Assembly: GCA_016841605.1 (NCBI GenBank)
Contig: JAENYV010000002.1
Span: forward strand, 1 to 64,000
Reading direction: 5' to 3'
DNA: 64,000 nucleotides
From: Dethiobacter alkaliphilus
GTDB lineage: Bacteria; Bacillota; Dethiobacteria; DTU022; UBA8154
The notes below the pieces were generated by a model that saw only the letters and a list, made by a program, of their open reading frames with translations, did not search any database and was not told where the DNA came from. Positions within the stretch are counted from its first letter, which is position 1. Every line of letters begins with the position of its first letter. Shown piece by piece: positions 1 to 64,000 of this stretch. Both the position numbers and the translations under genes were made by a program.

Positions 1-83
1 TTAACATATTTTGCGTTTACAAAGACTTAAAAGCTTTATGCAACGGCACTGATCTAAAGATATTAAAAAGGGAAATAGGTAGC

Positions 84-326
84 ATGGAGCAGAAACCGGT
101 TTTAATCAAAGATTTTCCTGACTTAGAAGAGGACACTGTAAATTCGCTTGAAAATGCAGGAATTAAAACATCTAAGGATTTTTACAAGTTCCATTGTTCC
201 GTCAGCGATTCGGAACAGCCTGCAGAAAAGCTGGCGGCAAGTTTTGTTAGATTGCATTGGATTATATCTCCTTTTTGTAATATTCTTGCCATTTGTTCTG
301 GAATATATATCCTTTGTGTAATATAA
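84..326 (+). CDS. small hypothetical protein, possible helix-hairpin-helix remnant
   Basis: An 80-residue frame starts at ATG 84 behind a purine-rich GGGAAATAGG stretch. The first 40 residues (DFPDLEEDTVNSLENAGIKT and on) resemble the helical start of HhH/DUF4332-type modules, in which a short acidic helix is followed by an 'AGIKT..DF' turn. From about residue 50 the sequence becomes hydrophobic and aromatic and does not continue the HhH pattern. The gene could therefore be a truncated or frameshifted remnant of a longer protein. The region after it is gene-poor, which fits decay. I do not recognise a specific function. It could also be a genuine short membrane-associated protein. Confidence 0.4.
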   Translation: MEQKPVLIKDFPDLEEDTVNSLENAGIKTSKDFYKFHCSVSDSEQPAEKLAASFVRLHWIISPFCNILAICSGIYILCVI

Positions 327-930
327 TGATAAAGAATGGTGGAAAGTGTTTATAATGAAACCAAATGGATATCCTGATTTATTGCCAAGTTAACATAATA
401 CCTTACCAAAAAATCTAGGGCATATATTGCCGGTAAAACTGCTTTTATCTAAAAAAGGAGTTTTCCTTCTTAATATTGCTTCCTTTGGTAAAAACGGATT
501 GGTCTTGGGGAAGTAATCTTCGCCATAATATATGAAATTTGGTATAGAGTATTACTCGGCGTTGTGGCAAGTTCGGAAACCAATATCGTAAAATTTACTG
601 TGCATAAGATAGGTTATTCGCTAAAGGTGTCCGAGCTTGGATGTTCCTCAGGTGTCATTTGTCATTGCTAACGCAGTCCGGAAACAAATTGCCTAAGAAA
701 CAAACTTCATAAACTGTCCACAATCTTCCGGATGCATCCGGGTGCATAAAGACTAAAAGCGGGTTTAACGCTTTCGGGGCATGCACAATTTTCCGGTATA
801 AGAAACCTGCCCCCTCTCTTTAAGTTTACATAATATATATTATCGGACGTTATAATTTTCTCTATCTCTCTCTCCTCTCTGTATCTTTTAATTCTTAATT
901 TTGTCTAATATTGTAAAATTAATTTTGGGG
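327..930. other. gene-poor stretch, possible decayed coding DNA
   Basis: No intact gene with a start and ribosome site is visible in these roughly 600 bases. Between about 500 and 670 the plus strand holds a start-less open stretch of about 55 codons with a hydrophobic first half, which looks like a fragment of a decayed membrane protein. A short inverted repeat (AAAGCG/CGCTTT) lies near 757-775. The 3' end is a pyrimidine-rich CT tract (about 850-890) leading into the leuA promoter. I see no transposase, terminal repeats or RNA gene. Confidence 0.35.
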
Positions 931-959
931 TTGACAGAGAGAAAAAAATTGGATAATAT
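931..959 (+). promoter_or_regulatory. sigma-A-type promoter of the leuA T-box transcript
   Basis: A perfect -35 box TTGACA (931-936) is separated by exactly 17 bases from TAATAT (954-959). Transcription would start near 966, just before the T-box leader. This is the only strong promoter between the first small gene and leuA. Confidence 0.8.
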
Positions 960-974
960 ATTTCACAAGTTGAA

Positions 975-1254
975 TTATGCTAAGACAATGAGCAGGTTTA
1001 GTACGAAAGTTTTGGAAGTGCACAGAGAGTTGTCATTTTGCTGAAAGCGCAACCCTTCCCCTTTCGGAAACTCTCCTGCGAGTCGCCGGCCGAAATCAGC
1101 GAAGCTGAGAGTAAGTTTGGACGGGACTTTCCCGTTACAGAAAAACCAATTAAGAGGACGGGACTATCTATGCCTCCCGTCAATAAGAGTGGTACCGCGG
1201 AAGTATACCTTTCGTCTCTAATAGATGAGATGAAAGGTTTTTTGTTTTTTCTTT
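975..1254 (+). promoter_or_regulatory. T-box leader controlling leuA, likely leucine-specific
   Basis: This leader has the standard layout of a tRNA-sensing T-box. A long Stem I region contains AGAGAG near 1024. The conserved T-box bulge AGAGTGGTACCGCGG lies at 1186-1200 and is followed directly by an intrinsic terminator. The likely specifier codon is CTC (1071-1073, in the context GGAAACTCTCC), which would read leucine tRNA. Uncharged tRNA-Leu would stabilise the antiterminator and allow leuA transcription. I assigned the specifier by analogy with other Firmicutes T-boxes and did not fold the RNA. Confidence 0.9.
1207..1254 (+). terminator. T-box-controlled terminator upstream of leuA
   Basis: The stem runs from ACCTTTCGTCTC (from 1207) to GAGATGAAAGGT (ending 1239), followed by a T-rich tract. 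It sits seven bases after the T-box core, so the core and the terminator 5' arm can pair in alternative ways. Confidence 0.85.
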
Positions 1255-1281
1255 TTATTATTTTTATAAGAGGTGATTTTA

Positions 1282-2835
1282 ATGAGCAATCGGGTAATGA
1301 TTTTTGACAGCACTTTAAGAGATGGAGAACAAACACCGGGTGCCAAGCTTAACGCTCAAGAAAAAGTAAAAATTGCCCGTCAGCTTGCCCGTTTAAATGT
1401 AGATGTTATCGAAGCAGGTTTTCCTATCTCCTCCCCAGGTGATCTCAAAGCTGTTCAACAAATTTCCAGAGAAGTTAAAGGTCCGATCATTGCAGCGCTG
1501 GCAAGAGCAGTCAAAGAAGATATTGATTGTGCCTGGGATTCGGTCAAAGAAGCTGAAAAACCCCGTCTTCATGTCTTTTTAGCGGCATCGGATATTCACA
1601 TGGAGAAAAAATTGCGAAAGAGTCCGGAAACCTGCCTGCAAGAAGCTGTCGAAGCGGTAAGATATGCCAAAAGCTTTACCGATGACGTGGAATATTCTCT
1701 GGAGGATTCAACCAGAGCGCGGGAAGATTATATCCTGAAGGTGGTAGAAGCGGTTATTGATGCAGGAGCTACTGTCGTCAATCTTCCGGATACTGTCGGT
1801 TATACTGTTCCGGAGGAGTACGGCAGGTTAATCCACCTGATTAATACTAAGGTTCCCAATATTCATAAAACCATCCTGAGCGTTCACTGCCATAATGACC
1901 TTGGGCTGGCAGTAATAAATTCACTTGTCGCCGTCGAAAATGGGGCCAGGCAAATCGAATGTAATGTTAACGGGATCGGGGAACGTGCCGGCAATGCTGC
2001 TTTGGAAGAGATTGTCATGGCTATGGTTATTCGTGGCGATAAATATCCTTATTATTCGGGAATTAATACCAAAGAAATTTACCGCACCAGTCGTTTAGTC
2101 AGCAAGTTGACAGGGATTCCCATCCCTCTGAATAAAGCGGTAATCGGTCTAAATGCTTTTGCTCATTCCTCCGGCATCCACCAGGACGGGGTTTTAAAAG
2201 ATAAGCGTACCTATGAGATAATTAATGCCGATTTGATCGGGGGCCAGGCCGCCCAAATGGTTTTAACGGCCCGTTCGGGGCGCCATGCTGTGCGTCATCA
2301 GCTGGAAACAATGAACTATCACCTGGAAAATGGAGAATTTGAGGCATTTTATCAGAAATATGTGGAGCTAGCCGATAAAAAGAAAGAAATATACAAAGAA
2401 GACCTGGAAGCCATGTTAATTGATGTCTCTTATGCAGAATCTACGTACGAATTAGAGTATCTCCAGACGGTAAGCGGAACAAGAACGATTCCTGCTGCTG
2501 TAGTACGCCTCAGTAAAGGCGGGGAAATTTTTGAAGAAGTTGCCAGCGGTTCAGGTCCCATTGATGCAGCGTATAAGGCAGTGGAAAAAATTACTGGAAT
2601 CGATACGGATATGGAAAATTATAATCTAAGGGCTGTTTCCCCCGGCATGGATGCCCTGGGTGAAGTATCCCTGAAAATTAACTATAAAGATAAGAATATT
2701 ATCGGTCGGGGGATGAGCACAGATATAGTTGAAGCAAGTGTGAAAGCCTATCTCGACGGAATAAACAAGTTGATTCGTCTTATATCTAACAATAATCATA
2801 AACAGGCAAACTCCGTCTCTAAAAGCGGAAGTTAA
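1282..2835 (+). CDS. leuA: 2-isopropylmalate synthase
   Basis: This enzyme condenses acetyl-CoA with 2-oxoisovalerate, the first committed step of leucine synthesis. The protein of about 517 residues has the HMGL-type TIM barrel with DSTLRDGEQTPG at the start, HCHND near residues 200-205 (metal ligands) and HSSGIHQDG near 295. The C-terminal third is the LeuA allosteric dimer domain responsible for leucine feedback. I chose ATG 1282 because AAGAGGTG lies 7 bases upstream; an in-frame GTG nine bases earlier falls inside that ribosome site. Citramalate synthase is a less likely alternative, because the N-terminal 'SSPGD' region and overall length fit LeuA and the leader looks leucine-specific. 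No leuB, leuC or leuD follows in the window. Confidence 0.92.
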   Translation: MSNRVMIFDSTLRDGEQTPGAKLNAQEKVKIARQLARLNVDVIEAGFPISSPGDLKAVQQISREVKGPIIAALARAVKEDIDCAWDSVKEAEKPRLHVFLAASDIHMEKKLRKSPETCLQEAVEAVRYAKSFTDDVEYSLEDSTRAREDYILKVVEAVIDAGATVVNLPDTVGYTVPEEYGRLIHLINTKVPNIHKTILSVHCHNDLGLAVINSLVAVENGARQIECNVNGIGERAGNAALEEIVMAMVIRGDKYPYYSGINTKEIYRTSRLVSKLTGIPIPLNKAVIGLNAFAHSSGIHQDGVLKDKRTYEIINADLIGGQAAQMVLTARSGRHAVRHQLETMNYHLENGEFEAFYQKYVELADKKKEIYKEDLEAMLIDVSYAESTYELEYLQTVSGTRTIPAAVVRLSKGGEIFEEVASGSGPIDAAYKAVEKITGIDTDMENYNLRAVSPGMDALGEVSLKINYKDKNIIGRGMSTDIVEASVKAYLDGINKLIRLISNNNHKQANSVSKSGS

Positions 2836-2880
2836 GGAAATTAAGGAAGTTAAGAAAAATGTTTGGCGGTTCCTCCCTTG

Positions 2881-2920
2881 CGAACCATTGTTTGCCCGCT
2901 GAGCTGGACTGTGCTATAAT
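2881..2920 (+). promoter_or_regulatory. lexA promoter with LexA (SOS) box
   Basis: CGAAC-N4-GTTTG at 2881-2894 matches the palindromic half-sites of the Gram-positive SOS box. It overlaps a -35-like TTGCCC (2892-2897), which lies 17 bases before a perfect -10 TATAAT (2915-2920). This geometry implies autorepression of lexA by promoter occlusion. The four central bases differ from the preferred RNRY of B. subtilis. Confidence 0.8.
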
Positions 2921-2956
2921 GAAAATGAGAAAACCATTACAAAGGTGGTTGTTCCG

Positions 2957-3580
2957 GTGAAAAAATTAACTTCCCGCCAGCAGGAAATCTTAACTTTTAT
3001 TAAAGAAGAAGTAATGCAGAAAAATTATCCACCTTCTGTGAGGGAAATCTGTAAAGTTATGAATCTCAGTTCCAGCTCCACAGTCCATGCCCACTTGCGG
3101 GCTTTGGAAAAGAAAGGTTTTATTAAACGGGATCCGACGAAGCCGAGGGCTCTGGAAATTTTGGACCCTGCTGCACGCTCCCATCCGAATAAGAAAGCCA
3201 GGCTTATTCCCATACTCGGTCAGGTAACGGCCGGAGTGCCTGTTTTGGCTGAAGAAAATATTGAAGACTATCTTCTCCTCCCGGGTGAAATTGTCAAGGA
3301 AGATACGGTTTTTTTGCTCCGCATCCGGGGGGAGAGTATGAAAGAAGCGGGTATTCTTCCGGAAGACCTGGTTATTGTCCGGCAGCAGCCATCCGCGGAG
3401 AACGGAGAAATTGTTGTTGCCCTGCTTGCCGATGAAGCTACCGTAAAAAGATTTTACCGGCAGAATGATACAATTATCCTCCAACCGGAAAATCCAGATT
3501 TTGAACCGATCATTATTCCTGCAGATGAAGATACCCGGATTTTAGGCAAAGTAATCGGTTTAATTAGATCGTTTGATTAG
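2957..3580 (+). CDS. lexA: LexA repressor
   Basis: LexA is the SOS-response repressor and self-cleaves when bound to RecA-ssDNA. Residues 1-70 form the winged-helix DNA-binding domain. The cleavage site is the Ala-Gly pair in VTAGVPV near residue 90. The catalytic Ser lies in GESM and the catalytic Lys in ATVKRF of the S24-type peptidase domain. I chose GTG 2957 because AAAGGTGG ends eight bases upstream; the in-frame GTG at 2945 lies within that site. The length of 207 residues is normal. Both the LexA box and recA (56.4 kb) are in this window. Confidence 0.95.
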   Translation: MKKLTSRQQEILTFIKEEVMQKNYPPSVREICKVMNLSSSSTVHAHLRALEKKGFIKRDPTKPRALEILDPAARSHPNKKARLIPILGQVTAGVPVLAEENIEDYLLLPGEIVKEDTVFLLRIRGESMKEAGILPEDLVIVRQQPSAENGEIVVALLADEATVKRFYRQNDTIILQPENPDFEPIIIPADEDTRILGKVIGLIRSFD

Positions 3581-3604
3581 ACCAACTACCTTCATCCCGT
3601 TCTT

Positions 3605-4900
3605 TCATTCTGCAAGTATTGCTTTCAATATGGAGCCTATCCCCAAAATAAAGTGCTGATAGCTCAGACCGCCCTGCACATAAAGGGCATATGGTTCCCG
3701 CAGAGGCGCATCGGCGCTTAATTCACTGGAGGATCCCTGGACAAAAGTCCCGGCAGCCATAAAAATAGGATCTTGATAACCGGGTGTTTCCCCTTCTATC
3801 GGGACAAAATGGGAGTTGATCGGGGAAAATTCCTGGACTGCCCGGCAAAAATTTTGTAATTCTTCCCGTTTTTTTAAACGAATCATTTGCACGATATCTC
3901 CCCTCTTTTCTCCAGGCCGGGGGTCCACCCCGTAACCGGCTCTCTCCAGAGTTGCGGCAAGAGTTACTGCTCCTTTTAAGGCTTCTCCGGTTAAATGGGG
4001 AGCCATGAAAAGTCCCTGGTAAAAAAGCCTTTTATTATATACAAAGGCTCCCAGTTCTTTTCCCAGTCCCGGTGCAGTCATGGCACTGCTGACCCTGTTA
4101 ATATACTTTTTTTTGCCGACAACGTAACCACCGGTTGGAGCAAGCCCTCCCCCGGGATTTTTGATCAGTGAGCCGGCAATAAGATCTGCTCCGGCTTCAA
4201 GGGGTTCATCCTTCTCCACGAATTCTCCGTAGCAGTTGTCTATGAAGATAATAATGTCGGAATTGTAGAAACGGATTTTATTAACCATGTTCTCAATATC
4301 TTTAACTGTCAAAGAAGGACGAAAAGGATTATAACCCCTGGAACGCTGAATCAAGACCGCAGAAGTAGGTTTTTGCAATAGCTCTTTCAGTTTTTTTTCA
4401 TCTTTGGCATCTTCTACCTCTTGCATATTAACACAGTGAAAGGCAATACCCCAGTCTTTTAGATTGCCTTCCCATATACTTGAAGATTCTTGCCCGTCTT
4501 CGGCAAATTTTTTACCTCCAATAGCTCTCCAAAGGGTATCGTAAGGACGACCCGTTACGATAAGAAGCCGTTCTCCCGGACTTAGCAGCCCCTTTAAACA
4601 AGTAAACAATGTATGTGTACCCGAGACCAGGTGAGGGCGGACCAAGGCGTCCTCTCCCTGAAAAATACGGGCAAAAAGGGCATCCAGCTTTTCTCTTCCC
4701 CTGTCATGGTACCCGTAACCTTCGCTGGAATGAAAACAGTCATCAGTAATTTTTTCCTGCTGAAAAGCGCTCAGAACTTTAGCCTGGTTAAAGAGAGAAA
4801 TGGCTTCTATTGCTTCATGCTGCGCCTTCACTTCTTTTTCAGCTTCAAGTATAAGTCTGTTTATTTCCGGTTTTAAAGAAAAGAACTGCCACCATTCCAT
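3605..4900 (-). CDS. PLP-dependent Cys/Met-metabolism enzyme, YnbB/aluminium-resistance family
   Basis: This 431-residue protein belongs to the methionine gamma-lyase-like family (PF06838) found beside hflX in many Firmicutes (YnbB in Bacillus). The PLP-binding fold is recognisable: SGTHTLF contacts the cofactor phosphate, IFIDNCYGEF carries the PLP-contacting Asp, and the Schiff-base Lys is in GSLIKNPGGG, followed by APTGGYVVG. The true substrate is not established; family annotations range from cystathionine beta-lyase to 'aluminium resistance'. It ends opposite lexA (convergent) and starts 17 bases after hflX ends, so the two probably share a transcript. Confidence 0.85.
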   Translation of the reverse strand: MEWWQFFSLKPEINRLILEAEKEVKAQHEAIEAISLFNQAKVLSAFQQEKITDDCFHSSEGYGYHDRGREKLDALFARIFQGEDALVRPHLVSGTHTLFTCLKGLLSPGERLLIVTGRPYDTLWRAIGGKKFAEDGQESSSIWEGNLKDWGIAFHCVNMQEVEDAKDEKKLKELLQKPTSAVLIQRSRGYNPFRPSLTVKDIENMVNKIRFYNSDIIIFIDNCYGEFVEKDEPLEAGADLIAGSLIKNPGGGLAPTGGYVVGKKKYINRVSSAMTAPGLGKELGAFVYNKRLFYQGLFMAPHLTGEALKGAVTLAATLERAGYGVDPRPGEKRGDIVQMIRLKKREELQNFCRAVQEFSPINSHFVPIEGETPGYQDPIFMAAGTFVQGSSSELSADAPLREPYALYVQGGLSYQHFILGIGSILKAILAE

Positions 4901-4917
4901 TAATAATCATCGTCCTT

Positions 4918-6273
4918 TCAATTTTTCTCTTCATCCCTCCCCTCTTCAACCCCTCTCTCCTTTTCTCGGGTAAAAGGGAGAAGCCTATTAACATAAAGTT
5001 CACTGATTTCTACATCGGCAATCGCATATTCCCCATTAAAAGCTACCTTTAAAACCTTTCCGTTTGCATAAAGAAATGAAAAAGAAGGCCACTTGTCATA
5101 AGGAATAAAGAGTTTTAAACAGACGGTATTGGGGGCCAGAGTCTTGTTAATCATCTCTTGAAGGTCTCTGATATTCTCCCCTGTTTCCGCAGAAACAAAT
5201 ATGGAAGGAGTATATTCCCGTTCAATTTTTTCCTTGATGGAATGCAGTTCAGATACCGGAAGGAGGTCCATTTTGGTAAAGACAAATATTCTTGGTTTAT
5301 TCGTCATTGCTAAACTCTGTAAAGTCTCCTCCACAGAGGCTATTAATTCCCTAAAATCATTGCGGCTTATATCCACAACATGAAGGAGAAGATCCCCCTC
5401 CCGGATTTCCTCCAAAGTAGCGCTGAAAGCATCCATAAGCTGACGGGGAAGATTGCGAATAAAGCCCACTGTATCAGTCAGAAGAATCTTTTTCCCCTCT
5501 TCATTGTTTAGATATCTCACTGTGGGGTCCAGTGTAGCGAAAAGCTTATCTTCAGTAAAAACCTGCGCTCCGGTGAGAACATTTAAAAGAGTCGATTTTC
5601 CGGCATTAGTATACCCCACAAGGGGAATTATGCTAAAACCTTTCTCCTTACGGCTTTCCCGATGAAGCCTGCGGTGTTTTTTTACCTGTTTAATTTCTTT
5701 ACGTAGAACGGCAATCCTTTGCTTAATTCTTCTCCGGTCTATTTCCAGTTGGGTTTCTCCCGGCCCCCTGGTTCCGATCCCAGCGCCCAGACGGGACAGG
5801 TAAGCTCTTCTTCCCGTCAGACGGGGTAAAAGATAACTAAGTTGGGCCAGCTCTACCTGTAATCTTCCTTCTCTGGAAAGAGCTCTCTGGGCGAAAATGT
5901 CCAGAATTAAAGCGGTGCGGTCAATTATTTTTCCGCCAACCAGATTTTCAAGGTTTCTAATTTGCGTCGGTGAGAGTTCATGGTCAAAGATAACCAGTCC
6001 GGCTTCCATTTCCTCTTTGGCAATTTTTAGTTCTTCAGCTTTTCCTTTACCGATGAAGTACGTTGGATTCATCTTATCACTTTTTTGCCGGACCATGCCG
6101 ATTACTTCTCCGCCGGCAGTCTCTGTGAGCAGACAAAGTTCCTCCATAGATATATCCTCATCATTTTGTGCGTCTTGCGATATATCCAGGCTGACAAGGA
6201 TGGCTTTTTCCCGGTTTGTTATCTGTTCTCCTATTATATTCCTGCACTCTTCCCTTCTAACTATTTTTAGCAA
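4918..6273 (-). CDS. hflX: GTPase HflX
   Basis: HflX is a ribosome-associated GTPase that splits stalled or heat-damaged 70S ribosomes. The N-terminal HflX domain (about residues 20-190) includes the glycine-rich [15 protein letters not shown] segment. The G domain has GYTNAGKST (G1), DTVGFI (G3) and TKMD (G4), and a C-terminal domain follows. The start is uncertain. TTG 6273 gives 451 residues but has no clear ribosome site, and the family's usual start would fall 20-25 codons later, where I see no standard start codon. The gene lies behind a terminator that separates it from hfq, so some transcription must read through or begin locally. Confidence 0.93.
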
Positions 6274-6311
6274 AATTTTTAGTAAAATTTGTTATGCAGC
6301 CAAAACAATTA

Positions 6312-6340
6312 AAAGACACTTGGGAACAAGTGTCTTTATC
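6312..6340 (-). terminator. intrinsic terminator after hfq
   Basis: A near-perfect stem AAAGACACTTG/CAAGTGTCTTT with a GGAA-type loop lies between hfq and hflX. On the minus strand a T-rich stretch follows. It probably ends the mutS-mutL-miaA-hfq transcript. Confidence 0.65.
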
Positions 6341-6402
6341 TTCCGTCCAATCCTTTTGGGGGATAGTTTCAAAGCTTTTTGTTCTCGAATTCTCTCAGAT
6401 TC

Positions 6403-6636
6403 TTATTCGGCAGTCTGATTAAAAACTATATTCCGGAAAGGAATGATCGTAGAAACTGCATGCTTATAAACCATTTGCTGCTTTCCGTCAACATCCAGCA
6501 AAATGGTAAAATTATCAAAACTACGAATGCTTCCTTTTATTTGATAGCCGTTGACGAGGAAAATAGTTACCGGTGTGTTTTCCTTGCGAATCTGGTTTAA
6601 AAAGTTATCTTGAAGATTTAATGGCCCCTTCGTCAT
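6403..6636 (-). CDS. hfq: RNA chaperone Hfq
   Basis: Hfq is a hexameric Sm-like RNA chaperone. The 77 residues cover the full Sm fold: Sm1 runs from about residue 10 ([18 protein letters not shown]) to the FDNF segment near 42, and Sm2 includes VYKHAVSTI near residue 60, matching the conserved YKHA(I/V)S core. The C-terminal tail is very short, as in most Gram-positive Hfq proteins. It follows miaA directly, the classical miaA-hfq order. Confidence 0.97.
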
Positions 6637-6683
6637 TCTTTTCGCCTCCTGCTTTGTTTGTATATTCTATTCGGTATAAAATG

Positions 6684-7643
6684 TTAATATCCTGCAATCT
6701 TTCTACAAATACTATCCAGAATTGGCTCCAATTTCATTTCCGGTTCAATTTCAAGCCAGGTAATCCTCTTATCAGCCCGGAACCAGGTCATCTGTCTCTT
6801 GGCAAATTTTCTTGTATCCTGCTTAAAAACGGAGACGGTCTTTTCCCATTCCCAATTCTTTTGCAGGTACATAAGCATATGCCTGTAACCAAGGGATTGA
6901 AGCGCTTTTGAATTACTTCCATAACCTTTTTTAAGAATATCTTTAACTTCCAGGAGAAGCCCTTTTTGGAGCATCAGGTCCACTCGATGATTTATTCTCG
7001 CATAAAGCAATTCCCGTTTCATGGTTAGTCCGAACATGATCAACTCATAGGGACTCTTATTTTGCAAGGTTAATTCCTGCTGCCTGGAAATAGGTTCCCC
7101 TGTTAAATAATAATATTCCAAAGCCCTGATAATACGTTTGGTATCATTAGGGTGCAGTTTTTTTCCCCCCGCAGGATCGACTTGTTGCAGTTTATGGTAA
7201 AGATGTTCTTTTCCATAGTCAGCCAGTTCCCTCTGCAGTTTTTCTCGCACACTGGGATTATATTTCCCGCTACGGAAAGTATACTCATCAATAAGTGCCT
7301 TGATATAGAGACCGGTTCCTCCAACCAGGATGGGAAGTTTACCCCTGGAATGAATCTCCGAGATATGTTTTCCGGCCATTGACTGATAATCGAAAACTGT
7401 AAAATTAACATCAGGCGTAACAACATCGATCATGTGATGGGGAATCCCCCTCCTTTCTTCAGCGGTAGGTTTGGCGCTTCCGATATCCAGATAGCGATAG
7501 ACCTGCACGGAATCTGCTGAAACAATTTCCCCTCCTATTCTCTCGGCCAGAAGAATGGAGAGGTCCGTTTTACCGGTGGCTGTGGGCCCGGCAATGATGA
7601 TCAGGGGGATTTCGTTATTTCCCTCAACTTTTACCTCGTTCAT
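6684..7643 (-). CDS. miaA: tRNA dimethylallyltransferase MiaA
   Basis: MiaA transfers a dimethylallyl group to A37 of tRNAs that read codons starting with U. Walker-type GPTATGKT is near residue 20 and SADSVQVY near 42. The catalytic region GGTGLY lies near residue 108 and the Tyr-rich YYYLTGEPIS segment near 180. Its product is the substrate of MiaB, encoded 5.4 kb upstream in the same direction. The 28-base gap to mutL and the common strand indicate one operon. Confidence 0.96.
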   Translation of the reverse strand: MNEVKVEGNNEIPLIIIAGPTATGKTDLSILLAERIGGEIVSADSVQVYRYLDIGSAKPTAEERRGIPHHMIDVVTPDVNFTVFDYQSMAGKHISEIHSRGKLPILVGGTGLYIKALIDEYTFRSGKYNPSVREKLQRELADYGKEHLYHKLQQVDPAGGKKLHPNDTKRIIRALEYYYLTGEPISRQQELTLQNKSPYELIMFGLTMKRELLYARINHRVDLMLQKGLLLEVKDILKKGYGSNSKALQSLGYRHMLMYLQKNWEWEKTVSVFKQDTRKFAKRQMTWFRADKRITWLEIEPEMKLEPILDSICRKIAGY

Positions 7644-7670
7644 AAAACTCCTCCTTTTTTGTCCCCCGTT

Positions 7671-9509
7671 TTAACGTCTTTTAAAATACTTCTCTAGTTC
7701 AGTTTTCTTCATTTGAAAAAAAACGGGTCTTCCGTGGGGACAAAAAAAGGGATCACGGCATTCTTGCAGTTGCTGTAAAAGCGACCTTATTTCCTTGAAT
7801 GTTAAGCTCTTGTTCGCTTTTATGGCTGCTTTACAGGATAATTGCAATAGAGCTTCTTTTTGAAAATCTTCTTTCTCCAAAGGTTTAGATGTTAACTCTT
7901 CAAAAAGATCTTGTAACATTTCCGGATGAAAAATGTCTTTCAAGAAAATAGGGACTCTGCGGATTATAAATGTATTATTGCCAAACTGCTCCAGTTCTAA
8001 CCCTATTTCTTCCAGTATCTTTATTTTGGCGGAAAGCTGTTCCGCCATGTCCATGGGAAGCTCAAAAGGGAGCGGTAAAGCAATCTGGCTACTGAGTAAA
8101 GCATCATTGTTTTTTTGCTGCAATTTTTCCCAAAGTATCCGTTCGTGTGCCGCGTGCTGATCCAGAAAAAAGAGTTCTTCTCCCTTTTGCAAAAGGATAT
8201 ATGTTTCAAATACTTGTCCGATAATAACTTCAAAAAAAGGTTCTTTAAGCAGCGGTTTTGTCAATAATGTCAGGTTTTCGCCGCTTTCTAAAGGGGATTT
8301 TTCGTAAGATTTTTCGGATAAGAAAGCTTCATCTGTTCTTTCCGTAAATACCGGTGTTCTTTTTGTAAATACCGGGGTATCCGCTGAAGGAGAAAATCTG
8401 TTTTCCCTTGCCCCATATGTAATTATTTCTTCTTGAAAATGTGCTTTTTCCCCGCCCGGTTGGACATTTCCTCCCTTTTTCACGCGGTTTATCTCCTCTT
8501 TCCAGCTGAATGCGGGAATTCTTTTCCCTGTTTGAAAAGCAATATTTAAAGATCTAATGAGAAATGAGCGGACAAATTCTTCACGATACAGTCTGATTTC
8601 TGTTTTTGCAGGATGAACATTCACATCAATTTCTGCCGGAGGAAGGGAAAGGAAAAGAAAGGCCAGGGGATATTTTTTGGAAGTAACCAGGCTGGAATAA
8701 CTTTTGTCGAGAGACTCTCTGAACGTTTTACTCCGGACAACCCGACCATTAACAAAAAAGAATTGATAGCTTCTATTGCTCCGGGCAAATAAAGGGTCGC
8801 TTACGTACCCGTCCAGGCAGTAATTGTCCTCAGTAAAATGCAACGGGATTAAATTTCTTTCCATATCATGACCCAAAAGGGTTAAAATTACATTAATTAG
8901 TTGCCCATCTCCGGACGTCTCAAAAAGAATACCTTTTTCCCTTTCAAGAATAAAAGAGACATCCGGTCTGGAAAGGGCAAGGACCTGCATCGTGCGAGAA
9001 ACCTTTGCCGTTTCTGCAGCAAGCCCCTTTAAAAATTTGCGTCTCGCGGGAATATTAAAAAAAAGATCTTGAACAATGACCCTCGTTCCTGCCGGAAACC
9101 CAACTTCCTGAAAAGACTTTTCTGTTCCGCCTTCCAGAAAAAGATAAGTTCCTGCTTCTTCACGGCATTGACGCGAAGTAATGGATAATTTTGAAACAGA
9201 GGAAATACTGGGAAGTGCTTCCCCCCGAAAACCAAGGGTATGAACAGTGTCCAGATCCTCTATGTTTTGAATTTTACTGGTTGCATGTCTTTCCACAGCC
9301 AGGCGCAGTTCAGTGGAAGGTATACCGTCTCCATCGTCAATAACGGTAATTTCTTGCAGCCCTCCTTTTTTGAGGATAACCCTAATACGTTTAGCTCCTG
9401 CATCCAGAGCATTCTCTACCAGTTCTTTAACTACTGATGAAGGGCTTTCAACAACTTCACCCGCGGCAATTTGGTTGGCTGTCCCTGGGGACAGTTTTCT
9501 GATAGGCAC
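7671..9509 (-). CDS. mutL: DNA mismatch repair protein MutL
   Basis: MutL couples MutS mismatch recognition to strand incision. The GHKL ATPase part shows ENALDAG, DDGDGI and GFRGEALPSI within the first 110 residues. The C-terminal part has the endonuclease motif DQHAAHE near residue 450 and CPHGRPVF near the end, so this is the nicking type of MutL found in bacteria without MutH. It begins six bases after mutS ends (ATG at 9509). The middle linker (about 350-410) is low-complexity with a duplicated 'TPVFT' motif. Confidence 0.96.
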   Translation of the reverse strand: MPIRKLSPGTANQIAAGEVVESPSSVVKELVENALDAGAKRIRVILKKGGLQEITVIDDGDGIPSTELRLAVERHATSKIQNIEDLDTVHTLGFRGEALPSISSVSKLSITSRQCREEAGTYLFLEGGTEKSFQEVGFPAGTRVIVQDLFFNIPARRKFLKGLAAETAKVSRTMQVLALSRPDVSFILEREKGILFETSGDGQLINVILTLLGHDMERNLIPLHFTEDNYCLDGYVSDPLFARSNRSYQFFFVNGRVVRSKTFRESLDKSYSSLVTSKKYPLAFLFLSLPPAEIDVNVHPAKTEIRLYREEFVRSFLIRSLNIAFQTGKRIPAFSWKEEINRVKKGGNVQPGGEKAHFQEEIITYGARENRFSPSADTPVFTKRTPVFTERTDEAFLSEKSYEKSPLESGENLTLLTKPLLKEPFFEVIIGQVFETYILLQKGEELFFLDQHAAHERILWEKLQQKNNDALLSSQIALPLPFELPMDMAEQLSAKIKILEEIGLELEQFGNNTFIIRRVPIFLKDIFHPEMLQDLFEELTSKPLEKEDFQKEALLQLSCKAAIKANKSLTFKEIRSLLQQLQECRDPFFCPHGRPVFFQMKKTELEKYFKRR

Positions 9510-9515
9510 CCCTTC

Positions 9516-12215
9516 TCACCTGTCCTTTTCTTTGTGAAGAGTTCCCCGGCCAACAAGCCGGTTTTGTAGAGAAAAAAGTCTGACCAGGGCTTTTAGCGGT
9601 GTAAAATTAACAAGGTTCAGCTCTTTTATTTCTTCGATAATTTTCCGTTCTTTTCGTGAAAGAGCTTCCTTTTCCACCTGCACCTCGGGGAAAAGAGAAA
9701 GCTGACCTTTTCTGCCCTGAGATATAACACTTCCGGCAGAGTCTTCCTTGGAAAACATCTTCTCAATTCGGTGGGCGGAAGGGTTTGCTTCCTCCAGTTC
9801 TTTTAATAACTTCTGGGCCCGCAATATAACTTCCTCCGGAAGACCTGCCATGCGGGCAACATTGATGCCGTAGCTTCGATCCGCTTTTCCGGGGACGACT
9901 TTTCTTAAAAAAATGACCTGATCTCCTTTTTCACGGACGGAAACAGTATAATTTTTTACTCCGGCCAGCTGTTTTTCCAGCGCGGTTAATTCGTGGTAAT
10001 GGGTGGAGAAAAGAACCCTGGAAGCTGTCTCACTATGCAAATATTCCAGGATAGCCCTGGCCAGACTCATACCGTCATAAGTACTGGTTCCCCGTCCGAT
10101 CTCATCCAGGACTACCAGGCAATCGTCCGCTGCACTGGTTAAAATTGAGGCTGTCTCTTCCATTTCAACCATAAAAGTGCTTCTTCCCCTGCTCAGATCG
10201 TCGCTGGCGCCAACCCTGGCAAAGATGCGTTTTAACGGTGTAAAAACCATTGTTTCAGCAGGGACAAAGCTCCCGGCCTGGGCCATAATTAACAACAGGG
10301 CAGCACTGCGGCAATATGTACTTTTCCCGGCCATATTCGGACCGGTTATAATTTGAATTCTCTCGTTTTTTTCGTCCAAGAAGATATCATTTGGAACGAA
10401 AAGATTATCGCCCTTTTGTTCTACAACAGGATGGCGGCACTCACGGATTTGGATGCTTTCATCGCCGGAAAAAGAAGGTTTGACATAATTATAGGTTAAA
10501 GCTGCATCAGCCAGGGAAAAAAGACAGTCCAAATCAGCCATTTGACGGGCTGCAAGCTGCAGTTCCGCCGTAAATCCCGCGACTTTCCGGCATAATTTCT
10601 GAAAAAGCTCGGACTCCAGTTGAGCTAAACTCTCCTCTGCATTTAGGATAAGTTCTTCCTGTTCTTTTAACTCCTGGGTTATAAAACGTTCCGCGTTAGC
10701 CAGGGTTTGTTTGCGGATATAATTGGAGGGGACACGTTCCTGGTATAACTTCGTTACCTCCAGGTAATAACCGAATACTTTATTAAAGCCGACTTTTAAA
10801 GTGCGGATTCCTGTTCTTTCTCTTTCTTGTTTTTCCAGTTCCAGCATCCAGGTTTTGCTGTCTCCGGAAATTTTGCGGAGTTTATCTACCTCAGTTGAGT
10901 AGCCTGACTTAAATATATTACCGTCTTTTATGGCAAAAGGGGTATTTTCGCTAATCGCTTGCTCTAATTCTGTTTCCAGAGGCCTAAAATCAGGGATCTC
11001 TTCTTTCATTCTTTTAAAAAGCCCGGCCTTTATCTCTGCAAGGACAGCTTGGAGCGCGGGCAAAATCTGCAGGGTTTTTTTAAGGGAGAGCATCTCTCTA
11101 GGGCCAATTTGTCCCAGGCTTAAACGTCCGCAGAAGCGTTCCAAATCACAGATATCCTTAAGTAACTTTTTTATTTCTCCATGAAAAAAAGGATTGCTTT
11201 TCAGCTCATCCACAGCTTCCCAGCGCAGGGATAAAAGCTCTCGTTCCAATAACGGTCTTTGCAACCATTTGCGCAGCAATCTACTGCCCATGGAAGTCCT
11301 GGTCCGGTTGAGAATTCCAAAGAGCGAACCCGCTTTATCCCTGGAACGAATAGTTTCAAAAATCTCAAGGTTTCGAAGGGTAATCGCGTCCAGAAACATG
11401 GCTTCACCCTTTTGGATCAGGCGAATCTGTTGAAAATGCGACATGGGAGCTTTTTGCATCTCTTTAATATAACGAAGGGCTGAAGCTGCCGCATGGAAAG
11501 CCGGCAGGGAAGTAATTAACTCGGCACTCTCCAATAGGGATGGGCAATGCAGTTCTTTTAAAAAAGTCAAGGCTGTCTCCCGGTCGGAAAAAGGTTCCCG
11601 GTAATTAACAGACCAGTTTCCCTCTATCTCTTTAAGGAGAGACGGGCCGGCAGTCCGATTTTTTCCCCCGGAGGTAATAACAAGTATTTCGGCCGGCTGA
11701 AGGCGGGAAATTTCATCTCTTAATTCACCTTCTCCTTCGGGACCGTTAAAGTGAAAAACCATAAGTTCACCGGTAGAAACATCAATAACTGCCAGACCAT
11801 GTCCTCCCTCATCTCCCAATGTATAAACCGAAGCAAGGTAGTTGTTCCGGTCTTCTTCCAACAGGTTATCTTCAATACTGGTCCCCGGGGTAATTACCCG
11901 TATTACCTCTCTTTTTACCAGTCCCTGGGCCTGAGCTGCCTCTTCAACCTGTTCACAAATAGCCACCTTATAACCTTTTTCCAGCAGGCGGGCAATATAG
12001 CCCGAGGCTGCATGATGTGGAAAACCGGCCAGCGGTACCGCATTCTCCTTATTTCCGTCCCTGCTTGTCAGGGTAATTTCAAGCTCTTTGGAGGCAGTTA
12101 CGGCATCTTCAAAAAACATTTCATAAAAATCGCCAACCCGGAAAAAGAGAATAGTATCGGGATATTCCTCTTTAATTTCTTTAAACTGCTGCATCATTGG
12201 TGTTAATTTGGCCAT
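9516..12215 (-). CDS. mutS: DNA mismatch repair protein MutS
   Basis: MutS recognises mispaired DNA. The mismatch-binding domain has FFRVGDFYEMFFEDA around residue 25, containing the conserved F-x-E motif. The ATPase domain has GPNMAGKST near residue 620, DEIGRGTSTYDG and the ABC signature region. I chose ATG 12215 (MAKLTPMMQQF): GGAGTGA sits seven bases upstream and homologues start here. The open frame extends 29 codons further upstream, but that part looks non-coding. The length is about 899 residues. It is the first gene of the mutS-mutL-miaA-hfq run. Confidence 0.96.
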   Translation of the reverse strand: MAKLTPMMQQFKEIKEEYPDTILFFRVGDFYEMFFEDAVTASKELEITLTSRDGNKENAVPLAGFPHHAASGYIARLLEKGYKVAICEQVEEAAQAQGLVKREVIRVITPGTSIEDNLLEEDRNNYLASVYTLGDEGGHGLAVIDVSTGELMVFHFNGPEGEGELRDEISRLQPAEILVITSGGKNRTAGPSLLKEIEGNWSVNYREPFSDRETALTFLKELHCPSLLESAELITSLPAFHAAASALRYIKEMQKAPMSHFQQIRLIQKGEAMFLDAITLRNLEIFETIRSRDKAGSLFGILNRTRTSMGSRLLRKWLQRPLLERELLSLRWEAVDELKSNPFFHGEIKKLLKDICDLERFCGRLSLGQIGPREMLSLKKTLQILPALQAVLAEIKAGLFKRMKEEIPDFRPLETELEQAISENTPFAIKDGNIFKSGYSTEVDKLRKISGDSKTWMLELEKQERERTGIRTLKVGFNKVFGYYLEVTKLYQERVPSNYIRKQTLANAERFITQELKEQEELILNAEESLAQLESELFQKLCRKVAGFTAELQLAARQMADLDCLFSLADAALTYNYVKPSFSGDESIQIRECRHPVVEQKGDNLFVPNDIFLDEKNERIQIITGPNMAGKSTYCRSAALLLIMAQAGSFVPAETMVFTPLKRIFARVGASDDLSRGRSTFMVEMEETASILTSAADDCLVVLDEIGRGTSTYDGMSLARAILEYLHSETASRVLFSTHYHELTALEKQLAGVKNYTVSVREKGDQVIFLRKVVPGKADRSYGINVARMAGLPEEVILRAQKLLKELEEANPSAHRIEKMFSKEDSAGSVISQGRKGQLSLFPEVQVEKEALSRKERKIIEEIKELNLVNFTPLKALVRLFSLQNRLVGRGTLHKEKDR

Positions 12216-12381
12216 AACCAGCTCACTCCATAAAACAAAATCCCAAAAACGATTCTTTAACATTTTCCCTTCTGAAGGGTGAAAATGAGTCATTCTGAAC
12301 AATGGAATTTAATATCATGAATACCGGATACCTGTCCTGCATGTAGCAACTGGGTTTATTATAACATAATTCCTTATAATG

Positions 12382-12411
12382 AAAAAAGAACCTGTTAAAT
12401 AATACAGGTTC
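12382..12411 (-). terminator. intrinsic terminator after perR-like gene
   Basis: An 8-bp stem GAACCTGT/ACAGGTTC is followed on the minus strand by TTTTTT. It separates the Fur-family regulator from mutS. Confidence 0.85.
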
Positions 12412-12503
12412 CGACTATATTTTTAATAATGATATTCAAAAAAATACGTAAAATAGACAAAGTACTTTTCATGTATTAAACTATTTTTTAGGAAGACAAC
12501 CTT

Positions 12504-12953
12504 TTAGGAAACAACTTTTGAGTTGCTCTTTTTACACTGAGGGCATAGACCATAAAAATAAAGCTGAATAGAAGAAACATCAAATCCCGTTTCTTTTTTA
12601 ATTTTTTCCAGCAAATTTTCTTCACGAAATTCTTCTAAAAAACGAACCTGCTCCAGATCATCCACCCGGCCGCAACTTTCACAGTAAGCATGAGAATGAG
12701 GTTTCACGGCAGCATCATAACGCAATCCCCCGTCTCCGACATTTAATTCCTGGATTAACCCAACTTTTTTTAGAACGTCGACGGTTTTGTACACTGTAGC
12801 CAGACTCATAGCAGGATAATTTGGTTTCAATTGTTGATAAATCTTTTCTACACTGGGGTGCGATTTAGTATCCTTTAATATGGAATATACGGCCATTCTT
12901 TGTGGAGTTACCTTAATTTTTTTGGCCCGCAGGATTTCCTCAATTGTTTGCAT
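12504..12953 (-). CDS. Fur-family transcriptional regulator, PerR-like
   Basis: This is a metal-dependent winged-helix repressor of about 149 residues. VTPQRMAVYSIL and SLATVYKTVDVL form the DNA-binding domain. The dimerisation/metal domain has LRYD followed by PHSHAYCESCGRVDDLE, which supplies the His/Asp regulatory site, and CESC pairs with C-terminal CPQC for the structural zinc. The length and these motifs fit PerR (peroxide sensing by His oxidation) better than Zur, but Fur cannot be excluded. I chose ATG 12953 with GGGGGAT upstream. The upstream region is very AT-rich, and I found no convincing Per box. The gene is monocistronic, with its own terminator. Confidence 0.85.
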   Translation of the reverse strand: MQTIEEILRAKKIKVTPQRMAVYSILKDTKSHPSVEKIYQQLKPNYPAMSLATVYKTVDVLKKVGLIQELNVGDGGLRYDAAVKPHSHAYCESCGRVDDLEQVRFLEEFREENLLEKIKKETGFDVSSIQLYFYGLCPQCKKSNSKVVS

Positions 12954-13062
12954 CTTTATCCCCCAATTGTTGTTAAACAATAAATAATATTACTATTACC
13001 TTTTAACTATATAATAATTTTCTTTTACCGTCAAGCCTCTTTTCTAAAAAGTTTTATTATCT

Positions 13063-14409
13063 CTAATCAATTATTCCTATTAAATTCCATGTTCTTATTT
13101 CTTTAATTTTAATATTGATAAATTTTCCGGTAAGGTTTTCTGTACAGGGAAAATGAACAATTTTATTCGTTCTCGTTCTCCCCGTATACATATTAATATC
13201 TGTCTTACTTTTTCCTTCGACCAGGACTTCCTGTATACTTCCCAGGAGAGACTGATTTTTTTCCAAATTAATCCGGTTTTGTTTCTTGTTTAGCTTGATT
13301 ATTCTTTCTCTCTTTACTTCTGGTAAAACCTGATTTCTCTTCTCTGCAGCCTTAGTTCCTTTGCGGGGAGAATAGATAAAGGTAAAGGCAGCATCAAAAC
13401 GGACTCTTTCCACCATTTCCATAGTCAGTGCAAAGTCTTCTTCATCTTCTCCGGGAAAGCCGACAATTATATCTGTCGTAATAGAAGAATTGGGGATTAT
13501 TGTTCTTATTTTTTCAATAATTTTCCAATAAAATTCCCTGTTATATCTCCGGTTCATTTCTTTTAGAATGCGATCGCTTCCTGATTGCAGAGGAAGATGG
13601 ATATGTTCACAAATATTTTTACCCTCCGCAATAGTCCGGATAACTTTTTCGGAAAAGTCTTTAGGATGTGATGTCATAAACCTTATGCGCAAAGAATTAT
13701 TGTCCAGTTGGTCCAGTGTACGCAACAAATCGGCAAAATCTATCTTTTGCTTCAAGTCTTTACCATAGGAATTTACATTTTGTCCCAACAGGGTAACTTC
13801 CTTAAAACCGTTTTTTATAAGTTCTTTCGTTTCGTTAAGGATCTTTTCCGGAAGCCGGCTTATCTCCGGTCCTCTAACATAGGGGACAACGCAATAAGAA
13901 CAAAAATTGTTACAGCCGTGACTGATGGGAACCCATGCTTTAAAACCGTCGTTTCTTTTAACGGGAAGGGATTCTCTTTCGCCTAACAGGTTAAGGTCGA
14001 ATACTGTTTTTCCTGCAGACCCGGCCTTCTCCAGCAGTTCCGGAAATCTTTCCAATGCATTTGGACCGGAAACCAAATCAATAAATTTAAAACGTTCTTT
14101 TATTTTACGCGCTATCCCTTCATGTTGAGCCAGACAACCCCATAATGCAATAATCATACCGGGTTTATTTTTTTTTAATTCTCGCAACATACCCAACCGG
14201 CTGTAGACCTTTTCTTCAGCTTTTTTTCGGATAGCACAGGTATTAATAATTAGGATATCGGCTTCTTCCTCATTTTTTACTGCTGAGTAACCCATTCCTT
14301 CCAGATAACCGGCCAAAACTTCTGAATCAGAGACATTCATTTGACAGCCGTAAGTTAATATTAAATACTTTCTTTCTGCTTTGCTTTTTTCCATGCTTAA
14401 ATCGTACAT
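13063..14409 (-). CDS. miaB: tRNA-2-methylthio-N6-dimethylallyladenosine synthase MiaB
   Basis: MiaB is a radical-SAM methylthiotransferase that converts i6A37 to ms2i6A37 in tRNA. The N-terminal UPF0004 domain has TYGCQMN, INTCAIR and LWGCLAQ, whose three Cys bind the auxiliary [4Fe-4S] cluster. The radical-SAM motif is HGCNNFCSYCVVPYVRG near residue 160, and a TRAM domain closes the protein. The start ATG 14409 has AAGGAAGG upstream; an ATG five codons later is also possible. The length of 448 residues is typical. The paralogue RimO lies at 61.9 kb and is distinguished by its sequence. Confidence 0.95.
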   Translation of the reverse strand: MYDLSMEKSKAERKYLILTYGCQMNVSDSEVLAGYLEGMGYSAVKNEEEADILIINTCAIRKKAEEKVYSRLGMLRELKKNKPGMIIALWGCLAQHEGIARKIKERFKFIDLVSGPNALERFPELLEKAGSAGKTVFDLNLLGERESLPVKRNDGFKAWVPISHGCNNFCSYCVVPYVRGPEISRLPEKILNETKELIKNGFKEVTLLGQNVNSYGKDLKQKIDFADLLRTLDQLDNNSLRIRFMTSHPKDFSEKVIRTIAEGKNICEHIHLPLQSGSDRILKEMNRRYNREFYWKIIEKIRTIIPNSSITTDIIVGFPGEDEEDFALTMEMVERVRFDAAFTFIYSPRKGTKAAEKRNQVLPEVKRERIIKLNKKQNRINLEKNQSLLGSIQEVLVEGKSKTDINMYTGRTRTNKIVHFPCTENLTGKFINIKIKEIRTWNLIGIID

Positions 14410-14471
14410 CAGGCCTTCCTTCCCGCTTTTTAGCGTATTTAAGTCGAAATATGCGCTTGCCCGGGAAATAA

Positions 14472-15473
14472 TTATAATAAATCTTCCGGCTCTTGACTTT
14501 CAATATCCAATAAAATTTCTTTTGCTTCTTCAAGACAGCGGGAGGGAACCAGAATTTTTCTCTCTGCCAGAGGACCTGTTGTTAAACCGTAAATTCCTCC
14601 CAAAGCTTCTCCGGAAATCAAGACAGGGATACCTTCAGATTTGAGTCTTCCTTCTAGTAGCGATAAAATGATCGGATCTGTTTCCACGTCAAGCTGAACC
14701 CAGTTTTTTAAAGAAGCCTCATTTTCTGAACTGCTGCCGCACATATAAACTCGTCCCTCTTCAGCGAGGGAAACCCCCGGGAAAATTTTCCTTGCTTCTT
14801 CAAGATAAAGGGTTCCATTCCGGTAAGCAGGTAAGTGTGTTAAAAGCAAATCCTTAACACCCGCTTCCAGGGCTAGTGATCCGGCCTGAAAAGCGCTCAT
14901 ATGATTGGTCTTTCCCTGTTGTAAATCTTCTTCCAGATAATTTGCTTCGCAAAGCAGCAAGGAAGCACCGGCTGAAAAATCTTTTAGCCCGGAAAAGTAC
15001 TCCGTATCGGCAGAATAGACAAGTTTTTTTTGACCCCCAACCACAATGGAAACAGCGTAGCAGGGTACCGGGTGAATAGTTTGCAGGAAAGAAAAGGAAA
15101 AAGGACCTATCTGCACTTCCTTTTGCTTATCAAGCGCTTCCAGCATGAATACATCTTTATACGGTATTCTCATAAATTCAGCTTTCGGAACACCCGGAGC
15201 AAAGATAGCCAGAGGCTTTATCGCCGGGTCTTTGGCCATTTCCATCTGCCAGGCATAACGCAGGATAAAAAGATCTGAAATATGATCACTGTGCAGATGG
15301 GAAATTATGATAGCAGAAAGATCTTTTATTTCAATAAAATGCTGAAGATTACTTAAAACACCGTTACCGCAATCAAGAAGAATATAGCAATCGTCCTGTT
15401 CGAGAAGATATCCGGAACAACTTCCGCCTGCGGGGGGATAGGGCCCATAATTCCCAAGAACGATAATTTTCAT
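14472..15473 (-). CDS. metallo-beta-lactamase-fold hydrolase with C-terminal DUF2007-like domain
   Basis: The first 240 residues are a RNase Z/YhfI-like MBL fold. SHLHSDHISD supplies the HxHxDH zinc motif, SADTEY the bridging Asp, and LLTHLPAY a later His. The last 75 residues (from about ENEASLKNWV) resemble the DUF2007 ferredoxin-like 'signal transducing' domain, with VQLDVETDPIILSLLEGRLK and CLEEAKEIL. The substrate is unknown; related MBL proteins act on cyclic nucleotides or RNA. ATG 15473 is preferred because GGGAGG lies seven bases upstream. It is 62 bases downstream of miaB's start, on the same strand. Confidence 0.8.
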   Translation of the reverse strand: MKIIVLGNYGPYPPAGGSCSGYLLEQDDCYILLDCGNGVLSNLQHFIEIKDLSAIIISHLHSDHISDLFILRYAWQMEMAKDPAIKPLAIFAPGVPKAEFMRIPYKDVFMLEALDKQKEVQIGPFSFSFLQTIHPVPCYAVSIVVGGQKKLVYSADTEYFSGLKDFSAGASLLLCEANYLEEDLQQGKTNHMSAFQAGSLALEAGVKDLLLTHLPAYRNGTLYLEEARKIFPGVSLAEEGRVYMCGSSSENEASLKNWVQLDVETDPIILSLLEGRLKSEGIPVLISGEALGGIYGLTTGPLAERKILVPSRCLEEAKEILLDIESQEPEDLL

Positions 15474-15562
15474 TTTACAGCCTCCCACCTGTTCGGTCTA
15501 TCTGTTGAAAATCGAATTTTGACCTGACTCACGCCTTACATTGTCTTACTAACACTGTTTGG

Positions 15563-16024
15563 CTAAAAGAAATACCCTTTTTGTTGTTGTTTTATAGTTA
15601 GATTGCTCAGCCAGACAATAGTTATTATAGTAATTAACCTAAAAATTAAACTCTCCGGCAGGGACCATTGTAAAAAAATAATAAACCCCTTACCGAGAGC
15701 ATAGGATTCCAGAGCCGTTAAGACTGCGCTGAAAAGGATAAGGTAAGGAAGTTGCCAACCTTTTTGTTCCGGAAGAAAGCGCATCAAGATAATAGCGATC
15801 CCCCCGACGGCGAAAAGGTATAACAAGGGAATACCCCGATAGGTAAAGAATGTTTCTTGAAAATGATAAAAACCTTTAGTTAAAAATATGTTATTAAGAT
15901 AACAACTAACAAAAACCGACCAAAAACCGGCACTCCAGAGCCTTCCCAGTTCTTTTAAACCTACTATTACCAAAAGAATTATCCAGACAAAAACAGCAAA
16001 AATTAACCAGGGCATCCGGATCAC
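15563..16024 (-). CDS. integral membrane protein of unknown function
   Basis: A 153-residue protein with about four to five predicted membrane helices: residues 4-24, a re-entrant or amphipathic region near 30-45, 65-83, 93-112 and 126-145. It has no charged catalytic motif. It resembles the small multi-pass CBO0543-type proteins common in spore-forming Firmicutes, but I rest that only on length and hydropathy. It lies between the MBL protein and the UbiB-like kinase on the same strand. Confidence 0.6.
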   Translation of the reverse strand: MIRMPWLIFAVFVWIILLVIVGLKELGRLWSAGFWSVFVSCYLNNIFLTKGFYHFQETFFTYRGIPLLYLFAVGGIAIILMRFLPEQKGWQLPYLILFSAVLTALESYALGKGFIIFLQWSLPESLIFRLITIITIVWLSNLTIKQQQKGYFF

Positions 16025-16057
16025 TCCCTTATTCTGGAAGTTAGGTAAATATCACAG

Positions 16058-17719
16058 TTAAAGCCTTCCGGAACGTAGTATTGCCCATAACCACCAAAAC
16101 CCCATGGCAGCGGCCAAAATAAGTCCGATTTCAGCGATGGGAAAAGCTTTAAAGAGTCTAACTTCCGTAGAATTTACCAGAAAACAAAGTCCTATGATAA
16201 TACTGGCCAGGACTATACTAAAGGACAGGCGGTTAACCATGTTGTTAAACCTGAGCAATACTTTATCAATATCAACAGCTTCAATTTTTATTCTTACATT
16301 GTTAAGCGCTCCCTTTTCCAAAATAGCACTTAAGTATTCAGGAAAAATTTCAATCAAGCGATTATAACTAAGTAGGTATTTTAAGAAACGGCCTTTTATT
16401 TTATTTCTGGAAAGCTCTCCTCGTAAGAATTCTTTACCGAATGGCTCTAAAATTTCCGCGATGCTAAAGTCCGGTTCCAATTCGGAAACAAGCCCTTCCA
16501 ATGTAAAAAAAGTCTTCGCCAGGATAGTAAATTCTGCAGGAAAACGAATCTGTTGTCTGTAGGAAATTTCCATAAGCTCATACAACAACTGTCCAACTTG
16601 AATTTCTTTGAGGGGAAGAGCATAATAATATTCCTGTAACCTTCCTAATTCCCATTTTAATTCATTTTTATCAGTTTTGTCGGTAATTACACCCAGATTA
16701 ACAATGGAAGCTAAAACCTGCTCCCGATCTCCTGTAATAAAACCCACCAAGAGCCGGACGAATATGTGCCGCTGTTCATCACTAAGTGAGCCGGTAACAC
16801 CGAAATCAAGAAAAAAAATTTTTTCTCCCGGTATAACTCCTATATTGCCAGGGTGTGGATCTCCATGAAAAAATCCGTCTTCCAAAATTTGTTTCAGATA
16901 TGCCCTTGTTAATTTTTCTACAATGGACCGCTTATCAAAATTACCCTCTCTTAGAGCATCCGAATTATTTAATATCACTCCCTGTATATACTCCATAGTC
17001 AATACTCTTTGCGTTGTATAGTTCCAATAGATCGAAGGAATGATAATACTTTCGTCATTTATAAAATTTTTTTTTAACTTCTCCGCATTACGTGCTTCCT
17101 GGTGGTAGTTTAGTTCCATCAGGATGATACGCTTAAATTCCGACAGTATATTGCTAAAGTGATTAAATCTTCCTACTGTAGTATACTTGTCCAGGAGGCT
17201 TGCTATTTCCTCCAAAATCCCCAGATCCTGTTCAATCGTCCTTTTGATATTGGGCCGTTGAATTTTCACAACAACTGTTTTTCCACCAGGGAGCACAGCT
17301 TTGTGAACTTGCCCAATCGAAGCAGCGGCAAGAGGTGTTTCATCAAAATAATCAAAAATGAGATCCAGTGAATAATTAAGTTCTTTTTCAACAACATTTT
17401 TGGCCTGGCTGCCTGAAAACGGCTGGACTTGATCCTGAAGGCGGCGTAATTCTTTAATATAATCGTTTGGAAGGATATCGGTTCGAGTACTTAAAAGCTG
17501 ACCAAATTTAACGAATGTTGGTCCAAGTTCTTCAATTGCCATTCTCAATCGTTGTGCTTTGGACAGTTCGGCTCTTTTTACGGTCTTACGGTATAAAGGA
17601 TAAGGAAGATGTTTGGTTAACTCTTCAATGCCCAGGTCATGAATAAGCTGGCCGAAACCATACTTGACCAATGTATTTATAATTTTCCGAAACCTTTTCA
17701 GGCGGCCTCTTCTCCACAA
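16058..17719 (-). CDS. ABC1/UbiB/AarF-family atypical kinase-like protein
   Basis: A 553-residue UbiB-family protein. ELGPTFVKFGQLLSTR is the KxGQ-type signature near residue 70, and AAASIGQVHKA is the Ala-rich nucleotide loop near 135. HGDPHPGNIG and FLDFG are the kinase-like catalytic and metal motifs near 285-310. Two C-terminal membrane helices lie around residues 495-545. In respiratory bacteria UbiB homologues help ubiquinone synthesis or lipid trafficking. An anaerobic Firmicute probably has menaquinone or none, so a lipid-handling ATPase role is inferred. The start is TTG 17719 with GGAGTGA about nine bases upstream. Confidence 0.88.
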   Translation of the reverse strand: MWRRGRLKRFRKIINTLVKYGFGQLIHDLGIEELTKHLPYPLYRKTVKRAELSKAQRLRMAIEELGPTFVKFGQLLSTRTDILPNDYIKELRRLQDQVQPFSGSQAKNVVEKELNYSLDLIFDYFDETPLAAASIGQVHKAVLPGGKTVVVKIQRPNIKRTIEQDLGILEEIASLLDKYTTVGRFNHFSNILSEFKRIILMELNYHQEARNAEKLKKNFINDESIIIPSIYWNYTTQRVLTMEYIQGVILNNSDALREGNFDKRSIVEKLTRAYLKQILEDGFFHGDPHPGNIGVIPGEKIFFLDFGVTGSLSDEQRHIFVRLLVGFITGDREQVLASIVNLGVITDKTDKNELKWELGRLQEYYYALPLKEIQVGQLLYELMEISYRQQIRFPAEFTILAKTFFTLEGLVSELEPDFSIAEILEPFGKEFLRGELSRNKIKGRFLKYLLSYNRLIEIFPEYLSAILEKGALNNVRIKIEAVDIDKVLLRFNNMVNRLSFSIVLASIIIGLCFLVNSTEVRLFKAFPIAEIGLILAAAMGFWWLWAILRSGRL

Positions 17720-17756
17720 CTTCTATTTTCACTCCGTTTTTTCCGTATTAAGTACA

Positions 17757-17795
17757 AGAAGGCCTGTGAAGCTCTCACAAGCCTTCTTGATTCTC
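17757..17795 (-). terminator. probable terminator overlapping the end of the phasin-like gene
   Basis: A long inverted repeat, CAAGAAGGC..TGTGA against TCACA..GCCTTCTTG, overlaps the stop codon of the upstream coiled-coil gene. The T-tract after it is weak, so it may attenuate rather than fully stop transcription into the UbiB-like gene. Confidence 0.5.
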
Positions 17796-18104
17796 TTTTT
17801 GTTCAACTTTTTGTTCAACTTTTTTCAATGATTCTTCCAGAAAATTAATCTTTTCTTCCAGTTCATGAAGTTCTGTTTTTGTCACCAGATTTCCTTTCTG
17901 GAGTAAACTCGTAATTTCACCGTTTAGATATTCTTTAAACTTAGCTCTCTCTTCTTCTCCTCTTTCTACCAGTTCTTTAATGGCTTGACGGGCATCTTCT
18001 CTGCCGATATCCCCTTTTTTTATCAAATAATCGACAACTTTTTCCGCTTTTTCGCGACTCAGGGACAAGGTACCCCACCCCAGGGAGATAAGAAAATCCA
18101 ACAT
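17775..18104 (-). CDS. phasin-like / PHA-regulator-like coiled-coil protein
   Basis: A 109-residue, highly charged protein. A hydrophobic N-terminal segment (LISLGWGTLSL) leads into an amphipathic helix EKAEKVVDYLIKKGDIGRED. A long C-terminal coiled coil with KVEQKVEQ repeats closes it. The pattern matches the small 'poly(3-hydroxyalkanoate) synthesis regulator/phasin' family. The same family often lies next to UbiB-like genes, as here (55 bases upstream). No PHA synthase is in the window, so a PHA role is not supported; it may work with the UbiB-like protein at the membrane. Confidence 0.7.
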   Translation of the reverse strand: MLDFLISLGWGTLSLSREKAEKVVDYLIKKGDIGREDARQAIKELVERGEEERAKFKEYLNGEITSLLQKGNLVTKTELHELEEKINFLEESLKKVEQKVEQKENQEGL

Positions 18105-18260
18105 TTATCCTCACCTCTTTTTTACAGATATACTCTTGGAGAGGAAAATTATCTATCTAGTTTATATAGTAACAGTGTTCCCTTCCAAGAAAAGAATATC
18201 CTTAACTCTTAACTAAAGTTAAAACTCCATATTTGGAAATGATTATTAAACCTTCAATCG

Positions 18261-19385
18261 TTAACAAAGCACAAGATTATCCCTGTGAATAACTTCCTTA
18301 TTTCCAGGATAACCGAGGACACCCGTTACTTCTGTAGACTTACATCCCATAATCTGCCTTAACTCTTCCGCACTGTAGTTTACAAGCCCCCGGGCCAGTT
18401 CTTCGCCCCTCTGAGTCGAAATTATAACTGTTTCTCCTCTTAAAAAAGCCCCTTCAATATTAATAATACCGATTGGTAAAAGGCTTTTTCCTTCTTCGGT
18501 AATAGCTTCTGCTGCGCCTTTATCTATATAAATAACGCCTTTAATTTTTTGGGTAAAAGCAATCCAGCGTTTTCTGCTGCGCAGGTGCCCATGTCCGGAA
18601 CAGAAAAAAGTCCCTACATCCTCTCCCCTAATAATACGTCTTAAAATATTTTCCTGGCGTCCGTCGGCAATGATCATATCTATCCCTGAATTCATTACCA
18701 TCTCAGCTGCTTCAATTTTACTGATCATCCCTCCCTTAGCCAACATTTCGTCAGTATTTCCGGCTATTTTTTTTATTTCAGGAGTTATCTCAGTAACGAG
18801 AGGAATACATTTTGCTGACGGGTCTATGTGAGGGTCCCCTGAACACAAACCGTCTATATTGGTTAAAATAATCAGCAGATCTGCATCAATAATCGTAGCC
18901 ACTAATGCTGAAAGTTTATCATTGTCGCCAAATTCAATTTCCTCGGTGGAAACGGTATCATTTTCATTAATAATAGGAATGGTCCCGTATTTAAGTAAGT
19001 GAAGCAAGGCATTGCGGGAATTTATGTAGCGCTTTCTATTCTCCATATCTTCCCTGGTCAGCAAAACCTGGGCGACAATGTGTCCGTATTCGGCGAAAAG
19101 CTTTTCATAAAACTGAATTAATAAACCCTGACCTATGGCGGCAAGCGCCTGTCTTTCCTGAACTGTTGCCGGCTTTTTTTTAAGACCCAGCCTGCCGATT
19201 CCCGCTCCAATCGCTCCGGACGAAACTAAAACCATATCTTTTCCCTGGTTTTTCAGATCTGCTATTTCCCTCACCAGTTTTTCCGTAATACCCAGGTTTA
19301 ACTTCCCCGTTTGATAAGTTAAAAGCCTGGTGCCCACTTTAACAACAATTTTTTGCAACATTTCAAAATTAACCGATCTATCCAA
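18261..19385 (-). CDS. proB: glutamate 5-kinase
   Basis: ProB phosphorylates glutamate for proline synthesis. The amino-acid-kinase domain has VVKVGTRLL near residue 14, VSSGAIGAG near 55, INENDTVSTEEIEFGDND near 140-160 and LTNIDGL. The C-terminal 100 residues are a PUA domain, found in full-length bacterial ProB. The start is TTG 19385 behind AGGGG. It follows proC on the same strand. proA (the next enzyme) is not in the window, so the pathway is split. Confidence 0.95.
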   Translation of the reverse strand: MDRSVNFEMLQKIVVKVGTRLLTYQTGKLNLGITEKLVREIADLKNQGKDMVLVSSGAIGAGIGRLGLKKKPATVQERQALAAIGQGLLIQFYEKLFAEYGHIVAQVLLTREDMENRKRYINSRNALLHLLKYGTIPIINENDTVSTEEIEFGDNDKLSALVATIIDADLLIILTNIDGLCSGDPHIDPSAKCIPLVTEITPEIKKIAGNTDEMLAKGGMISKIEAAEMVMNSGIDMIIADGRQENILRRIIRGEDVGTFFCSGHGHLRSRKRWIAFTQKIKGVIYIDKGAAEAITEEGKSLLPIGIINIEGAFLRGETVIISTQRGEELARGLVNYSAEELRQIMGCKSTEVTGVLGYPGNKEVIHRDNLVLC

Positions 19386-19455
19386 AGCGGCCCCTGCCTT
19401 AAATTTAATAATCTTAAATATTATAATTTAAGTAACAATTTATCCGGAAGGTACA

Positions 19456-20250
19456 TTAGTTCCCTAACAAATTGCCCCTCTGCACAGCTTGCACAACTGC
19501 CTTAATCATTGAAGCCCGGACTGCACCTTCCTCCAGCGCAAGCAAACCGGCACTTGTTAATCCCCCGGGTGAAGTTACTTTATTCTTTAAGGATGCCGGA
19601 TGTTCTCCCGTTTCCTGTAACATTCTGGCAGTACCCAGCATTGTTTGCGAAGCCAACATCAAGGCAGTTTCCCGGTTAAGCCCCGCCTCTACTCCACCAT
19701 CCGTAAGAGCTTCCAAAATTAGAAGATAAAAAGCGGGACCACAGCCGCTCAGACCCGCTGCGGCATCAAGATATTTTTCTTCCAGTAAAACAACCTTTCC
19801 CAGTGCTTGCATAAAATCTTTAACAAATGCCTCTTCTTTTTCGGAAACATTCTTTCCAGTACTGATAATGCTCATACCTTCACCAATAAGACAGGGAGTA
19901 TTTGGCATGATACGAACAATCCGCAAGGGCTTTCCTGCTTTTTCTTGTAAAAAATTTATCTGAATACCGGCAACAATGGAAATAATAAGTTGTTCAGATA
20001 ATAATTCTTTAATTTCTTCCATCAACCCGGCAATATTTTGCGGTTTAACAGCAAAGAGAATTTGATTTGCTTCCCGGCATATTTCTTTAACATCGGTAGC
20101 TACATTGAGTTTCCACTTTTCTTGTAAAAATCCGGTTCTACATAAATCTTTATCGAAAATAAGAAGATCATCCGCGGGAACAATCTTTTTCTTCAGGATA
20201 CCTTCCAGGATCACACTCCCCATCATTCCACAGCCAATAACTCCCAGCAT
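19456..20250 (-). CDS. proC: pyrroline-5-carboxylate reductase
   Basis: ProC reduces pyrroline-5-carboxylate to proline with NAD(P)H. The Rossmann motif GVIGCGMMGSVI is at the N terminus and RIMPNTPCLIGEG near residue 115. SGCGPAFYLLILEALTDGGV near 170 and the C-terminal TSPGGLTSAG are the dimer and active-site signature. An exact AGGAGGAG site lies six bases before ATG 20250. proC and proB are 70 bases apart and cotranscription is likely. Confidence 0.96.
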   Translation of the reverse strand: MLGVIGCGMMGSVILEGILKKKIVPADDLLIFDKDLCRTGFLQEKWKLNVATDVKEICREANQILFAVKPQNIAGLMEEIKELLSEQLIISIVAGIQINFLQEKAGKPLRIVRIMPNTPCLIGEGMSIISTGKNVSEKEEAFVKDFMQALGKVVLLEEKYLDAAAGLSGCGPAFYLLILEALTDGGVEAGLNRETALMLASQTMLGTARMLQETGEHPASLKNKVTSPGGLTSAGLLALEEGAVRASMIKAVVQAVQRGNLLGN

Positions 20251-20340
20251 TTAAACTCCTCCTGAAAAAACGAAAATATAAAACTTCATACCAGTATTTT
20301 ATTATAAAGGTAAAAGCATTGCAAGTTCCAACTACGCTTA

Positions 20341-20580
20341 AAGTACAGCTAACGACCTGTTGCCTGAGCAGCCCCCCATGCCACCATCAGACGGATGAAA
20401 ATACAAGAACAGTATTTTCAGGATATTTTTTTCTGGCCTGCCTGCCGGCGCTCCTGACTTCTGACCTATTTTCAGAGTAGAGTGCTCTGTAAAAAAAAAC
20501 ATCCGTATGGGCAGGCCACGCGGATACGCAATTAGTAATTTTTATATTACTAACAGCCTGTGAAGCGGCTGTTTATAGTA
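20341..20580. other. structured intergenic region between proC and tRNA-Trp
   Basis: About 240 bases without a gene but dense in inverted repeats. ACGGATG (20391-20397) complements CATCCGT (20500-20506), and TGGCCTGCC (20434-20442) complements GGCAGGCCA (20510-20518). Because the partners alternate, they could form a pseudoknot. Local hairpins are GAAAATAC/GTATTTTC (20397-20419, with a T-run after it on the plus strand), CAGAG/CTCTG (20473-20489), TTAGTAAT/ATTACTAA (about 20532-20553) and ACAGCC/GGCTGT (about 20554-20573). ATCCG/CGGAT (20501-20525) is an alternative partner. This may be a structured RNA or a small repeat element. I do not recognise a known family. Confidence 0.5.
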
Positions 20581-20585
20581 AAAAT

Positions 20586-20661
<76 letters not shown>

Positions 20662-20671
20662 GTATAACAAT

Positions 20672-20700
20672 ATCTTAACTTATCCAAACTTTTTTGTCAA
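20672..20700 (-). promoter_or_regulatory. promoter of tRNA-Trp
   Basis: On the minus strand TTGACA (complement of 20695-20700) and TAAGAT (20672-20677) are separated by exactly 17 bases. The start site would fall a few bases before the tRNA. Confidence 0.75.
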
Positions 20701-20756
20701 GTAATGAGAAAGAGTTGAATGGGAAAGAATGAAAATATTTAAGATAAAGATGATCC

Positions 20757-20987
20757 CTACAGTTTAAAATTTGAATAAAACTTAGCTTTTTCTCTTATTT
20801 CTTTTGTAACCTTCTCTAACTGGCTTATAATCATTTCTCTATGTTTATCTAGATTTTCAAGCTGCTTTTTTAATCTTTTTTGTTTCATTTCAAGAAAATA
20901 TAAATTCTTGGATGGAGTTTTCATTCTACTTCTACTATGCTCAATATCATTAACCTGGTGCTTTGTTTTGCTGTAAGTTTGCGGCAT
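20757..20987 (-). CDS. small basic coiled-coil protein ending the gas-vesicle operon
   Basis: A 76-residue, Lys-rich protein with one long amphipathic helix (about residues 28-70: LEMKQKRLKKQLENLDKHRE and on). ATG 20987 has GGAGTGA seven bases upstream and lies seven bases after the gvpN stop, so it is tightly coupled to gvpN. I do not recognise the family. By position it could fill the place of accessory proteins such as GvpQ/T, which are also small and helical, but no sequence motif proves this. Confidence 0.65.
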   Translation of the reverse strand: MPQTYSKTKHQVNDIEHSRSRMKTPSKNLYFLEMKQKRLKKQLENLDKHREMIISQLEKVTKEIREKAKFYSNFKL

Positions 20988-20994
20988 AATGTCT

Positions 20995-21906
20995 TCACTC
21001 CTTCCAGCTTTTCGATTGTTGTTCCAGTTTAAAACCGAATTTTCTGTCTTGCCTACTTTTTCGAATGTTTCCGTTTTCCCCATCCGCTAATTCCATGCCC
21101 AAAATATCAAAACAAATATCCCTGAAGGTCTGATCTTCCGGATCAATAGGTATGGTATTCTTTTTAACTACCCGTCCTAGCATAATACTACCACGAATAG
21201 TCGGATGATTTTTTTTGCGGCCCAGTTTACGTACAGTAGCAACAATGTCAACTATTTTTTCGGCTTCCTCACGACTAAGCCCGGCTTTTGCCATTGTGAT
21301 ACAAACTTCGGTTTCACGGTCGTAATTTTCCAGATTTATGGTAATCATTCTATCCAGCAGCGCATCCTGACTTTTGTAAACTCCCGCATATTCAACAGGG
21401 TTGCTGGTAAAAATTGCCTTAAAATTAGGATGAATATTTATATAATCCTCACCGTTTTGCCCTGGGGCTTGAATTATTTTTTCTTCTAAAACAGAGAGCA
21501 AGATATTGTTAACCTCGGGCTTGGAACGAGTATATTCATCATATAATAACGTATAGCCGTTTTTACAGGCCGTTACTACTCTCCCGTCAAACCATTCCTG
21601 CTGAACATGCTCCTCATGCTTTTCTACTCTTCGTACGTATTTATCAATAATTAATTTTCTTTTATAACCTATTTCACCTCCGATTAGATCAGTAATTTCA
21701 AGTTCATCACTGCCAAAAATTAACACTGTAGGTTGTTTTAAAAGATCGGCAACCTGTAAAGCCAGTGTAGTCTTCCCGGTTCCGGCAGGTCCTTGAAGGT
21801 GCACGGGAAAACCTGCATGAAGATAAAATAGTATCCTGGTAAGGATATTCTTAATATAGTCAGTTTCAACAAATTTTTCTTCTGTTTTAGCTTGCTGAGA
21901 TCCCAT
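20995..21906 (-). CDS. gvpN: gas vesicle AAA ATPase GvpN
   Basis: GvpN is a MoxR/CbbQ-type AAA+ ATPase needed for gas-vesicle enlargement. Walker A GPAGTGKTT is near residue 44, Walker B LLYDEYTR near 124, sensor FTSNP near 160, and an Arg finger lies in DRMITI. The C-terminal 60 residues are basic and less conserved. I chose ATG 21906 (MGSQQAKTEEK) because AAGGAGG lies nine bases upstream; an upstream in-frame start would add ten residues without a ribosome site. It sits late in the operon, after the third gvpF/L gene. Confidence 0.93.
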   Translation of the reverse strand: MGSQQAKTEEKFVETDYIKNILTRILFYLHAGFPVHLQGPAGTGKTTLALQVADLLKQPTVLIFGSDELEITDLIGGEIGYKRKLIIDKYVRRVEKHEEHVQQEWFDGRVVTACKNGYTLLYDEYTRSKPEVNNILLSVLEEKIIQAPGQNGEDYINIHPNFKAIFTSNPVEYAGVYKSQDALLDRMITINLENYDRETEVCITMAKAGLSREEAEKIVDIVATVRKLGRKKNHPTIRGSIMLGRVVKKNTIPIDPEDQTFRDICFDILGMELADGENGNIRKSRQDRKFGFKLEQQSKSWKE

Positions 21907-22002
21907 CAGCCCAAACCTCCTTAAGATTACGTTCAATCCATTCTATTCTCCAAACAAATAAATGGGAACCTGGGAACCCGTTTTTTACCTGTTTGCTATT
22001 AT

Positions 22003-22821
22003 TCAACAATTATCATTTTGCAAATTAACTACGGTAAAGCTAAATGGCGGCCATGGGCCTGTTATCTCTAAAAACAATCCATCCGGAATGAATCTTTCGT
22101 TTGTTTCATTCATTTTCATAAGAAAACCCTGGACATTTTCTCCGGAAATTAATAAGGAACATTTTAGAACCATTTTACGGCTACTCTCATTGTCATTGCA
22201 ATTTAAACAATCCTCCGGGACAATATCTTCTGCATAATTTTGCAATAGTTTATAAATACTGTTTATTTTTTCTGATAAAGCATTTTCAAAAGCTATTTTT
22301 ACAGTTTCGTTAAATTTCTTTTTTAAAAGGTAGACAGCTCCAGGAGACCTCCCCTGCAGGGCTGATTCCATTTCTTCTCTTTTCTCGTTTTCAACCTGGT
22401 TATAATATGTCTCCTTTTGACAGAACACTTTTACAGTCCATTCTTTTTTACCTTCAACTGCTTCCATTACATGGGATAATTCTTCATACTTTTCGGATAA
22501 CAGCTGCATGATAGGTTTCCCATCGTTAAAAATAGTACAAAATTTTACAGGGGCCGTACTATATTGCTCACTAATCTGCTCTAAAATCAGAGTATGCCTG
22601 CGAGCTTTTTCCTCTACCCAATTAATATTATTATTAATATTACTGTGCAGGCCATCTTCTCCAAATTCCGATAACCAGACTGTGCTTACGGCTGCACCGA
22701 TATCCCTATAACAGATAACCTCAACAGGAAAGGCCGGATCAATTCCTTCACTCAGTAGAAAAGTTTCATTCTTTCTAATTTTACCCAGTATACAGTAAAG
22801 ATAAAGTCCTTGCGCCGGCAT
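22003..22821 (-). CDS. gas vesicle GvpF/GvpL-family protein (copy 3)
   Basis: A 272-residue GvpF/GvpL protein. GLYLYCI opens it, VSTVWLSEFG follows near residue 46, and the family signature APVKFCTIF lies near residue 95 (the V.P.RFGT-type segment). The closing GPWPPFSFTVV matches the 'TGPWPPYNF' C-terminal motif of the family. GvpF is known to contact GvpA and to be a minor wall or assembly component. This is the longest and most diverged of three copies here. It starts one base after the upstream gvpJ ends. Confidence 0.9.
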   Translation of the reverse strand: MPAQGLYLYCILGKIRKNETFLLSEGIDPAFPVEVICYRDIGAAVSTVWLSEFGEDGLHSNINNNINWVEEKARRHTLILEQISEQYSTAPVKFCTIFNDGKPIMQLLSEKYEELSHVMEAVEGKKEWTVKVFCQKETYYNQVENEKREEMESALQGRSPGAVYLLKKKFNETVKIAFENALSEKINSIYKLLQNYAEDIVPEDCLNCNDNESSRKMVLKCSLLISGENVQGFLMKMNETNERFIPDGLFLEITGPWPPFSFTVVNLQNDNC

Positions 22822-22822
22822 T

Positions 22823-23137
22823 CTAAACCTCCTGGCTCAGGCTTTTAAACCTGGACAGCTTTGTTTCAAGCTCCTCAATTCTTTCACCCAACTTTTTATT
22901 AGCCAAATCATCTTCTTTTTTTGCCTGTGAACTTAAGTTGGGATCACTCTGCCACCAGTCAATACCGATTTCCATTGCTTTTTCTACCGAACAGACAACC
23001 AATCTGATTTTTATTGTCAGTAATTCTACATCAGCCAGTGATATTTTTATATCACCTGCTACGACCACACCTTTATCGAGAATTTTCTCCAGTATATCCG
23101 CCAAACTTGATGATTGAGAAGCGCGCTGCACGCTCAA
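22823..23137 (-). CDS. gvpJ: GvpA-family minor gas vesicle protein (GvpJ-type)
   Basis: A 104-residue GvpA paralogue. SSSLADILEKILDKGVVVAGDIKISLADVELLTIKIRLVVCSVEKA aligns over its full core with GvpA, while residues 60-104 form an added charged helical tail typical of GvpJ. GvpJ is a minor component proposed to shape or cap the vesicle cone. TTG 23137 is the start, with AAGGAGG about eight bases upstream. Confidence 0.88.
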   Translation of the reverse strand: MSVQRASQSSSLADILEKILDKGVVVAGDIKISLADVELLTIKIRLVVCSVEKAMEIGIDWWQSDPNLSSQAKKEDDLANKKLGERIEELETKLSRFKSLSQEV

Positions 23138-23160
23138 TCCGATCTCCTCCTTAACGGCAT

Positions 23161-23514
23161 TTACATTAAATCACCCAGCGGTCCTAAATCAAGATTAAGG
23201 TCTTCGTCCTTCAACCCGAATATTCCCTTAAGTTCTTGCATCTTTTCCTCTAATTTTAATAATGCCTCACCAATTCTTTCTATTTCTTCTTCATTGATCG
23301 TTCCTGCTTCCATGTGCCTGATTGCTTCTTTTTCCATAAGTCTTCGTATTAATTCAATAATAGTCAGAACAAGCTTTGCCAGTCCCTGTTCAACGCCCTC
23401 GGGATCTACATTAATCCTTTTGGGAAAATGCTTCTGAGCTTTTTTTATTTCCTCAGCTAATTCTCTTATTTCTTCCTCCGAAAGGTCATCAAGATTAAAT
23501 TTATCATTTAGCAT
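23161..23514 (-). CDS. gvpK: gas vesicle protein GvpK
   Basis: A 117-residue GvpK. The family core is RINVDPEGVEQGLAKLVLTI followed by IRRLMEKEAIRHMEAGTI, and an acidic C-terminal tail closes it. GvpK is an essential but poorly understood assembly protein. Its start overlaps the end of the preceding gvpF/L gene by 11 bases, indicating translational coupling. Confidence 0.93.
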   Translation of the reverse strand: MLNDKFNLDDLSEEEIRELAEEIKKAQKHFPKRINVDPEGVEQGLAKLVLTIIELIRRLMEKEAIRHMEAGTINEEEIERIGEALLKLEEKMQELKGIFGLKDEDLNLDLGPLGDLM

Positions 23515-24250
23515 GGCTATTTTCTTCTTCCGCTAAATTGACGAAGTTATAAGCAGGCCAGGGACCGCTAAATAAGAAGGATAACATTTGATACCTTCTT
23601 TTAAATATTTCCACAGTTGTTTTAAATTCATTTATTTTTCCGACCGGCACGAGATAGGAAGAATTGAGCAGCATTCGATCCGTTGTTAAGCGGCGGATAC
23701 AGCTCTCGGCAGAATAATTGCTAAGGGTATCGAAAATTTCATCAATAAGTAAAGTATTTTTTTCCATAATTTTTCTCTGTTTTTCTTCTTTTTCGAACCT
23801 TTCAAAAAGGTAACGCCTGCCTGGTGTTGCCTGCTGAATGTTGTCATTATCTTTTACATCATTATTTTCCTTTACCGGCGGTTCTTCGCAGGGACTGTCT
23901 TTTAAAATAACTTTGAGACCTAATTCTACCTTGCCATGCACCTTATTAAAATTTTTATAAATCTTATCACTGTAGGTGCTAAGCAGAGATTTAACTTCAT
24001 CAATACCGGTTAAAATTGTTCCGAACCTAACCGGCAAGACGGTGTGTTCACGCATGAAGTATTCCACAACTGTTTCATGACTTAAAACGGTATCGCTTGT
24101 CAATTCAATACTTTGGAATCGGGCTTCACTTACTACGGCAGCAATTTCTTTCCATCGCACAAAATATGGCCGGCAATTGTTTATTCCACTGCAGGGAATA
24201 ATATCAATCCGGGGTTTATCGATTAAGCAGTAAAGATATTGTTTAGACAT
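23504..24250 (-). CDS. gas vesicle GvpF/GvpL-family protein (copy 2)
   Basis: A 248-residue GvpF/L protein with YLYCLID at the start, VLPVRFGTI near residue 83, LGLKVILKD near 120 and the closing GPWPAYNFVNL. ATG 24250 is preferred, with GGAAGGTG about nine bases upstream. A GTG at 24262 would overlap the previous stop as GTGA and is also plausible. The middle region (about 125-150) is a charged linker. Confidence 0.9.
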   Translation of the reverse strand: MSKQYLYCLIDKPRIDIIPCSGINNCRPYFVRWKEIAAVVSEARFQSIELTSDTVLSHETVVEYFMREHTVLPVRFGTILTGIDEVKSLLSTYSDKIYKNFNKVHGKVELGLKVILKDSPCEEPPVKENNDVKDNDNIQQATPGRRYLFERFEKEEKQRKIMEKNTLLIDEIFDTLSNYSAESCIRRLTTDRMLLNSSYLVPVGKINEFKTTVEIFKRRYQMLSFLFSGPWPAYNFVNLAEEENSHAK

Positions 24251-24258
24251 AATTAATT

Positions 24259-24447
24259 TCACCTTCCTTTCCTTGTGCGGTGCAGATTAACGGCGGATGT
24301 TAAAACAAGTCTAACTCCCACATAAATCAGATCCACATCTGCCAGAGAAATAACAAGATCCCCGTGAAGAACGATACCTTTATCAATTAAGCGATCCAGG
24401 ACTTCAAGGAGCGTTATATCCCTGTTCCGGAGGCTTATATCGTTCAA
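24259..24447 (-). CDS. short GvpA-family gas vesicle protein (GvpS/M-type)
   Basis: A 62-residue GvpA paralogue. ITLLEVLDRLIDKGIVLHGD and LADVDLIYVGVRLVLTSA cover both helices and the beta hairpin of the GvpA fold, with almost no C-terminal tail. This fits the short minor GvpM/GvpS class. TTG 24447 overlaps the gvpG stop (TTGA), so translation is coupled. Confidence 0.85.
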   Translation of the reverse strand: MNDISLRNRDITLLEVLDRLIDKGIVLHGDLVISLADVDLIYVGVRLVLTSAVNLHRTRKGR

Positions 24448-24707
24448 TCCGATTCCTCCACTTCATTTTCATTCCAAAGAGCAATATCATATGCACGCTC
24501 TTCTTCATCAGTATTTTCCTCATTTTCTTTTTGTTCATTAATATATCGTAATCGTTGCATCAATTGCGCCTCTTTTTCTGCAAGTTCATCCTCATTTATC
24601 TGGTCTGTTTCATACAAATAGTATAATTTAACAATTTGTTTTTTGATTTGCTCTTCTTCATCAAACTCTTTATTAATATGTTCTTGAAGCTTTTCGACAA
24701 TCCCCAA
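24444..24707 (-). CDS. gvpG: gas vesicle protein GvpG
   Basis: An 87-residue, very acidic, fully helical protein. VEKLQEHINKEFDEEEQIKK and LYETDQINEDELAEKEAQLMQRL match the GvpG pattern (LYE..G.I.E.EFE..E..L..RL). The start is TTG 24707 behind AGAGGT. It lies between gvpF copy 1 and the short GvpA paralogue, the usual F-G neighbourhood. Confidence 0.85.
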   Translation of the reverse strand: MGIVEKLQEHINKEFDEEEQIKKQIVKLYYLYETDQINEDELAEKEAQLMQRLRYINEQKENEENTDEEERAYDIALWNENEVEESD

Positions 24708-24772
24708 AAGACCTCTAAGAGGCCATTCGAAAAAACAATTTCGTCAGCATTTTTTTCCCCCCAGCACAGTTT

Positions 24773-25525
24773 TCAGTTCTCATTCTGATTAACTGAAATT
24801 TTAATAGTTGTAAAATTATAAGGCGGCCATGGCCCTGAATAGATAAAATTGAGACTATCCTGATAAACAGGTAAAAATTTTTCTACATAAAGATTAAAAT
24901 CCGCCACTTTCTTTTTTTCTACTAAATATGCTGCATTAAAGACCATTTTTATATCTTTAATTTCATTTAATCTGGCTGCAGCGGCTTTTGTTGCCAGGTT
25001 TTGATAGATTGCATCAATATAATGGGAACGATTATCCTCAATAATTTTTTGAACCAGTTCGCCCAACTGCATTTTTAAGTGATAGGCCTGTTTCTCTTCT
25101 GCATTATTAATTTTTGTCTTCAATTGATTTACTTCATTAACATCCACCAGCTTTTGAAATGCTTCATCCTTCCAGACAACTTTCAGCCCCATTTCAACCT
25201 TATTATCAATTTTTTTCAAGACATCTTTCGCTGTTGAATATATCTTTTGTAGAAATATCTGTACATCTTTCTTTGATGAAAAAATAGTAGCAAAACTCGC
25301 CGGGATAATACTGTGTTCTTCCATAACTTTAGCTATTACCGCTTGATGAGCGAGAACATTTTTCTTATTCGGATCAAATATTTTTTGTTTAGCATCGCTG
25401 ACCACAGCAGAAAGATCCTTGTAAGAAACGGTGTAAACTTCCGGCGAATTATCGACGCCTTCAATATTAAATCGCTGCTCTCCGGATAAAATGAGACCGT
25501 AAAAATATTTCACCTCTTTAGTCAT
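24773..25525 (-). CDS. gvpF: gas vesicle GvpF/GvpL-family protein (copy 1)
   Basis: A 250-residue GvpF/L protein with YFYGLIL at the start, IIPASFATIF near residue 77, MGLKVVWKD near 112 and the terminal GPWPPYNFTTI. Its ATG overlaps the Cdc48-like gene's stop as ATGA, so the two are translated together. It is the copy followed by gvpG, so it is the best candidate for the orthologue of GvpF. Confidence 0.92.
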   Translation of the reverse strand: MTKEVKYFYGLILSGEQRFNIEGVDNSPEVYTVSYKDLSAVVSDAKQKIFDPNKKNVLAHQAVIAKVMEEHSIIPASFATIFSSKKDVQIFLQKIYSTAKDVLKKIDNKVEMGLKVVWKDEAFQKLVDVNEVNQLKTKINNAEEKQAYHLKMQLGELVQKIIEDNRSHYIDAIYQNLATKAAAARLNEIKDIKMVFNAAYLVEKKKVADFNLYVEKFLPVYQDSLNFIYSGPWPPYNFTTIKISVNQNEN

Positions 25526-27651
25526 TTTTTTACCTCACTGCGTAAAATTTTCTGAAAAGCATTTTCGAAATGAATCCAACGGATAGAGAGTGCACTTCCG
25601 CCCGGCTGCTGCACTTTATTTTGACCAATTGTTTCACGTAAAGCTTCAAAAGCTGCTTCCCGGCATAATGCCTTTATTTCAGATCCTGTCATATTTACTG
25701 TTAACTGAACAATCTTTTCCAGAGATACATCTTTATGGATTGGTTTGCTTTGCATATTAATTTTTATGATCTGTAGACGCTCAGACTGACCCGGCATAGA
25801 TATTTCCAGCAAAAGGTCAAATCGGCCTGGTCTTAGGACCGCAGGATCAACAAGATCCAGGCGGTTGGTAGCTGCCAGGACAAAAACGCCCTGAAGTTGC
25901 ACAAGACCATCTATCTCCGTTAAAAATTGACTGATAAGCCTGTCGGTAACTGCCGAATCAAAACCTGACCCTCTTCTAGGTACCATGGCATCAATTTCAT
26001 CAAAAAAGACGATACACGGAGCTGCTTGTTTTGCTTTACGGAAAATTTCCCGCAAGCCTTTTTCCGATTCACCGACCCATTTAGAAAGAAGAGACGGACC
26101 ATTAACTAAAATAAAATTCAACTGCGACTCACACGCCAATGCCCTGGCCAGCATAGTTTTACCGGTACCCGGCGGACCATGCAATAAAATTCCTTTATAT
26201 GGTTCAATATCATACTCCTGTAAAAAAAATTGGAATTTTAATGGCCATTCGACGGCTTCACGCAAGGTCTGCTTTACCTCTTCCAAACCACCGATAGAAC
26301 TCCACCTTGTCTCTGGAACTTCTACCAAAATTTCTCTTGTCGTTGACGGTTCTATTTCTTTTAGAGCCTGCAGAAAATGCTCCATATTTACCTCTAAGGA
26401 AAAAAGGATTTCTTCAGGTAAAGATCCCGAGGAAAAATCAATTTTTGGGAAAAAAGTTCTCAGACATTTAAGCGCCGCTTCCCGGCAGAGTGCTGCAAGA
26501 TCTGCACCGACAAATCCGTGGGTTATTTTCGCAAGGTAGTTTATATCTACATCGGAAGTAAGGGGCATCCCCCGGGTATGGATTTGTAGAATTTCCAATC
26601 TGGCTGCAACATCAGGGACGCCAATTGTAATTTCCCGGTCAAATCTTCCCGGCCTTCTCAGTGCCGGGTCCAATGCATGCGGAATATTTGTTGCCCCAAT
26701 AATAATAACCTGACCCCGAGATTCAATCCCATCCATTAATGCTAAAAGTTGGGCGACAACTCTTTTTTCCACTTCCCCTGTTACTTCGTCTCGTTTTGGA
26801 GCAATGGCGTCTAATTCATCAAGGAAAATAATACTTGGAGCAGTAGATTTTGCTTTTTCGAAAATTTCCCGCAACTGCGCTTCACTTTCTCCATAATATT
26901 TATGCATAATTTCCGGACCGTTAATATGTAAGAATGCGGCATCGGTCTCATGAGCAACAGCTCGGGCTATGAGTGTTTTGCCTGTTCCCGGAGGGCCGTA
27001 CAATAATACCCCCTTTGGAGCTTCAATACCAAGCCTGGAAAATACTTGAGGATATTTTAACGGCAATTCAACCATTTCACGGATTTTTTGCAGTTCTTTC
27101 CATAATCCTCCTACATCCTCATAAGTTATACGCTCCTGTTTCCTTTCTCCCGATTTACTTGCCATAATCTCTGTTTGCGGAGTAACAATGACAATATAGT
27201 CCGGTTCCACGTTTGTAACCAGACAGTCTTGATTCCCTGTACCAAATAGATTTACGCGAATTTTATCCCCATTAACCAGGGGTAATCCTTCAAGAAAATG
27301 GACAAGATAGCTTACGTTGTTCTCTCCGGCCTCCAAAGGACCGGGCAGGAGCTGCAAGCTAATTCTTACGGCAGCTTTAAGCCTTGCCTTGACAACTCTG
27401 ACCTTTTCTCCAATCCCGGCCCCTGCATTTTCACGTGTTATCCCATCAATTTGTATAACATGCCGCTCACGTTCACCCGGGTGCGAAGGCAATACTTTAG
27501 CAACAGTTCGTCCTTTTCCAATAATTTCTATAACATCCCCTGCTTCAAGATCTAAAACATCAAAGATAGAATGGGAAAGACGCGCTATTCCTTTTCCAAC
27601 ATCTGTTGCTCTAGCCTCAGCGACCCTGAAGAAAAAATCGGCATTTTGCAT
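25522..27651 (-). CDS. Cdc48/VAT-type double-ring AAA+ ATPase in the gas-vesicle operon
   Basis: A 709-residue protein with the full Cdc48 plan. An N domain of about 170 residues carries the double-psi barrel ([14 protein letters not shown]..), followed by D1 with GPPGTGKT near residue 220 and [10 protein letters not shown], and D2 with GPPGTGKT near 490 and [12 protein letters not shown]. Both rings keep the Arg-finger [15 protein letters not shown] segments, so both look active. Cdc48/VAT unfolds or extracts proteins from complexes. Its position between the Get3-like gene and gvpF (ATGA overlap) implies a role in building or remodelling vesicles. Archaea have such proteins as general unfoldases, whereas in bacteria they are sporadic. 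Confidence 0.92.
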
Positions 27652-27671
27652 TAAATAGCCACCTCAGTTTT

Positions 27672-28586
27672 TTAAAAGTATTCAGTAATACAAGATAACA
27701 TGCCCGGACCTTTGACCTCCTGGGGTTGTGCAGAAATAACTATAATTTCCTTTCCCCGGTAATAGTCGGTTATTTCCTTCAAATACTGAGATTGTGCCTC
27801 GTTTTTTTCTTTGCAAAAAGGACAATCAACATTATTGGGATTCATATTATTGATGATGATTCTTTGCACGCTTATCCCGTTAGAAGACAGTTGCTTTCCC
27901 ATGCGTTTACTTTCCTCAATAGCCATTGCAGCCGGGATCATTACCAGAGTAAAATGGCTGGAACCGGGATTTTTAAGAAAAGAATAGACATTTTTAATTA
28001 ATTTTTTCATTTTAAAAAAGATATCTTCTCCGGGCTCAAAAGAATCCTGCGGCAGCAAACCCCTGATCACATCGTAATACTTCCATTTCATTCTTGCGGC
28101 AGCTATAACCCACTCATCCAGTATTTCAGGTAATGTTAACAGGCGCAGTGTATGACCGGTCGGAGCGGTATCCCATATATATACATCAAACTCATGAGAT
28201 TCGATAAAATCCATAATGGTTTTTAGTCCCATAAGTTCATCCAGACCAGGAATGGATAAACTTAAAAGATCATCCAAATCCTCTTCGTCAAGATAAGAAC
28301 ATGTTGCTAATAACTTTTTTATTTCTGCAAAGTACTCTTCACGAAATATATCATAAACATCCTCTGCCTTTATTTCATATAAGAACAGATTAGGAATTTG
28401 CCCTAATGAATTAATACCTTGAGAAAGCCTTATTCCAAAGCTATCTGCTAAAGAATGAGCCGGATCTGTGGAAAAAAGTAAAGATTTTTTTCCATTTTGG
28501 GCAAATTTAATTGCCTGTGCCGCTGCGCATGTTGTCTTTCCCACACCCCCTTTCCCCCCGAATAAAAAAAATTTTATACCTTCCAT
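27672..28586 (-). CDS. ArsA/Get3-family ATPase in the gas-vesicle operon
   Basis: A 304-residue soluble deviant-Walker ATPase. GKGGVGKTT opens it, DPAHSLADSFG is switch I with the catalytic Asp, and DTAPTGHTLRLL is switch II. DCPFCKEK near residue 250 is a CxxC pair like the zinc site at the Get3 dimer interface. There is one ATPase half, unlike two-part ArsA pumps, and no ars genes lie nearby. Get3 shields hydrophobic transmembrane segments, so a chaperone for hydrophobic GvpA-type proteins is inferred. Its start lies within the end of gvpH, with GGAGG seven bases upstream. Confidence 0.9.
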   Translation of the reverse strand: MEGIKFFLFGGKGGVGKTTCAAAQAIKFAQNGKKSLLFSTDPAHSLADSFGIRLSQGINSLGQIPNLFLYEIKAEDVYDIFREEYFAEIKKLLATCSYLDEEDLDDLLSLSIPGLDELMGLKTIMDFIESHEFDVYIWDTAPTGHTLRLLTLPEILDEWVIAAARMKWKYYDVIRGLLPQDSFEPGEDIFFKMKKLIKNVYSFLKNPGSSHFTLVMIPAAMAIEESKRMGKQLSSNGISVQRIIINNMNPNNVDCPFCKEKNEAQSQYLKEITDYYRGKEIIVISAQPQEVKGPGMLSCITEYF

Positions 28587-29062
28587 AGACGCGCCTCCAA
28601 AATATTGTTTTTAAAACTCCAGGTTATTTTGTCATCCTGCACATTTTCCGGAAGGGGTATTTCCTTAAAGAATGGTTTGGCACTTCTTTGCGATTGCACT
28701 ATTAATACATTATTGTTTTCTAATAAAACGACTAAATCTTCCTTTGTTACACCTTGAATCTCAATAATAATAAGAAAATATGCTCCTTCATCAAAAATAT
28801 CAAAAATACGTTCCGGCTTTTTGCCTGTAATAATACGGTTGTTAACAAGCGGCTTCAGATTGTCTGTTTCAGATAGACCCAATTTAATTGAATAATTATA
28901 GCTTCCTTTTAAACCTTTTTCATTACTAGGTCCTAAATTCCCCTCACGGGCAATAGAATCCTTATCCTCTTTGACCATTTCACTTAATAAATCGATAAAG
29001 CTTCCTATACCAAGAAAAAGATCACCAAATTTAAAAGTGTTTTCCCGGTAGTCCTTATCCAT
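28574..29062 (-). CDS. gvpH: GvpH-like Hsp20/alpha-crystallin-related protein
   Basis: A 162-residue protein. The N-terminal half is variable and charged. Residues about 85-160 form an alpha-crystallin-like domain: IFDIFDEGAYFLIIIEIQGV, EDLVVLLENNNVLIV and a closing strand ILEARLWKV. GvpH in halophilic archaea is also an Hsp20-type protein. A small-heat-shock role in keeping GvpA soluble is inferred. The first two-thirds has no clear motif. It overlaps the Get3-like gene by 13 bases. Confidence 0.8.
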   Translation of the reverse strand: MDKDYRENTFKFGDLFLGIGSFIDLLSEMVKEDKDSIAREGNLGPSNEKGLKGSYNYSIKLGLSETDNLKPLVNNRIITGKKPERIFDIFDEGAYFLIIIEIQGVTKEDLVVLLENNNVLIVQSQRSAKPFFKEIPLPENVQDDKITWSFKNNILEARLWKV

Positions 29063-29097
29063 ATCTGAAACCTCACCCTCTCTCGTTCACTGATAAG

Positions 29098-29352
29098 TTA
29101 TATTGTCCCTCTCTCTTTTAATTCTTTACGTTCAAAAGAAATAACTTCAAGATCCTGGTTTAATATTACATCATAAACTCCAAGCAAGTCCCTCTTGGCC
29201 CGTTTTCGCATGTACTCATCTTCTTCAATGATTTCTGCTTTTATCTGCCAGCCATTGCCATCCGGAGATATTTCTATTATATGTGCTTCCCGATTATAAA
29301 AATTATGGAAAAAAGCCACAACCTTTGATATTACAGCTTCCAAATTAGACAC
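29098..29352 (-). CDS. gvpO: gas vesicle protein GvpO
   Basis: An 84-residue GvpO-family protein: GWQIKAEIIEEDEYMRKRAK, LLGVYDVILNQDLEVISFERK and a basic end match the family pattern W..EiiE...P....D.La.YEV.lD..Gel..y.R. GvpO is an accessory protein needed for vesicle formation in several lineages. GTG 29352 is the start, with AAGGAGG about nine bases upstream. It is the first accessory gene after the gvpA array. Confidence 0.85.
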   Translation of the reverse strand: MSNLEAVISKVVAFFHNFYNREAHIIEISPDGNGWQIKAEIIEEDEYMRKRAKRDLLGVYDVILNQDLEVISFERKELKERGTI

Positions 29353-29385
29353 TCAGGAATGCCTCCTTAGGTTATAATATTAATA

Positions 29386-29423
29386 TATATGCCAAGGTAC
29401 ACATATGCATACCTTGGCATATA
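29386..29423 (-). terminator. perfect hairpin between gvpA array and gvpO
   Basis: A flawless 14-bp stem TATATGCCAAGGTA/TACCTTGGCATATA encloses a 10-base loop. No T-run follows, so it is not a standard terminator. It more likely acts as an mRNA-stabilising or attenuating hairpin, letting gvpA mRNA accumulate far above the accessory genes. The sequence is also palindromic in DNA and could bind a dimeric regulator. Confidence 0.6.
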
Positions 29424-29441
29424 CGAACGTAGGTAAATAAC

Positions 29442-29681
29442 TTAAACGGCAGCTGCAGAACGTGGATGATGATGCCCCTTATCTTTCTCCGTTAAACCTA
29501 CTGCTTCTGCATACTCTAGCCAGGTCGCAACACTGGCAATTACCACGCGAGCCTCTACGGCAAGTAGTTCTATCCCTACCAATGACACAACAACATATGC
29601 ATCTATGACAATTCCTTTATCAAGCACCCTGTCAAGAACCTCAGCTAAGCTGGAAGATTGTAAGGCAGTTTTCACAGCCAT
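29442..29681 (-). CDS. gvpA: major gas vesicle structural protein GvpA (copy 4 of array)
   Basis: A 79-residue GvpA, the hydrophobic rib protein of the gas-vesicle wall. The core is [20 protein letters not shown] and [20 protein letters not shown], then [11 protein letters not shown] and a His-rich tail. It differs from the other copies only at the tail ([11 protein letters not shown]). At DNA level it shares synonymous changes with copy 3 (for example CCACGCG, CACCCTG in the minus-strand complement). It is the last of the four and lies just before the 14-bp hairpin. Confidence 0.97.
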
Positions 29682-29732
29682 GCTTTTCCCTCCTTTCCGC
29701 TACAATAACTATCAATTCTTATCTCATAGTAT

Positions 29733-29975
29733 TTAGACTGCTTCTGCAGAACGGGGACGATGATGATGCCCCTTATCTTTCTCCGTTAAACCTACTGCTT
29801 CTGCATACTCTAGCCAGGTCGCAACACTGGCAATTACCACGCGAGCCTCTACGGCAAGTAGTTCTATCCCTACCAATGACACAACAACATATGCATCTAT
29901 GACAATTCCTTTATCAAGCACCCTGTCAAGAACCTCAGCTAAGCTGGAAGATTGCAATGCAGTTTTCACTGCCAT
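29733..29975 (-). CDS. gvpA: major gas vesicle structural protein GvpA (copy 3 of array)
   Basis: An 80-residue GvpA, identical in protein to copy 2 (tail [12 protein letters not shown]). ATG 29975 is preferred because a GGAGGGGAAAGC ribosome site precedes it; an upstream in-frame start would add eight residues. Its silent-site pattern groups with copy 4, not with copy 2, even though the protein matches copy 2. Confidence 0.97.
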
Positions 29976-30027
29976 GCTTTCCCCTCCTTTCCACAGCAAT
30001 AACTATCAATTCTTATCTCAATAGTAT

Positions 30028-30270
30028 TTAAACTGCTTCTGCAGAACGGGGACGATGATGATGCCCTTTATCTTTCTCCGTTAAACCTACTGCTTCAGCA
30101 TACTCTAGCCAGGTCGCAACACTGGCAATTACTACGCGAGCCTCTACGGCAAGTAGCTCTATTCCTACCAATGACACAACGACATATGCGTCTATGACAA
30201 TTCCTTTATCAAGCACTCTGTCAAGAACCTCAGCTAAACTGGAAGATTGTAATGCAGTTTTCACTGCCAT
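30028..30270 (-). CDS. gvpA: major gas vesicle structural protein GvpA (copy 2 of array)
   Basis: An 80-residue GvpA with the standard core and tail [12 protein letters not shown]. Its silent sites group with copy 1. A spacer of 52 bases with a conserved ribosome site (GGAGGGG) separates it from copy 1. Confidence 0.97.
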
Positions 30271-30322
30271 GCTTTCCCCTCCTTTCCGCTACAATAACTA
30301 TCAATTCCAATCTTAATAGTAT

Positions 30323-30562
30323 TTAAAAAGCTTCTGCAGGACGGGGACGATGATGGCCTTTATCTTTCTCCGTTAAACCTACGGCTTCAGCATACTCTAG
30401 CCAGGTCGCAACACTGGCAATTACTACGCGAGCCTCTACGGCAAGTAGCTCTATTCCTACCAATGACACAACGACATATGCGTCTATGACAATTCCTTTA
30501 TCAAGCACTCTGTCAAGAACCTCAGCTAAACTGGAAGATTGTAATGCAGTTTTTATAGCCAT
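30323..30562 (-). CDS. gvpA: major gas vesicle structural protein GvpA (copy 1 of array)
   Basis: A 79-residue GvpA, the first in the array, behind GAGGAGGGAG and the array promoter. It starts MAIKTAL instead of MAVKTAL and has a slightly different tail ([11 protein letters not shown]). High GvpA output is expected, because this protein makes nearly the whole wall. Confidence 0.97.
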
Positions 30563-30582
30563 TTATCTCCCTCCTCTTATTT

Positions 30583-30612
30583 ATAATATGAGCGCTTAAA
30601 ATAAGTGTGCAA
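30583..30612 (-). promoter_or_regulatory. promoter of the gvpA array
   Basis: On the minus strand, TTGCAC (30607-30612) and TATTAT (30583-30588) are separated by 18 bases, about 25 bases before gvpA copy 1. It follows a strong terminator, so the array should start its own transcript here. Confidence 0.6.
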
Positions 30613-30652
30613 TCTTTACTTGCGTCAGACCTAAAAAGTTTAAAGACATCAT
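30596..30652 (-). pseudogene. possible remnant of a GvpA-like gene
   Basis: A short minus-strand frame reads MMSLNFLGLTQVKIAHLF then stop. This resembles SLLGIDLLGIRQFKIVTT of the diverged GvpA-like protein encoded just upstream (30875-31093). The DNA also keeps a partial match around TTTTAGGT and AAATTG. The match is short and overlaps the array promoter, so it could be chance. Confidence 0.25.
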
Positions 30653-30712
30653 GCAAAAAATGATGAAAATTAAGGGAAGCCACAAGGGCATTACTCCGAT
30701 AAAAGCAATTCG

Positions 30713-30757
30713 AAAAAAAAGCCTAATCCCGCTAATATATATTAACGGGATTAGGCT
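30713..30757 (-). terminator. strong intrinsic terminator after the GvpA-like gene
   Basis: An 11-bp stem GCCTAATCCCG/CGGGATTAGGC is followed on the minus strand by eight T residues. It isolates the diverged GvpA-like gene from the gvpA array. Confidence 0.93.
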
Positions 30758-30874
30758 AATGTTGAGATAATATCTGATTCTACAGCTGATTGTGGCAAAA
30801 TTTGCCGCTTCCGGTGACAGGCTGTGAGATTAAAGAAATAATCTGTCCATTATGAGGATAATGATCGTTTCATT

Positions 30875-31093
30875 CTACCAAAATATACCTCCACAACAGA
30901 GCCACGTATCTAGCGTTGTTACAATTTTGAACTGACGTATACCTAAAAGATCAATGCCAAGAAGAGAAATATCTGTGGAAGAAGCAGTTACAATACCTCT
31001 TTCCAACATCTCAATTTGATGGCCTATTCCAGGAACTTTTGCAGCATCCGGGTAACTGACGTTTGTTGCTTCGGGGTAATTTGGACCGGTCAT
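30875..31093 (-). CDS. diverged GvpA-like protein upstream of the gvpA array
   Basis: A 72-residue protein. Its C-terminal half aligns with GvpA: QIEMLERGIVTASS matches [14 protein letters not shown], and ISLLGIDLLGIRQFKIVTTL with DTWL matches [24 protein letters not shown]. The N terminus is replaced by a Pro/Tyr-rich segment (MTGPNYPEATNVSYPDAAKV), and the tail ends in CCGGIFW with two adjacent Cys. The ribosome site GGGGGAAAG is strong. It has its own terminator. A minor wall protein, nucleator or inhibitor of assembly are all possible; a decaying paralogue is the alternative. Confidence 0.75.
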   Translation of the reverse strand: MTGPNYPEATNVSYPDAAKVPGIGHQIEMLERGIVTASSTDISLLGIDLLGIRQFKIVTTLDTWLCCGGIFW

Positions 31094-31116
31094 TCTTTCT
31101 TTCCCCCTTTATATAA

Positions 31117-31136
31117 AGAGTACTATAATATACTCT
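31117..31136 (-). promoter_or_regulatory. inverted repeat near the promoter of the GvpA-like gene
   Basis: AGAGTA and TACTCT flank an 8-base AT-rich centre that itself contains a -10-like sequence (TATTAT on the minus strand). The site lies about 24 bases before ATG 31093. It could be an operator overlapping the -10 region. The -35 region is weak, as expected for a regulated promoter. Confidence 0.4.
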
Positions 31137-31246
31137 ATCATTTTCATATTTGTTACTGTTACAGAACTGATTATAGATAATAGGTAACATTATTTACTTT
31201 AAATAACTTATTACTGTATTTTGACTTAAAATACGATAATTTTTAT

Positions 31247-33007
31247 TTATAATTTATCTTCGATCAGCTCTTTATCATAAGCTTGGACTAGGTCGCTACG
31301 GGTTATCATCCCAATTACAGCTTTTGGGTTTTCAGGGGATACTACCGGCAAATGTCCTATATCGTTCTTATTTAATAACCTGAAAACATCATCAAGGGTG
31401 TTTTCAGGGAAAGTATAAACGAGTTTATTTGACATTAATTTGGGAACAGGCAGTTCCATAATTCCTTCAGCAGGAACTCCTCTAATATCTTGAAGAGTAA
31501 CAATACCCACTAATTCATCCTTTTCATTCAAAACCGGAAAACCATTATGTTTGCTGTTGTGCATAATTTTTATAACATTACCGATCTTATCATTTTGTCT
31601 AACAAATTCAACAGGAGTTGCCATAACATCTTTAACTCTTATTCGTTTCATGATATTGATATCTCGTCCGGACTCTAAATCAATACCGCGACGAAGTAAT
31701 TTTATCGTATAAATAGAACCTTTGTTCAAATACGAATAAATTAAAGAACTAAACACAACCGCAAGCATTAAAGGTAAGATTATTTTATAATCCCTTGTCA
31801 TTTCAAAAATTATTAAAACTGCTGCAATAGGTGCTTTAGTCGTCCCGGCAACTACAGCACCCATTCCGGCAATAGCATACGCCGCAGGATGACCTACTAT
31901 ATTAGGAAACAATTGTTGCATAAAAATACCAAATGCTCCTCCTAATGTTGAACCCATAAATAATGAAGGAGCAAATATTCCTCCGGAATGACCGGACCCT
32001 AAAGTAATAGAAGTAGCAATAATTTTTACAAAAACCAAGAGAAATAAAGTAACCATCAATAATTGACCATTAAAAGTTGCCTCAATGGTTTCATAACCAA
32101 CACCCAATATTTGAGGAAATTTTAATCCTATCAAACCAATAATTAATCCACCAAAAATCGGCTTTGACCATTCCGGAAATATATGCCATCCATTCCATAT
32201 ATCCTCAGTTTTATAAAGCATTTTTACAAAAAGAACAGATATAAATGCGGCGAAAACACCCAAAAGTATATATAAGATTAGCTCTAGAGGGTGATTTAAA
32301 GGGTATGCTTTTACGACAAAAGCAGGTATATCGCCAACAAAAACTCGCGCAATTGCTGAAGCTGTTACAGAAGAAACAACAATGGGTATAAAAGTTGTAG
32401 AAGTAAATTTATTTAAAATAACCTCTTGAGCAAAAATTACTCCGGCAAGAGGAGCATTAAATGTAGCTGCGATTCCGGCTGCTGCACCACAGCCAACACA
32501 GGTTTTAATTTTATCTTCGTTAAGTTTTAACCATTGTGCGGTAACAGATCCAATACCTGAACCCATCTGTATAATGGGGCCCTCTCTACCCACTGAAGCT
32601 CCGGCACCTATTGATGATGCTGATGCTATTGCTTTTACAAATATTACCCGCATCCGCATACGTCCACCCCTAAGTGCTGCTGCTTCCATTACTTCAGGTA
32701 CTCCATGCCCTTTCGCTTCTCTGGCCAAAAAAAATGTTAACGGACCTACTATTATTCCGGCTAAAGCAGGTACAAAAATTTTCCACCAGTTATTGGGGAG
32801 AAAACCGAAAATTGATTCACCTAATCCATTAAAACCGAGACTAGACCAGCCTATCATCAAGCGAAAAAGAACAGCAAATAGTCCGCCGAAAAGGCCAATA
32901 ATAAGAGATAAAGCAATAATTAACCATGCATCATAATCAATTTTCAAATGCAAATTAGTTACTACATTTTTGTAATAGTTTTTAAATCTGTCTGTAATTT
33001 TAAACAT
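31247..33007 (-). CDS. ClC-family chloride channel/transporter with CBS pair
   Basis: A 586-residue membrane protein with the ClC fold over about 430 residues and two CBS domains at the C terminus (VKDVMATPVEFV and PKLMSNKLVYTF). GREGP near residue 140 supplies the external gating Glu, and GGIFAPSL is the third anion-site motif. The first motif is GHGVPE, so the usual central Ser is His. At the position of the internal proton-path Glu of E. coli ClC (FIIEEMR) it reads FAQEVIL, apparently Val, as in many channels. The ATG has GGAG directly before it, which is unusually close. Confidence 0.93.
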   Translation of the reverse strand: MFKITDRFKNYYKNVVTNLHLKIDYDAWLIIALSLIIGLFGGLFAVLFRLMIGWSSLGFNGLGESIFGFLPNNWWKIFVPALAGIIVGPLTFFLAREAKGHGVPEVMEAAALRGGRMRMRVIFVKAIASASSIGAGASVGREGPIIQMGSGIGSVTAQWLKLNEDKIKTCVGCGAAAGIAATFNAPLAGVIFAQEVILNKFTSTTFIPIVVSSVTASAIARVFVGDIPAFVVKAYPLNHPLELILYILLGVFAAFISVLFVKMLYKTEDIWNGWHIFPEWSKPIFGGLIIGLIGLKFPQILGVGYETIEATFNGQLLMVTLFLLVFVKIIATSITLGSGHSGGIFAPSLFMGSTLGGAFGIFMQQLFPNIVGHPAAYAIAGMGAVVAGTTKAPIAAVLIIFEMTRDYKIILPLMLAVVFSSLIYSYLNKGSIYTIKLLRRGIDLESGRDINIMKRIRVKDVMATPVEFVRQNDKIGNVIKIMHNSKHNGFPVLNEKDELVGIVTLQDIRGVPAEGIMELPVPKLMSNKLVYTFPENTLDDVFRLLNKNDIGHLPVVSPENPKAVIGMITRSDLVQAYDKELIEDKL

Positions 33008-33241
33008 CTCCTTGGTATCATCCTGCTATTGTCAGGAAAAAGGTTATCAAAACAATTTTTGGATTTGTATAAAGTGGATCACACCTCCTGTTTGATTTAA
33101 ATTATCGGTCCTTGATATAAGGCTAAATAGGGCTAAATTTTGCATCAAAAATATTTTTCTCCAAAAATGTTTCAATAACCTTCTTCAAAGACATTTTTTG
33201 AATAGTCTGATTTGAGGAAATATAAATGTACTTTATTGAAA

Positions 33242-33277
33242 TAAAAACGCCGTGAAAAATGATACTTTCACGGCGTT
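33242..33277 (-). terminator. intrinsic terminator after the broken small gene
   Basis: A 12-bp stem AACGCCGTGAAA/TTTCACGGCGTT is followed on the minus strand by a T-run. It lies about 30 bases after the stop of the small interrupted gene, showing that the locus is, or was, a transcription unit. Confidence 0.9.
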
Positions 33278-33309
33278 AATTAATTTATCAGCATCGTTAC
33301 TTTAACCTA

Positions 33310-33477
33310 TTACTTAACATTGTTTTTAAGCATTTCAACAAAATCGTTCATAATCGTTAGTAATTCCTGACTTTTCTCTCTTACTTCCTCATTGATCTTT
33401 TCACTGCCAGTCTTAACAAGACTTTGTAAGCTTGATATTCATTTTTCCGTAGAAGTCGCCATTTTTCTTAAATGCAT
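33310..33477 (-). pseudogene. small helical gene interrupted by an in-frame TGA
   Basis: Behind a near-ideal ribosome site (GGAGGTGATATA then ATG 33477) an unlabelled frame of 55 codons reads MHLRKMATSTEK, TGA (33439-33441), then ISSLQSLVKTGSEKINEEVR and on to NNVK and TAA at 33310. The part after TGA stays open, charged and amphipathic, as expected for a real helical protein. A single TGG-to-TGA change would explain it. It could also be a 12-residue peptide followed by non-coding RNA, or a sequencing error. No family is recognised. Confidence 0.55.
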
Positions 33478-33588
33478 TATATCACCTCCAGAACAAGTTT
33501 ACCCGGAAGTGAAAGATATATAACAATGAAGATTTTCCGATTATGGAATTATCTTTAATATAGTACCTTTTTATAAAAATATAGGTAT

Positions 33589-34134
33589 CTAATCTTCATT
33601 ATCCTGGATTAAACGGGAAAATACTTCCTCGAAAATTTGCAGATCCTTTTGCCCAAAGAGAACAAAACGAATAAGATTTATATATTTTAATTCCGGAATA
33701 GTTTCAATAATTGTTTTTACGGCTACCTCTGCCGCATCAGCCGGAGGATAGCCGAAAATCCCGGTAGAAATTGCCGGAAAAGCAATAGAATCGATCTTGT
33801 TTTGCTCACATAGCATTAAAGCATTACGATAACAGTTTGCAAGCAATTTTGATTCCGGTCTATCAACACCGTAGACTGGTCCCAGGCAATGAATAACAAA
33901 ACGATTAGGCAGGTTATGGCCTCCGCTAATAACAGCTTCACCGGTTTTAATAGGAGCCAGGGGGCGACATTCTTTTTCCAAACCCGGACCTGCAGCGCTG
34001 TGGATAGCTCCCGCAACACCGCCACCTCTTCGAAGTTGAGCGTTTGCCGCATTAACAATCGCTGTAATGTCATGCTGCTCTGTAATGTTATCCCGTAAAC
34101 ATTCCACTGCAATTCCTTTAAAAAATTTTTTCAT
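33589..34134 (-). CDS. macrodomain (ADP-ribose-processing) protein
   Basis: A 181-residue macrodomain of the MacroD/YmdB type. DAIVNAAN-like ITAIVNAANAQLRRGGGVAGAI near residues 22-43 and STGIFGYPPADAAEVA near 127 are the two ADP-ribose loops. Enzymes of this class remove mono-ADP-ribose or O-acetyl-ADP-ribose. ATG 34134 has GGAGGGG seven bases upstream. A 48-codon upstream extension is open but lacks a ribosome site and family similarity. The start is divergent from the LRR lipoprotein. Confidence 0.9.
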   Translation of the reverse strand: MKKFFKGIAVECLRDNITEQHDITAIVNAANAQLRRGGGVAGAIHSAAGPGLEKECRPLAPIKTGEAVISGGHNLPNRFVIHCLGPVYGVDRPESKLLANCYRNALMLCEQNKIDSIAFPAISTGIFGYPPADAAEVAVKTIIETIPELKYINLIRFVLFGQKDLQIFEEVFSRLIQDNED

Positions 34135-34286
34135 TTTTTGTCCCCTCCATATAATATGAAAAGTTAAAACCGAAAAATAGTTAAACATATAATTATTAAA
34201 CTGGTAAATTGTTGCAGGGTATTGAAAAAAAACGTCGAAATTTCTGTAATAAGGAAAAGTATCCTCTGAAAGGAGCAACCTGAGGA

Positions 34287-35252
34287 ATGATCAAAAAATT
34301 TATTAAAGTTAAAGCCTGCTTTTTCTTGGCTCTGTTAATAAGTATTTATTCTCTTATGCTTTCCACAGGTTGTGATCTTTTTGAAGTATCTTTTAGTGAC
34401 CCTGAATTGGAACATATTATTCGCCAGGAAATTAATATTTTTGAAAGAAAGCTTACCAGAGGAGATTTATCTTCATTAGTTTCCCTGGATTTAAGCGATA
34501 AAAATATACATAATCTTTCAGGCTTAGAAGAAGCGAGAGCCCTGGAAAGCCTTTTTCTCTGCGGCAATAACCTTACTGATATTACCCCTCTGGCAAAATT
34601 AAAAAATCTCTGGGAACTTGATTTGCGGGCCAATCAAATTATCGATATTACTCCCCTGGCAAAATTAAAAAATCTTGAATACCTTTACCTCCCAGGTAAT
34701 AAAATCAGCGATCTTTCTCCTTTAAAAAAATTAAAAAAGCTTCTGGTTCTGGACCTGCAGGGGAATCTAATCAGAGACATATCTTCCCTTGCCAGTCTTA
34801 CTAACTTGTTGGAACTTAATTTGAGTAATAATCGAATTTACGATATTAAGATAATGTCGGACCTGGAAAAGCTTGCGGAGCTTAATCTAAGTAATAATGA
34901 TATTCGAGACATCTCTTCGCTGGCAAATATAAACGGATTATGGAAGCTCGACCTCAGTAAAAACTATATTATTGATATCTCAGCCCTTGAAAAGCTATCT
35001 TCCCTAAACAAACTTTATCTTTCGCAGAACAGGATCAATGATATTTCTCCTCTTTCCGGAGTAGTTAATTTAAGAGAGCTTGGATTAGCCGGCAATAAAA
35101 TTCGAGATGTCTCTGCACTGGCAGAGATGCATTCGTTGGAATATCTGACTCTTTGTCCGGAGGAAATTGATCTTTCCCCATTAGAAAATAGCGTGTACCT
35201 TAAAATTTATAATGAGCAAGGAACTTTATTTTCTCCAGGAAATGAACAGTAA
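34287..35252 (+). CDS. leucine-rich-repeat lipoprotein, internalin-like
   Basis: A 321-residue secreted protein. A signal peptide (residues 1-28) ends in a lipobox-like LSTGC, so it should be lipid-anchored outside the cell. Residues about 60-290 hold nine or ten 22-residue repeats of the bacterial SDS22/internalin kind (LxxLxxLDLSxNxIxDISPLxxL). No catalytic domain or sorting motif is visible. The fold usually mediates protein binding; the partner is unknown. It converges with the recombinase-like gene, with a short hairpin (AAAGGAA/TTCCTTT) between their ends. Confidence 0.9.
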   Translation: MIKKFIKVKACFFLALLISIYSLMLSTGCDLFEVSFSDPELEHIIRQEINIFERKLTRGDLSSLVSLDLSDKNIHNLSGLEEARALESLFLCGNNLTDITPLAKLKNLWELDLRANQIIDITPLAKLKNLEYLYLPGNKISDLSPLKKLKKLLVLDLQGNLIRDISSLASLTNLLELNLSNNRIYDIKIMSDLEKLAELNLSNNDIRDISSLANINGLWKLDLSKNYIIDISALEKLSSLNKLYLSQNRINDISPLSGVVNLRELGLAGNKIRDVSALAEMHSLEYLTLCPEEIDLSPLENSVYLKIYNEQGTLFSPGNEQ

Positions 35253-35275
35253 TTCAGTCTTTAAATAAAGGAAAA

Positions 35276-36121
35276 CTATTCCTTTAGGGGAGGAATCCGG
35301 CTTCCAAAATTAACTCGCTGAAAATCTGTTCTGATTTTTTCCAGCAAACTTTCAATTGGTTCGCCACATCCGGGGCACTTTTCCATTTGTCGTCCGACAA
35401 TTTCGCCACATCTACATTTAAAAACATACTTCGGTAAATATTTTTTATTTTTATACTCAGCTTGGGAAAAGGACTTTTCCGGTTTACTAACCTTTTTTTC
35501 AATCCGATCATTTTCAGTTATTTGCGGTACTTGCTTAATTTCCCGGTTATTGCCGAAAACAAGTGGAACTTCTTCCGGTTCTGTTTCAACCAAATAAGTA
35601 TAAATTGTCGTTGTAGATACTTCGGCATGCCCCAGTGCTTTCTGGACAAGACGAATATTTTTCGTTTCACGGTAAAGATCCGCGGCAAAGGTATGACGAA
35701 GAGAATGGGGATAGATATTTTTTTTAATCCCTGCTTTTTTAGAAAGCCTTTTTACCATTTCTCTGATATAACGTCCATCTATCTGTCCACCTTTTAAAGT
35801 ACTAAAAAGGTATTCACCTTGCGGGGCAATATCACTCCATTTTCTGAGAAGTTCAAGGGTTTTCTCTCCCACCCAGACAGTGCGGTTTTTTTCGCTATCC
35901 TCTTTCCTGATGACTATCTGTCCTTTTTCAAGATCAATATGCGCCGGTTGTAAATTTAGAAGTTCTGAAAGGGTAATCCCCGTATCAAGCATCAGTCGCA
36001 GGATGCACAGGTTTCGCAGTCCGGTCGGAGCTTTGGGGTTCGGTTGACATAAAAGGGCTTCTCGCTCCTCCCCGTTGAGAATATCCGGTAGTTTCCTTGT
36101 TTTTTTCCCCTCCCCGCTCAT
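35276..36121 (-). CDS. tyrosine-recombinase-like protein with C-terminal zinc ribbon and missing Arg
   Basis: A 281-residue protein holding only the catalytic domain of the phage-integrase family. HSLRHTFA (His-x-x-Arg), LGH and the nucleophile in TTTIYTYL are present. At the first catalytic Arg the usual TG(L/I)R.SEL reads TGITLSEL, so Arg is replaced by Thr. The N-terminal core-binding domain is almost absent. From about residue 230 there is a Cys4 zinc ribbon (CRCGEIVGRQMEKCPGCGE). Lack of Arg predicts little or no recombination, so it may bind DNA or serve regulation. No attachment sites or phage genes lie nearby. AGGAGGAT precedes ATG 36121. Confidence 0.85.
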   Translation of the reverse strand: MSGEGKKTRKLPDILNGEEREALLCQPNPKAPTGLRNLCILRLMLDTGITLSELLNLQPAHIDLEKGQIVIRKEDSEKNRTVWVGEKTLELLRKWSDIAPQGEYLFSTLKGGQIDGRYIREMVKRLSKKAGIKKNIYPHSLRHTFAADLYRETKNIRLVQKALGHAEVSTTTIYTYLVETEPEEVPLVFGNNREIKQVPQITENDRIEKKVSKPEKSFSQAEYKNKKYLPKYVFKCRCGEIVGRQMEKCPGCGEPIESLLEKIRTDFQRVNFGSRIPPLKE

Positions 36122-36300
36122 CTGTCATCCTCCTTTCCTTCTACCGTTTTTGAAATATATACCTTTTTTAAGTTTTTCTCTCTTTATTGGTTTATTCCTG
36201 CTTTTCTTTCTTAAAATAAAAAAAAATACTTAAAAAAAAGGAAATGGGTAGATGCATGAGCGTCATCGGGGTTAAACATAGTGATTATATTCGTTTGAAG

Positions 36301-37065
36301 CTAACTTTTTAAAGTCAAATAATCTACCAATTCAATCTCATATTCTTTCAGTATTTCTTTCATTCCCTGAGAACAGAGAAGCTTAAATTCTTCTACCCGC
36401 TGAGAATAGTATGAACTTTTTTGGGGGTTTCCATCTTTTAAACCAGGATGGGTCATAAGTTCCACAACCCCACGGGGATATTTTTCCGCCAGAAAAGATA
36501 AAACACTTCTCAGGTTATCCAAGGTAGCTCCTTCATTATAAAAATTAGAAATAAAATAATCCGGGGTTGGTATTTTCTCGGCAATCAAAAGAGATCTGGT
36601 TTCCTTATTTATATTGCGCACCGGAATATTATAAATCCGTGCCCCTTTTATAATGGCTTTCATAACTGTGGGGTGACGATGGACATGTTGATGTGCATCA
36701 AGATGCGTTGCTTCAAGACCGGTATTATAGAAGGACTCTAGCTGGGCAAGTACTTCTTTTTCGACTTCAGCAGCCATAATAGAGCCTGTAAAAAAATGCT
36801 CGGCTTTCTTAAAATGACCGTTTTTTTTATCTATCAGGCTGTTAATTTCACTGGGATTGCCGACTGGAATCCCCCTGGTTAGATTAATATGGAGCCCGGC
36901 GTGAAGGTCTGAATAAGTTTTCATTATCTGCACAGCTTCAGCGGTAAAAGGCTGATTTATCATCAGTGAGGTGCTGGTAATTACCCCCCGGCGAAAGCCA
37001 ATCAGTATACCCTTGTTGATTCCAGGGCTATAACCGAAGTCATCTGCGTTTATTATTAGTTTCAA
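36301..37065 (-). CDS. YdjC/ChbG-family carbohydrate deacetylase
   Basis: A 254-residue member of the ChbG/HpnK family, which removes N-acetyl groups from sugars such as chito-oligosaccharides or lipid-linked glucosamine. INADDFGYS opens it with the metal-binding Asp, HAGLHINLT follows near residue 56, and HLDAHQHVHRHP near 122 carries the His metal ligands. The start is TTG 37065 with GGAG eight to nine bases upstream. The natural substrate is not evident from the neighbours. Confidence 0.88.
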   Translation of the reverse strand: MKLIINADDFGYSPGINKGILIGFRRGVITSTSLMINQPFTAEAVQIMKTYSDLHAGLHINLTRGIPVGNPSEINSLIDKKNGHFKKAEHFFTGSIMAAEVEKEVLAQLESFYNTGLEATHLDAHQHVHRHPTVMKAIIKGARIYNIPVRNINKETRSLLIAEKIPTPDYFISNFYNEGATLDNLRSVLSFLAEKYPRGVVELMTHPGLKDGNPQKSSYYSQRVEEFKLLCSQGMKEILKEYEIELVDYLTLKS

Positions 37066-37094
37066 AGTAAAGATCTCCTGATTTTATCTTTAGT

Positions 37095-37826
37095 TTAACT
37101 ATTAGTAGTGGAAGAGTAAACGGTTTTAAAATCCCTTTCATCCGCGCTTTTATCTAAAGGATGAAAGGAAAAGTTCCTTTTAATTACTTCCTTTTGACTG
37201 TCCATATCTGTAAAAGATAAATTTACCGAATTTATAAAGGAAGTCGCCTTATTAATAGAGACTACACAATTTACAAATAAGTCATTACCAAATACATCTG
37301 TCTTGTCCAGTGCCTTTTCATGAAGAAATTCAGGGGAAATTTGCAAAGATATAAAAGTATCTGTTTCTCCAGGCTTGTCTTCTAGAAAGACTGCATTTTT
37401 AAAAAGTGATTCACAGGCTCCCAAAAAATCAAAGGGCAAGAAAGAAAATTCGGTTAGTGATTGCAGATTCAGCTCTGAAGGTTCTTTCCAGACGCCATCT
37501 TTTAAATCTTTAACCAGTAATTCCCCGTCTTCTTTGCGGTAAAGTTCCAAATCAAAATCTGTTATTTTTCCGTGAAGAACACCGTTACCCGAAAGATTCC
37601 CTTCAAAGTTCAATTTATAATCTTCACCTTCTTCACAGATAACAACGGCCAAAGAGTGATCACTTTTCTCCATGAAAACTATAGCCTTCTCCAGCATATT
37701 TCCCGGAAGAGATTTCTCCAGGAATAAAAAATAATAGACCGAGCAAAGGAAAATAAGGAGAAGCACCGGCAGTATGATTAACTCTTTTTTTATCCCCGGT
37801 TTAGACCATAAAGGGTTAATAAACAT
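37095..37826 (-). CDS. membrane-anchored protein of unknown function
   Basis: A 243-residue protein. One N-terminal helix (about residues 17-37) anchors an extracytoplasmic domain rich in beta-prone segments (SLAVVICEEGEDYKLNFEGN, GVLHGKITDFDLELY). No known motif. The domain recalls lipoproteins that bind other envelope parts, but this is only an impression. AGGAGG precedes ATG 37826. Confidence 0.65.
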   Translation of the reverse strand: MFINPLWSKPGIKKELIILPVLLLIFLCSVYYFLFLEKSLPGNMLEKAIVFMEKSDHSLAVVICEEGEDYKLNFEGNLSGNGVLHGKITDFDLELYRKEDGELLVKDLKDGVWKEPSELNLQSLTEFSFLPFDFLGACESLFKNAVFLEDKPGETDTFISLQISPEFLHEKALDKTDVFGNDLFVNCVVSINKATSFINSVNLSFTDMDSQKEVIKRNFSFHPLDKSADERDFKTVYSSTTNS

Positions 37827-37903
37827 AAAAAAATCCTCCTCTCATTACTTTATCATCATTTTTATGCCGTAAAGGAGAATTTATACCGGGTGTATAATTA
37901 GGA

Positions 37904-38578
37904 TTATCTTCTTCTCTTAGAATCGATTATGTATTTTCCCAAAATGATTTGTTCTGCCTTGCTGGTCCCGATACGGTTTGCTCCTGCCAGCAGCAGTTCT
38001 GTGGCAAATTCGGCCGACGCAATACCCCCAGCAGCTTTTATTCCCGTTTGCGGAGGCAAGAGGGTGCGCAGGAGGTGAATATCTTCCAAAGATGCACCTC
38101 TGGATCCGAAACCGGTTGAAGTTTTTATAAAAGCAGCCCCTCCTTCCACTGCGCACTCACAGACAAAAGCTATTTCTTCTGTTGTCAAGTATCCGGTCTC
38201 AATAATAACTTTAACAACCGGGCCGGTCCGGGCAACTTCCTTAATTTCTTGAGTAACGATATTCCTTTCCATACTTTTAACCGCAGCCAGATTGATAACC
38301 ATATCAACTTCATGGGCACCGTCCTTAAAGGCTTTTTCCGCTTCAAAGGCTTTGACGGATCCTGAAGTACAGCCCAGGGGGAAACCGGTTACGGTAACAA
38401 CAAGGGCGCGTCCCTGCAGTACTGAAACAGCGTAAGGAACAAAATATGGGTTGACACAAACTCCTAAAAAATTAAAGTGCAATGCCTTTACACAAAGTTC
38501 TCTAATAGCATGTTTTTCCGCATCCGCGCGAAGAAGAGTAGATTCCAGGTATCTTTCCATCTTTTGGTATAATTCCAT
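37904..38578 (-). CDS. deoC: deoxyribose-phosphate aldolase
   Basis: DeoC cleaves 2-deoxyribose-5-phosphate to glyceraldehyde-3-phosphate and acetaldehyde. The Schiff-base Lys is in VVKVIIETGYL near residue 130, and the second active-site Lys in FIKTSTGFGSRGAS near residue 158. GIKAAGGI follows as the phosphate-site motif. I chose ATG 38578 (MELYQKMERYL): GGAAGGA is upstream, and starting earlier would overlap surE. The length of 224 residues is normal. Confidence 0.95.
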   Translation of the reverse strand: MELYQKMERYLESTLLRADAEKHAIRELCVKALHFNFLGVCVNPYFVPYAVSVLQGRALVVTVTGFPLGCTSGSVKAFEAEKAFKDGAHEVDMVINLAAVKSMERNIVTQEIKEVARTGPVVKVIIETGYLTTEEIAFVCECAVEGGAAFIKTSTGFGSRGASLEDIHLLRTLLPPQTGIKAAGGIASAEFATELLLAGANRIGTSKAEQIILGKYIIDSKRRR

Positions 38579-38619
38579 TGATTTATATTCCTTCCATAGG
38601 AAGTTTAAACAAGAGGGGG

Positions 38620-39393
38620 TTAAAAGTTCCACTTGACAGATTTAAGCTTTTCCAGCAGTTTAAAATTTGTCAGATCATAATGAATGGGAGTAATGGAAAT
38701 AAAAGAATTATGAATAGCCGCGACGTCTGTATCTTGGTCATCTTGAAAGGTATCCACTACTTCACCTGCCAACCAGTAGTAACTCTTTCCCCTGGGGTCT
38801 ATCCTTTTTTGAAAGGCATTGCGATACTGGCGGTTTCCCAACCTTGTAACAGCTACCCCGGCAAGCCCGCTTCGCTCTTTTCCCGGAATATTGATATTTA
38901 AAAGAGTATTTGAGGGTAAATTGTTTTCCTGAACGACCCTTAACAATTGAAAAGTAAAATCGGCAGCAAAACGAAAATCAGGATTATCAGATTCCGTCAG
39001 AGAAACTGCCAGTGCCGGAACTCCCAAAATAATCGCTTCAAGTGCTGCAGAAACAGTACCTGAATAAAGTATATCCGTCCCCAGGTTTGATCCGTTGTTA
39101 ATTCCGGAAATAACCAGGTCAGGTTTTTGAGGTAATAAAGATTCTATGGCGAGTTTTACGCAATCAGCAGGAGTTCCATTCACAGACCATCCTTTTAAAC
39201 CGGAATTATGATAGAATTTTACTGTTTCGGCCCGCAGAGGACGATGCATGGTAATAGAGTGACTTGTAGCGCTCTGTTCACGGTCGGGAGCAACAATATA
39301 CAGGTCAATATTTTCGTCCCTGAGAAGCGTTTCCCCGAGGGCTAAAATTCCTTCTGCAAAAATTCCGTCATCATTGGTCAGCAGTACAAGCAT
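38620..39393 (-). CDS. surE: 5'/3'-nucleotidase SurE
   Basis: SurE dephosphorylates nucleoside monophosphates and helps stationary-phase survival. LLTNDDGI at the N terminus provides the two metal Asp residues. VAPDREQSATSHSIT and GTPADCVKLA and ISGINNGSNLGTDILYSGTV cover the rest of the active site. I chose ATG 39393, with GAAGGG six bases upstream. It lies between mtaD and deoC, so its product could feed nucleosides into the recycling module. Confidence 0.95.
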   Translation of the reverse strand: MLVLLTNDDGIFAEGILALGETLLRDENIDLYIVAPDREQSATSHSITMHRPLRAETVKFYHNSGLKGWSVNGTPADCVKLAIESLLPQKPDLVISGINNGSNLGTDILYSGTVSAALEAIILGVPALAVSLTESDNPDFRFAADFTFQLLRVVQENNLPSNTLLNINIPGKERSGLAGVAVTRLGNRQYRNAFQKRIDPRGKSYYWLAGEVVDTFQDDQDTDVAAIHNSFISITPIHYDLTNFKLLEKLKSVKWNF

Positions 39394-39411
39394 ATTCATC
39401 CCTTCTTTCTA

Positions 39412-40716
39412 TTAGTAATTTACCAGACGGGAGGATATCTTTCCGGTTTCAAAAAGAATCCTTTCTTCATCAAGAGTTTTCAAATCGCCGTTTTCCAGCA
39501 AAATATTGCCATTGACCATGACCATCTCCACATCGCTGGAAAGGGCTGCATAGACCAATTGCGCCGGAATACCGTGCAGGGGATGAAGATGGGATGAATT
39601 TAATTTAAACATGATTAAATCGGCTCTAGAACCCTCATTCAGGGTTCCGACTTTTTCTTCCAGGAAAAGTGCCTTGGCTCCGTTAAATGTTGCTAATTTT
39701 AATGCTTCAACAGCAGGAATCAATGTTGGATCTTCCAATAGTCCCTTGGACAAAAGGGCTGCCAGTCTTACTTCCTCCAGCATATCAAGATTGTTATTGC
39801 TGGCCGCACTGTCTGTCCCCAGGGAGACCAGGACTCCGTTTTTCAGGAAATCGGCAAGCGGTGCCAGACCGGATCCAAGTTTGAGATTGCTTCCCGGATT
39901 GTGGGCAATTGCCGTTTTCTTTTGGGCCATTGTCTGTATTTCTTCCTGCGTTAGATGAACACAGTGGGCAGCCAGAACTTTCCGATCCAGCAAACCGATC
40001 TGTTCCATCAACTCTACAGGTCTTTTCCCATATTTTTGTACCGATTCTTCTACCTCCCTTCTTGTTTCCGCGAGGTGAATATGGATAGGAACCTGTAACG
40101 AATCAGCGACTTCGGCCACTTTACGGAGATAATCAGGAGGACAGGTATATGGCGCATGAGGGCCCAACATGGCTGTTATCCTTCCATCACCTTTTCCATG
40201 CCAGTTGCGAACAATCTTTTTCCCTTCTTCCAGAGAGGCAATGCCTTGCAATGCATCCATCCCGACCAGTCCCTGGGATAAGGAAGCGCGGATACCGCTT
40301 TCCAGGCATGCCTTAGCTGCCTCTTCCATATGAAAATACATATCAGCAAAACAGGTTGTGCCTCCCCTGATCATTTCGCAGATAGCCAGCAGTGTTCCCC
40401 AGTATATATCCTTTTTTTTAAGCTTTGCCTCTACAGGCCAGATTCTTTTCTCCAGCCATTCCTGCAGGGGCATATCATCGGCATAACCCCGGAAAAGGGA
40501 CATGGCAGCATGAGTATGGGTATTTATAAAACCCGGCATGACCAGCTTGTTTTCCCCTTTAATTATCCTGGTAAAATTTTCATTATTTCTCTGAAGAGTC
40601 GGGCCTGAATAGGAAACAAAACCCTCTTCGATCACTAACTCACCTTGAGAGATTACTTCAAGCTCTTCTCCCCATTTTAGAAGATAATCGGCTTTTACTA
40701 GTACTTTCTGTATCAA
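39412..40716 (-). CDS. mtaD: MTA/SAH deaminase (MtaD/DadD family)
   Basis: An amidohydrolase of about 434 residues that deaminates 5'-methylthioadenosine, S-adenosylhomocysteine and often 5'-deoxyadenosine to the inosine forms. GFINTHTHAAMSLFRG near residue 65 supplies the zinc His pair, VPIHIHLAETRREVE near 205 and AAHCVHLT near 235 follow, and SLGTDSAASNN near 300 gives the catalytic Asp. TTG 40716 (MIQKVLVKADYLL) is the likely start, because GGGGAGG sits about eight bases upstream. It begins 30 bases after the aldolase gene ends. Confidence 0.92.
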   Translation of the reverse strand: MIQKVLVKADYLLKWGEELEVISQGELVIEEGFVSYSGPTLQRNNENFTRIIKGENKLVMPGFINTHTHAAMSLFRGYADDMPLQEWLEKRIWPVEAKLKKKDIYWGTLLAICEMIRGGTTCFADMYFHMEEAAKACLESGIRASLSQGLVGMDALQGIASLEEGKKIVRNWHGKGDGRITAMLGPHAPYTCPPDYLRKVAEVADSLQVPIHIHLAETRREVEESVQKYGKRPVELMEQIGLLDRKVLAAHCVHLTQEEIQTMAQKKTAIAHNPGSNLKLGSGLAPLADFLKNGVLVSLGTDSAASNNNLDMLEEVRLAALLSKGLLEDPTLIPAVEALKLATFNGAKALFLEEKVGTLNEGSRADLIMFKLNSSHLHPLHGIPAQLVYAALSSDVEMVMVNGNILLENGDLKTLDEERILFETGKISSRLVNY

Positions 40717-40746
40717 ACACGTCAACCTCCCCGGTTTTTTCAACTG

Positions 40747-41415
40747 CTATTGAGTATAAACTCCTTCCTTCTGTCCGTAACCTGCCAAATAGTTTCTTTT
40801 TAATATCTCTACTTCTTGCGGTTCTAAGATATGTGCATTCCCGATGAGTTTGGAGTGGAGCAAAATTTGTGCAGTTCTTTCGACGATCCTGCACCTTTGC
40901 AGTGCCATCTCCAGATCTTTTCCTACACAAACAAGTCCATGGTTAGCCAAAAGAACAGCCGTTTGTTCCTTTTCAAGAATTTGGACAACATTATCCGCCA
41001 GTTCATGGCTTCCGGGCAAAGCATAAGCTGCTACCTTAACGATTCCTCCCACAATTTGAGCCTGTTCTTCAATAACCACGGGAATATCCTCTCTGACGAC
41101 GGCAAAAGCGGCTGAATACGGACTGTGAGTATGTACTATAGCTCCGACATCTTCTCTGGCTTGATAGATAGCCAGATGCATGGGCAATTCGGTAGATGCT
41201 TTCCATCTCCCTTCAATGATATCCCCTTCCATATTTACGACAACCATATCTACAAACTGCAGGTCCGGATAAGGAATACCGCTGGGAGTAATTATAATGC
41301 GGTTTTCTACGGGCCTGCAGCTGACATTTCCCCATGTGCCGAAAACCAGTTTTTCCTTGTAAATGGTCTTGGCTACTTTGACAACCTCTTCTTTTTTCTT
41401 TTCAATGACCAGCAA
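40747..41415 (-). CDS. class II aldolase (fuculose-phosphate aldolase family), likely methylthioribulose-phosphate aldolase
   Basis: A 222-residue class II aldolase. FGTWGNVSCR and ITPSGIPY bind the phosphate, STELPMHLAIYQ carries the catalytic Glu, HTHSPYSAAFA and LLANHGLVCVGK the zinc His residues. In several bacteria and methanogens a homologue splits 5-methylthioribulose- or 5-deoxyribulose-1-phosphate to DHAP and an aldehyde. Its place directly after mtnA strongly supports that role. TTG 41415 is preferred, as GGGGAGG lies eight bases upstream. It overlaps the mtnA stop by 14 bases. Confidence 0.88.
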   Translation of the reverse strand: MLVIEKKKEEVVKVAKTIYKEKLVFGTWGNVSCRPVENRIIITPSGIPYPDLQFVDMVVVNMEGDIIEGRWKASTELPMHLAIYQAREDVGAIVHTHSPYSAAFAVVREDIPVVIEEQAQIVGGIVKVAAYALPGSHELADNVVQILEKEQTAVLLANHGLVCVGKDLEMALQRCRIVERTAQILLHSKLIGNAHILEPQEVEILKRNYLAGYGQKEGVYTQ

Positions 41416-42484
41416 CTTCGCTGCCTCCCCTGTGAGCCATTGCTCGTATTTTCTCCCGGTTTGGAGCATGGATAACCCCATGTTCGGTAATAAAAGCCGA
41501 TATAAGAGATACCGGGGTCAGATCAAAGGCAGGGTTGCCGACGGATATCCCTGGTACTGTCAGTGTCGTATCTTTCAAGTGTGTAATTTCCCTGGATTCT
41601 CTTTCTTCGACAATAATATCATTACCTGTTTCAATGGTAAAATCAAATGTGGAGAAAGGAACGGCCACATAAAAAGGGATATTATTTTCTCTGGCCAGGA
41701 CAGCCAGGGAGTAGGTACCGATTTTATTAGCTGTGTCACCGTTGGCAGCAACCCGGTCTGCTCCGACCACTACACAGTTAATTATTTTTTTGTTTAAATA
41801 ATAGCCTGCTGCACTGTCAACAATGAGCGTTACCGGAATTCCTTCTTTTTGCAGTTCCCAGACGGTTAACCGGGAACCCTGCAAAAAAGGCCTTGTCTCA
41901 TCGGCAAAGATGCGTATATCTTTTCCCTGGGCAAAAGCACTCCTGATAACTCCAAGAGCAGTTCCATAACCTGCTGTTGCCAGTGCTCCTGCGTTACAAT
42001 GTGTCAGAACGGTGCTGCCGTCCTGAATTAACTCTGCTCCCCATGTTCCGATTCGTTTATTTACTTCGATATCCTCCTGAAACATTTTATTTGCTTCCGC
42101 TTCTAACTCTCTTTGCATTACCTCCGGCTTTTCACCATCAAGGGTCCCGGCTTTTTTTAATATTCGCTCCACGGCCCAGGCCAGATTTACGGCAGTGGGG
42201 CGTGTTTCTTTCAGAAGAAGGGCGGCCTCCTGCAGCTTTTCAGCAATAGAATCAGTTAAAACGTTTCTTTGCCCCTGATCATCAGCTTTTCGAACGGCAA
42301 GTACCATACCGTAAGCGGCTGCAATACCGATAGCCGGAGCTCCTCTGACGACCATATTTCTTATACTTTCCGCAACATCCTTCTGGTTTTTACAAGGGAT
42401 ATATACTTCTTCTTCAGGTAACAGCCGCTGGTCAAGCAGATAAAGCGTGGTCCCATTCCAAATAATGGGGCGAACTTCTTCCAT
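41402..42484 (-). CDS. mtnA: S-methyl-5-thioribose-1-phosphate isomerase
   Basis: MtnA converts 5-methylthioribose-1-phosphate to 5-methylthioribulose-1-phosphate. RPIIWNGTTLYLLDQRLLP at the N terminus, MVVRGAPAIGIAAAYG near 45, LTHCNAGALAT near 150 with the catalytic Cys, and VVGADRVAANGDTANKIGTY near 235 with the catalytic Asp are all present. I chose ATG 42484, which lies just after the mtnP stop. The length of about 360 residues is normal. Confidence 0.95.
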   Translation of the reverse strand: MEEVRPIIWNGTTLYLLDQRLLPEEEVYIPCKNQKDVAESIRNMVVRGAPAIGIAAAYGMVLAVRKADDQGQRNVLTDSIAEKLQEAALLLKETRPTAVNLAWAVERILKKAGTLDGEKPEVMQRELEAEANKMFQEDIEVNKRIGTWGAELIQDGSTVLTHCNAGALATAGYGTALGVIRSAFAQGKDIRIFADETRPFLQGSRLTVWELQKEGIPVTLIVDSAAGYYLNKKIINCVVVGADRVAANGDTANKIGTYSLAVLARENNIPFYVAVPFSTFDFTIETGNDIIVEERESREITHLKDTTLTVPGISVGNPAFDLTPVSLISAFITEHGVIHAPNREKIRAMAHRGGSEVAGH

Positions 42485-42485
42485 G

Positions 42486-43292
42486 TCAACATCCGTCCTT
42501 CCGTTGACCCAGATCATAGTCTTCCTTAACACTGCAAAGACAGTCCCTTTCCGCGGGTAATGCCAGCAGTGTTTCCAAAAAAATTTCTCTGATAAGATCA
42601 ATTTTTTTGCTCATCATTTCCACAACTTCCTGATGGGTAAGAGGATGAGCGGAAATCCCCGCGGCATAATTAGTAACCAGGGATAAATTTGCATAACATA
42701 AACCGGCTTCCCTGGCCAGGATAGCCTCAGGGGCATTAGTCATCCCCACGACATCGGCTCCCCAGCAAGAAAAGGCCCTGATTTCCGCCGGTGTTTCGTA
42801 ACGGGGCCCGTCTGTAGTAATATAGGTTCCTCCGTTAACAAAAGGAATTTCTTTTTTCGTCATTATATCTGCCAGATATTTCCTTAGCTGTGGACAGTAC
42901 GGCTCGGAAAAATCAGTATGCACTACTTTACTATTTTCCCCGTCATAAAAAGTTTGGTTTTCCCCCTTTGTATAATCAATAAATTGGTCAATAATAACAA
43001 GTGTCCCTGAAGTAAGTCTCTCTCTTAAAGAGCCGACGGCAGTACCAGCCAGAACCCTTGTTACCCCCAACTCTTTTAAAGCGGCAATATTTGCCCGGTG
43101 GTTAATCCGATGGGGAGGGATATGATGGTCTTTCCCATGGCGTGTTAAGAAGGCTACAGGAATCTTCTTATACAGGCCTTTTAAAATATAAGCATTTCCA
43201 TATTTAGTTTCAATAGTAGACTCTCCTACTTCTTTGAGTAGTTTAGGGTCATAAAAACCTGTTCCTCCAATAATTGCTCTCTCAATTTTCAT
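42486..43292 (-). CDS. mtnP: MTA/MTI phosphorylase, probably 6-oxopurine-specific
   Basis: A 268-residue purine-nucleoside phosphorylase of the MTAP group. IGGTGFYDPKLL, FLTRHGKDHHIPPHRINHRAN and GGTYITTDGPRYETPAEIR are family motifs. In adenine-specific MTAP the purine loop reads ATDYD. Here it reads LVTNYAAG, with Asn at the selecting Asp position as in inosine/guanosine phosphorylases. This suggests action on 5'-methylthioinosine, the product of the deaminase mtaD three genes downstream. The exact specificity is inferred from one position. Confidence 0.85.
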   Translation of the reverse strand: MKIERAIIGGTGFYDPKLLKEVGESTIETKYGNAYILKGLYKKIPVAFLTRHGKDHHIPPHRINHRANIAALKELGVTRVLAGTAVGSLRERLTSGTLVIIDQFIDYTKGENQTFYDGENSKVVHTDFSEPYCPQLRKYLADIMTKKEIPFVNGGTYITTDGPRYETPAEIRAFSCWGADVVGMTNAPEAILAREAGLCYANLSLVTNYAAGISAHPLTHQEVVEMMSKKIDLIREIFLETLLALPAERDCLCSVKEDYDLGQRKDGC

Positions 43293-43339
43293 ATTATATT
43301 TCTTCCGGTATAAACCTAAACCGGTTCCTCCCTTTTTGA

Positions 43340-44587
43340 TTAATCCAATTCCCAGCTTTCCAGGTACTCTTTTTGCGCGGTACTAAGAGAGTCTATTTTT
43401 AATCCCAGACCTTTAAGTTTCAACTGAGCCACTTCCCTATTCAGCTCGGAGGGAAGCGGATGTACTTTATACTCAAGTTTTCCCCGCTTTTCCCAAAGAT
43501 ATTTTAAGGCCAGTATTTGAAGCCCAAAAGACATATCCATAATTTCGGCAGGATGCCCATCTGCAGCAGCAAGATTAACCAGGCGCCCTTCACTGAGTAA
43601 ATAAATTCTCCGTCCATCGGGAAAAACATAGGCATCAACGTTTTTTCGCACCCTCTTGGGAGTGCCTGTTAACTTAAGAAGGGCTGCTTTGTCTATTTCA
43701 ACATCAAAATGGCCGGCATTGGCAAGTATAGCCTGGTCTTTCATTATTTTAAAATGTTCTTCCCCAATAACCCGGCTGCAGCCTGTTACCGTAATAAAAA
43801 TATCTCCCTGATCCGCGATTTCCGGAAGAGGTGCTACCTGAAAACCGTCCATATGAGCCTCCAGGGCTTTAACAGGGTCAACTTCACAGACAAAAACCTG
43901 GGCCCCAAGTCCTTTAGCTCTCAGGGCAACCCCTTTACCACACCAGCCGTAACCCAGGATGATAACTCTTTTACCGGCAATAATCAGGTTCGTCGAACGC
44001 ATAATACCGTCCCAGGCAGATTGTCCGGTACCGTAGCGGTTATCAAAAAGAAATTTGCAAAGGGCATCATTCACCGCCATCATGGGAAAACCCAGTGCGC
44101 CTTGCTTTTCCATCGCTCTGAGCCTTATTAAACCTGTTGTTGTTTCTTCGGCTCCTCCGCTAACAAAAGGTATATGATTTTTAAAATCCCTGTGGAGAAG
44201 CGAAACTAAATCTCCGCCGTCATCAATAATTAATTGTGGTTTACTGCAGGCAGTTTTATAAATATGTTCATCATACTCTTCTTTTGAAGAATTATACCAG
44301 GCGTACACTTCGACACCTTCCCGGTCAAGGGCGGCTGCTATATCATCCTGCGTTGATAAAGGGTTGCTCCCGGTAACAACAACCCTGGCCCCCGCTTTTT
44401 TCAAGACCAGAGCCATATAAGCGGTTTTTGCTTCCAGGTGCAAACAAATTGCAATGTTTTGGTCTTGAAAAATTTTTTCTTTCTCAAGCGTATTTTCTAA
44501 CTCCCGGAGAACCGGCATATGTTCCCGAACCCACTGAATTTTTAGAAGTCCTTCCGGAGCAAGATTTTTGTCCCTGAGCATGGACAA
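43340..44587 (-). CDS. ahcY: S-adenosylhomocysteinase family, archaeal/Thermotoga-like type
   Basis: A 415-residue NAD-dependent hydrolase releasing homocysteine. GYGWCGKGVALRAKGLGA near residue 215 is the NAD site; NRYGTGQSAWDGI and NAGHFDVEI also match. The purine-contacting segment reads CLHLEAKTAYMAL, whereas classical enzymes have HMTVET, so the adenine-binding Glu is Lys. The C terminus stops without the KPDHYRY-like tail of classical forms. Both features occur in the archaeal-type group, which includes an S-inosylhomocysteine hydrolase. TTG 44587 is preferred, with GGGTGAT seven bases upstream. Confidence 0.9.
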   Translation of the reverse strand: MSMLRDKNLAPEGLLKIQWVREHMPVLRELENTLEKEKIFQDQNIAICLHLEAKTAYMALVLKKAGARVVVTGSNPLSTQDDIAAALDREGVEVYAWYNSSKEEYDEHIYKTACSKPQLIIDDGGDLVSLLHRDFKNHIPFVSGGAEETTTGLIRLRAMEKQGALGFPMMAVNDALCKFLFDNRYGTGQSAWDGIMRSTNLIIAGKRVIILGYGWCGKGVALRAKGLGAQVFVCEVDPVKALEAHMDGFQVAPLPEIADQGDIFITVTGCSRVIGEEHFKIMKDQAILANAGHFDVEIDKAALLKLTGTPKRVRKNVDAYVFPDGRRIYLLSEGRLVNLAAADGHPAEIMDMSFGLQILALKYLWEKRGKLEYKVHPLPSELNREVAQLKLKGLGLKIDSLSTAQKEYLESWELD

Positions 44588-44682
44588 ATGATATCACCCT
44601 TTCCCTAATTTCCCTGATAATTGCTGCGCTTGATTAATTCGAGAAACTTCCAATCGATTCCTGCTTTTTAATTAACCACACT

Positions 44683-44725
44683 GAGTAAAAAGGAAGAAAG
44701 GCCCTTTTAAAGGCCTTTCTTCCTT
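44683..44725 (-). terminator. intrinsic terminator after the carbohydrate-binding gene
   Basis: A 14-bp stem AAGGAAGAAAGGCC/GGCCTTTCTTCCTT with a T-run on the minus strand separates the small binding protein from ahcY. Confidence 0.92.
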
Positions 44726-44745
44726 TAACATCCTTGCCGTAGCTG

Positions 44746-45030
44746 CTATCTAATCGAACAACTCCAGTTTGAACCATTATTATTATCCCAGTGATTAGCG
44801 CTGTCTTTAAAACAAAAATTAACCATTTTTCGACCTTCAGCGCTGACTTTACAATGAAAACTGTTACCTTGTTTCTGCATTTCCCTGGTGGAAATATTCT
44901 GCCAGTTATCATAACCATAATGAAACCAGATAGAATCTGCTCCATTTTGGGCTAAAAGCCCCCTGTATGTAATAGAGACTTCGTCACCCCTTCTGGGAGA
45001 TTCCGGATAGAGATCGACAATATCATGCAA
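44746..45030 (-). CDS. single-domain carbohydrate-binding protein (CBM25/53-like)
   Basis: A 94-residue, leaderless beta-sandwich domain. YPESPRRGDEVSITYRGLL, then SIWFHYGYDNWQN, EGRKMVNFCFKD and HWDNNNGSNWSCSI form the pattern of starch-binding CBM25/53 modules, with Trp residues suited to sugar stacking. There is no signal peptide and no enzyme attached, so it should be cytoplasmic, perhaps binding a storage glucan. TTG 45030 has GGGGGTGAT just upstream; a GTG at 45039 falls in that ribosome site. It forms its own transcription unit. Confidence 0.75.
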   Translation of the reverse strand: MHDIVDLYPESPRRGDEVSITYRGLLAQNGADSIWFHYGYDNWQNISTREMQKQGNSFHCKVSAEGRKMVNFCFKDSANHWDNNNGSNWSCSIR

Positions 45031-45145
45031 AAAAATCACCCCCTAAAAAAATTTTGAGTAGTTTCGTTATAGATAGTATAACTCCGGAGCAGGAAAAAAT
45101 ATTTGCGGTAATTATTCCCTCTTTAGAAGAGTATTACATAGGATA

Positions 45146-45184
45146 AAGAAAAGCGAGAAGCTTGAAAATTTCAAGCTTCTCGCT
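45146..45184 (-). terminator. terminator of the tRNA operon
   Basis: A 16-bp palindrome AGCGAGAAGCTTGAAA/TTTCAAGCTTCTCGCT with a T-rich run on the minus strand follows tRNA-Leu. Confidence 0.93.
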
Positions 45185-45188
45185 AACG

Positions 45189-45274
45189 TGGTGCGAGAGA
45201 AGGGATTTGAACCCCCACGAGATTGCTCTCACTAGGTCCTGAACCTAGCGCGTCTGCCATTCCGCCACTCTCGC
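45189..45274 (-). tRNA. tRNA-Leu (CAG anticodon)
   Basis: A class II tRNA with acceptor GCGAGAG, anticodon loop TTCAGGA, a long variable arm and encoded CCA. Confidence 0.97.
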
Positions 45275-45277
45275 TTA

Positions 45278-45353
45278 TGGTGAGCCATCCAGGACTCGAA
45301 CCTGGGACACCCTGATTAAAAGTCAGGTGCTCTGCCAACTGAGCTAATGGCCC
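45278..45353 (-). tRNA. tRNA-Lys (TTT anticodon)
   Basis: A full cloverleaf with anticodon loop CTTTTAA, T-loop GGTTCGAGTCC and encoded CCA. Confidence 0.97.
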
Positions 45354-45388
45354 AAAAATTTAGGAGCTATGCTCCTTTTTAGGAAAAA

Positions 45389-45475
45389 TGGTGGAGAGGA
45401 CTGGATTTGAACCAGTGAAGGCGAAGCCAACAGATTTACAGTCTGCCCCCTTTAGCCGGACTTGGGTACCTCTCC
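45389..45475 (-). tRNA. tRNA-Tyr (GTA anticodon)
   Basis: A class II tRNA with anticodon loop CTGTAAA, a long variable arm and encoded CCA. A small hairpin (GGAGC/GCTCC) lies between it and tRNA-Lys. Confidence 0.97.
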
Positions 45476-45484
45476 ATGAATTTT

Positions 45485-45561
45485 TGGAGCCGACGGTGGG
45501 ACTCGAACCCGCAGCCTGCTGATTACAAATCAGCCGCTCTAGCCGTTTGAGCTACGCCGGC
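45485..45561 (-). tRNA. tRNA-Thr (TGT anticodon)
   Basis: A cloverleaf with acceptor GCCGGCG, anticodon loop TTTGTAA, T-loop GGTTCGAGTCC and encoded CCA. It is the first tRNA of the four-gene operon. Confidence 0.97.
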
Positions 45562-45581
45562 AGCACCTCAGTGCAATACTT

Positions 45582-45610
45582 AGTATACCCTATTTTTAAC
45601 GTATCGTCAA
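45582..45610 (-). promoter_or_regulatory. promoter of the tRNA operon
   Basis: TTGACG (complement of 45605-45610) and TATACT (45582-45587) are separated by exactly 17 bases, about 20 bases before tRNA-Thr. Confidence 0.85.
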
Positions 45611-45709
45611 CACTTAACCGGTGAAAAATTTACCGTTAGAAATAGGCGTATAAATTAAAAAACAATGAGTATAACAGAAATGAAATAACTGTGGCAAGGA
45701 GGTACACAG

Positions 45710-46666
45710 ATGTTTTTCCCGAATAACAGTATTGAATCGATCTTTGATACTTTGCACGAAATCGAAATGAATCTGCAGAAAAAACCTGCTAACCATGAAA
45801 GAGAAACACTGATTAATAATTTACTAAACCTTCGCATTCTCATGGATCAGTATGTCAAGCACTGGTTAACTTTTGAGGAAAAAGTAAATAAGCTGCAAAA
45901 ACAATTTAATTTTACTCTTCCGGACGTTCTACCCGAAGGTTTTTTACAGGGTATTGAACTGGAACCCGAAAGAGATCTAGATGAGCCAACCATCGAAGAA
46001 AATAAGGCTCCCGAAGAGTATTCTTTTTTAAAGCTGGAAAGTGAACAGGGAATTAACTCATTTCGCAAAGGCTTGGGTTTTTGGGATCTGGCCATGCTTG
46101 AAGAAGCAATACAAGAATTTGAAAAAGTTGTCGAATTTGAACCGAACTTTATTTTTGGACATTTTTGTCTTGGGCTTGCTTATAGCCAAAAAGGTTTCAA
46201 CAATAAAGCTTTAAGCAAGCTAAGGCTTGTTAAAGCTTTAAGCAGGGACTCCCAGCTTAATGCTTTTGTCTTTAACTCTATGGGAAATATCTATGCAAGT
46301 GAAAAACGATATGACGAAGCGCTCAGCGAATTTTGCAAAGCGATTGAAGAAGATCCCGGTTTTTACAATGGATATTTTAATGCAGGAGCAATCTGCTTTA
46401 ACCAGCATCGTTATAACGAAGCTATCGAGTATTTCGAAAAAGCCAAAGAAGCACTCTCTACCGACTGGGAAGTAAATTACTGCCTGGGAAGAGCTTATAC
46501 ACTTGCAGGCAATCCACGCAAAGGATTGCAAAATCTAAAAAAAGCACTTTCTTTAAACCCATCGGAATCAAAAATAATATTTGAACTGGGAGTTCTCTAT
46601 GATCTTATCGGTGATAAGAGAAATGCTTCTTTTTGTTACAATCGTCTTATCAATAAATTAAATTAA
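45710..46666 (+). CDS. TPR-repeat protein
   Basis: A 318-residue cytoplasmic protein. The first 125 residues are charged and helical. From about residue 130 at least five tetratricopeptide repeats follow (for example AIQEFEKVVEFEPN, ALSEFCKAIEEDPG, AIEYFEKAKEAL, NLKKALSLNPSE). TPR repeats form a scaffold for binding proteins. No enzyme domain is present and the partner is unknown. AAGGAGG precedes ATG 45710 by seven bases. It diverges from the tRNA operon. Confidence 0.88.
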   Translation: MFFPNNSIESIFDTLHEIEMNLQKKPANHERETLINNLLNLRILMDQYVKHWLTFEEKVNKLQKQFNFTLPDVLPEGFLQGIELEPERDLDEPTIEENKAPEEYSFLKLESEQGINSFRKGLGFWDLAMLEEAIQEFEKVVEFEPNFIFGHFCLGLAYSQKGFNNKALSKLRLVKALSRDSQLNAFVFNSMGNIYASEKRYDEALSEFCKAIEEDPGFYNGYFNAGAICFNQHRYNEAIEYFEKAKEALSTDWEVNYCLGRAYTLAGNPRKGLQNLKKALSLNPSESKIIFELGVLYDLIGDKRNASFCYNRLINKLN

Positions 46667-46686
46667 GCTATACCAACCAAAAAATA

Positions 46687-46721
46687 AGAGAACCTGGTAT
46701 AAAGAGTCCAGGTTCTCTTTA
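46687..46721 (+). terminator. intrinsic terminator after the TPR gene
   Basis: An 11-bp stem AGAGAACCTGG/CCAGGTTCTCT with a short T-run. It lies between two converging genes and could also stop oadB transcription on the other strand. Confidence 0.85.
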
Positions 46722-46738
46722 ATCCTTCAGCAAAATTT

Positions 46739-47866
46739 TTAAAGCATGGCAAGAAAGACTCCGGCAGCAACGGCCGATCCGATTACTCCGGCAACATTGG
46801 GGCCCATGGCATGCATTAAGAGATAATTATTCGGATTATACTGCTTTCCGACCATTTGAGAAACCCTGGCAGCCATCGGGACAGCGGAAACACCGGCAGA
46901 ACCGATCAGAGGGTTAATTTTACCCCCTGAAAATTTGCACATTATTTTACCCATTATAACTCCCGCTGCCGTTCCTACTGCAAAAGCAATTAATCCAAGA
47001 ACAATAATGCTAATGGTCTCTGTAGTTAAGAAATGCTCCGCACTGGCTTTCGCCCCCACGGTAAGTCCCAAAAAGATGACAACAATGTTGTTCAGTTCGT
47101 TCTGGGCTCCCTTGCTCAATCGTTCAGTTACTCCGCACTCCCTTAAAAGGTTGCCGAACATGAGCATCCCCAGAAGAGGAACGGCTGCCGGCAAGAGAAG
47201 ACCGGTTAAAATAATGACAACAATAGGAAATACGATACGCTCTGTTTTGGAGACCGGCCTCAACTGTTGCATAACGATTTGTCTTTCCTCTTTTGTCGTC
47301 AGGGCCTTCATAATAGGAGGTTGAATGATGGGCACAAGGGCCATATAAGAATAAGCAGCAACAGCGATAGGACCAAGGAGATGGCTGGCCAGTTGGGAAG
47401 TAACGAAGATAGCCGTAGGACCGTCTGCTCCGCCGATAATGCCGATTGACCCTGCTTCTAGTGGCGTAAAACCAAGCAGCAAAGCCCCGATAAAAGTAAA
47501 GAAGATACCAAACTGAGCTGCCGCTCCCAATAACAATGTCATGGGGTTGGCAATTAGAGGACCAAAATCCGTGAAAGCTCCTACCCCGAGAAAAATTAAC
47601 GGTGGGTAAATTCCCAGTTCAATACCCTGGTACAGATAGTAAAACAAGCCTCCATTGCCGTCTGCAGTGGGGTGATCCATAATCCCGCCCAGAGGCAAAT
47701 TTACAAGCAGCATACCAAAACTTATCGGCACCAGCAAAAGGGGTTCATATTTCTTGACTATCCCCAGATAAAGGAGGATAAGTGCAATGACAATCATGAT
47801 CGCTTGTGGACCGGTTAAATTTGCAAAGCCCGTAGAGTTGGCATATTCCAACAACTTGATTAACAT
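46739..47866 (-). CDS. oadB: Na+-transporting decarboxylase beta subunit
   Basis: A 375-residue membrane protein of the OadB/GcdB/MmdB family, which couples decarboxylation of carboxybiotin to export of Na+. [17 protein letters not shown] near residue 95 and [19 protein letters not shown] near 137 carry the Na+ and proton-related Asp residues, and roughly nine membrane helices are predicted. It lies directly after the biotin carrier. Substrate (oxaloacetate, methylmalonyl-CoA or glutaconyl-CoA) depends on the carboxyltransferase, which is not in the window. Confidence 0.94.
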
Positions 47867-47883
47867 TTTTACCCCTCCATGCC

Positions 47884-48306
47884 TTATTCAATAACTATCA
47901 TTGTATCTCCTGTATTTACCGTTGCACCGACTGATACGTTAATTGACTTGATTACCCCCGCAGCAGGAGAAGTAACCTCGTTCTCCATCTTCATCGCTTC
48001 CAAAATCAGTAAAACGTCTCCTTCGCTGACACTATCTCCTACACTGACTTTTACATCAAGGACTGAACCAGGCATAGGAGCGTCTACGGAAACACCGGCA
48101 CCGCTTCCGCCGACGGGAGCCTGCGGAGTTGACGCAGTGGGAGCAGCAGGTTGCGGTGCAGCTTTTTTCTCTGACGGAGCAGCTTTCGGAGCAGCAGGAG
48201 CCGAAGAAACCTGCTGGGGCGGGGAGACTGATCCTGCTGTATCTTTCACTTCTTCCACAACAACTTCATAAGGCTGTCCATTAACCAAAACTTTATACTT
48301 TTTCAT
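47884..48306 (-). CDS. biotin carboxyl carrier subunit of the Na+-pump decarboxylase
   Basis: A 140-residue protein. A short N-terminal strand domain ([19 protein letters not shown]) is followed by an Ala/Pro-rich linker (residues 30-70) and the biotinyl domain, with the biotin Lys in EAMKMENEV near residue 105. The flexible linker lets biotin swing from the carboxyltransferase to the beta subunit. The start overlaps the gamma-subunit stop (ATGA). Confidence 0.94.
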
Positions 48307-48722
48307 CTACTCTTCCCCCTTTTACTTAATACAAAGTCCTGCCTGAGTTGCAATAACCTGCTTCTTCCGATCTGTGCCCAGTTATTTTGTATTTCACCGG
48401 TTCCGGTTACCCTGGTAATAGCAAAACGCCGGCCTACCCCCTCTTCCATAGTAAATAAAAGAGCACCCATAGCTGCGGCAACAATTTCCGGTTTTTCCCC
48501 CGGTAGGGACAAGGCAGGAGCAAGTTCCTGCTTTGCACGGACAAGGTCACTTTTAACCGGTACACCTTTTCCGGCTTGTCCTCCCTTCCCGTGCTTTCCA
48601 TCCACCCCGGCAAATATTTTGTTGAAAAGCATTAGTATCAGTGCCAGGGCAAAAAGCGCAATAAAAACAATAAAAAAACCGATACCCATCATTTCCAGTC
48701 CAAACATGAAAGCTTCCTTCAT
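48303..48722 (-). CDS. OadG-like gamma/delta subunit of the Na+-pump decarboxylase
   Basis: A 139-residue protein. One membrane helix (about residues 10-33: MGIGFFIVFIALFALALILM) is followed by a Gly/Lys-rich loop and a soluble end (EIVAAAMGALLFTMEEGVGRR), matching the OadG/MmdD family that helps assemble the complex at the membrane. GGAGG precedes ATG 48722. It starts 44 bases after korC ends. Confidence 0.85.
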   Translation of the reverse strand: MKEAFMFGLEMMGIGFFIVFIALFALALILMLFNKIFAGVDGKHGKGGQAGKGVPVKSDLVRAKQELAPALSLPGEKPEIVAAAMGALLFTMEEGVGRRFAITRVTGTGEIQNNWAQIGRSRLLQLRQDFVLSKRGKSR

Positions 48723-48766
48723 TACCTGACCTCCCTACTTTGTTTATGTAGTATCTACTAGGGCTA

Positions 48767-49333
48767 TTATACCGTTTCCACCCCCCCTTGCGCAATACGT
48801 TCCATCCCCAACTCCCAACCATTTTGAAAGGCTTTTATATTTAACTCCAAATGATGAGGGATCCTGATTCTGAGCGCTTCTTCCAGAGAAGCAGCAGGCA
48901 ACAGTCGACCCAGAGAAGTTAAAACGCCTAGAGCAACAATATTGGCAACAATTTCACTACCGAGTTTATCTCGAGCTGTGCGCATCATAGGAAAAGCATT
49001 CACTTTCGTCCGGTAGTGCGCAGGATCTATTTCTTCATCCACAACAATAATACCGTTTTTCTTAACATTGGAGGAATATTTTAAATACGCTTCTTGGGAA
49101 AGAGCGAGAAAAATATCCGCTTCTTCTACCATTAAAAAGTCTATCGGTTTGTCGCTGATAATCACTTCTGCCCGGCTTGCTCCACCCCGGGCTTCAGGGC
49201 CATAGCTCTGTGTCTGCACAACAAATTTGCTTTCCAGGTTTGCCGCTTCGGCAAGAATTAGAGCACATAAAATTAAACCCTGTCCCCCGGTTCCGCTCAG
49301 TCTTATCTCCCGTTTTTCATTCGTTTTCTTCAT
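48767..49333 (-). CDS. korC: 2-oxoacid:ferredoxin oxidoreductase gamma subunit
   Basis: A 188-residue gamma subunit of the 2-oxoglutarate/2-oxoacid synthase family. RLSGTGGQGLILCALILAEAA opens it, then TQSYGPEARGGASRAEVIIS, both CoA-domain motifs. Its ATG overlaps the korB stop. Confidence 0.92.
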   Translation of the reverse strand: MKKTNEKREIRLSGTGGQGLILCALILAEAANLESKFVVQTQSYGPEARGGASRAEVIISDKPIDFLMVEEADIFLALSQEAYLKYSSNVKKNGIIVVDEEIDPAHYRTKVNAFPMMRTARDKLGSEIVANIVALGVLTSLGRLLPAASLEEALRIRIPHHLELNIKAFQNGWELGMERIAQGGVETV

Positions 49334-50157
49334 GATTTCATTCTCTGTGCTTCTTCAATTATCCCGGCGTATTCTTCCGTATATTCCGGACGGAAAGAAG
49401 AAGCAAGCACACCTAATAAGATTTTCCCTTTCAAAGCACTGGGAGATCTTTTCGCTGCGGCCTTGATACTGATCGTGTTCTCTTTTTGCCATTTCAACAT
49501 CTCCACAGCATCTCCCTTCTTATTGAGACGTCCGTAATAAACGGGGCACTGAGAAATTACTTCCAGCAAAGAAAATCCCTTGTTTTCCAGGGCACCAATA
49601 ATCAAATCCTCCAGAAAAACGGGCTGGTACGTGGCTCCTCTGGCCACATATGTCGCGCCCGCGGCCTCTGCCACTTTGCAGATCTCGAGTTTGGGCTCAA
49701 CATTCCCGTATGGGGCAGTCGAAGCAATTTCTCCTTTCCCGGTAAGGGGAGAGTACTGCCCACCCGTCATACCGTAAATGGAATTGTTGATCACAATGGT
49801 GGTAATATTGACGTTCCGGCGGCAGGCATGTAAAAAATGGTTCCCTCCGATGGCCGTGGCATCACCGTCACCGGTAATAACAATAACTTCAAGGGACGGG
49901 TTAGCCAGCTTTATGCCGGTGGCAAAGGCCAATGGCCGGCCATGGGTCGTATGAAGGGTGTTAAAATCGAGATAACCGGTAATTCTTGAAGAACAGCCTA
50001 TTCCACTGACAACAACAGTTTTATCGGGATTTAACTTGATAGTATCCACAGCCCTTAAAAAAGCGCTCATGACCATCCCGTTGCCGCAGCCGGGACACCA
50101 GATATGGGGCATTTTATCCATCCGAAGATATTTTGTCACATTAAAAGACTTGGGCAT
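49330..50157 (-). CDS. korB: 2-oxoacid:ferredoxin oxidoreductase beta subunit
   Basis: A 275-residue TPP-binding beta subunit. PHIWCPGCGNGMVMSAFLRA near residue 18 carries the CPGCG motif, and GDGDATAIGGNHFLHACRRN near 95 the TPP/Mg motif. NNSIYGMTGGQYSPLT follows. ATG 50157 has GGGGTGA eight bases upstream and overlaps the korA end by 17 bases. The substrate is probably 2-oxoglutarate, by family likeness, but branched or aryl 2-oxoacids are possible. Confidence 0.93.
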   Translation of the reverse strand: MPKSFNVTKYLRMDKMPHIWCPGCGNGMVMSAFLRAVDTIKLNPDKTVVVSGIGCSSRITGYLDFNTLHTTHGRPLAFATGIKLANPSLEVIVITGDGDATAIGGNHFLHACRRNVNITTIVINNSIYGMTGGQYSPLTGKGEIASTAPYGNVEPKLEICKVAEAAGATYVARGATYQPVFLEDLIIGALENKGFSLLEVISQCPVYYGRLNKKGDAVEMLKWQKENTISIKAAAKRSPSALKGKILLGVLASSFRPEYTEEYAGIIEEAQRMKS

Positions 50158-51289
50158 ATTTTTCTTCACCCCTGAGGTAGGCAAGGATTTTCCTCGGGTG
50201 TATAAGCATACCGTCCACCTGGGGAATAGGTATAACAGGAACAGTATTTCCAATTGCCTTACGAACCTCTCCGGCATATTGCCCCAGGTTCATTTCCGGC
50301 ACAAAAACCGTTTTCTTCTGCGAGGTTTTCTTATATATAAAGTCCGCATCAAAAGGCCAGAGTGTCTGCATCTGAAGCAACCCGGCCTTGACTCCCTCAT
50401 TTCTGGCCAACTTCACCGCTTCGGCAGCCGAACGTGCTACAGCCCCATAAGCAATAATCAAATACTCTGCATCTTCTGTTAATAGTTCCCTAAAAAGAAG
50501 GATCTCTTCAAGGTGTGCTTTAATCTTCCCATTCAGCCTCCGCAAAAGCTTTTCGATGGCCGTATTGTTACCCGTACAGGGAAAACCGGTCTCATCATGA
50601 ACAAGACCCGTCACATGATATCTATACCCCTCTCCAAAAGGAATCATTGGCGGGGCCTCATTTTCTTCCGCTGCATAGGGAAGGTACTTCTCCGGTGAAA
50701 CCCTGGGAAGCTGCCTGTTAACAATTCTTATTTCCCGGTATTTTTCCAGGTCAACGCTCTCCCGCAAATGACCAATTGTTTCATCGAGCAGTAAAATGAC
50801 AGGTGTTCTCAACTTTTCTGAAAAATTGAAAGCCGTTACGATTAAATAATAGGCTTCCTCCACAGAAGCAGGGCTAAGAACAATAATCGTATGCTCCCCA
50901 TGGGTTCCCCATCTTGTCTGCAGCACATCTCCCTGGGCAGGCAACGTTGGAGCACCCGTGCTTGGCCCTAACCGCTGCACATTGACAATTACACAGGGAA
51001 TCTCCGTCATAAGGGCAAACCCGATATTCTCCTGTTTCAAACTAAATCCGGGACCACTGGTTGCCGTTAATGTTTTCGCTCCTGTCAATGACGCCCCGAT
51101 AACTGCTGCCATAGAAGCAATCTCGTCTTCCATCTGAATAAATTTCCCGCCTTTTTGCGGAAGCTTCCTGGCCATAATTTCAGCAATTTCCGTTGAAGGG
51201 GTAATGGGATAACCGGCAAAAAAATTAACTCCTGCACGAAGAGCTCCTTGGGCACAGGCTTCATTTCCCTGCATGAGCCTTCTACTCAT
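50141..51289 (-). CDS. korA: 2-oxoacid:ferredoxin oxidoreductase alpha subunit
   Basis: A 382-residue alpha subunit: MQGNEACAQGALRAGVNFFA, GYPITPSTEIAEIMA, MEDEIASMAAVIGASLTGA and TSGPGFSLKQENIG. ATG 51289 has GGAGGGG seven bases upstream and overlaps the ferredoxin gene's end by eight bases. The longer open frame upstream runs back over that gene and is not used. Confidence 0.93.
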   Translation of the reverse strand: MSRRLMQGNEACAQGALRAGVNFFAGYPITPSTEIAEIMARKLPQKGGKFIQMEDEIASMAAVIGASLTGAKTLTATSGPGFSLKQENIGFALMTEIPCVIVNVQRLGPSTGAPTLPAQGDVLQTRWGTHGEHTIIVLSPASVEEAYYLIVTAFNFSEKLRTPVILLLDETIGHLRESVDLEKYREIRIVNRQLPRVSPEKYLPYAAEENEAPPMIPFGEGYRYHVTGLVHDETGFPCTGNNTAIEKLLRRLNGKIKAHLEEILLFRELLTEDAEYLIIAYGAVARSAAEAVKLARNEGVKAGLLQMQTLWPFDADFIYKKTSQKKTVFVPEMNLGQYAGEVRKAIGNTVPVIPIPQVDGMLIHPRKILAYLRGEEKYAQVF

Positions 51290-51503
51290 CCTCTTTCCCC
51301 TCCAGCAAAATGGCAAAATCAGGACAGCGCAACTGACAAAGTCCGCACCGTACACAATCTTCTGGGCGGACCGCGGACGCGACGCCACCCACAATTTCAA
51401 AAACATTTTTCGGACAATACTCTACACAGATCCTGCAGCCTTTACACCAGGCTTCATTTACTTTCACCGGCTGTGATAAGTTTGCCTTATTTTTATTCGA
51501 CAT
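51282..51503 (-). CDS. korD: ferredoxin-type delta subunit of the 2-oxoacid oxidoreductase
   Basis: A 73-residue protein with two [4Fe-4S] motifs, CKGCRICVEYCP and CVRCGLCQLRCP. It passes electrons from the TPP site to ferredoxin. ATG 51503 has only a weak ribosome site. It is the first gene of korDABC and the decarboxylase subunits. Confidence 0.92.
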   Translation of the reverse strand: MSNKNKANLSQPVKVNEAWCKGCRICVEYCPKNVFEIVGGVASAVRPEDCVRCGLCQLRCPDFAILLEGKEDE

Positions 51504-51550
51504 AAAAATGTATTCTTGATTAATGAATAAAATCCTTTTTTTTAAATAAA

Positions 51551-52396
51551 TTAAGATCTTACCTTTTGCTTTTTTAATTGCCTGCTCAGACGTTTTATTT
51601 CCTCCAGAAAAAATGGATCCATTTTAACAGCCCCGAGCTGTGTACCTTCACCGTTTTTATCTCCATGATAGTCCGACCCTCCGGTAATTAACAGCCCACA
51701 TTTTAAAGCAATCTTTAAAAACCTGTAGCTAATCCGGATATTATTGCGGGGATGAAAGACTTCTATCCCCATGAGCCCTGCCCTGAGGAGCGAAGGAAGA
51801 AAATCAACTTTTTCATAAGTACCCGGGTGGGCCAATACGGGAACTCCGCCTGCCCCGCGAATAATGCCGATAGCTTCGACAGGTCTAAATTCCTTTCTTT
51901 GAACATAAGCCGGAGATTGAAAACCAATGTATTTTGCAAAAGCCTCTCCTAAAGTTTTGCAATACCCTTTTTCACAGAGTACTCTGGCCAGGTGGGGACG
52001 ACCAATGGCCTGGCCTTGCACTTCTGTCATGACCTCATCAAAGGTAATCCGAATTCCAAGCTTATTTAATTTATAAACCATCTTTTTCATGCGATCATAA
52101 CGGTCGGACCTAAGCCTATCGATCGTTTTTCTTAAAGAAGTGTTATCTTCTTGACAAAAATAACCCAAAACATGAATTTCGTTTCTTTTAAAATGTGTGC
52201 TAAATTCAATACCGGGAATAATTTCGACATTCAATTTTTTCCCGGCAGTCCGGGCGCCGAATATCCCTTCCATCGTATCATGATCAGTAATACCGATGGC
52301 AGCCAAATTGGCCTTGGCAGCCTCAGCAACGACCTCACCGGGACTTAAACTACCATCCGAAGCAGATGTATGAACATGGAAATCAATAAACCTCAT
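51551..52396 (-). CDS. PHP-domain phosphoesterase
   Basis: A 281-residue PHP protein of the TrpH/YciV kind (3',5'-nucleoside bisphosphate phosphatase or RNase AM-like). FHVHTSASDGSLSP and ITDHDTMEG provide the first His/Asp ligands, PGIEFSTH the Glu, VLAHPG and GGSDYHG the later ones. ATG 52396 (MRFIDFHVHT) has AGGAGGAGG immediately upstream. The start lies inside the dipeptidase end. Confidence 0.9.
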   Translation of the reverse strand: MRFIDFHVHTSASDGSLSPGEVVAEAAKANLAAIGITDHDTMEGIFGARTAGKKLNVEIIPGIEFSTHFKRNEIHVLGYFCQEDNTSLRKTIDRLRSDRYDRMKKMVYKLNKLGIRITFDEVMTEVQGQAIGRPHLARVLCEKGYCKTLGEAFAKYIGFQSPAYVQRKEFRPVEAIGIIRGAGGVPVLAHPGTYEKVDFLPSLLRAGLMGIEVFHPRNNIRISYRFLKIALKCGLLITGGSDYHGDKNGEGTQLGAVKMDPFFLEEIKRLSRQLKKQKVRS

Positions 52397-53408
52397 TTCC
52401 TCCTCCTGTACCGCTCTCTTGTACAATTCCGAAAAAGTTTTCAAAGAGAATTTTTCTAATTTCTTCTTTCTTAAAACCTCGCCCTTGTAAACCAACGATT
52501 AATCGGGGTAAAAAGGAGACATCCGGCAATTCCTCGAGGACAATGTCTATCCCGTCAAAATCGGACCCAATCCCAATATGTTCAACTCCCATAATACCTG
52601 CAGCATGTTCGAAATGGTCCAGCAGCCTGTTCAAATCGGCTTTTTCATGGTCAATAAAAGGAGGATAAAAAGAAAGTCCCAATACCCCTTTATTTTCACG
52701 AAGAGCTTTCATTTGTTCATCGGTTAAGTTACGGGGATGATTACAGAGCGCGGCAGTATTTGCATGGGAAACAATAACCGGGGTATTTGTTATTTTCAGA
52801 ACATCCCAAAAACCCTGGGGAGAAATATGGGCAAGATCTATCATCATTCCCAATTTATTCATTTCCCGAACGACTTCCCTGCCGAAACTTTTTAAACCAA
52901 TACTGTCGGGCCCACCCATCGCGCCGCCGGCAAGCTGGTTTTCCTCGTTCCACGTCAATCCCAAGCCCCTCACACCCAAAAGATATAGATCGTGCAGTAA
53001 TCCCAGGTCTCCTTCCAACGCTTCCCCACCTTCGACAAAAAGAAAAGCAGCGATCTTTTCTGTTTTACTTACCTTCAGCAAATCCAGGTAATTATAAACC
53101 GTAATAAGATCCTCCGGGCAGCGCTTCACCGTCCGATAGTATGCATCTAAAAGGTAAAGACATCTTTTTAGTGCGCCTTCGGGCTTAAAGCACGGCTCAA
53201 TAAACAGAGCAAAAATTTGTGCTTTAACCCCTCCTGTTTTTAAACGGGGAAGATCAATATGAGCCTGCTTATTTTCCCGTAAAAAATCATAACTGCCCTT
53301 CTCTCCGGTAAAATACTGCACCGTATCACAATGAGCATCAAAAATTTCATACTCATCACAAACTTTTTGGGTTTCTCCTAGAGAAATATACAACAATTCA
53401 TTCCTCAT
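52383..53408 (-). CDS. membrane-dipeptidase-like peptidase (M19)
   Basis: A 341-residue zinc dipeptidase of the renal dipeptidase family. DAHCDT near residue 24 gives the HxD zinc pair, FVEGGEAL the bridging Glu, MIDLAHIS and VIVSHANTAALCNHPRNL two His ligands, and GIGSDFDGID the Asp. No signal peptide is present, so it is probably cytoplasmic, despite the family name. Some members act on D-amino-acid-containing dipeptides. Confidence 0.92.
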   Translation of the reverse strand: MRNELLYISLGETQKVCDEYEIFDAHCDTVQYFTGEKGSYDFLRENKQAHIDLPRLKTGGVKAQIFALFIEPCFKPEGALKRCLYLLDAYYRTVKRCPEDLITVYNYLDLLKVSKTEKIAAFLFVEGGEALEGDLGLLHDLYLLGVRGLGLTWNEENQLAGGAMGGPDSIGLKSFGREVVREMNKLGMMIDLAHISPQGFWDVLKITNTPVIVSHANTAALCNHPRNLTDEQMKALRENKGVLGLSFYPPFIDHEKADLNRLLDHFEHAAGIMGVEHIGIGSDFDGIDIVLEELPDVSFLPRLIVGLQGRGFKKEEIRKILFENFFGIVQESGTGGGNEVY

Positions 53409-53444
53409 TTCAAATTATTTTAGAAATCATTTTAAAAATCGAGA

Positions 53445-53472
53445 CAAAAAAACACTCCTTGGTTGGAGGAGT
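53445..53472 (-). terminator. intrinsic terminator after spoVS
   Basis: A short stem ACTCCT/AGGAGT with seven T residues after it on the minus strand. Confidence 0.8.
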
Positions 53473-53512
53473 ATTTTTTATAAAAGGAGTAAAAGATATC
53501 TTTGTTTCGGGG

Positions 53513-53773
53513 TTAACGCGGTTCCACAATCAACTTGATAGCAGTTCTTTCTTCTCCGTCAATTTGAATATCTGTAAAAGCAGGAATACAGATAAGATCC
53601 ATTCCACTGGGGGCGACAAACCCTCTTGCAATCGCGACTGCTTTTACAGCTTGATTTAGAGCCCCTGCTCCGATAGCCTGCATTTCTGCGCCTCCCCGCT
53701 CCCGTAAAACCCCTGCTAAAGCCCCTGCCACAGAATTAGGGTTGGATTTTGCTGAAACCTTTAATACTTCCAT
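53513..53773 (-). CDS. spoVS: stage V sporulation protein S
   Basis: An 86-residue Alba-like protein (MEVLKVSAKSNPNSVAGALA, GAEMQAIGAGALNQAVKAVA, IKLIVEP), the standard length of SpoVS. It affects coat assembly and septation in Bacillus. ATG 53773 is used with AGGAGGT upstream; a TTG nine bases earlier is too close to that site. It is the clearest hint that the organism forms spores. Confidence 0.96.
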   Translation of the reverse strand: MEVLKVSAKSNPNSVAGALAGVLRERGGAEMQAIGAGALNQAVKAVAIARGFVAPSGMDLICIPAFTDIQIDGEERTAIKLIVEPR

Positions 53774-53916
53774 TAAGTCCAAGTACCTCCTTTTAGAGAA
53801 GCAATATTATAATTATTCTATTCTGCAATGATTGAAAAAGTTCCTTCTTAATTAAAAAAATTTTAAATATTATTTTTAAGGCATTTTCTTAATATTATGG
53901 TATCTTTTTCTACAAA

Positions 53917-54429
53917 TTATTTATCAAAAACATAAACCTTCCCGGCTTCACGAAAAGCAAATAAATTTTCTTCATTATTCTCATTCTTCCTGGACAGCAA
54001 ATATTCAATAAAGTCTTCTTTAAAAGACGTTTCTTTCCCTAGAGATTCTTCAACCCGTGTATCAAAAATCAAATCATTTTTAAATTCATTCCAGATTATT
54101 GTATTGATTAAATTTACTTCTTCAAAAGAAATATTTTCCTTCTTCCAGGTTACCTGAAGCAGAATCCAGGAGTCGATCGCTTTACGGCTTAACGTTGGAA
54201 CAACAGCATCCAGCTTTGACAGTTCGATATAAGCTTTAACAGCATCGGCAAAAGTTTTACGAAACTTTCCGTATCTTGCGTCTTCCGGAATATTCTTTAA
54301 CATAAAAGACAACTTAAACTTAGATTCAGGTAAGTTGCAATTAATGGTAAAAATTTCCGGAAAACGTAATAACAGCATAATTAATAGATCTACGGTCGAA
54401 AGCTCCTCGGGCAACTGCTTCAACTTCAT
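53917..54429 (-). CDS. hypothetical protein between rny and spoVS
   Basis: A 170-residue soluble, mostly helical protein. The start ELSTVDLLIMLLLRFPEI resembles a small helical bundle, and later stretches mix aromatic and acidic residues (WKKENISFEEVNLINTIIWNEF). No motif or family is recognised. GGAGAG precedes ATG 54429. Confidence 0.6.
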   Translation of the reverse strand: MKLKQLPEELSTVDLLIMLLLRFPEIFTINCNLPESKFKLSFMLKNIPEDARYGKFRKTFADAVKAYIELSKLDAVVPTLSRKAIDSWILLQVTWKKENISFEEVNLINTIIWNEFKNDLIFDTRVEESLGKETSFKEDFIEYLLSRKNENNEENLFAFREAGKVYVFDK

Positions 54430-54569
54430 ACAAAAACCACTCTCCTTAAATTAACACTTACAAGCTTATTATTCCTGTGGGCGTGCCGGGAAACTTACCC
54501 TACTTCTACCCCTACTTCTTATGTATGACTGTTAATATTCCATAATGCCTTTTTGAATTCCTTCAGGAA

Positions 54570-54595
54570 AAAGAAAAAAGTGCCTTTCGGCACTT
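54570..54595 (-). terminator. intrinsic terminator after rny
   Basis: Stem AAGTGCC/GGCACTT with a GAAA loop and a long T-run on the minus strand. Confidence 0.92.
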
Positions 54596-54612
54596 ATTAC
54601 CATTTTAAATAT

Positions 54613-56151
54613 TTATTTGGCATACTCTACGGCCCTGGTCTCCCTGATAACAGTAACTTTTATCTGCCCCGGGTATTCCAGCTCCTGCTCTATTTTTTTG
54701 ACAATTTCCCTTGCTACCTGGGCAGCCGTTAAATCATCAATTTTATCCGGTTTAACCATGATGCGGATCTCCCTGCCTGCCTGGATAGCATAAGCCTTTT
54801 CCACACCGTCAAAAGAGTCCGCAATATCTTCCAATTTTTCCAGGCGTTTAATATAAGCCTCCAAAGTTTCACGCCTTGCTCCCGGCCTAGCAGCAGAAAT
54901 AGCATCTGCAGCCTGTATTAAAACAGCAATCAGTGTCTGCGGCTCGATATCACCATGATGTGCTCCAATTGCATTGACGATCTCCGGTGATTCACGATAT
55001 TTTTTCGCCAGTTCGGCACCATTGACAACATGAGGTCCTTCCGTTTCATGATCCAAAGCCTTACCGATATCGTGCAACAGGCCTGCCCTTTTAGCGGTCT
55101 TGATATCCAGTGAAAGTTCCGCAGCCATGATACCCGCCAGGTGAGCCACCTCCACTGAATGTTTGAGAACATTTTGCCCATAACTTGTACGAAATTTGAG
55201 CCGTCCAAGCATCCGGACCAATTCAGGATGCAAACCGTGAACACTTACTTCAAAAGCTGCTTGTTCTCCCTCTTCACGTATCTGGACATCTACTTCATGC
55301 CGGGCTTTTTCCACCATCTCCTCAATACGAGCAGGATGGATACGACCATCGACAATAAGTTTTTCCAGAGCGATGCGAGCGATTTCCCGGCGAATCGGAT
55401 CAAATCCTGAAAGAATTACTGCTTCAGGAGTGTCATCAATAATAAGATCAATTCCGGTAAGTGTTTCAAGGGTACGAATATTCCTGCCCTCTCTTCCGAT
55501 AATTCTTCCTTTCATTTCATCATTGGGCAAGTTTATGACAGATACGGTAGACTCGGAAACATGGTCTGCCGCACAGCGCTGAATAGCCTGTGTAACGATC
55601 TCTCTGGCTCTTTTATCAGCTTCCTCTTTAGCCTGTGATTCCACATCTTTAATCATTTGTGTAATTTCGTGTTGAATTTCATCTCTTACTCTTTTTAGTA
55701 AAATATCTTTTGCTTCCTCGGTGGACATCTCGGATATTTTTTCCAGCATGGCAAGCTGTTGCTTATTCAGGTCGTCGAGTTGTTCCCGGGTTTGAGAAAT
55801 TTCTTGTTCCTGTTTTTTTAGTTCATCCTCTTTTTTCTCTAAAACAGAAGTTTTTTTATCCAGATTTTCCTCTTTTTGCAAGAGCCTTCGCTCCAGCCGC
55901 TGAACTTCGGATCGTCTTTCTTTTGCCTCGCGATCAAATTCATTTTTTAATTTAAAAACTTCTTCCTTAGCCTCCAAGATCTTTTCCTTCTTCAAAGATC
56001 TGGCTTTTTCATTGGCTTCCAGGATAATCTTCCCTGCTTCTTCCTCTGCTGATTTAATTTTTGCCTCCGCCAGATACTTCCGAAGAAAATAACCGGCGCC
56101 TAGTCCTAATAATATACTGACAATTACAATGATAATGGTTAATGCATCCAA
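54613..56151 (-). CDS. rny: ribonuclease Y
   Basis: RNase Y is a membrane-bound endoribonuclease that starts mRNA decay. One N-terminal helix (residues 4-24) is followed by a coiled coil to about residue 190, a KH domain with [15 protein letters not shown] near residue 218, and an HD domain with [12 protein letters not shown] near residue 360. Length 512. TTG 56151 is the start behind AGGAGGTG; the distance of about 11 bases is long. Confidence 0.96.
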
Positions 56152-56195
56152 CTAATCTTTTTCACCTCCTTATATTATTTCATTTCCTGTTCAAA

Positions 56196-56226
56196 GCAAA
56201 AAATAAAAGCTGTAAATGAACAGCTT
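56196..56226 (-). terminator. intrinsic terminator after recA
   Basis: Stem AAGCTGT/ACAGCTT with a T-rich run on the minus strand, between recA and rny. It leaves only about 45 bases before rny, so the rny promoter must overlap this area or rny depends on read-through. Confidence 0.75.
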
Positions 56227-56410
56227 AAAATAGAAATGGCCGGATTCTTTTTTAGAAATGGGTTGCTCTCACTTTCTAAAAATATATAGTAAATGCCGCT
56301 GGCATTAATCATGGTCATTCTATTTTAAGATTAAGCCGAGAAACCATTCAGGCTTTTTTTATTGTATCCTCTCGGACACTGCTATGTCAAGCAAGAAAGT
56401 TTTTTACTTC

Positions 56411-57460
56411 TTACTGGATTATTTTCGGATCAGGGGAGTTCTCTGTGTCTTTTTCCGGGGAGCTGTCTTCCTCCTCGGGTCCAAGATGATAATGGCTAAA
56501 AATCTGTTTTTCCAGAGAGTTAAAAAGTTCCGGATTACCTTTGAGAAATTCTCTCACATTTTCCTTACCCTGCCCTAATCTCTCTTCACCGTATGAATAC
56601 CATGCTCCGTTTTTCTTGACGATCTCACTTTCAATGGCTAGATCTAAAATACATCCTTCCCGGGATACACCTTTTCCATAAATAATATCAAACTCAGCCT
56701 GACGGAAAGGAGGTGCCACTTTATTTTTAACAACCTTTGCCCGGGTTCGATTTCCCACTATCTCGTTTCCCTGTTTGAGCGGCTCAAGTCTTCTAATATC
56801 AAGTCTGACGGAGGCATAAAACTTCAGAGCTCTTCCTCCGGGAGTTGTTTCCGGATTTCCGAACATAACTCCAACCTTTTCCCTCATCTGGTTAATAAAA
56901 ATAGCTATTGTTTGAGATTTACTGATAATACCGGAAAGCTTTCTCATCGCCTGGGACATGAGTCGTGCCTGAAGACCTACATGGGCATCCCCCATTTCCC
57001 CCTCAATTTCCGCCCTGGGAACAAGTGCTGCCACGGAATCCACAACAACAATATCAATCGCGCCGCTGCGCACAAGAGCTTCGGCAATCTCCAGGGCCTG
57101 TTCCCCGGTATCCGGCTGGGAAACCAGGAGTTCATCAATATTTACACCCAGGTTCCGCGCATAAACAGGATCTAAAGCATGTTCGGCATCAATAAAAGCG
57201 GCAAAGCCTCCGCTTTTTTGCGCTTCGGCAATAACATGCAGAGCAACCGTTGTTTTGCCCGAAGACTCCGGGCCAAAAATTTCAATTATCCTCCCCCTGG
57301 GCAATCCGCCAACACCCAGAGCAATATCCAGAGACAGCGTTCCGGTAGGGATAACAGCGATATTGCTAATTCCACCTGAGCCGAGTTTCATAATTGAACC
57401 TTTGCCAAACTGCTTTTCAATTTGTAGCAAAGCCGTTTCTAAAGCTTTTTTCTTCTCCAT
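56411..57460 (-). CDS. recA: recombinase RecA
   Basis: RecA forms the ssDNA filament for recombination and triggers LexA cleavage. [20 protein letters not shown] near residue 65 is Walker [11 protein letters not shown] near 138 Walker B, and [20 protein letters not shown] covers loop L2. The C-terminal acidic tail ([14 protein letters not shown]) is typical. AGGAGG precedes ATG 57460. Only one LexA half-site is visible upstream. Confidence 0.98.
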
Positions 57461-57574
57461 ATGAAAACCTCCTGGTGACGGTTCGTTTAAATATTATTCC
57501 GTTTACCTTGTTATTCTGAACATCTGTTTGATTTATTACTATTCTTTAAAAAAAAGGTAAATCCTGCTTACCGA

Positions 57575-58153
57575 TTAAGCATCCAGCAAAAATTCTTTTA
57601 CCGGTCTGTAGACCGGACCGGAAGCATACAGGATACTCTGCATCAGGGAAAATCGATCTACGCTGACTGCATACTCACAATTCCAATCTTCATGTAAAAT
57701 TTCCGAGGGGAAATAAATATCCTGATCTTTTCGTTTTCTCCCGATGGTGAGATGGGGAACAAAAATATTTTCTTCTTTTCCCCGCTTTCTTTGGTCCGGT
57801 TGGAAGCTTAAAGATCGAAAAACGCTTTCAATCTTTTCCGCCAGAAGTTCCAGTTGCTCAGATCCGACTTGTGCCCCAATCCAGATGACACGGGGACGGC
57901 GAAAGTTGGGAAAAGCACCGAGCCGATCAAAAGTTAAACGGAATGGTGGCATCTTTTCCGCCAGTTCTTTGAGGGGTTGCTCAAAAAGTTGCAGATCTTC
58001 GGAGCGAATTTCTCCGAGGAACTTCAAGGTAAGATGCAGCAACTCCGGATTAACCCACCTGAACCCCCTGGTTCGTTTTTTTAACTCATCCTGTACCCCT
58101 GCAACCAGTTCTTTCATCTTGCGGTCCAAATTTATAGCCAGAAAAGCCCTCAT
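57575..58153 (-). CDS. thpR: RNA 2',3'-cyclic phosphodiesterase ThpR
   Basis: A 192-residue member of the 2H phosphoesterase (LigT) family with two HxTx motifs: HLTLKFLGEI near residue 42 and HLTIGRKRKD near 133. It opens 2',3'-cyclic phosphate ends of RNA in vitro. GGGAGA precedes ATG 58153. Being next to recA is common in related genomes. Confidence 0.93.
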   Translation of the reverse strand: MRAFLAINLDRKMKELVAGVQDELKKRTRGFRWVNPELLHLTLKFLGEIRSEDLQLFEQPLKELAEKMPPFRLTFDRLGAFPNFRRPRVIWIGAQVGSEQLELLAEKIESVFRSLSFQPDQRKRGKEENIFVPHLTIGRKRKDQDIYFPSEILHEDWNCEYAVSVDRFSLMQSILYASGPVYRPVKEFLLDA

Positions 58154-58195
58154 CTAGCGCGTTCTCCCTTTATGGTCAGTATAAAGTCAACATTC

Positions 58196-58227
58196 TTGAT
58201 ATTCGCCTTTGTTGATATTCGCCTTTG
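58196..58227. repeat. tandem 16-bp direct repeat upstream of thpR
   Basis: TTGATATTCGCCTTTG occurs twice in direct succession (58196-58211 and 58212-58227). The following 18 bases (58226-58243) match, with one difference, a stretch at 20455-20472. Confidence 0.85.
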
Positions 58228-58278
58228 ACTTTTGACCTATTTTTTAGAGACATTCAACATTTGACTCATACTCTCCTG

Positions 58279-59685
58279 CTACTCCGGCTGAAGATCAAAA
58301 AGAACCCGTTCAAGACTGTAATTTAGAGGAGCATGATTTATCTTGATCATATCCGCGGCATACAAACTTAAAACATCGCTCTCCTCTTGACGTTGAAAAG
58401 AAAGAAGGGAGAGGCTGAATGTTAAATCCATGTCTTTTAGCCCCCGAAGACCCGAAGCCCCGGTTGTTCCGGCATTAATCTCAATATATTCTTCATTCCC
58501 GGTAATTTGGGGAGTATGAGTATGCCCGCAGAGGAGAAGCCGCCCGTTTCCCCTGACATAGGCAAAAGCATCGGGATTATGGGTAGCCACGATATCCACC
58601 GGGCTGCCATCCTCAACAATGCGTGCAAGTTTTTCCGCTGCTTGGAGCATAATCTCCTCTTCCACTTCGACCATTTCCGAAGAATATGAAGAAGGATCCG
58701 CCACCGCGGCAATGGTCAATCCTGCGACTTCGGCGGTCCCCTCTTCAAGAACAGTCACATTTTTCAGTTCCTTTAAATAAGCAACAACCTGAGGTGAATC
58801 ATGATTTCCGGGGATAAAAACATAAGGAAGATGCAAGTTACTAAAAAAATCTGTAAAAAGCTCTGCTTCAAAAACTGTACCGTAATCCACAAGGTCTCCC
58901 GTATCAATAATAAGATCCACCTGAAAGGTCTCGACAATGCTCCTGATAAATTTCAAAGCAGCGGGATTGTTATGAATATCGGAAACATGTAAAACTTTCA
59001 CGGAATTTTCTTTAATATCATCCGTCATCTCCATCTCTTCTTTTAAGATAGAAATATTTTCGACTGCACCCTCAACCTGAACTCCCAGATTGTCGACCAC
59101 ATCGATTCCTTCTTCCAGGACGCCGAGAACGAGAGGTGCCGCTTCAATAATTCCCTGGTACTCAACATGGGTAAACGCCCCAAAATTATAAAAACCGGCC
59201 ACAGAAAGCACAAGAACAATTACGACCAAAACGTTGATTAATCCCAGGATACCCATCTCTTTTTTGTTCACACTCTTGCGGGACCATAACAGTGAACCCG
59301 CTACCCCCAGAAAAAAAGCCAGGATAAGAAGGGAAGCCAGATAACGGAATAAACATTCCTTTATTTGCTCTCCTAAAAAAGAGGGCCAGTTATTTCCAAA
59401 AGAAGAATTGTTGAAAAGAGCGGTCAATTCCTGCAGATTAATAATGTTCAAGGTAAAGTGAAGATCAATGGGAGGTAAATGGGTTTGTGCGGTTATTTTA
59501 CCCAGTGGAGGCAGATGAATAACAGTATTCCCTCTTCCGAACATTTTTACATATGTTTCAAATTCGAAAGCCTCTGTGGAAAAAACTGCAGGGCTTAAAA
59601 AATGTAAAACCAATAGCAATAACATTACACTGAAAAAAATTTTTACGGCAAATTTAGCAAATTTCAGTTTTGTTTTTCTGTTCAT
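58279..59685 (-). CDS. membrane metallophosphoesterase
   Basis: A 468-residue protein with a calcineurin-like phosphoesterase domain in the C-terminal half: VSDIHNNPA, DTGDLVDYG, PGNHDSP, THNPDAF and LCGHTHTPQ are the five metal blocks. The N-terminal 200 residues hold three or so membrane helices (near 10-30, 105-125 and 145-170) around an extracytoplasmic loop. It differs from UDP-diacylglucosamine and cyclic nucleotide enzymes by that large membrane part. ATG 59685 overlaps the FtsH-like gene by 32 bases, so the two are coupled. Confidence 0.88.
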   Translation of the reverse strand: MNRKTKLKFAKFAVKIFFSVMLLLLVLHFLSPAVFSTEAFEFETYVKMFGRGNTVIHLPPLGKITAQTHLPPIDLHFTLNIINLQELTALFNNSSFGNNWPSFLGEQIKECLFRYLASLLILAFFLGVAGSLLWSRKSVNKKEMGILGLINVLVVIVLVLSVAGFYNFGAFTHVEYQGIIEAAPLVLGVLEEGIDVVDNLGVQVEGAVENISILKEEMEMTDDIKENSVKVLHVSDIHNNPAALKFIRSIVETFQVDLIIDTGDLVDYGTVFEAELFTDFFSNLHLPYVFIPGNHDSPQVVAYLKELKNVTVLEEGTAEVAGLTIAAVADPSSYSSEMVEVEEEIMLQAAEKLARIVEDGSPVDIVATHNPDAFAYVRGNGRLLLCGHTHTPQITGNEEYIEINAGTTGASGLRGLKDMDLTFSLSLLSFQRQEESDVLSLYAADMIKINHAPLNYSLERVLFDLQPE

Positions 59686-61156
59686 TAGAGTTAAGGATGT
59701 TTCGCAGGTAGGCTCCACTGATTTTTTCTTTTTCCAGTAAATACTTGGCCACATTTTCAATAATGCTCCTGTATTTTAAGATTATCTTACGAACACGCTC
59801 TTCCTGGCTATTGAGTATATCCTTAAGACTATCATGCAGTACTCCGCCGGGTAAATCTGCAGTACTGACAATGCCCAGGGAGGACATCCCTGCGGAAACA
59901 ATTTTCTTGGACAGCTCTATCGCCTGCTGAAAGTCTCCTGCTGCCCCTGTACTACGGCTTCCGAGAATCTCTTCTTCGCTGATGGCACCTCCCAGTAAAA
60001 TGGCAATCTGTTCCTCAATATTTTCCCGGGTGGAAATATAACTGTCTTTAGCCGGAGTCTGCCGCATATAGCCCATCGCCTTTCCCCGGGGGATAATGGT
60101 TATCGTGGAAACTGAACAAGAACGAAGACACTCGCTGACAACAGCATGTCCCGTTTCGTGAATAGCAATGCGCAGAAATTCTTCCTTGTCGGGATGCCGG
60201 TCCATCTTTTCCCCCATGATAACTTTATCAATGGCTTCACTAAAATGTTTATTTTCTAAAAATTTTTTCTTCTCTCTGAGGGCACTAATAGCAGCTTCGT
60301 TGGCAAGACTTTCCAGGTGTGCCCCCGAAAAACCAAAAGTCTCCTGAGCAATATTTGTCAAAAGAACGTCGCCGGCCAGGGGTTTATTCCTGGTATGAAG
60401 TTCTAGTATCTGCAATCTTCCTTCCTGATCAGGCAGATCAACCTGCACAATGCGGTCAAAACGTCCCGGCCTTAGCAGGGCACTGTCCAGGAGATCTGCC
60501 CTGTTCGTTGCCCCAATTAAAAGGACCCGTATCTCATCATTCAGGCTTAACCCGTCCATTTCCACAAGGAGCTGATTTAAAGTCTGTTCGTGTTCCAGGT
60601 GAGAAGAACTGCCGTTTCCTCTTTTTGCTCCGAGAATATCTATTTCATCAATAAAGATAATGGCACTCTTTTTATTGCTTTTTTTCCCGTTATCTCTGGC
60701 CTGCTTAAATAATTGCCTTATTCTTTGTGCGCCAACCCCTGCGTACATTTCAATAAATTCACTACCGGCTGCCGATAAAAAAAGAGAATCAGTATAGTAC
60801 GCCGCAGCCTTGGCGAGAAGCGTTTTTCCGGTCCCCGGCGGACCAACCAGTAGAATCCCCTTTAAAGGTCTGATTCCAAGTGAACTCATCTTATCCGGAA
60901 CCTTGAGAAAATCCAGCGCTTCAAGCAGTTCCCGCTTGGCTGTATTTTGTCCCCCAATATCATCAAATGATATCCCTATATTTGCCTTAGCATTATTTAC
61001 CGGAACAAATTGCCTCAAACTGCCTTTGGCATCCACGACTCTAGTAAGCAGGAAAAATAATCCGACAAGAAGAAGTAAGGGATAAACATTAAACCCCATT
61101 ACAAATAACCCGGCAATGATTCCCAGAGATAACCCCGCACCGATTTCCTTAATCAT
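59654..61156 (-). CDS. FtsH-like AAA+ zinc metalloprotease
   Basis: A 500-residue protein with two close N-terminal helices (residues 4-40), an AAA module ([20 protein letters not shown] near 103, FIDEIDILGAKR, RPGRFD) and an M41 peptidase domain with HETGHAVVSE near residue 334. It is shorter than true FtsH (about 600) because it has no periplasmic domain between the helices. It may therefore be a secondary protease. It overlaps the membrane metallophosphoesterase gene. Confidence 0.9.
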   Translation of the reverse strand: MIKEIGAGLSLGIIAGLFVMGFNVYPLLLLVGLFFLLTRVVDAKGSLRQFVPVNNAKANIGISFDDIGGQNTAKRELLEALDFLKVPDKMSSLGIRPLKGILLVGPPGTGKTLLAKAAAYYTDSLFLSAAGSEFIEMYAGVGAQRIRQLFKQARDNGKKSNKKSAIIFIDEIDILGAKRGNGSSSHLEHEQTLNQLLVEMDGLSLNDEIRVLLIGATNRADLLDSALLRPGRFDRIVQVDLPDQEGRLQILELHTRNKPLAGDVLLTNIAQETFGFSGAHLESLANEAAISALREKKKFLENKHFSEAIDKVIMGEKMDRHPDKEEFLRIAIHETGHAVVSECLRSCSVSTITIIPRGKAMGYMRQTPAKDSYISTRENIEEQIAILLGGAISEEEILGSRSTGAAGDFQQAIELSKKIVSAGMSSLGIVSTADLPGGVLHDSLKDILNSQEERVRKIILKYRSIIENVAKYLLEKEKISGAYLRNILNSNEQKNKTEIC

Positions 61157-61198
61157 GAAAATTAACCTCCATCGCGCAAATCGAATAAAAATAGTAAA

Positions 61199-61735
61199 CT
61201 ACTCCACTTCCGCCAACCCTACGGGAATTATTTCATACAGATAGTACTGACCGGATGAAATAAAAAAGTAAATTCTTTTTTGGTCAACCCAGAGACAATA
61301 TTCTGGTTTCTCCTTTTCCTGTTCCATCAACCTGGAGACTTCCTCATTCATCCCGGTATAATTACCTGTCCTCTCACCTTCCATTAAAGCAAACTGTACC
61401 TTTTCATAAACAGAATCCAGATAAGAGTTCCTATTATCCGCTAATATTAACAGGTACTCATCCTCTTGATAGGTTGAAAGTAAAAGGTCATCCATTTTCC
61501 TGTACGTCTCAGGCAAGTTGTCACTCTTCGACAGGGTAATTATATAGCCGATTTTATTTTGATTTGCAATCGTCTTTACTTCGACGTTTTGCACATATTC
61601 AAGTTGTTCAAGTTTCTCCATGAGAGGTTCTTTGATTACCCTCTGCTGGTGCCATTGATTGAGCACATAAATAACCGCAAAAGTCAGAAGCATAACCAGG
61701 ACCATAATTGGCCAGCGAAATGTAATGTTTTTCAA
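61199..61735 (-). CDS. single-pass membrane protein of unknown function
   Basis: A 178-residue protein with one N-terminal helix (residues 8-25) and an extracytoplasmic domain. No motif is recognised. It lies 42 bases before the FtsH-like gene on the same strand, so it could be a partner or substrate. TTG 61735 is the start, behind AAGGATG. Confidence 0.6.
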   Translation of the reverse strand: MKNITFRWPIMVLVMLLTFAVIYVLNQWHQQRVIKEPLMEKLEQLEYVQNVEVKTIANQNKIGYIITLSKSDNLPETYRKMDDLLLSTYQEDEYLLILADNRNSYLDSVYEKVQFALMEGERTGNYTGMNEEVSRLMEQEKEKPEYCLWVDQKRIYFFISSGQYYLYEIIPVGLAEVE

Positions 61736-61805
61736 GTGTAATCATCCTTATGGTTTACATAATTACTTAACATAAACCATTATAACAAATACTCCCGGAA
61801 AAAAG

Positions 61806-61840
61806 CAATAAAAATACCCTTCATTTTTTGAAGGGTATTG
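61806..61840 (-). terminator. intrinsic terminator after rimO
   Basis: Stem ATACCCTTC/GAAGGGTAT with a T-run on the minus strand. Confidence 0.93.
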
Positions 61841-61898
61841 CCGAATAATTCGCCGGGATAATTCAGCAGTTTTAATCCGGGCAAAGGAGTTTACTTCA

Positions 61899-63221
61899 TC
61901 ATGTGAGCCTCTCCCCCAGCAAGTCATAAGCTCCGGACCCGGTAATCTTTACCGGAATGAGTTCCCCGGGCCTCCCCGCGGATTTTGGAAGGTACACTTT
62001 TCCGTCTACTTCGGGAGCCTGACCGAAAAACCTTCCATGGAGCATCTTTTTCTTCGGGTCAGAGAAGTCAACCAGTATATCCATCTTTTTGCCCTGCAAT
62101 CGGCGATTAAAATTTCGGGACCTTTCCTTTTGTCTGATCATAATTTCCTGCAATCGTCTCCGGGCAACCTGCGTCCCAACCCTGGGACCCTGATCGTAAG
62201 CTTTCGTTCTTCTCTCAGGTGAAAAGCGAAAAGTGCCCACCCTTTCAAAAGGGTATTGTTCCAGGAAAGTAAGAAGATTATAGAATTCCTCTTCCCCTTC
62301 CCCTGGATAACCTACCATGACGGTAGTTCTGAGCACAGAAGACGGTATCTGTTCCCTGATAGTATGATAGAGCTCTTTAATTTGTTCCGGTGCCGTCTTT
62401 CTCCCCATCATGGACAATATTTTTTCATCAATATGCTGAATGGGAATATCCATATATTTACATATATTTTCTTCCTGCGCTATAAGCTTAATTAGCTCAG
62501 CCGTAATGCGGGCCGGCTGCGTATACAATAAGCGAATCCACTTTAGACCTTTTATCCGGCTGATGTTCTGCAGCAAAGGGACCAGCATGTACTTTCCGTA
62601 ACGATCCTTTCCATACGCAGTAGTATCCTGAGCGATAATATTGATCTCTTTTGCTCCCAGCTTATGTAAAGCTTTTACTTCGGAGATAATATCTTCAAGC
62701 GCTTTACTGCGCAGTTTTCCCCGCAGAAAAGGAATCAGACAATATGAACATCTGTTATTGCATCCTTCGGCTATTTTAACGTAAACTGAGTGAGGGGAGC
62801 CTGTGATGAAACGATCGTTTTTGGGGTATAGTGGTTTCCCTGTCTTCAGCGGAGGAATATTTTCATTTTGTAAAAAGAGAGGAATTATTGGTGCATGCTT
62901 AAACGGCACGATGAGATCGATTTCCGGAATCATCTTCCTTAAGACCGCCTCTGTATAATAGCTTGTCAAACAACCGGTCAGGACAATAGTTTTAAGCTTT
63001 GTTCCGGGCTTGTTCTTGATGCGAACCATTCCTTTAACAGTTTCCAGGGCTTCAAGACGGGCCTCATGCAAAAAGGCGCAGGTATTCACAATTGCTACCT
63101 GTGATTCTTCAGGAACAGAATGAAGAAGATATCCTTCCTTAATAAGGATACCGGCTATTTCTTCGGAATCAACAAAATTTTTTGCACATCCGAGAGACAC
63201 TAAAAAAAACTTTTTCGACAT
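61899..63221 (-). CDS. rimO: ribosomal protein S12 methylthiotransferase RimO
   Basis: A 440-residue radical-SAM methylthiotransferase that modifies Asp of ribosomal protein S12. VSLGCAKNFVDSE (RimO-type start), VNTCAFLHEA, LTGCLTSY, then EGCNNRCSYCLIPFLRGKLR near residue 152 and a TRAM domain. 'LGCAKN' and 'DSEE' separate it from MiaB (13.1 kb), which reads 'YGCQMN'. GGAGAA precedes ATG 63221. Confidence 0.95.
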   Translation of the reverse strand: MSKKFFLVSLGCAKNFVDSEEIAGILIKEGYLLHSVPEESQVAIVNTCAFLHEARLEALETVKGMVRIKNKPGTKLKTIVLTGCLTSYYTEAVLRKMIPEIDLIVPFKHAPIIPLFLQNENIPPLKTGKPLYPKNDRFITGSPHSVYVKIAEGCNNRCSYCLIPFLRGKLRSKALEDIISEVKALHKLGAKEINIIAQDTTAYGKDRYGKYMLVPLLQNISRIKGLKWIRLLYTQPARITAELIKLIAQEENICKYMDIPIQHIDEKILSMMGRKTAPEQIKELYHTIREQIPSSVLRTTVMVGYPGEGEEEFYNLLTFLEQYPFERVGTFRFSPERRTKAYDQGPRVGTQVARRRLQEIMIRQKERSRNFNRRLQGKKMDILVDFSDPKKKMLHGRFFGQAPEVDGKVYLPKSAGRPGELIPVKITGSGAYDLLGERLT

Positions 63222-63263
63222 ATGGATATTCTCCAGTCAATATTTAGGATTTAGCCGTCATAA

Positions 63264-64000
63264 TTATTCTTTTTTAATAATAATATCAACAGGATTTGTG
63301 GCTTCTTTCCAGTCATTCAGTTCCAAACCGTTTACTTCCAGCCAGGCATACGGCGGATCACCCAGGCGAATCTTCGTCTCCCTGCCGGCCACCGGGAGGG
63401 GTCTTACTTCACCCTGAGTATAAGTATTCTGTTCGATGAAGGCTCCGTCTTCTTCGACTTGATACCAGCATTTGCCGGTAAAGTACAGGATTAGCTCCTT
63501 CTTCTCCACCCCTTTTAACAAATAGACAACTTCTCTTTTATCTGAGGATAATTGAACAAGTTGGGGGGAGGAGTTTTGGGGCTTTTCAGGATTTTCTTCT
63601 CTTCCGGGAGAAGGAATTGTTATTTCCGTTTCTTCCTCCTTTTCACCTTCTTCCTGCGAGCCCTGGGTCAGAACTCCTTGTGAGGGAATTCGTTCATCTC
63701 CGTTTGAATCACCATAGTAACGATACCAGATGCTTCCGCCAAAAATAACAACCAGCAGGATGATCCAGATCAGAGCAACAGCGGGAAAAGACCTCTTTTC
63801 TTTTCCCTGGAACAACTCACTTTTCTGCTCCGCATTTTCTTTCTCGCTCTTTTGCAAAGAAGATTTTTCCTCATTAATTCGTTCGTAATAAGAAAGCAAT
63901 TCCCCGGCATTAATCCCGATGGCATCGGCATAATTACGCAGGGCCCCTTTAATATATACTTTACCGGCAAAACAAGAAAAATCACCTTCTTCAAGAGATT
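63264..64000 (-). CDS. RodZ-like helix-turn-helix membrane protein (5' end cut off)
   Basis: The frame runs off the window, so the first residues are missing. The visible part opens with SLEEGDFSCFAGKVYIKGAL and LRNYADAIGINAGELLSYYE, the end of a RodZ-type HTH_25 domain. A membrane helix follows (ALIWIILLVVIFGGSIWY), then an acidic, Pro-rich linker and a C-terminal beta domain (DUF4115-like: LILYFTGKCWYQVEEDGAFI). RodZ links MreB to the cell wall; a role in cell shape is inferred. The frame continues without a stop to position 64000. Confidence 0.85.
   Translation of the reverse strand, partial: SLEEGDFSCFAGKVYIKGALRNYADAIGINAGELLSYYERINEEKSSLQKSEKENAEQKSELFQGKEKRSFPAVALIWIILLVVIFGGSIWYRYYGDSNGDERIPSQGVLTQGSQEEGEKEEETEITIPSPGREENPEKPQNSSPQLVQLSSDKREVVYLLKGVEKKELILYFTGKCWYQVEEDGAFIEQNTYTQGEVRPLPVAGRETKIRLGDPPYAWLEVNGLELNDWKEATNPVDIIIKKE

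Follow-up and report, generated by a model that had tools for sequence, protein, structure and literature searches.

A conserved GvpA-related protein with a polar face at the putative gas-facing positions, encoded upstream of a gvpA array in Dethiobacter alkaliphilus

We analysed a 64,000-nucleotide stretch of Dethiobacter alkaliphilus DNA (the window; its genome is designated G000) and found that the 72-residue ORF at 30875-31093 on the minus strand, here named orf72, is a real, intact and conserved gene, as seen from the reading of the ORF, alignment to the gas-vesicle protein GvpA, its relatives and the selection acting on them. The protein keeps the sequence of the GvpA hairpin core, and at the positions where GvpA would line the gas space with aliphatic side chains it and its relatives carry a conserved polar patch, the strongest point in the analysis and one that the original prediction had not noticed. 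Our tentative reading, which falls somewhat short of being probable, takes orf72 for a conserved accessory protein of gas vesicles, descended from GvpA and no longer gas-lining, that would act as a seed, a cap or a growth stop.

The orf72 gene and its relatives

The coordinates, the length of 72 residues, the Pro/Tyr-rich N terminus and the CCGGIFW end given in the original prediction all agreed with our reading of the ORF. The N-terminal Tyr-Pro-acidic tail (residues 1-22; 31028-31093, minus strand) holds two Tyr-Pro-acidic repeats, YPEA and YPDA; alignments placed it in three of the four family members and showed it to be absent from the copy of genome G439. It is followed by the GvpA-like hairpin and the start of helix 2 (residues 29-65; 30899-31009, minus strand), delimited by alignment to GvpA and by comparison of the family profile with the PDB. 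The CCGGIFW end (30878-30898, minus strand) stands in the family alignment in place of the remainder of GvpA helix 2, and the Cys at residue 67 within it was invariant in 4/4 members. The gene upstream of orf72 encodes a ClC-type channel with CBS domains.

The homology search with the 72 residues, proposed originally as a check, returned both the GvpA homology and relatives in two genomes. With the single protein as query, 19 of 99 related genomes gave any match at E ≤ 10, and beyond the own genome only two fell below 1e-20, those in G014 (62% identity) and G040 (60%). Profile searches of the own class (97 genomes) gave matches in 4 genomes and family members in 3, the own genome included; a phylum sample (398 genomes, matches in 11) newly added G439, with a 58-residue form lacking the Tyr-Pro tail. 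No member besides that of G439 was found by profile in the 29 genomes of its class, and none was added from five further classes, namely those of G098 (1 genome), G443 (245), G366 (82), G355 (299) and G218 (4). The remaining profile matches (E about 1e-6 to 5e-4) mostly covered residues 29-69 or less, and those sequences that were read proved to be ordinary GvpA cores. In a genome contig collection the family alignment gave two matches, taken as G014 and G040, and the single protein gave no relative; no relative was found among viral contigs, and none among plasmids at E ≤ 1.

The four-member alignment held 24 invariant columns. Its motifs were, in the N-terminal part of three members, Y-P-E followed by Y-x-E/D, and in the core L-x-x-G-[IV]-V-T-x-[NST]-S-T, L-L-G-[IL]-D, G-I-R-Q-[FL]-K and T-T-L-[DE]-T-W-L-x-C. 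Nonsynonymous divergence (dN) was 0.31-0.41 in all six family pairs, and dS was 1.09 for G000/G014 and saturated in the other five; judged by these rates the family is under purifying selection in 6/6 pairs. All four genomes with the family carry gvp genes or gvp relics. In a hand tally over about 988 genomes (G000-G987), searched with match thresholds that differed between searches, the family was present in 4/34 genomes with gvp genes or relics vs 0 of about 954 others (Fisher, p 1.2e-6), the 34 being 33 genomes with a match to a GvpA-type profile or PF00741 plus G014, the one genome in which relics were sought. The p value was 0.001 when three genomes of one class were counted once, and 1.3e-4 with G014 scored as gvp-negative, a rescoring that allows for the gene having been found there first and the relics afterwards.

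Relation to GvpA and the gas-facing side of the hairpin

Residues 19-55 of the window's own GvpA aligned without a gap to orf72 residues 29-65 (13/37 identical, 25/37 similar, E 8e-8), with DTWL opposite ATWL, as had been noticed from the letters of this DNA when the second half was said to align with GvpA. Solved structures searched with the family profile (PDB, E ≤ 10) yielded two entries and no more, 7r1c at E 2.1e-5 and 8gbs at E 1.6e-4, each of them a GvpA, and the NCBIfam models matching orf72 at E ≤ 1 were three, again all GvpA. On these matches orf72 and the GvpA hairpin core are, as far as sequence can speak, of common descent. The family cut-offs were not reached: Pfam PF00741 (Gas_vesicle) scored orf72 at 17 bits (E 0.0066, residues 30-53 only), below its 25-bit gathering cut-off, and gave any match at E ≤ 10 in three of the four family members, and the NCBIfam GvpA model scored 22 bits, below a cut-off of 100 bits. 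The description "GvpA-like" therefore holds by alignment and fails by family cut-off. The GvpJ and GvpM models gave no match to orf72 (NCBIfam, E ≤ 1); among the other proteins scanned, two GvpA copies and an S-type protein matched both.

Structure prediction added little. AlphaFold given 4 sequences returned a model with pLDDT 48, pTM 0.20 and no hairpin; given 28 sequences including GvpA, J and S cores, it returned a low-confidence model (pLDDT 63, pTM 0.36), leaning on the GvpA rows, with strands at 34-45 and 48-60, a helix at 61-71 and an extra strand at 25-30 in the place of helix 1. With a low-confidence orf72 model as query, Foldseek found nothing at E ≤ 0.001 (best E 0.35), the best VIA-align matches (Z 4.2, PURA and WHY1) were treated as uninformative, and no GvpA structure was among the matches listed for either program.

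In GvpA, as described in excerpts of PMC9994262, aliphatic side chains face the gas, Glu43-Arg31-Glu38 join neighbouring subunits, the N terminus ties a rib to the next rib, and the turn residues Val35/Ile37 seal the seam. Excerpts of PMC10185304 add that the wall-forming parts tolerate few mutations and that polymerisation is driven mainly by contacts of the backbone. We took the gas-facing strand positions to be 26, 28, 30, 32, 34, 42, 44, 46 and 48 (GvpA numbering, through the ungapped match to 7r1c), a set deduced from the charged Arg31 and Glu43 sitting on the other side and, since it rests on alignment, sensitive to a shift of strand register. Mean hydropathy at these aligned positions was 0.49-0.82 in the four family members vs 3.46-4.01 in 30 GvpA cores, and 3.47-3.81 in J/S-type cores (n=16). 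At least two polar residues among the central positions 28, 30, 44 and 46 were found in 4/4 family members, 0/30 GvpA cores and 0/16 J/S-type cores; at these positions N/S/T, T, Q and K form a conserved polar patch in place of conserved aliphatics, and position 26 is T in 4/4 members (the polar residues of orf72 itself, in its own numbering, are T36, S38, T40, Q54 and K56). The aliphatic gas-facing side by which a hairpin would be counted as GvpA is thus not found in the family at the positions inferred by alignment, and in its polar face the family, as aligned, is unlike GvpJ and GvpS, whose 16 cores stay aliphatic.

The changes extend beyond this face. Position 43 is R in 4/4 family members vs E/D in 30/30 GvpA cores, position 45 is F/L in 4/4 vs R in 30/30, position 57 is C in 4/4 vs Y in 30/30, and position 29 is S in the family vs an aromatic residue in 30/30. 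With R at 43, V/D/T at 31 and D at 38, the Glu43-Arg31-Glu38 charge network of GvpA was not found in the family. The S-L-A-E-V start of GvpA helix 1 is missing from orf72, in line with the earlier remark that the first helix is replaced, and the turn is retained (L35, G36, I/L37, D38). Because the gas face is polar and helix 1 differs from that of GvpA, as do the salt-bridge partners, orf72 would be very unlikely to serve as an ordinary wall subunit; the reported intolerance of the wall parts to mutation and dominance of backbone contacts lead to the same view, and leave docking through the strand backbone as a possible behaviour.

Orf72 has in common with GvpA a hairpin sequence that aligns ungapped, a G-I-D/E turn and a helix 2 beginning with T-W-L, and differs from it in the polar gas face, in E43->R and R45->F/L, in the replaced helix 1 and N-terminal rib linker, in a shortened helix 2 that ends with Cys, and in scoring under the family cut-offs. 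GvpJ, GvpM and GvpS are likewise diverged GvpA relatives in gvp clusters, without E43 and mostly without R31, but theirs is an aliphatic gas face with mostly an A-D/G-V turn, as against the polar face and G-I-D turn of orf72, which moreover lies outside the gvpA-gvpN array and behind its own terminator. We know of no GvpA relative in which the gas face is lost and the hairpin kept. Serratia GvpA2/GvpA3 and B. megaterium GvpA1/GvpA2 are also extra GvpA relatives within one cluster, but are described in excerpts of PMC9501494 and PMC9994262 as M/J equivalents or as almost identical wall proteins; the sequence comparison with orf72 covered the PDB chains 7r1c and 8gbs. The original prediction knew of no named Gvp with such a layout; in keeping with this, none was found in Pfam, in NCBIfam or, in a limited literature search, in the excerpts covered of PMC9994262, PMC9501494, PMC10185304, PMC11445434 and PMC10903477.

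The gvp cluster and the signals around orf72

Orf72 lies upstream of the gvpA array in the window. The first gvpA copy, with its own upstream region, is at 30323-30562, and three more near-identical copies follow within 29442-30270 (29442-29681, 29733-29975 and 30028-30270), all on the minus strand and taken from the ORF list and Pfam; the four tandem copies (29442-30562) are identical at 167-177 of 180 bases, a similarity which suggests recent duplication or gene conversion. The rest of the cluster (20757-29352, minus strand; Pfam, NCBIfam and synteny) consists of gvpO, Hsp20, ArsA/Get3-type, CDC48-type AAA, gvpF, gvpG, gvpS-type, gvpF, gvpK, gvpJ-type, gvpF and gvpN genes and a 108-residue ORF. 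The gvpG gene fell just under its Pfam cut-off; the names gvpK and gvpN, like the letters S and J, were assigned provisionally by synteny and not by a family cut-off. The cluster looks complete, reaching gvpN at 20995 and then the 108-residue ORF at 20757. The latter (20757-21083) gave no Pfam match, and resembles a G014 sequence (59%) and, weakly, one from G040 (29%). The gvp region is flanked by tRNA-Trp (20586-20661) and a phage-type integrase (35276-36121); in the rest of the window no tRNA stretch of more than 13 bases recurs exactly. A second gvp locus is present in the own genome (contig C28, 49890-57000, locus L092), with GvpF/L, J-type, weakly K-like, S-type and CDC48-type genes and no clear GvpA-type gene.

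The gene has its own ribosome-binding site, as predicted: AAAGGGGGAAAG with its spacer was read directly at 31094-31110 (minus strand). Further upstream, the promoter scan marked 31120-31156 (minus strand), which contains a promoter-like pair, GTAACA-18-TATATT (9/12 matches, 31156-31127), followed by TATAGTAC (31127-31120). Promoter-like sites in the orf72 region numbered 6 vs 3.6 in shuffles, so that the hexamers alone are not above chance. TATAGTAC was found at -34, -32 and -34 from the ATG in G000, G014 and G040 and was absent in G439; an 8-mer shared across three 100-base upstream stretches arose in 17/2000 dinucleotide shuffles. A sigma-70-like pair stands before TATAGTAC in G000 and G014 (GTCACA-17-TATTAT in the latter), and the promoter scan found none upstream of the G040 gene. 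Because TATAGTAC is over-represented in the whole window (5 occurrences, at 22556, 31120, 33559, 41133 and 60793, vs 0.58 expected), it may be a general promoter feature there. TCATATTATA, which we took as a sporulation-type sigma-factor pattern, was seen upstream of gvpA in G000, G012 and G040; a sporulation-type gvpA promoter was dropped from consideration, the one-mismatch pattern being not rarer than chance in the window.

Between orf72 and gvpA the terminator scan found an intrinsic terminator (30713-30757, minus strand) made of a 17-bp stem (hairpin 30757-30720), beginning 117 bases past the orf72 stop, and a T run; it was the one terminator-like site in 30300-31300, vs 0.3 expected. Orf72 is separated from gvpA in the window by this strong terminator, and the strong terminator and the own signals claimed in the original prediction are supported. 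In G439 a 15-bp terminator 127 bases past the stop passed the scan. Between the G040 gene and gvpN, some 25 bases past the stop, an inverted repeat of 10 bp was accepted only on the opposite strand; it fails on the gene's own strand because too few T remain, three T having been counted into the stem. The scan showed a 5-bp stem only behind the G014 gene. Accordingly the claim of a conserved terminator is weakened, and separate transcription of the family gene is clear only in G000 and G439.

The setting of the gene differs among genomes. In G040 it is followed on its own strand by gvpN and gvpA, after which the contig ends, and no GvpF/L match was found in that genome, owing either to the contig end or to absence of the gene. 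In G439 it is on contig C3 and the gvp cluster on C48. In G014 an intact family gene is upstream of scrambled gvp relics (ArsA, CDC48-type AAA and gvpN pieces, one of them inverted), and this genome gave no match to PF00741 (GvpA family) or to PF06386 (GvpF/L). Within the relics (L031, 7976-9835) the inverted CDC48 piece is situated between gvpN and CDC48 fragments. The rearrangement could be real decay or could represent an artefact of assembly, G014 being a metagenome assembly in which repeated gvpA copies may simply be unassembled; the relics have stayed open and similar in sequence, a piece of 169 residues, for example, matching at 83%. The gvp cluster of G012 has the same gene order as the window, with 62-88% identity per matched gene, and orf72 is absent from it. 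A CAP-like ORF is upstream of gvpA in G012, its domain being assigned by sequence reading and confirmed only for an ORF of G014.

Possible roles of orf72

The recurrence of the polar swap in three other bacteria indicates that orf72 is probably a helper or stop piece, not wall material. The kept strand backbone would let it dock beside GvpA or on chaperones holding GvpA; lacking the gas face, the Glu43/Arg31 pair and the N terminus that links ribs, it would be unable to extend a gas-tight rib. The place of action of such a protein would then be the end of a chain, or a step that precedes assembly, and it would serve as seed, cap or growth stop in an amount that its own promoter sets. At the seam or polarity-reversal point a clash of helix 2 is reported (excerpts of PMC9994262), and one may speculate that the kept turn and shortened helix 2 suit that place. 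Its patchy presence, with G012 lacking it, suggests that orf72 is a modulator rather than a core part; going by the G012 cluster, not every such cluster would require it. A wider proposal is that the family represents an inverted GvpA chemistry, its conserved polar face serving either a separately controlled rib stop or seed, or a water-facing assembly that outlives gas vesicles; we regard this as possible and somewhat doubtful.

Orf72 might instead be a soluble decoy or regulator, a mimic of GvpA that occupies GvpF/L-type chaperones or GvpN and tunes delivery of GvpA to the ribs without touching the shell. Excerpts of PMC9501494 report that GvpA is bound by GvpF, and its relatives J and M by GvpL, and that a surplus of single Gvps can lower gas vesicles; the polar face would allow solubility, the gene is set apart from the gvpA array, and absence from the G012 cluster fits a modulator. 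However, most of helix 1, which is reported in excerpts of PMC11445434 to be enough to bind GvpF in Halobacterium, has been replaced in orf72, and we consider a decoy rather doubtful.

It is unlikely, in our estimate, that a gvpA duplicate was put to a job outside gas vesicles altogether. The intact G014 copy, with TATAGTAC upstream in a genome that gave no GvpA-family or GvpF/L match, fits such a role, and in G439 the gene and the gvp cluster are on different contigs; yet every genome that yielded the family has gvp genes or relics, and the G014 evidence is weak because the relics are still open and the assembly is metagenomic, with gvpA repeats that were perhaps not assembled. As the gvp loss there looks recent, survival of orf72 says little. 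Less probable still is a minor wall protein of the cone tips. GvpJ and GvpS, as GvpA relatives in bicones, have been proposed to sit there (excerpts of PMC11445434 and PMC10903477), but the aliphatic gas face kept in 16/16 J/S-type cores is lost in orf72, J-type and S-type genes are already in the cluster, and NCBIfam at E ≤ 1 gave GvpA models only; the identification of orf72 as GvpJ, GvpM or GvpS was rejected on the lack of an NCBIfam GvpJ/GvpM match and on the polar gas face. A decaying gvpA copy without function is scarcely credible: low GvpA similarity and the sub-threshold Pfam match are set against open frames in four genomes, the invariant columns, dN well below dS in 6/6 pairs and the conserved polar patch, so that neutral decay was rejected on the dN/dS pairs and the patch, and the lack of conservation and neutral decay named at the outset as fatal to the prediction did not appear, three other genomes having orf72.

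If orf72 is an accessory protein of the seed, cap or stop type, a GvpA relative that keeps the hairpin without the gas face would be a ready probe for chain-end control, and possibly a size regulator for engineered gas vesicles. Should it work without gas vesicles, it would be, to our knowledge, the first known case of the GvpA scaffold in another use. The detailed mechanisms of gas-vesicle nucleation and elongation are described as still elusive in excerpts of PMC10903477. Apart from orf72, the genes for the Hsp20-like protein, the ArsA/Get3-type ATPase and the CDC48-type double AAA protein (25522-29062) within the gvp cluster recur in G012 and G098, and G003 too has one CDC48-type and two ArsA-type genes; a possible chaperone-unfoldase module tied to gas-vesicle assembly may merit separate study.
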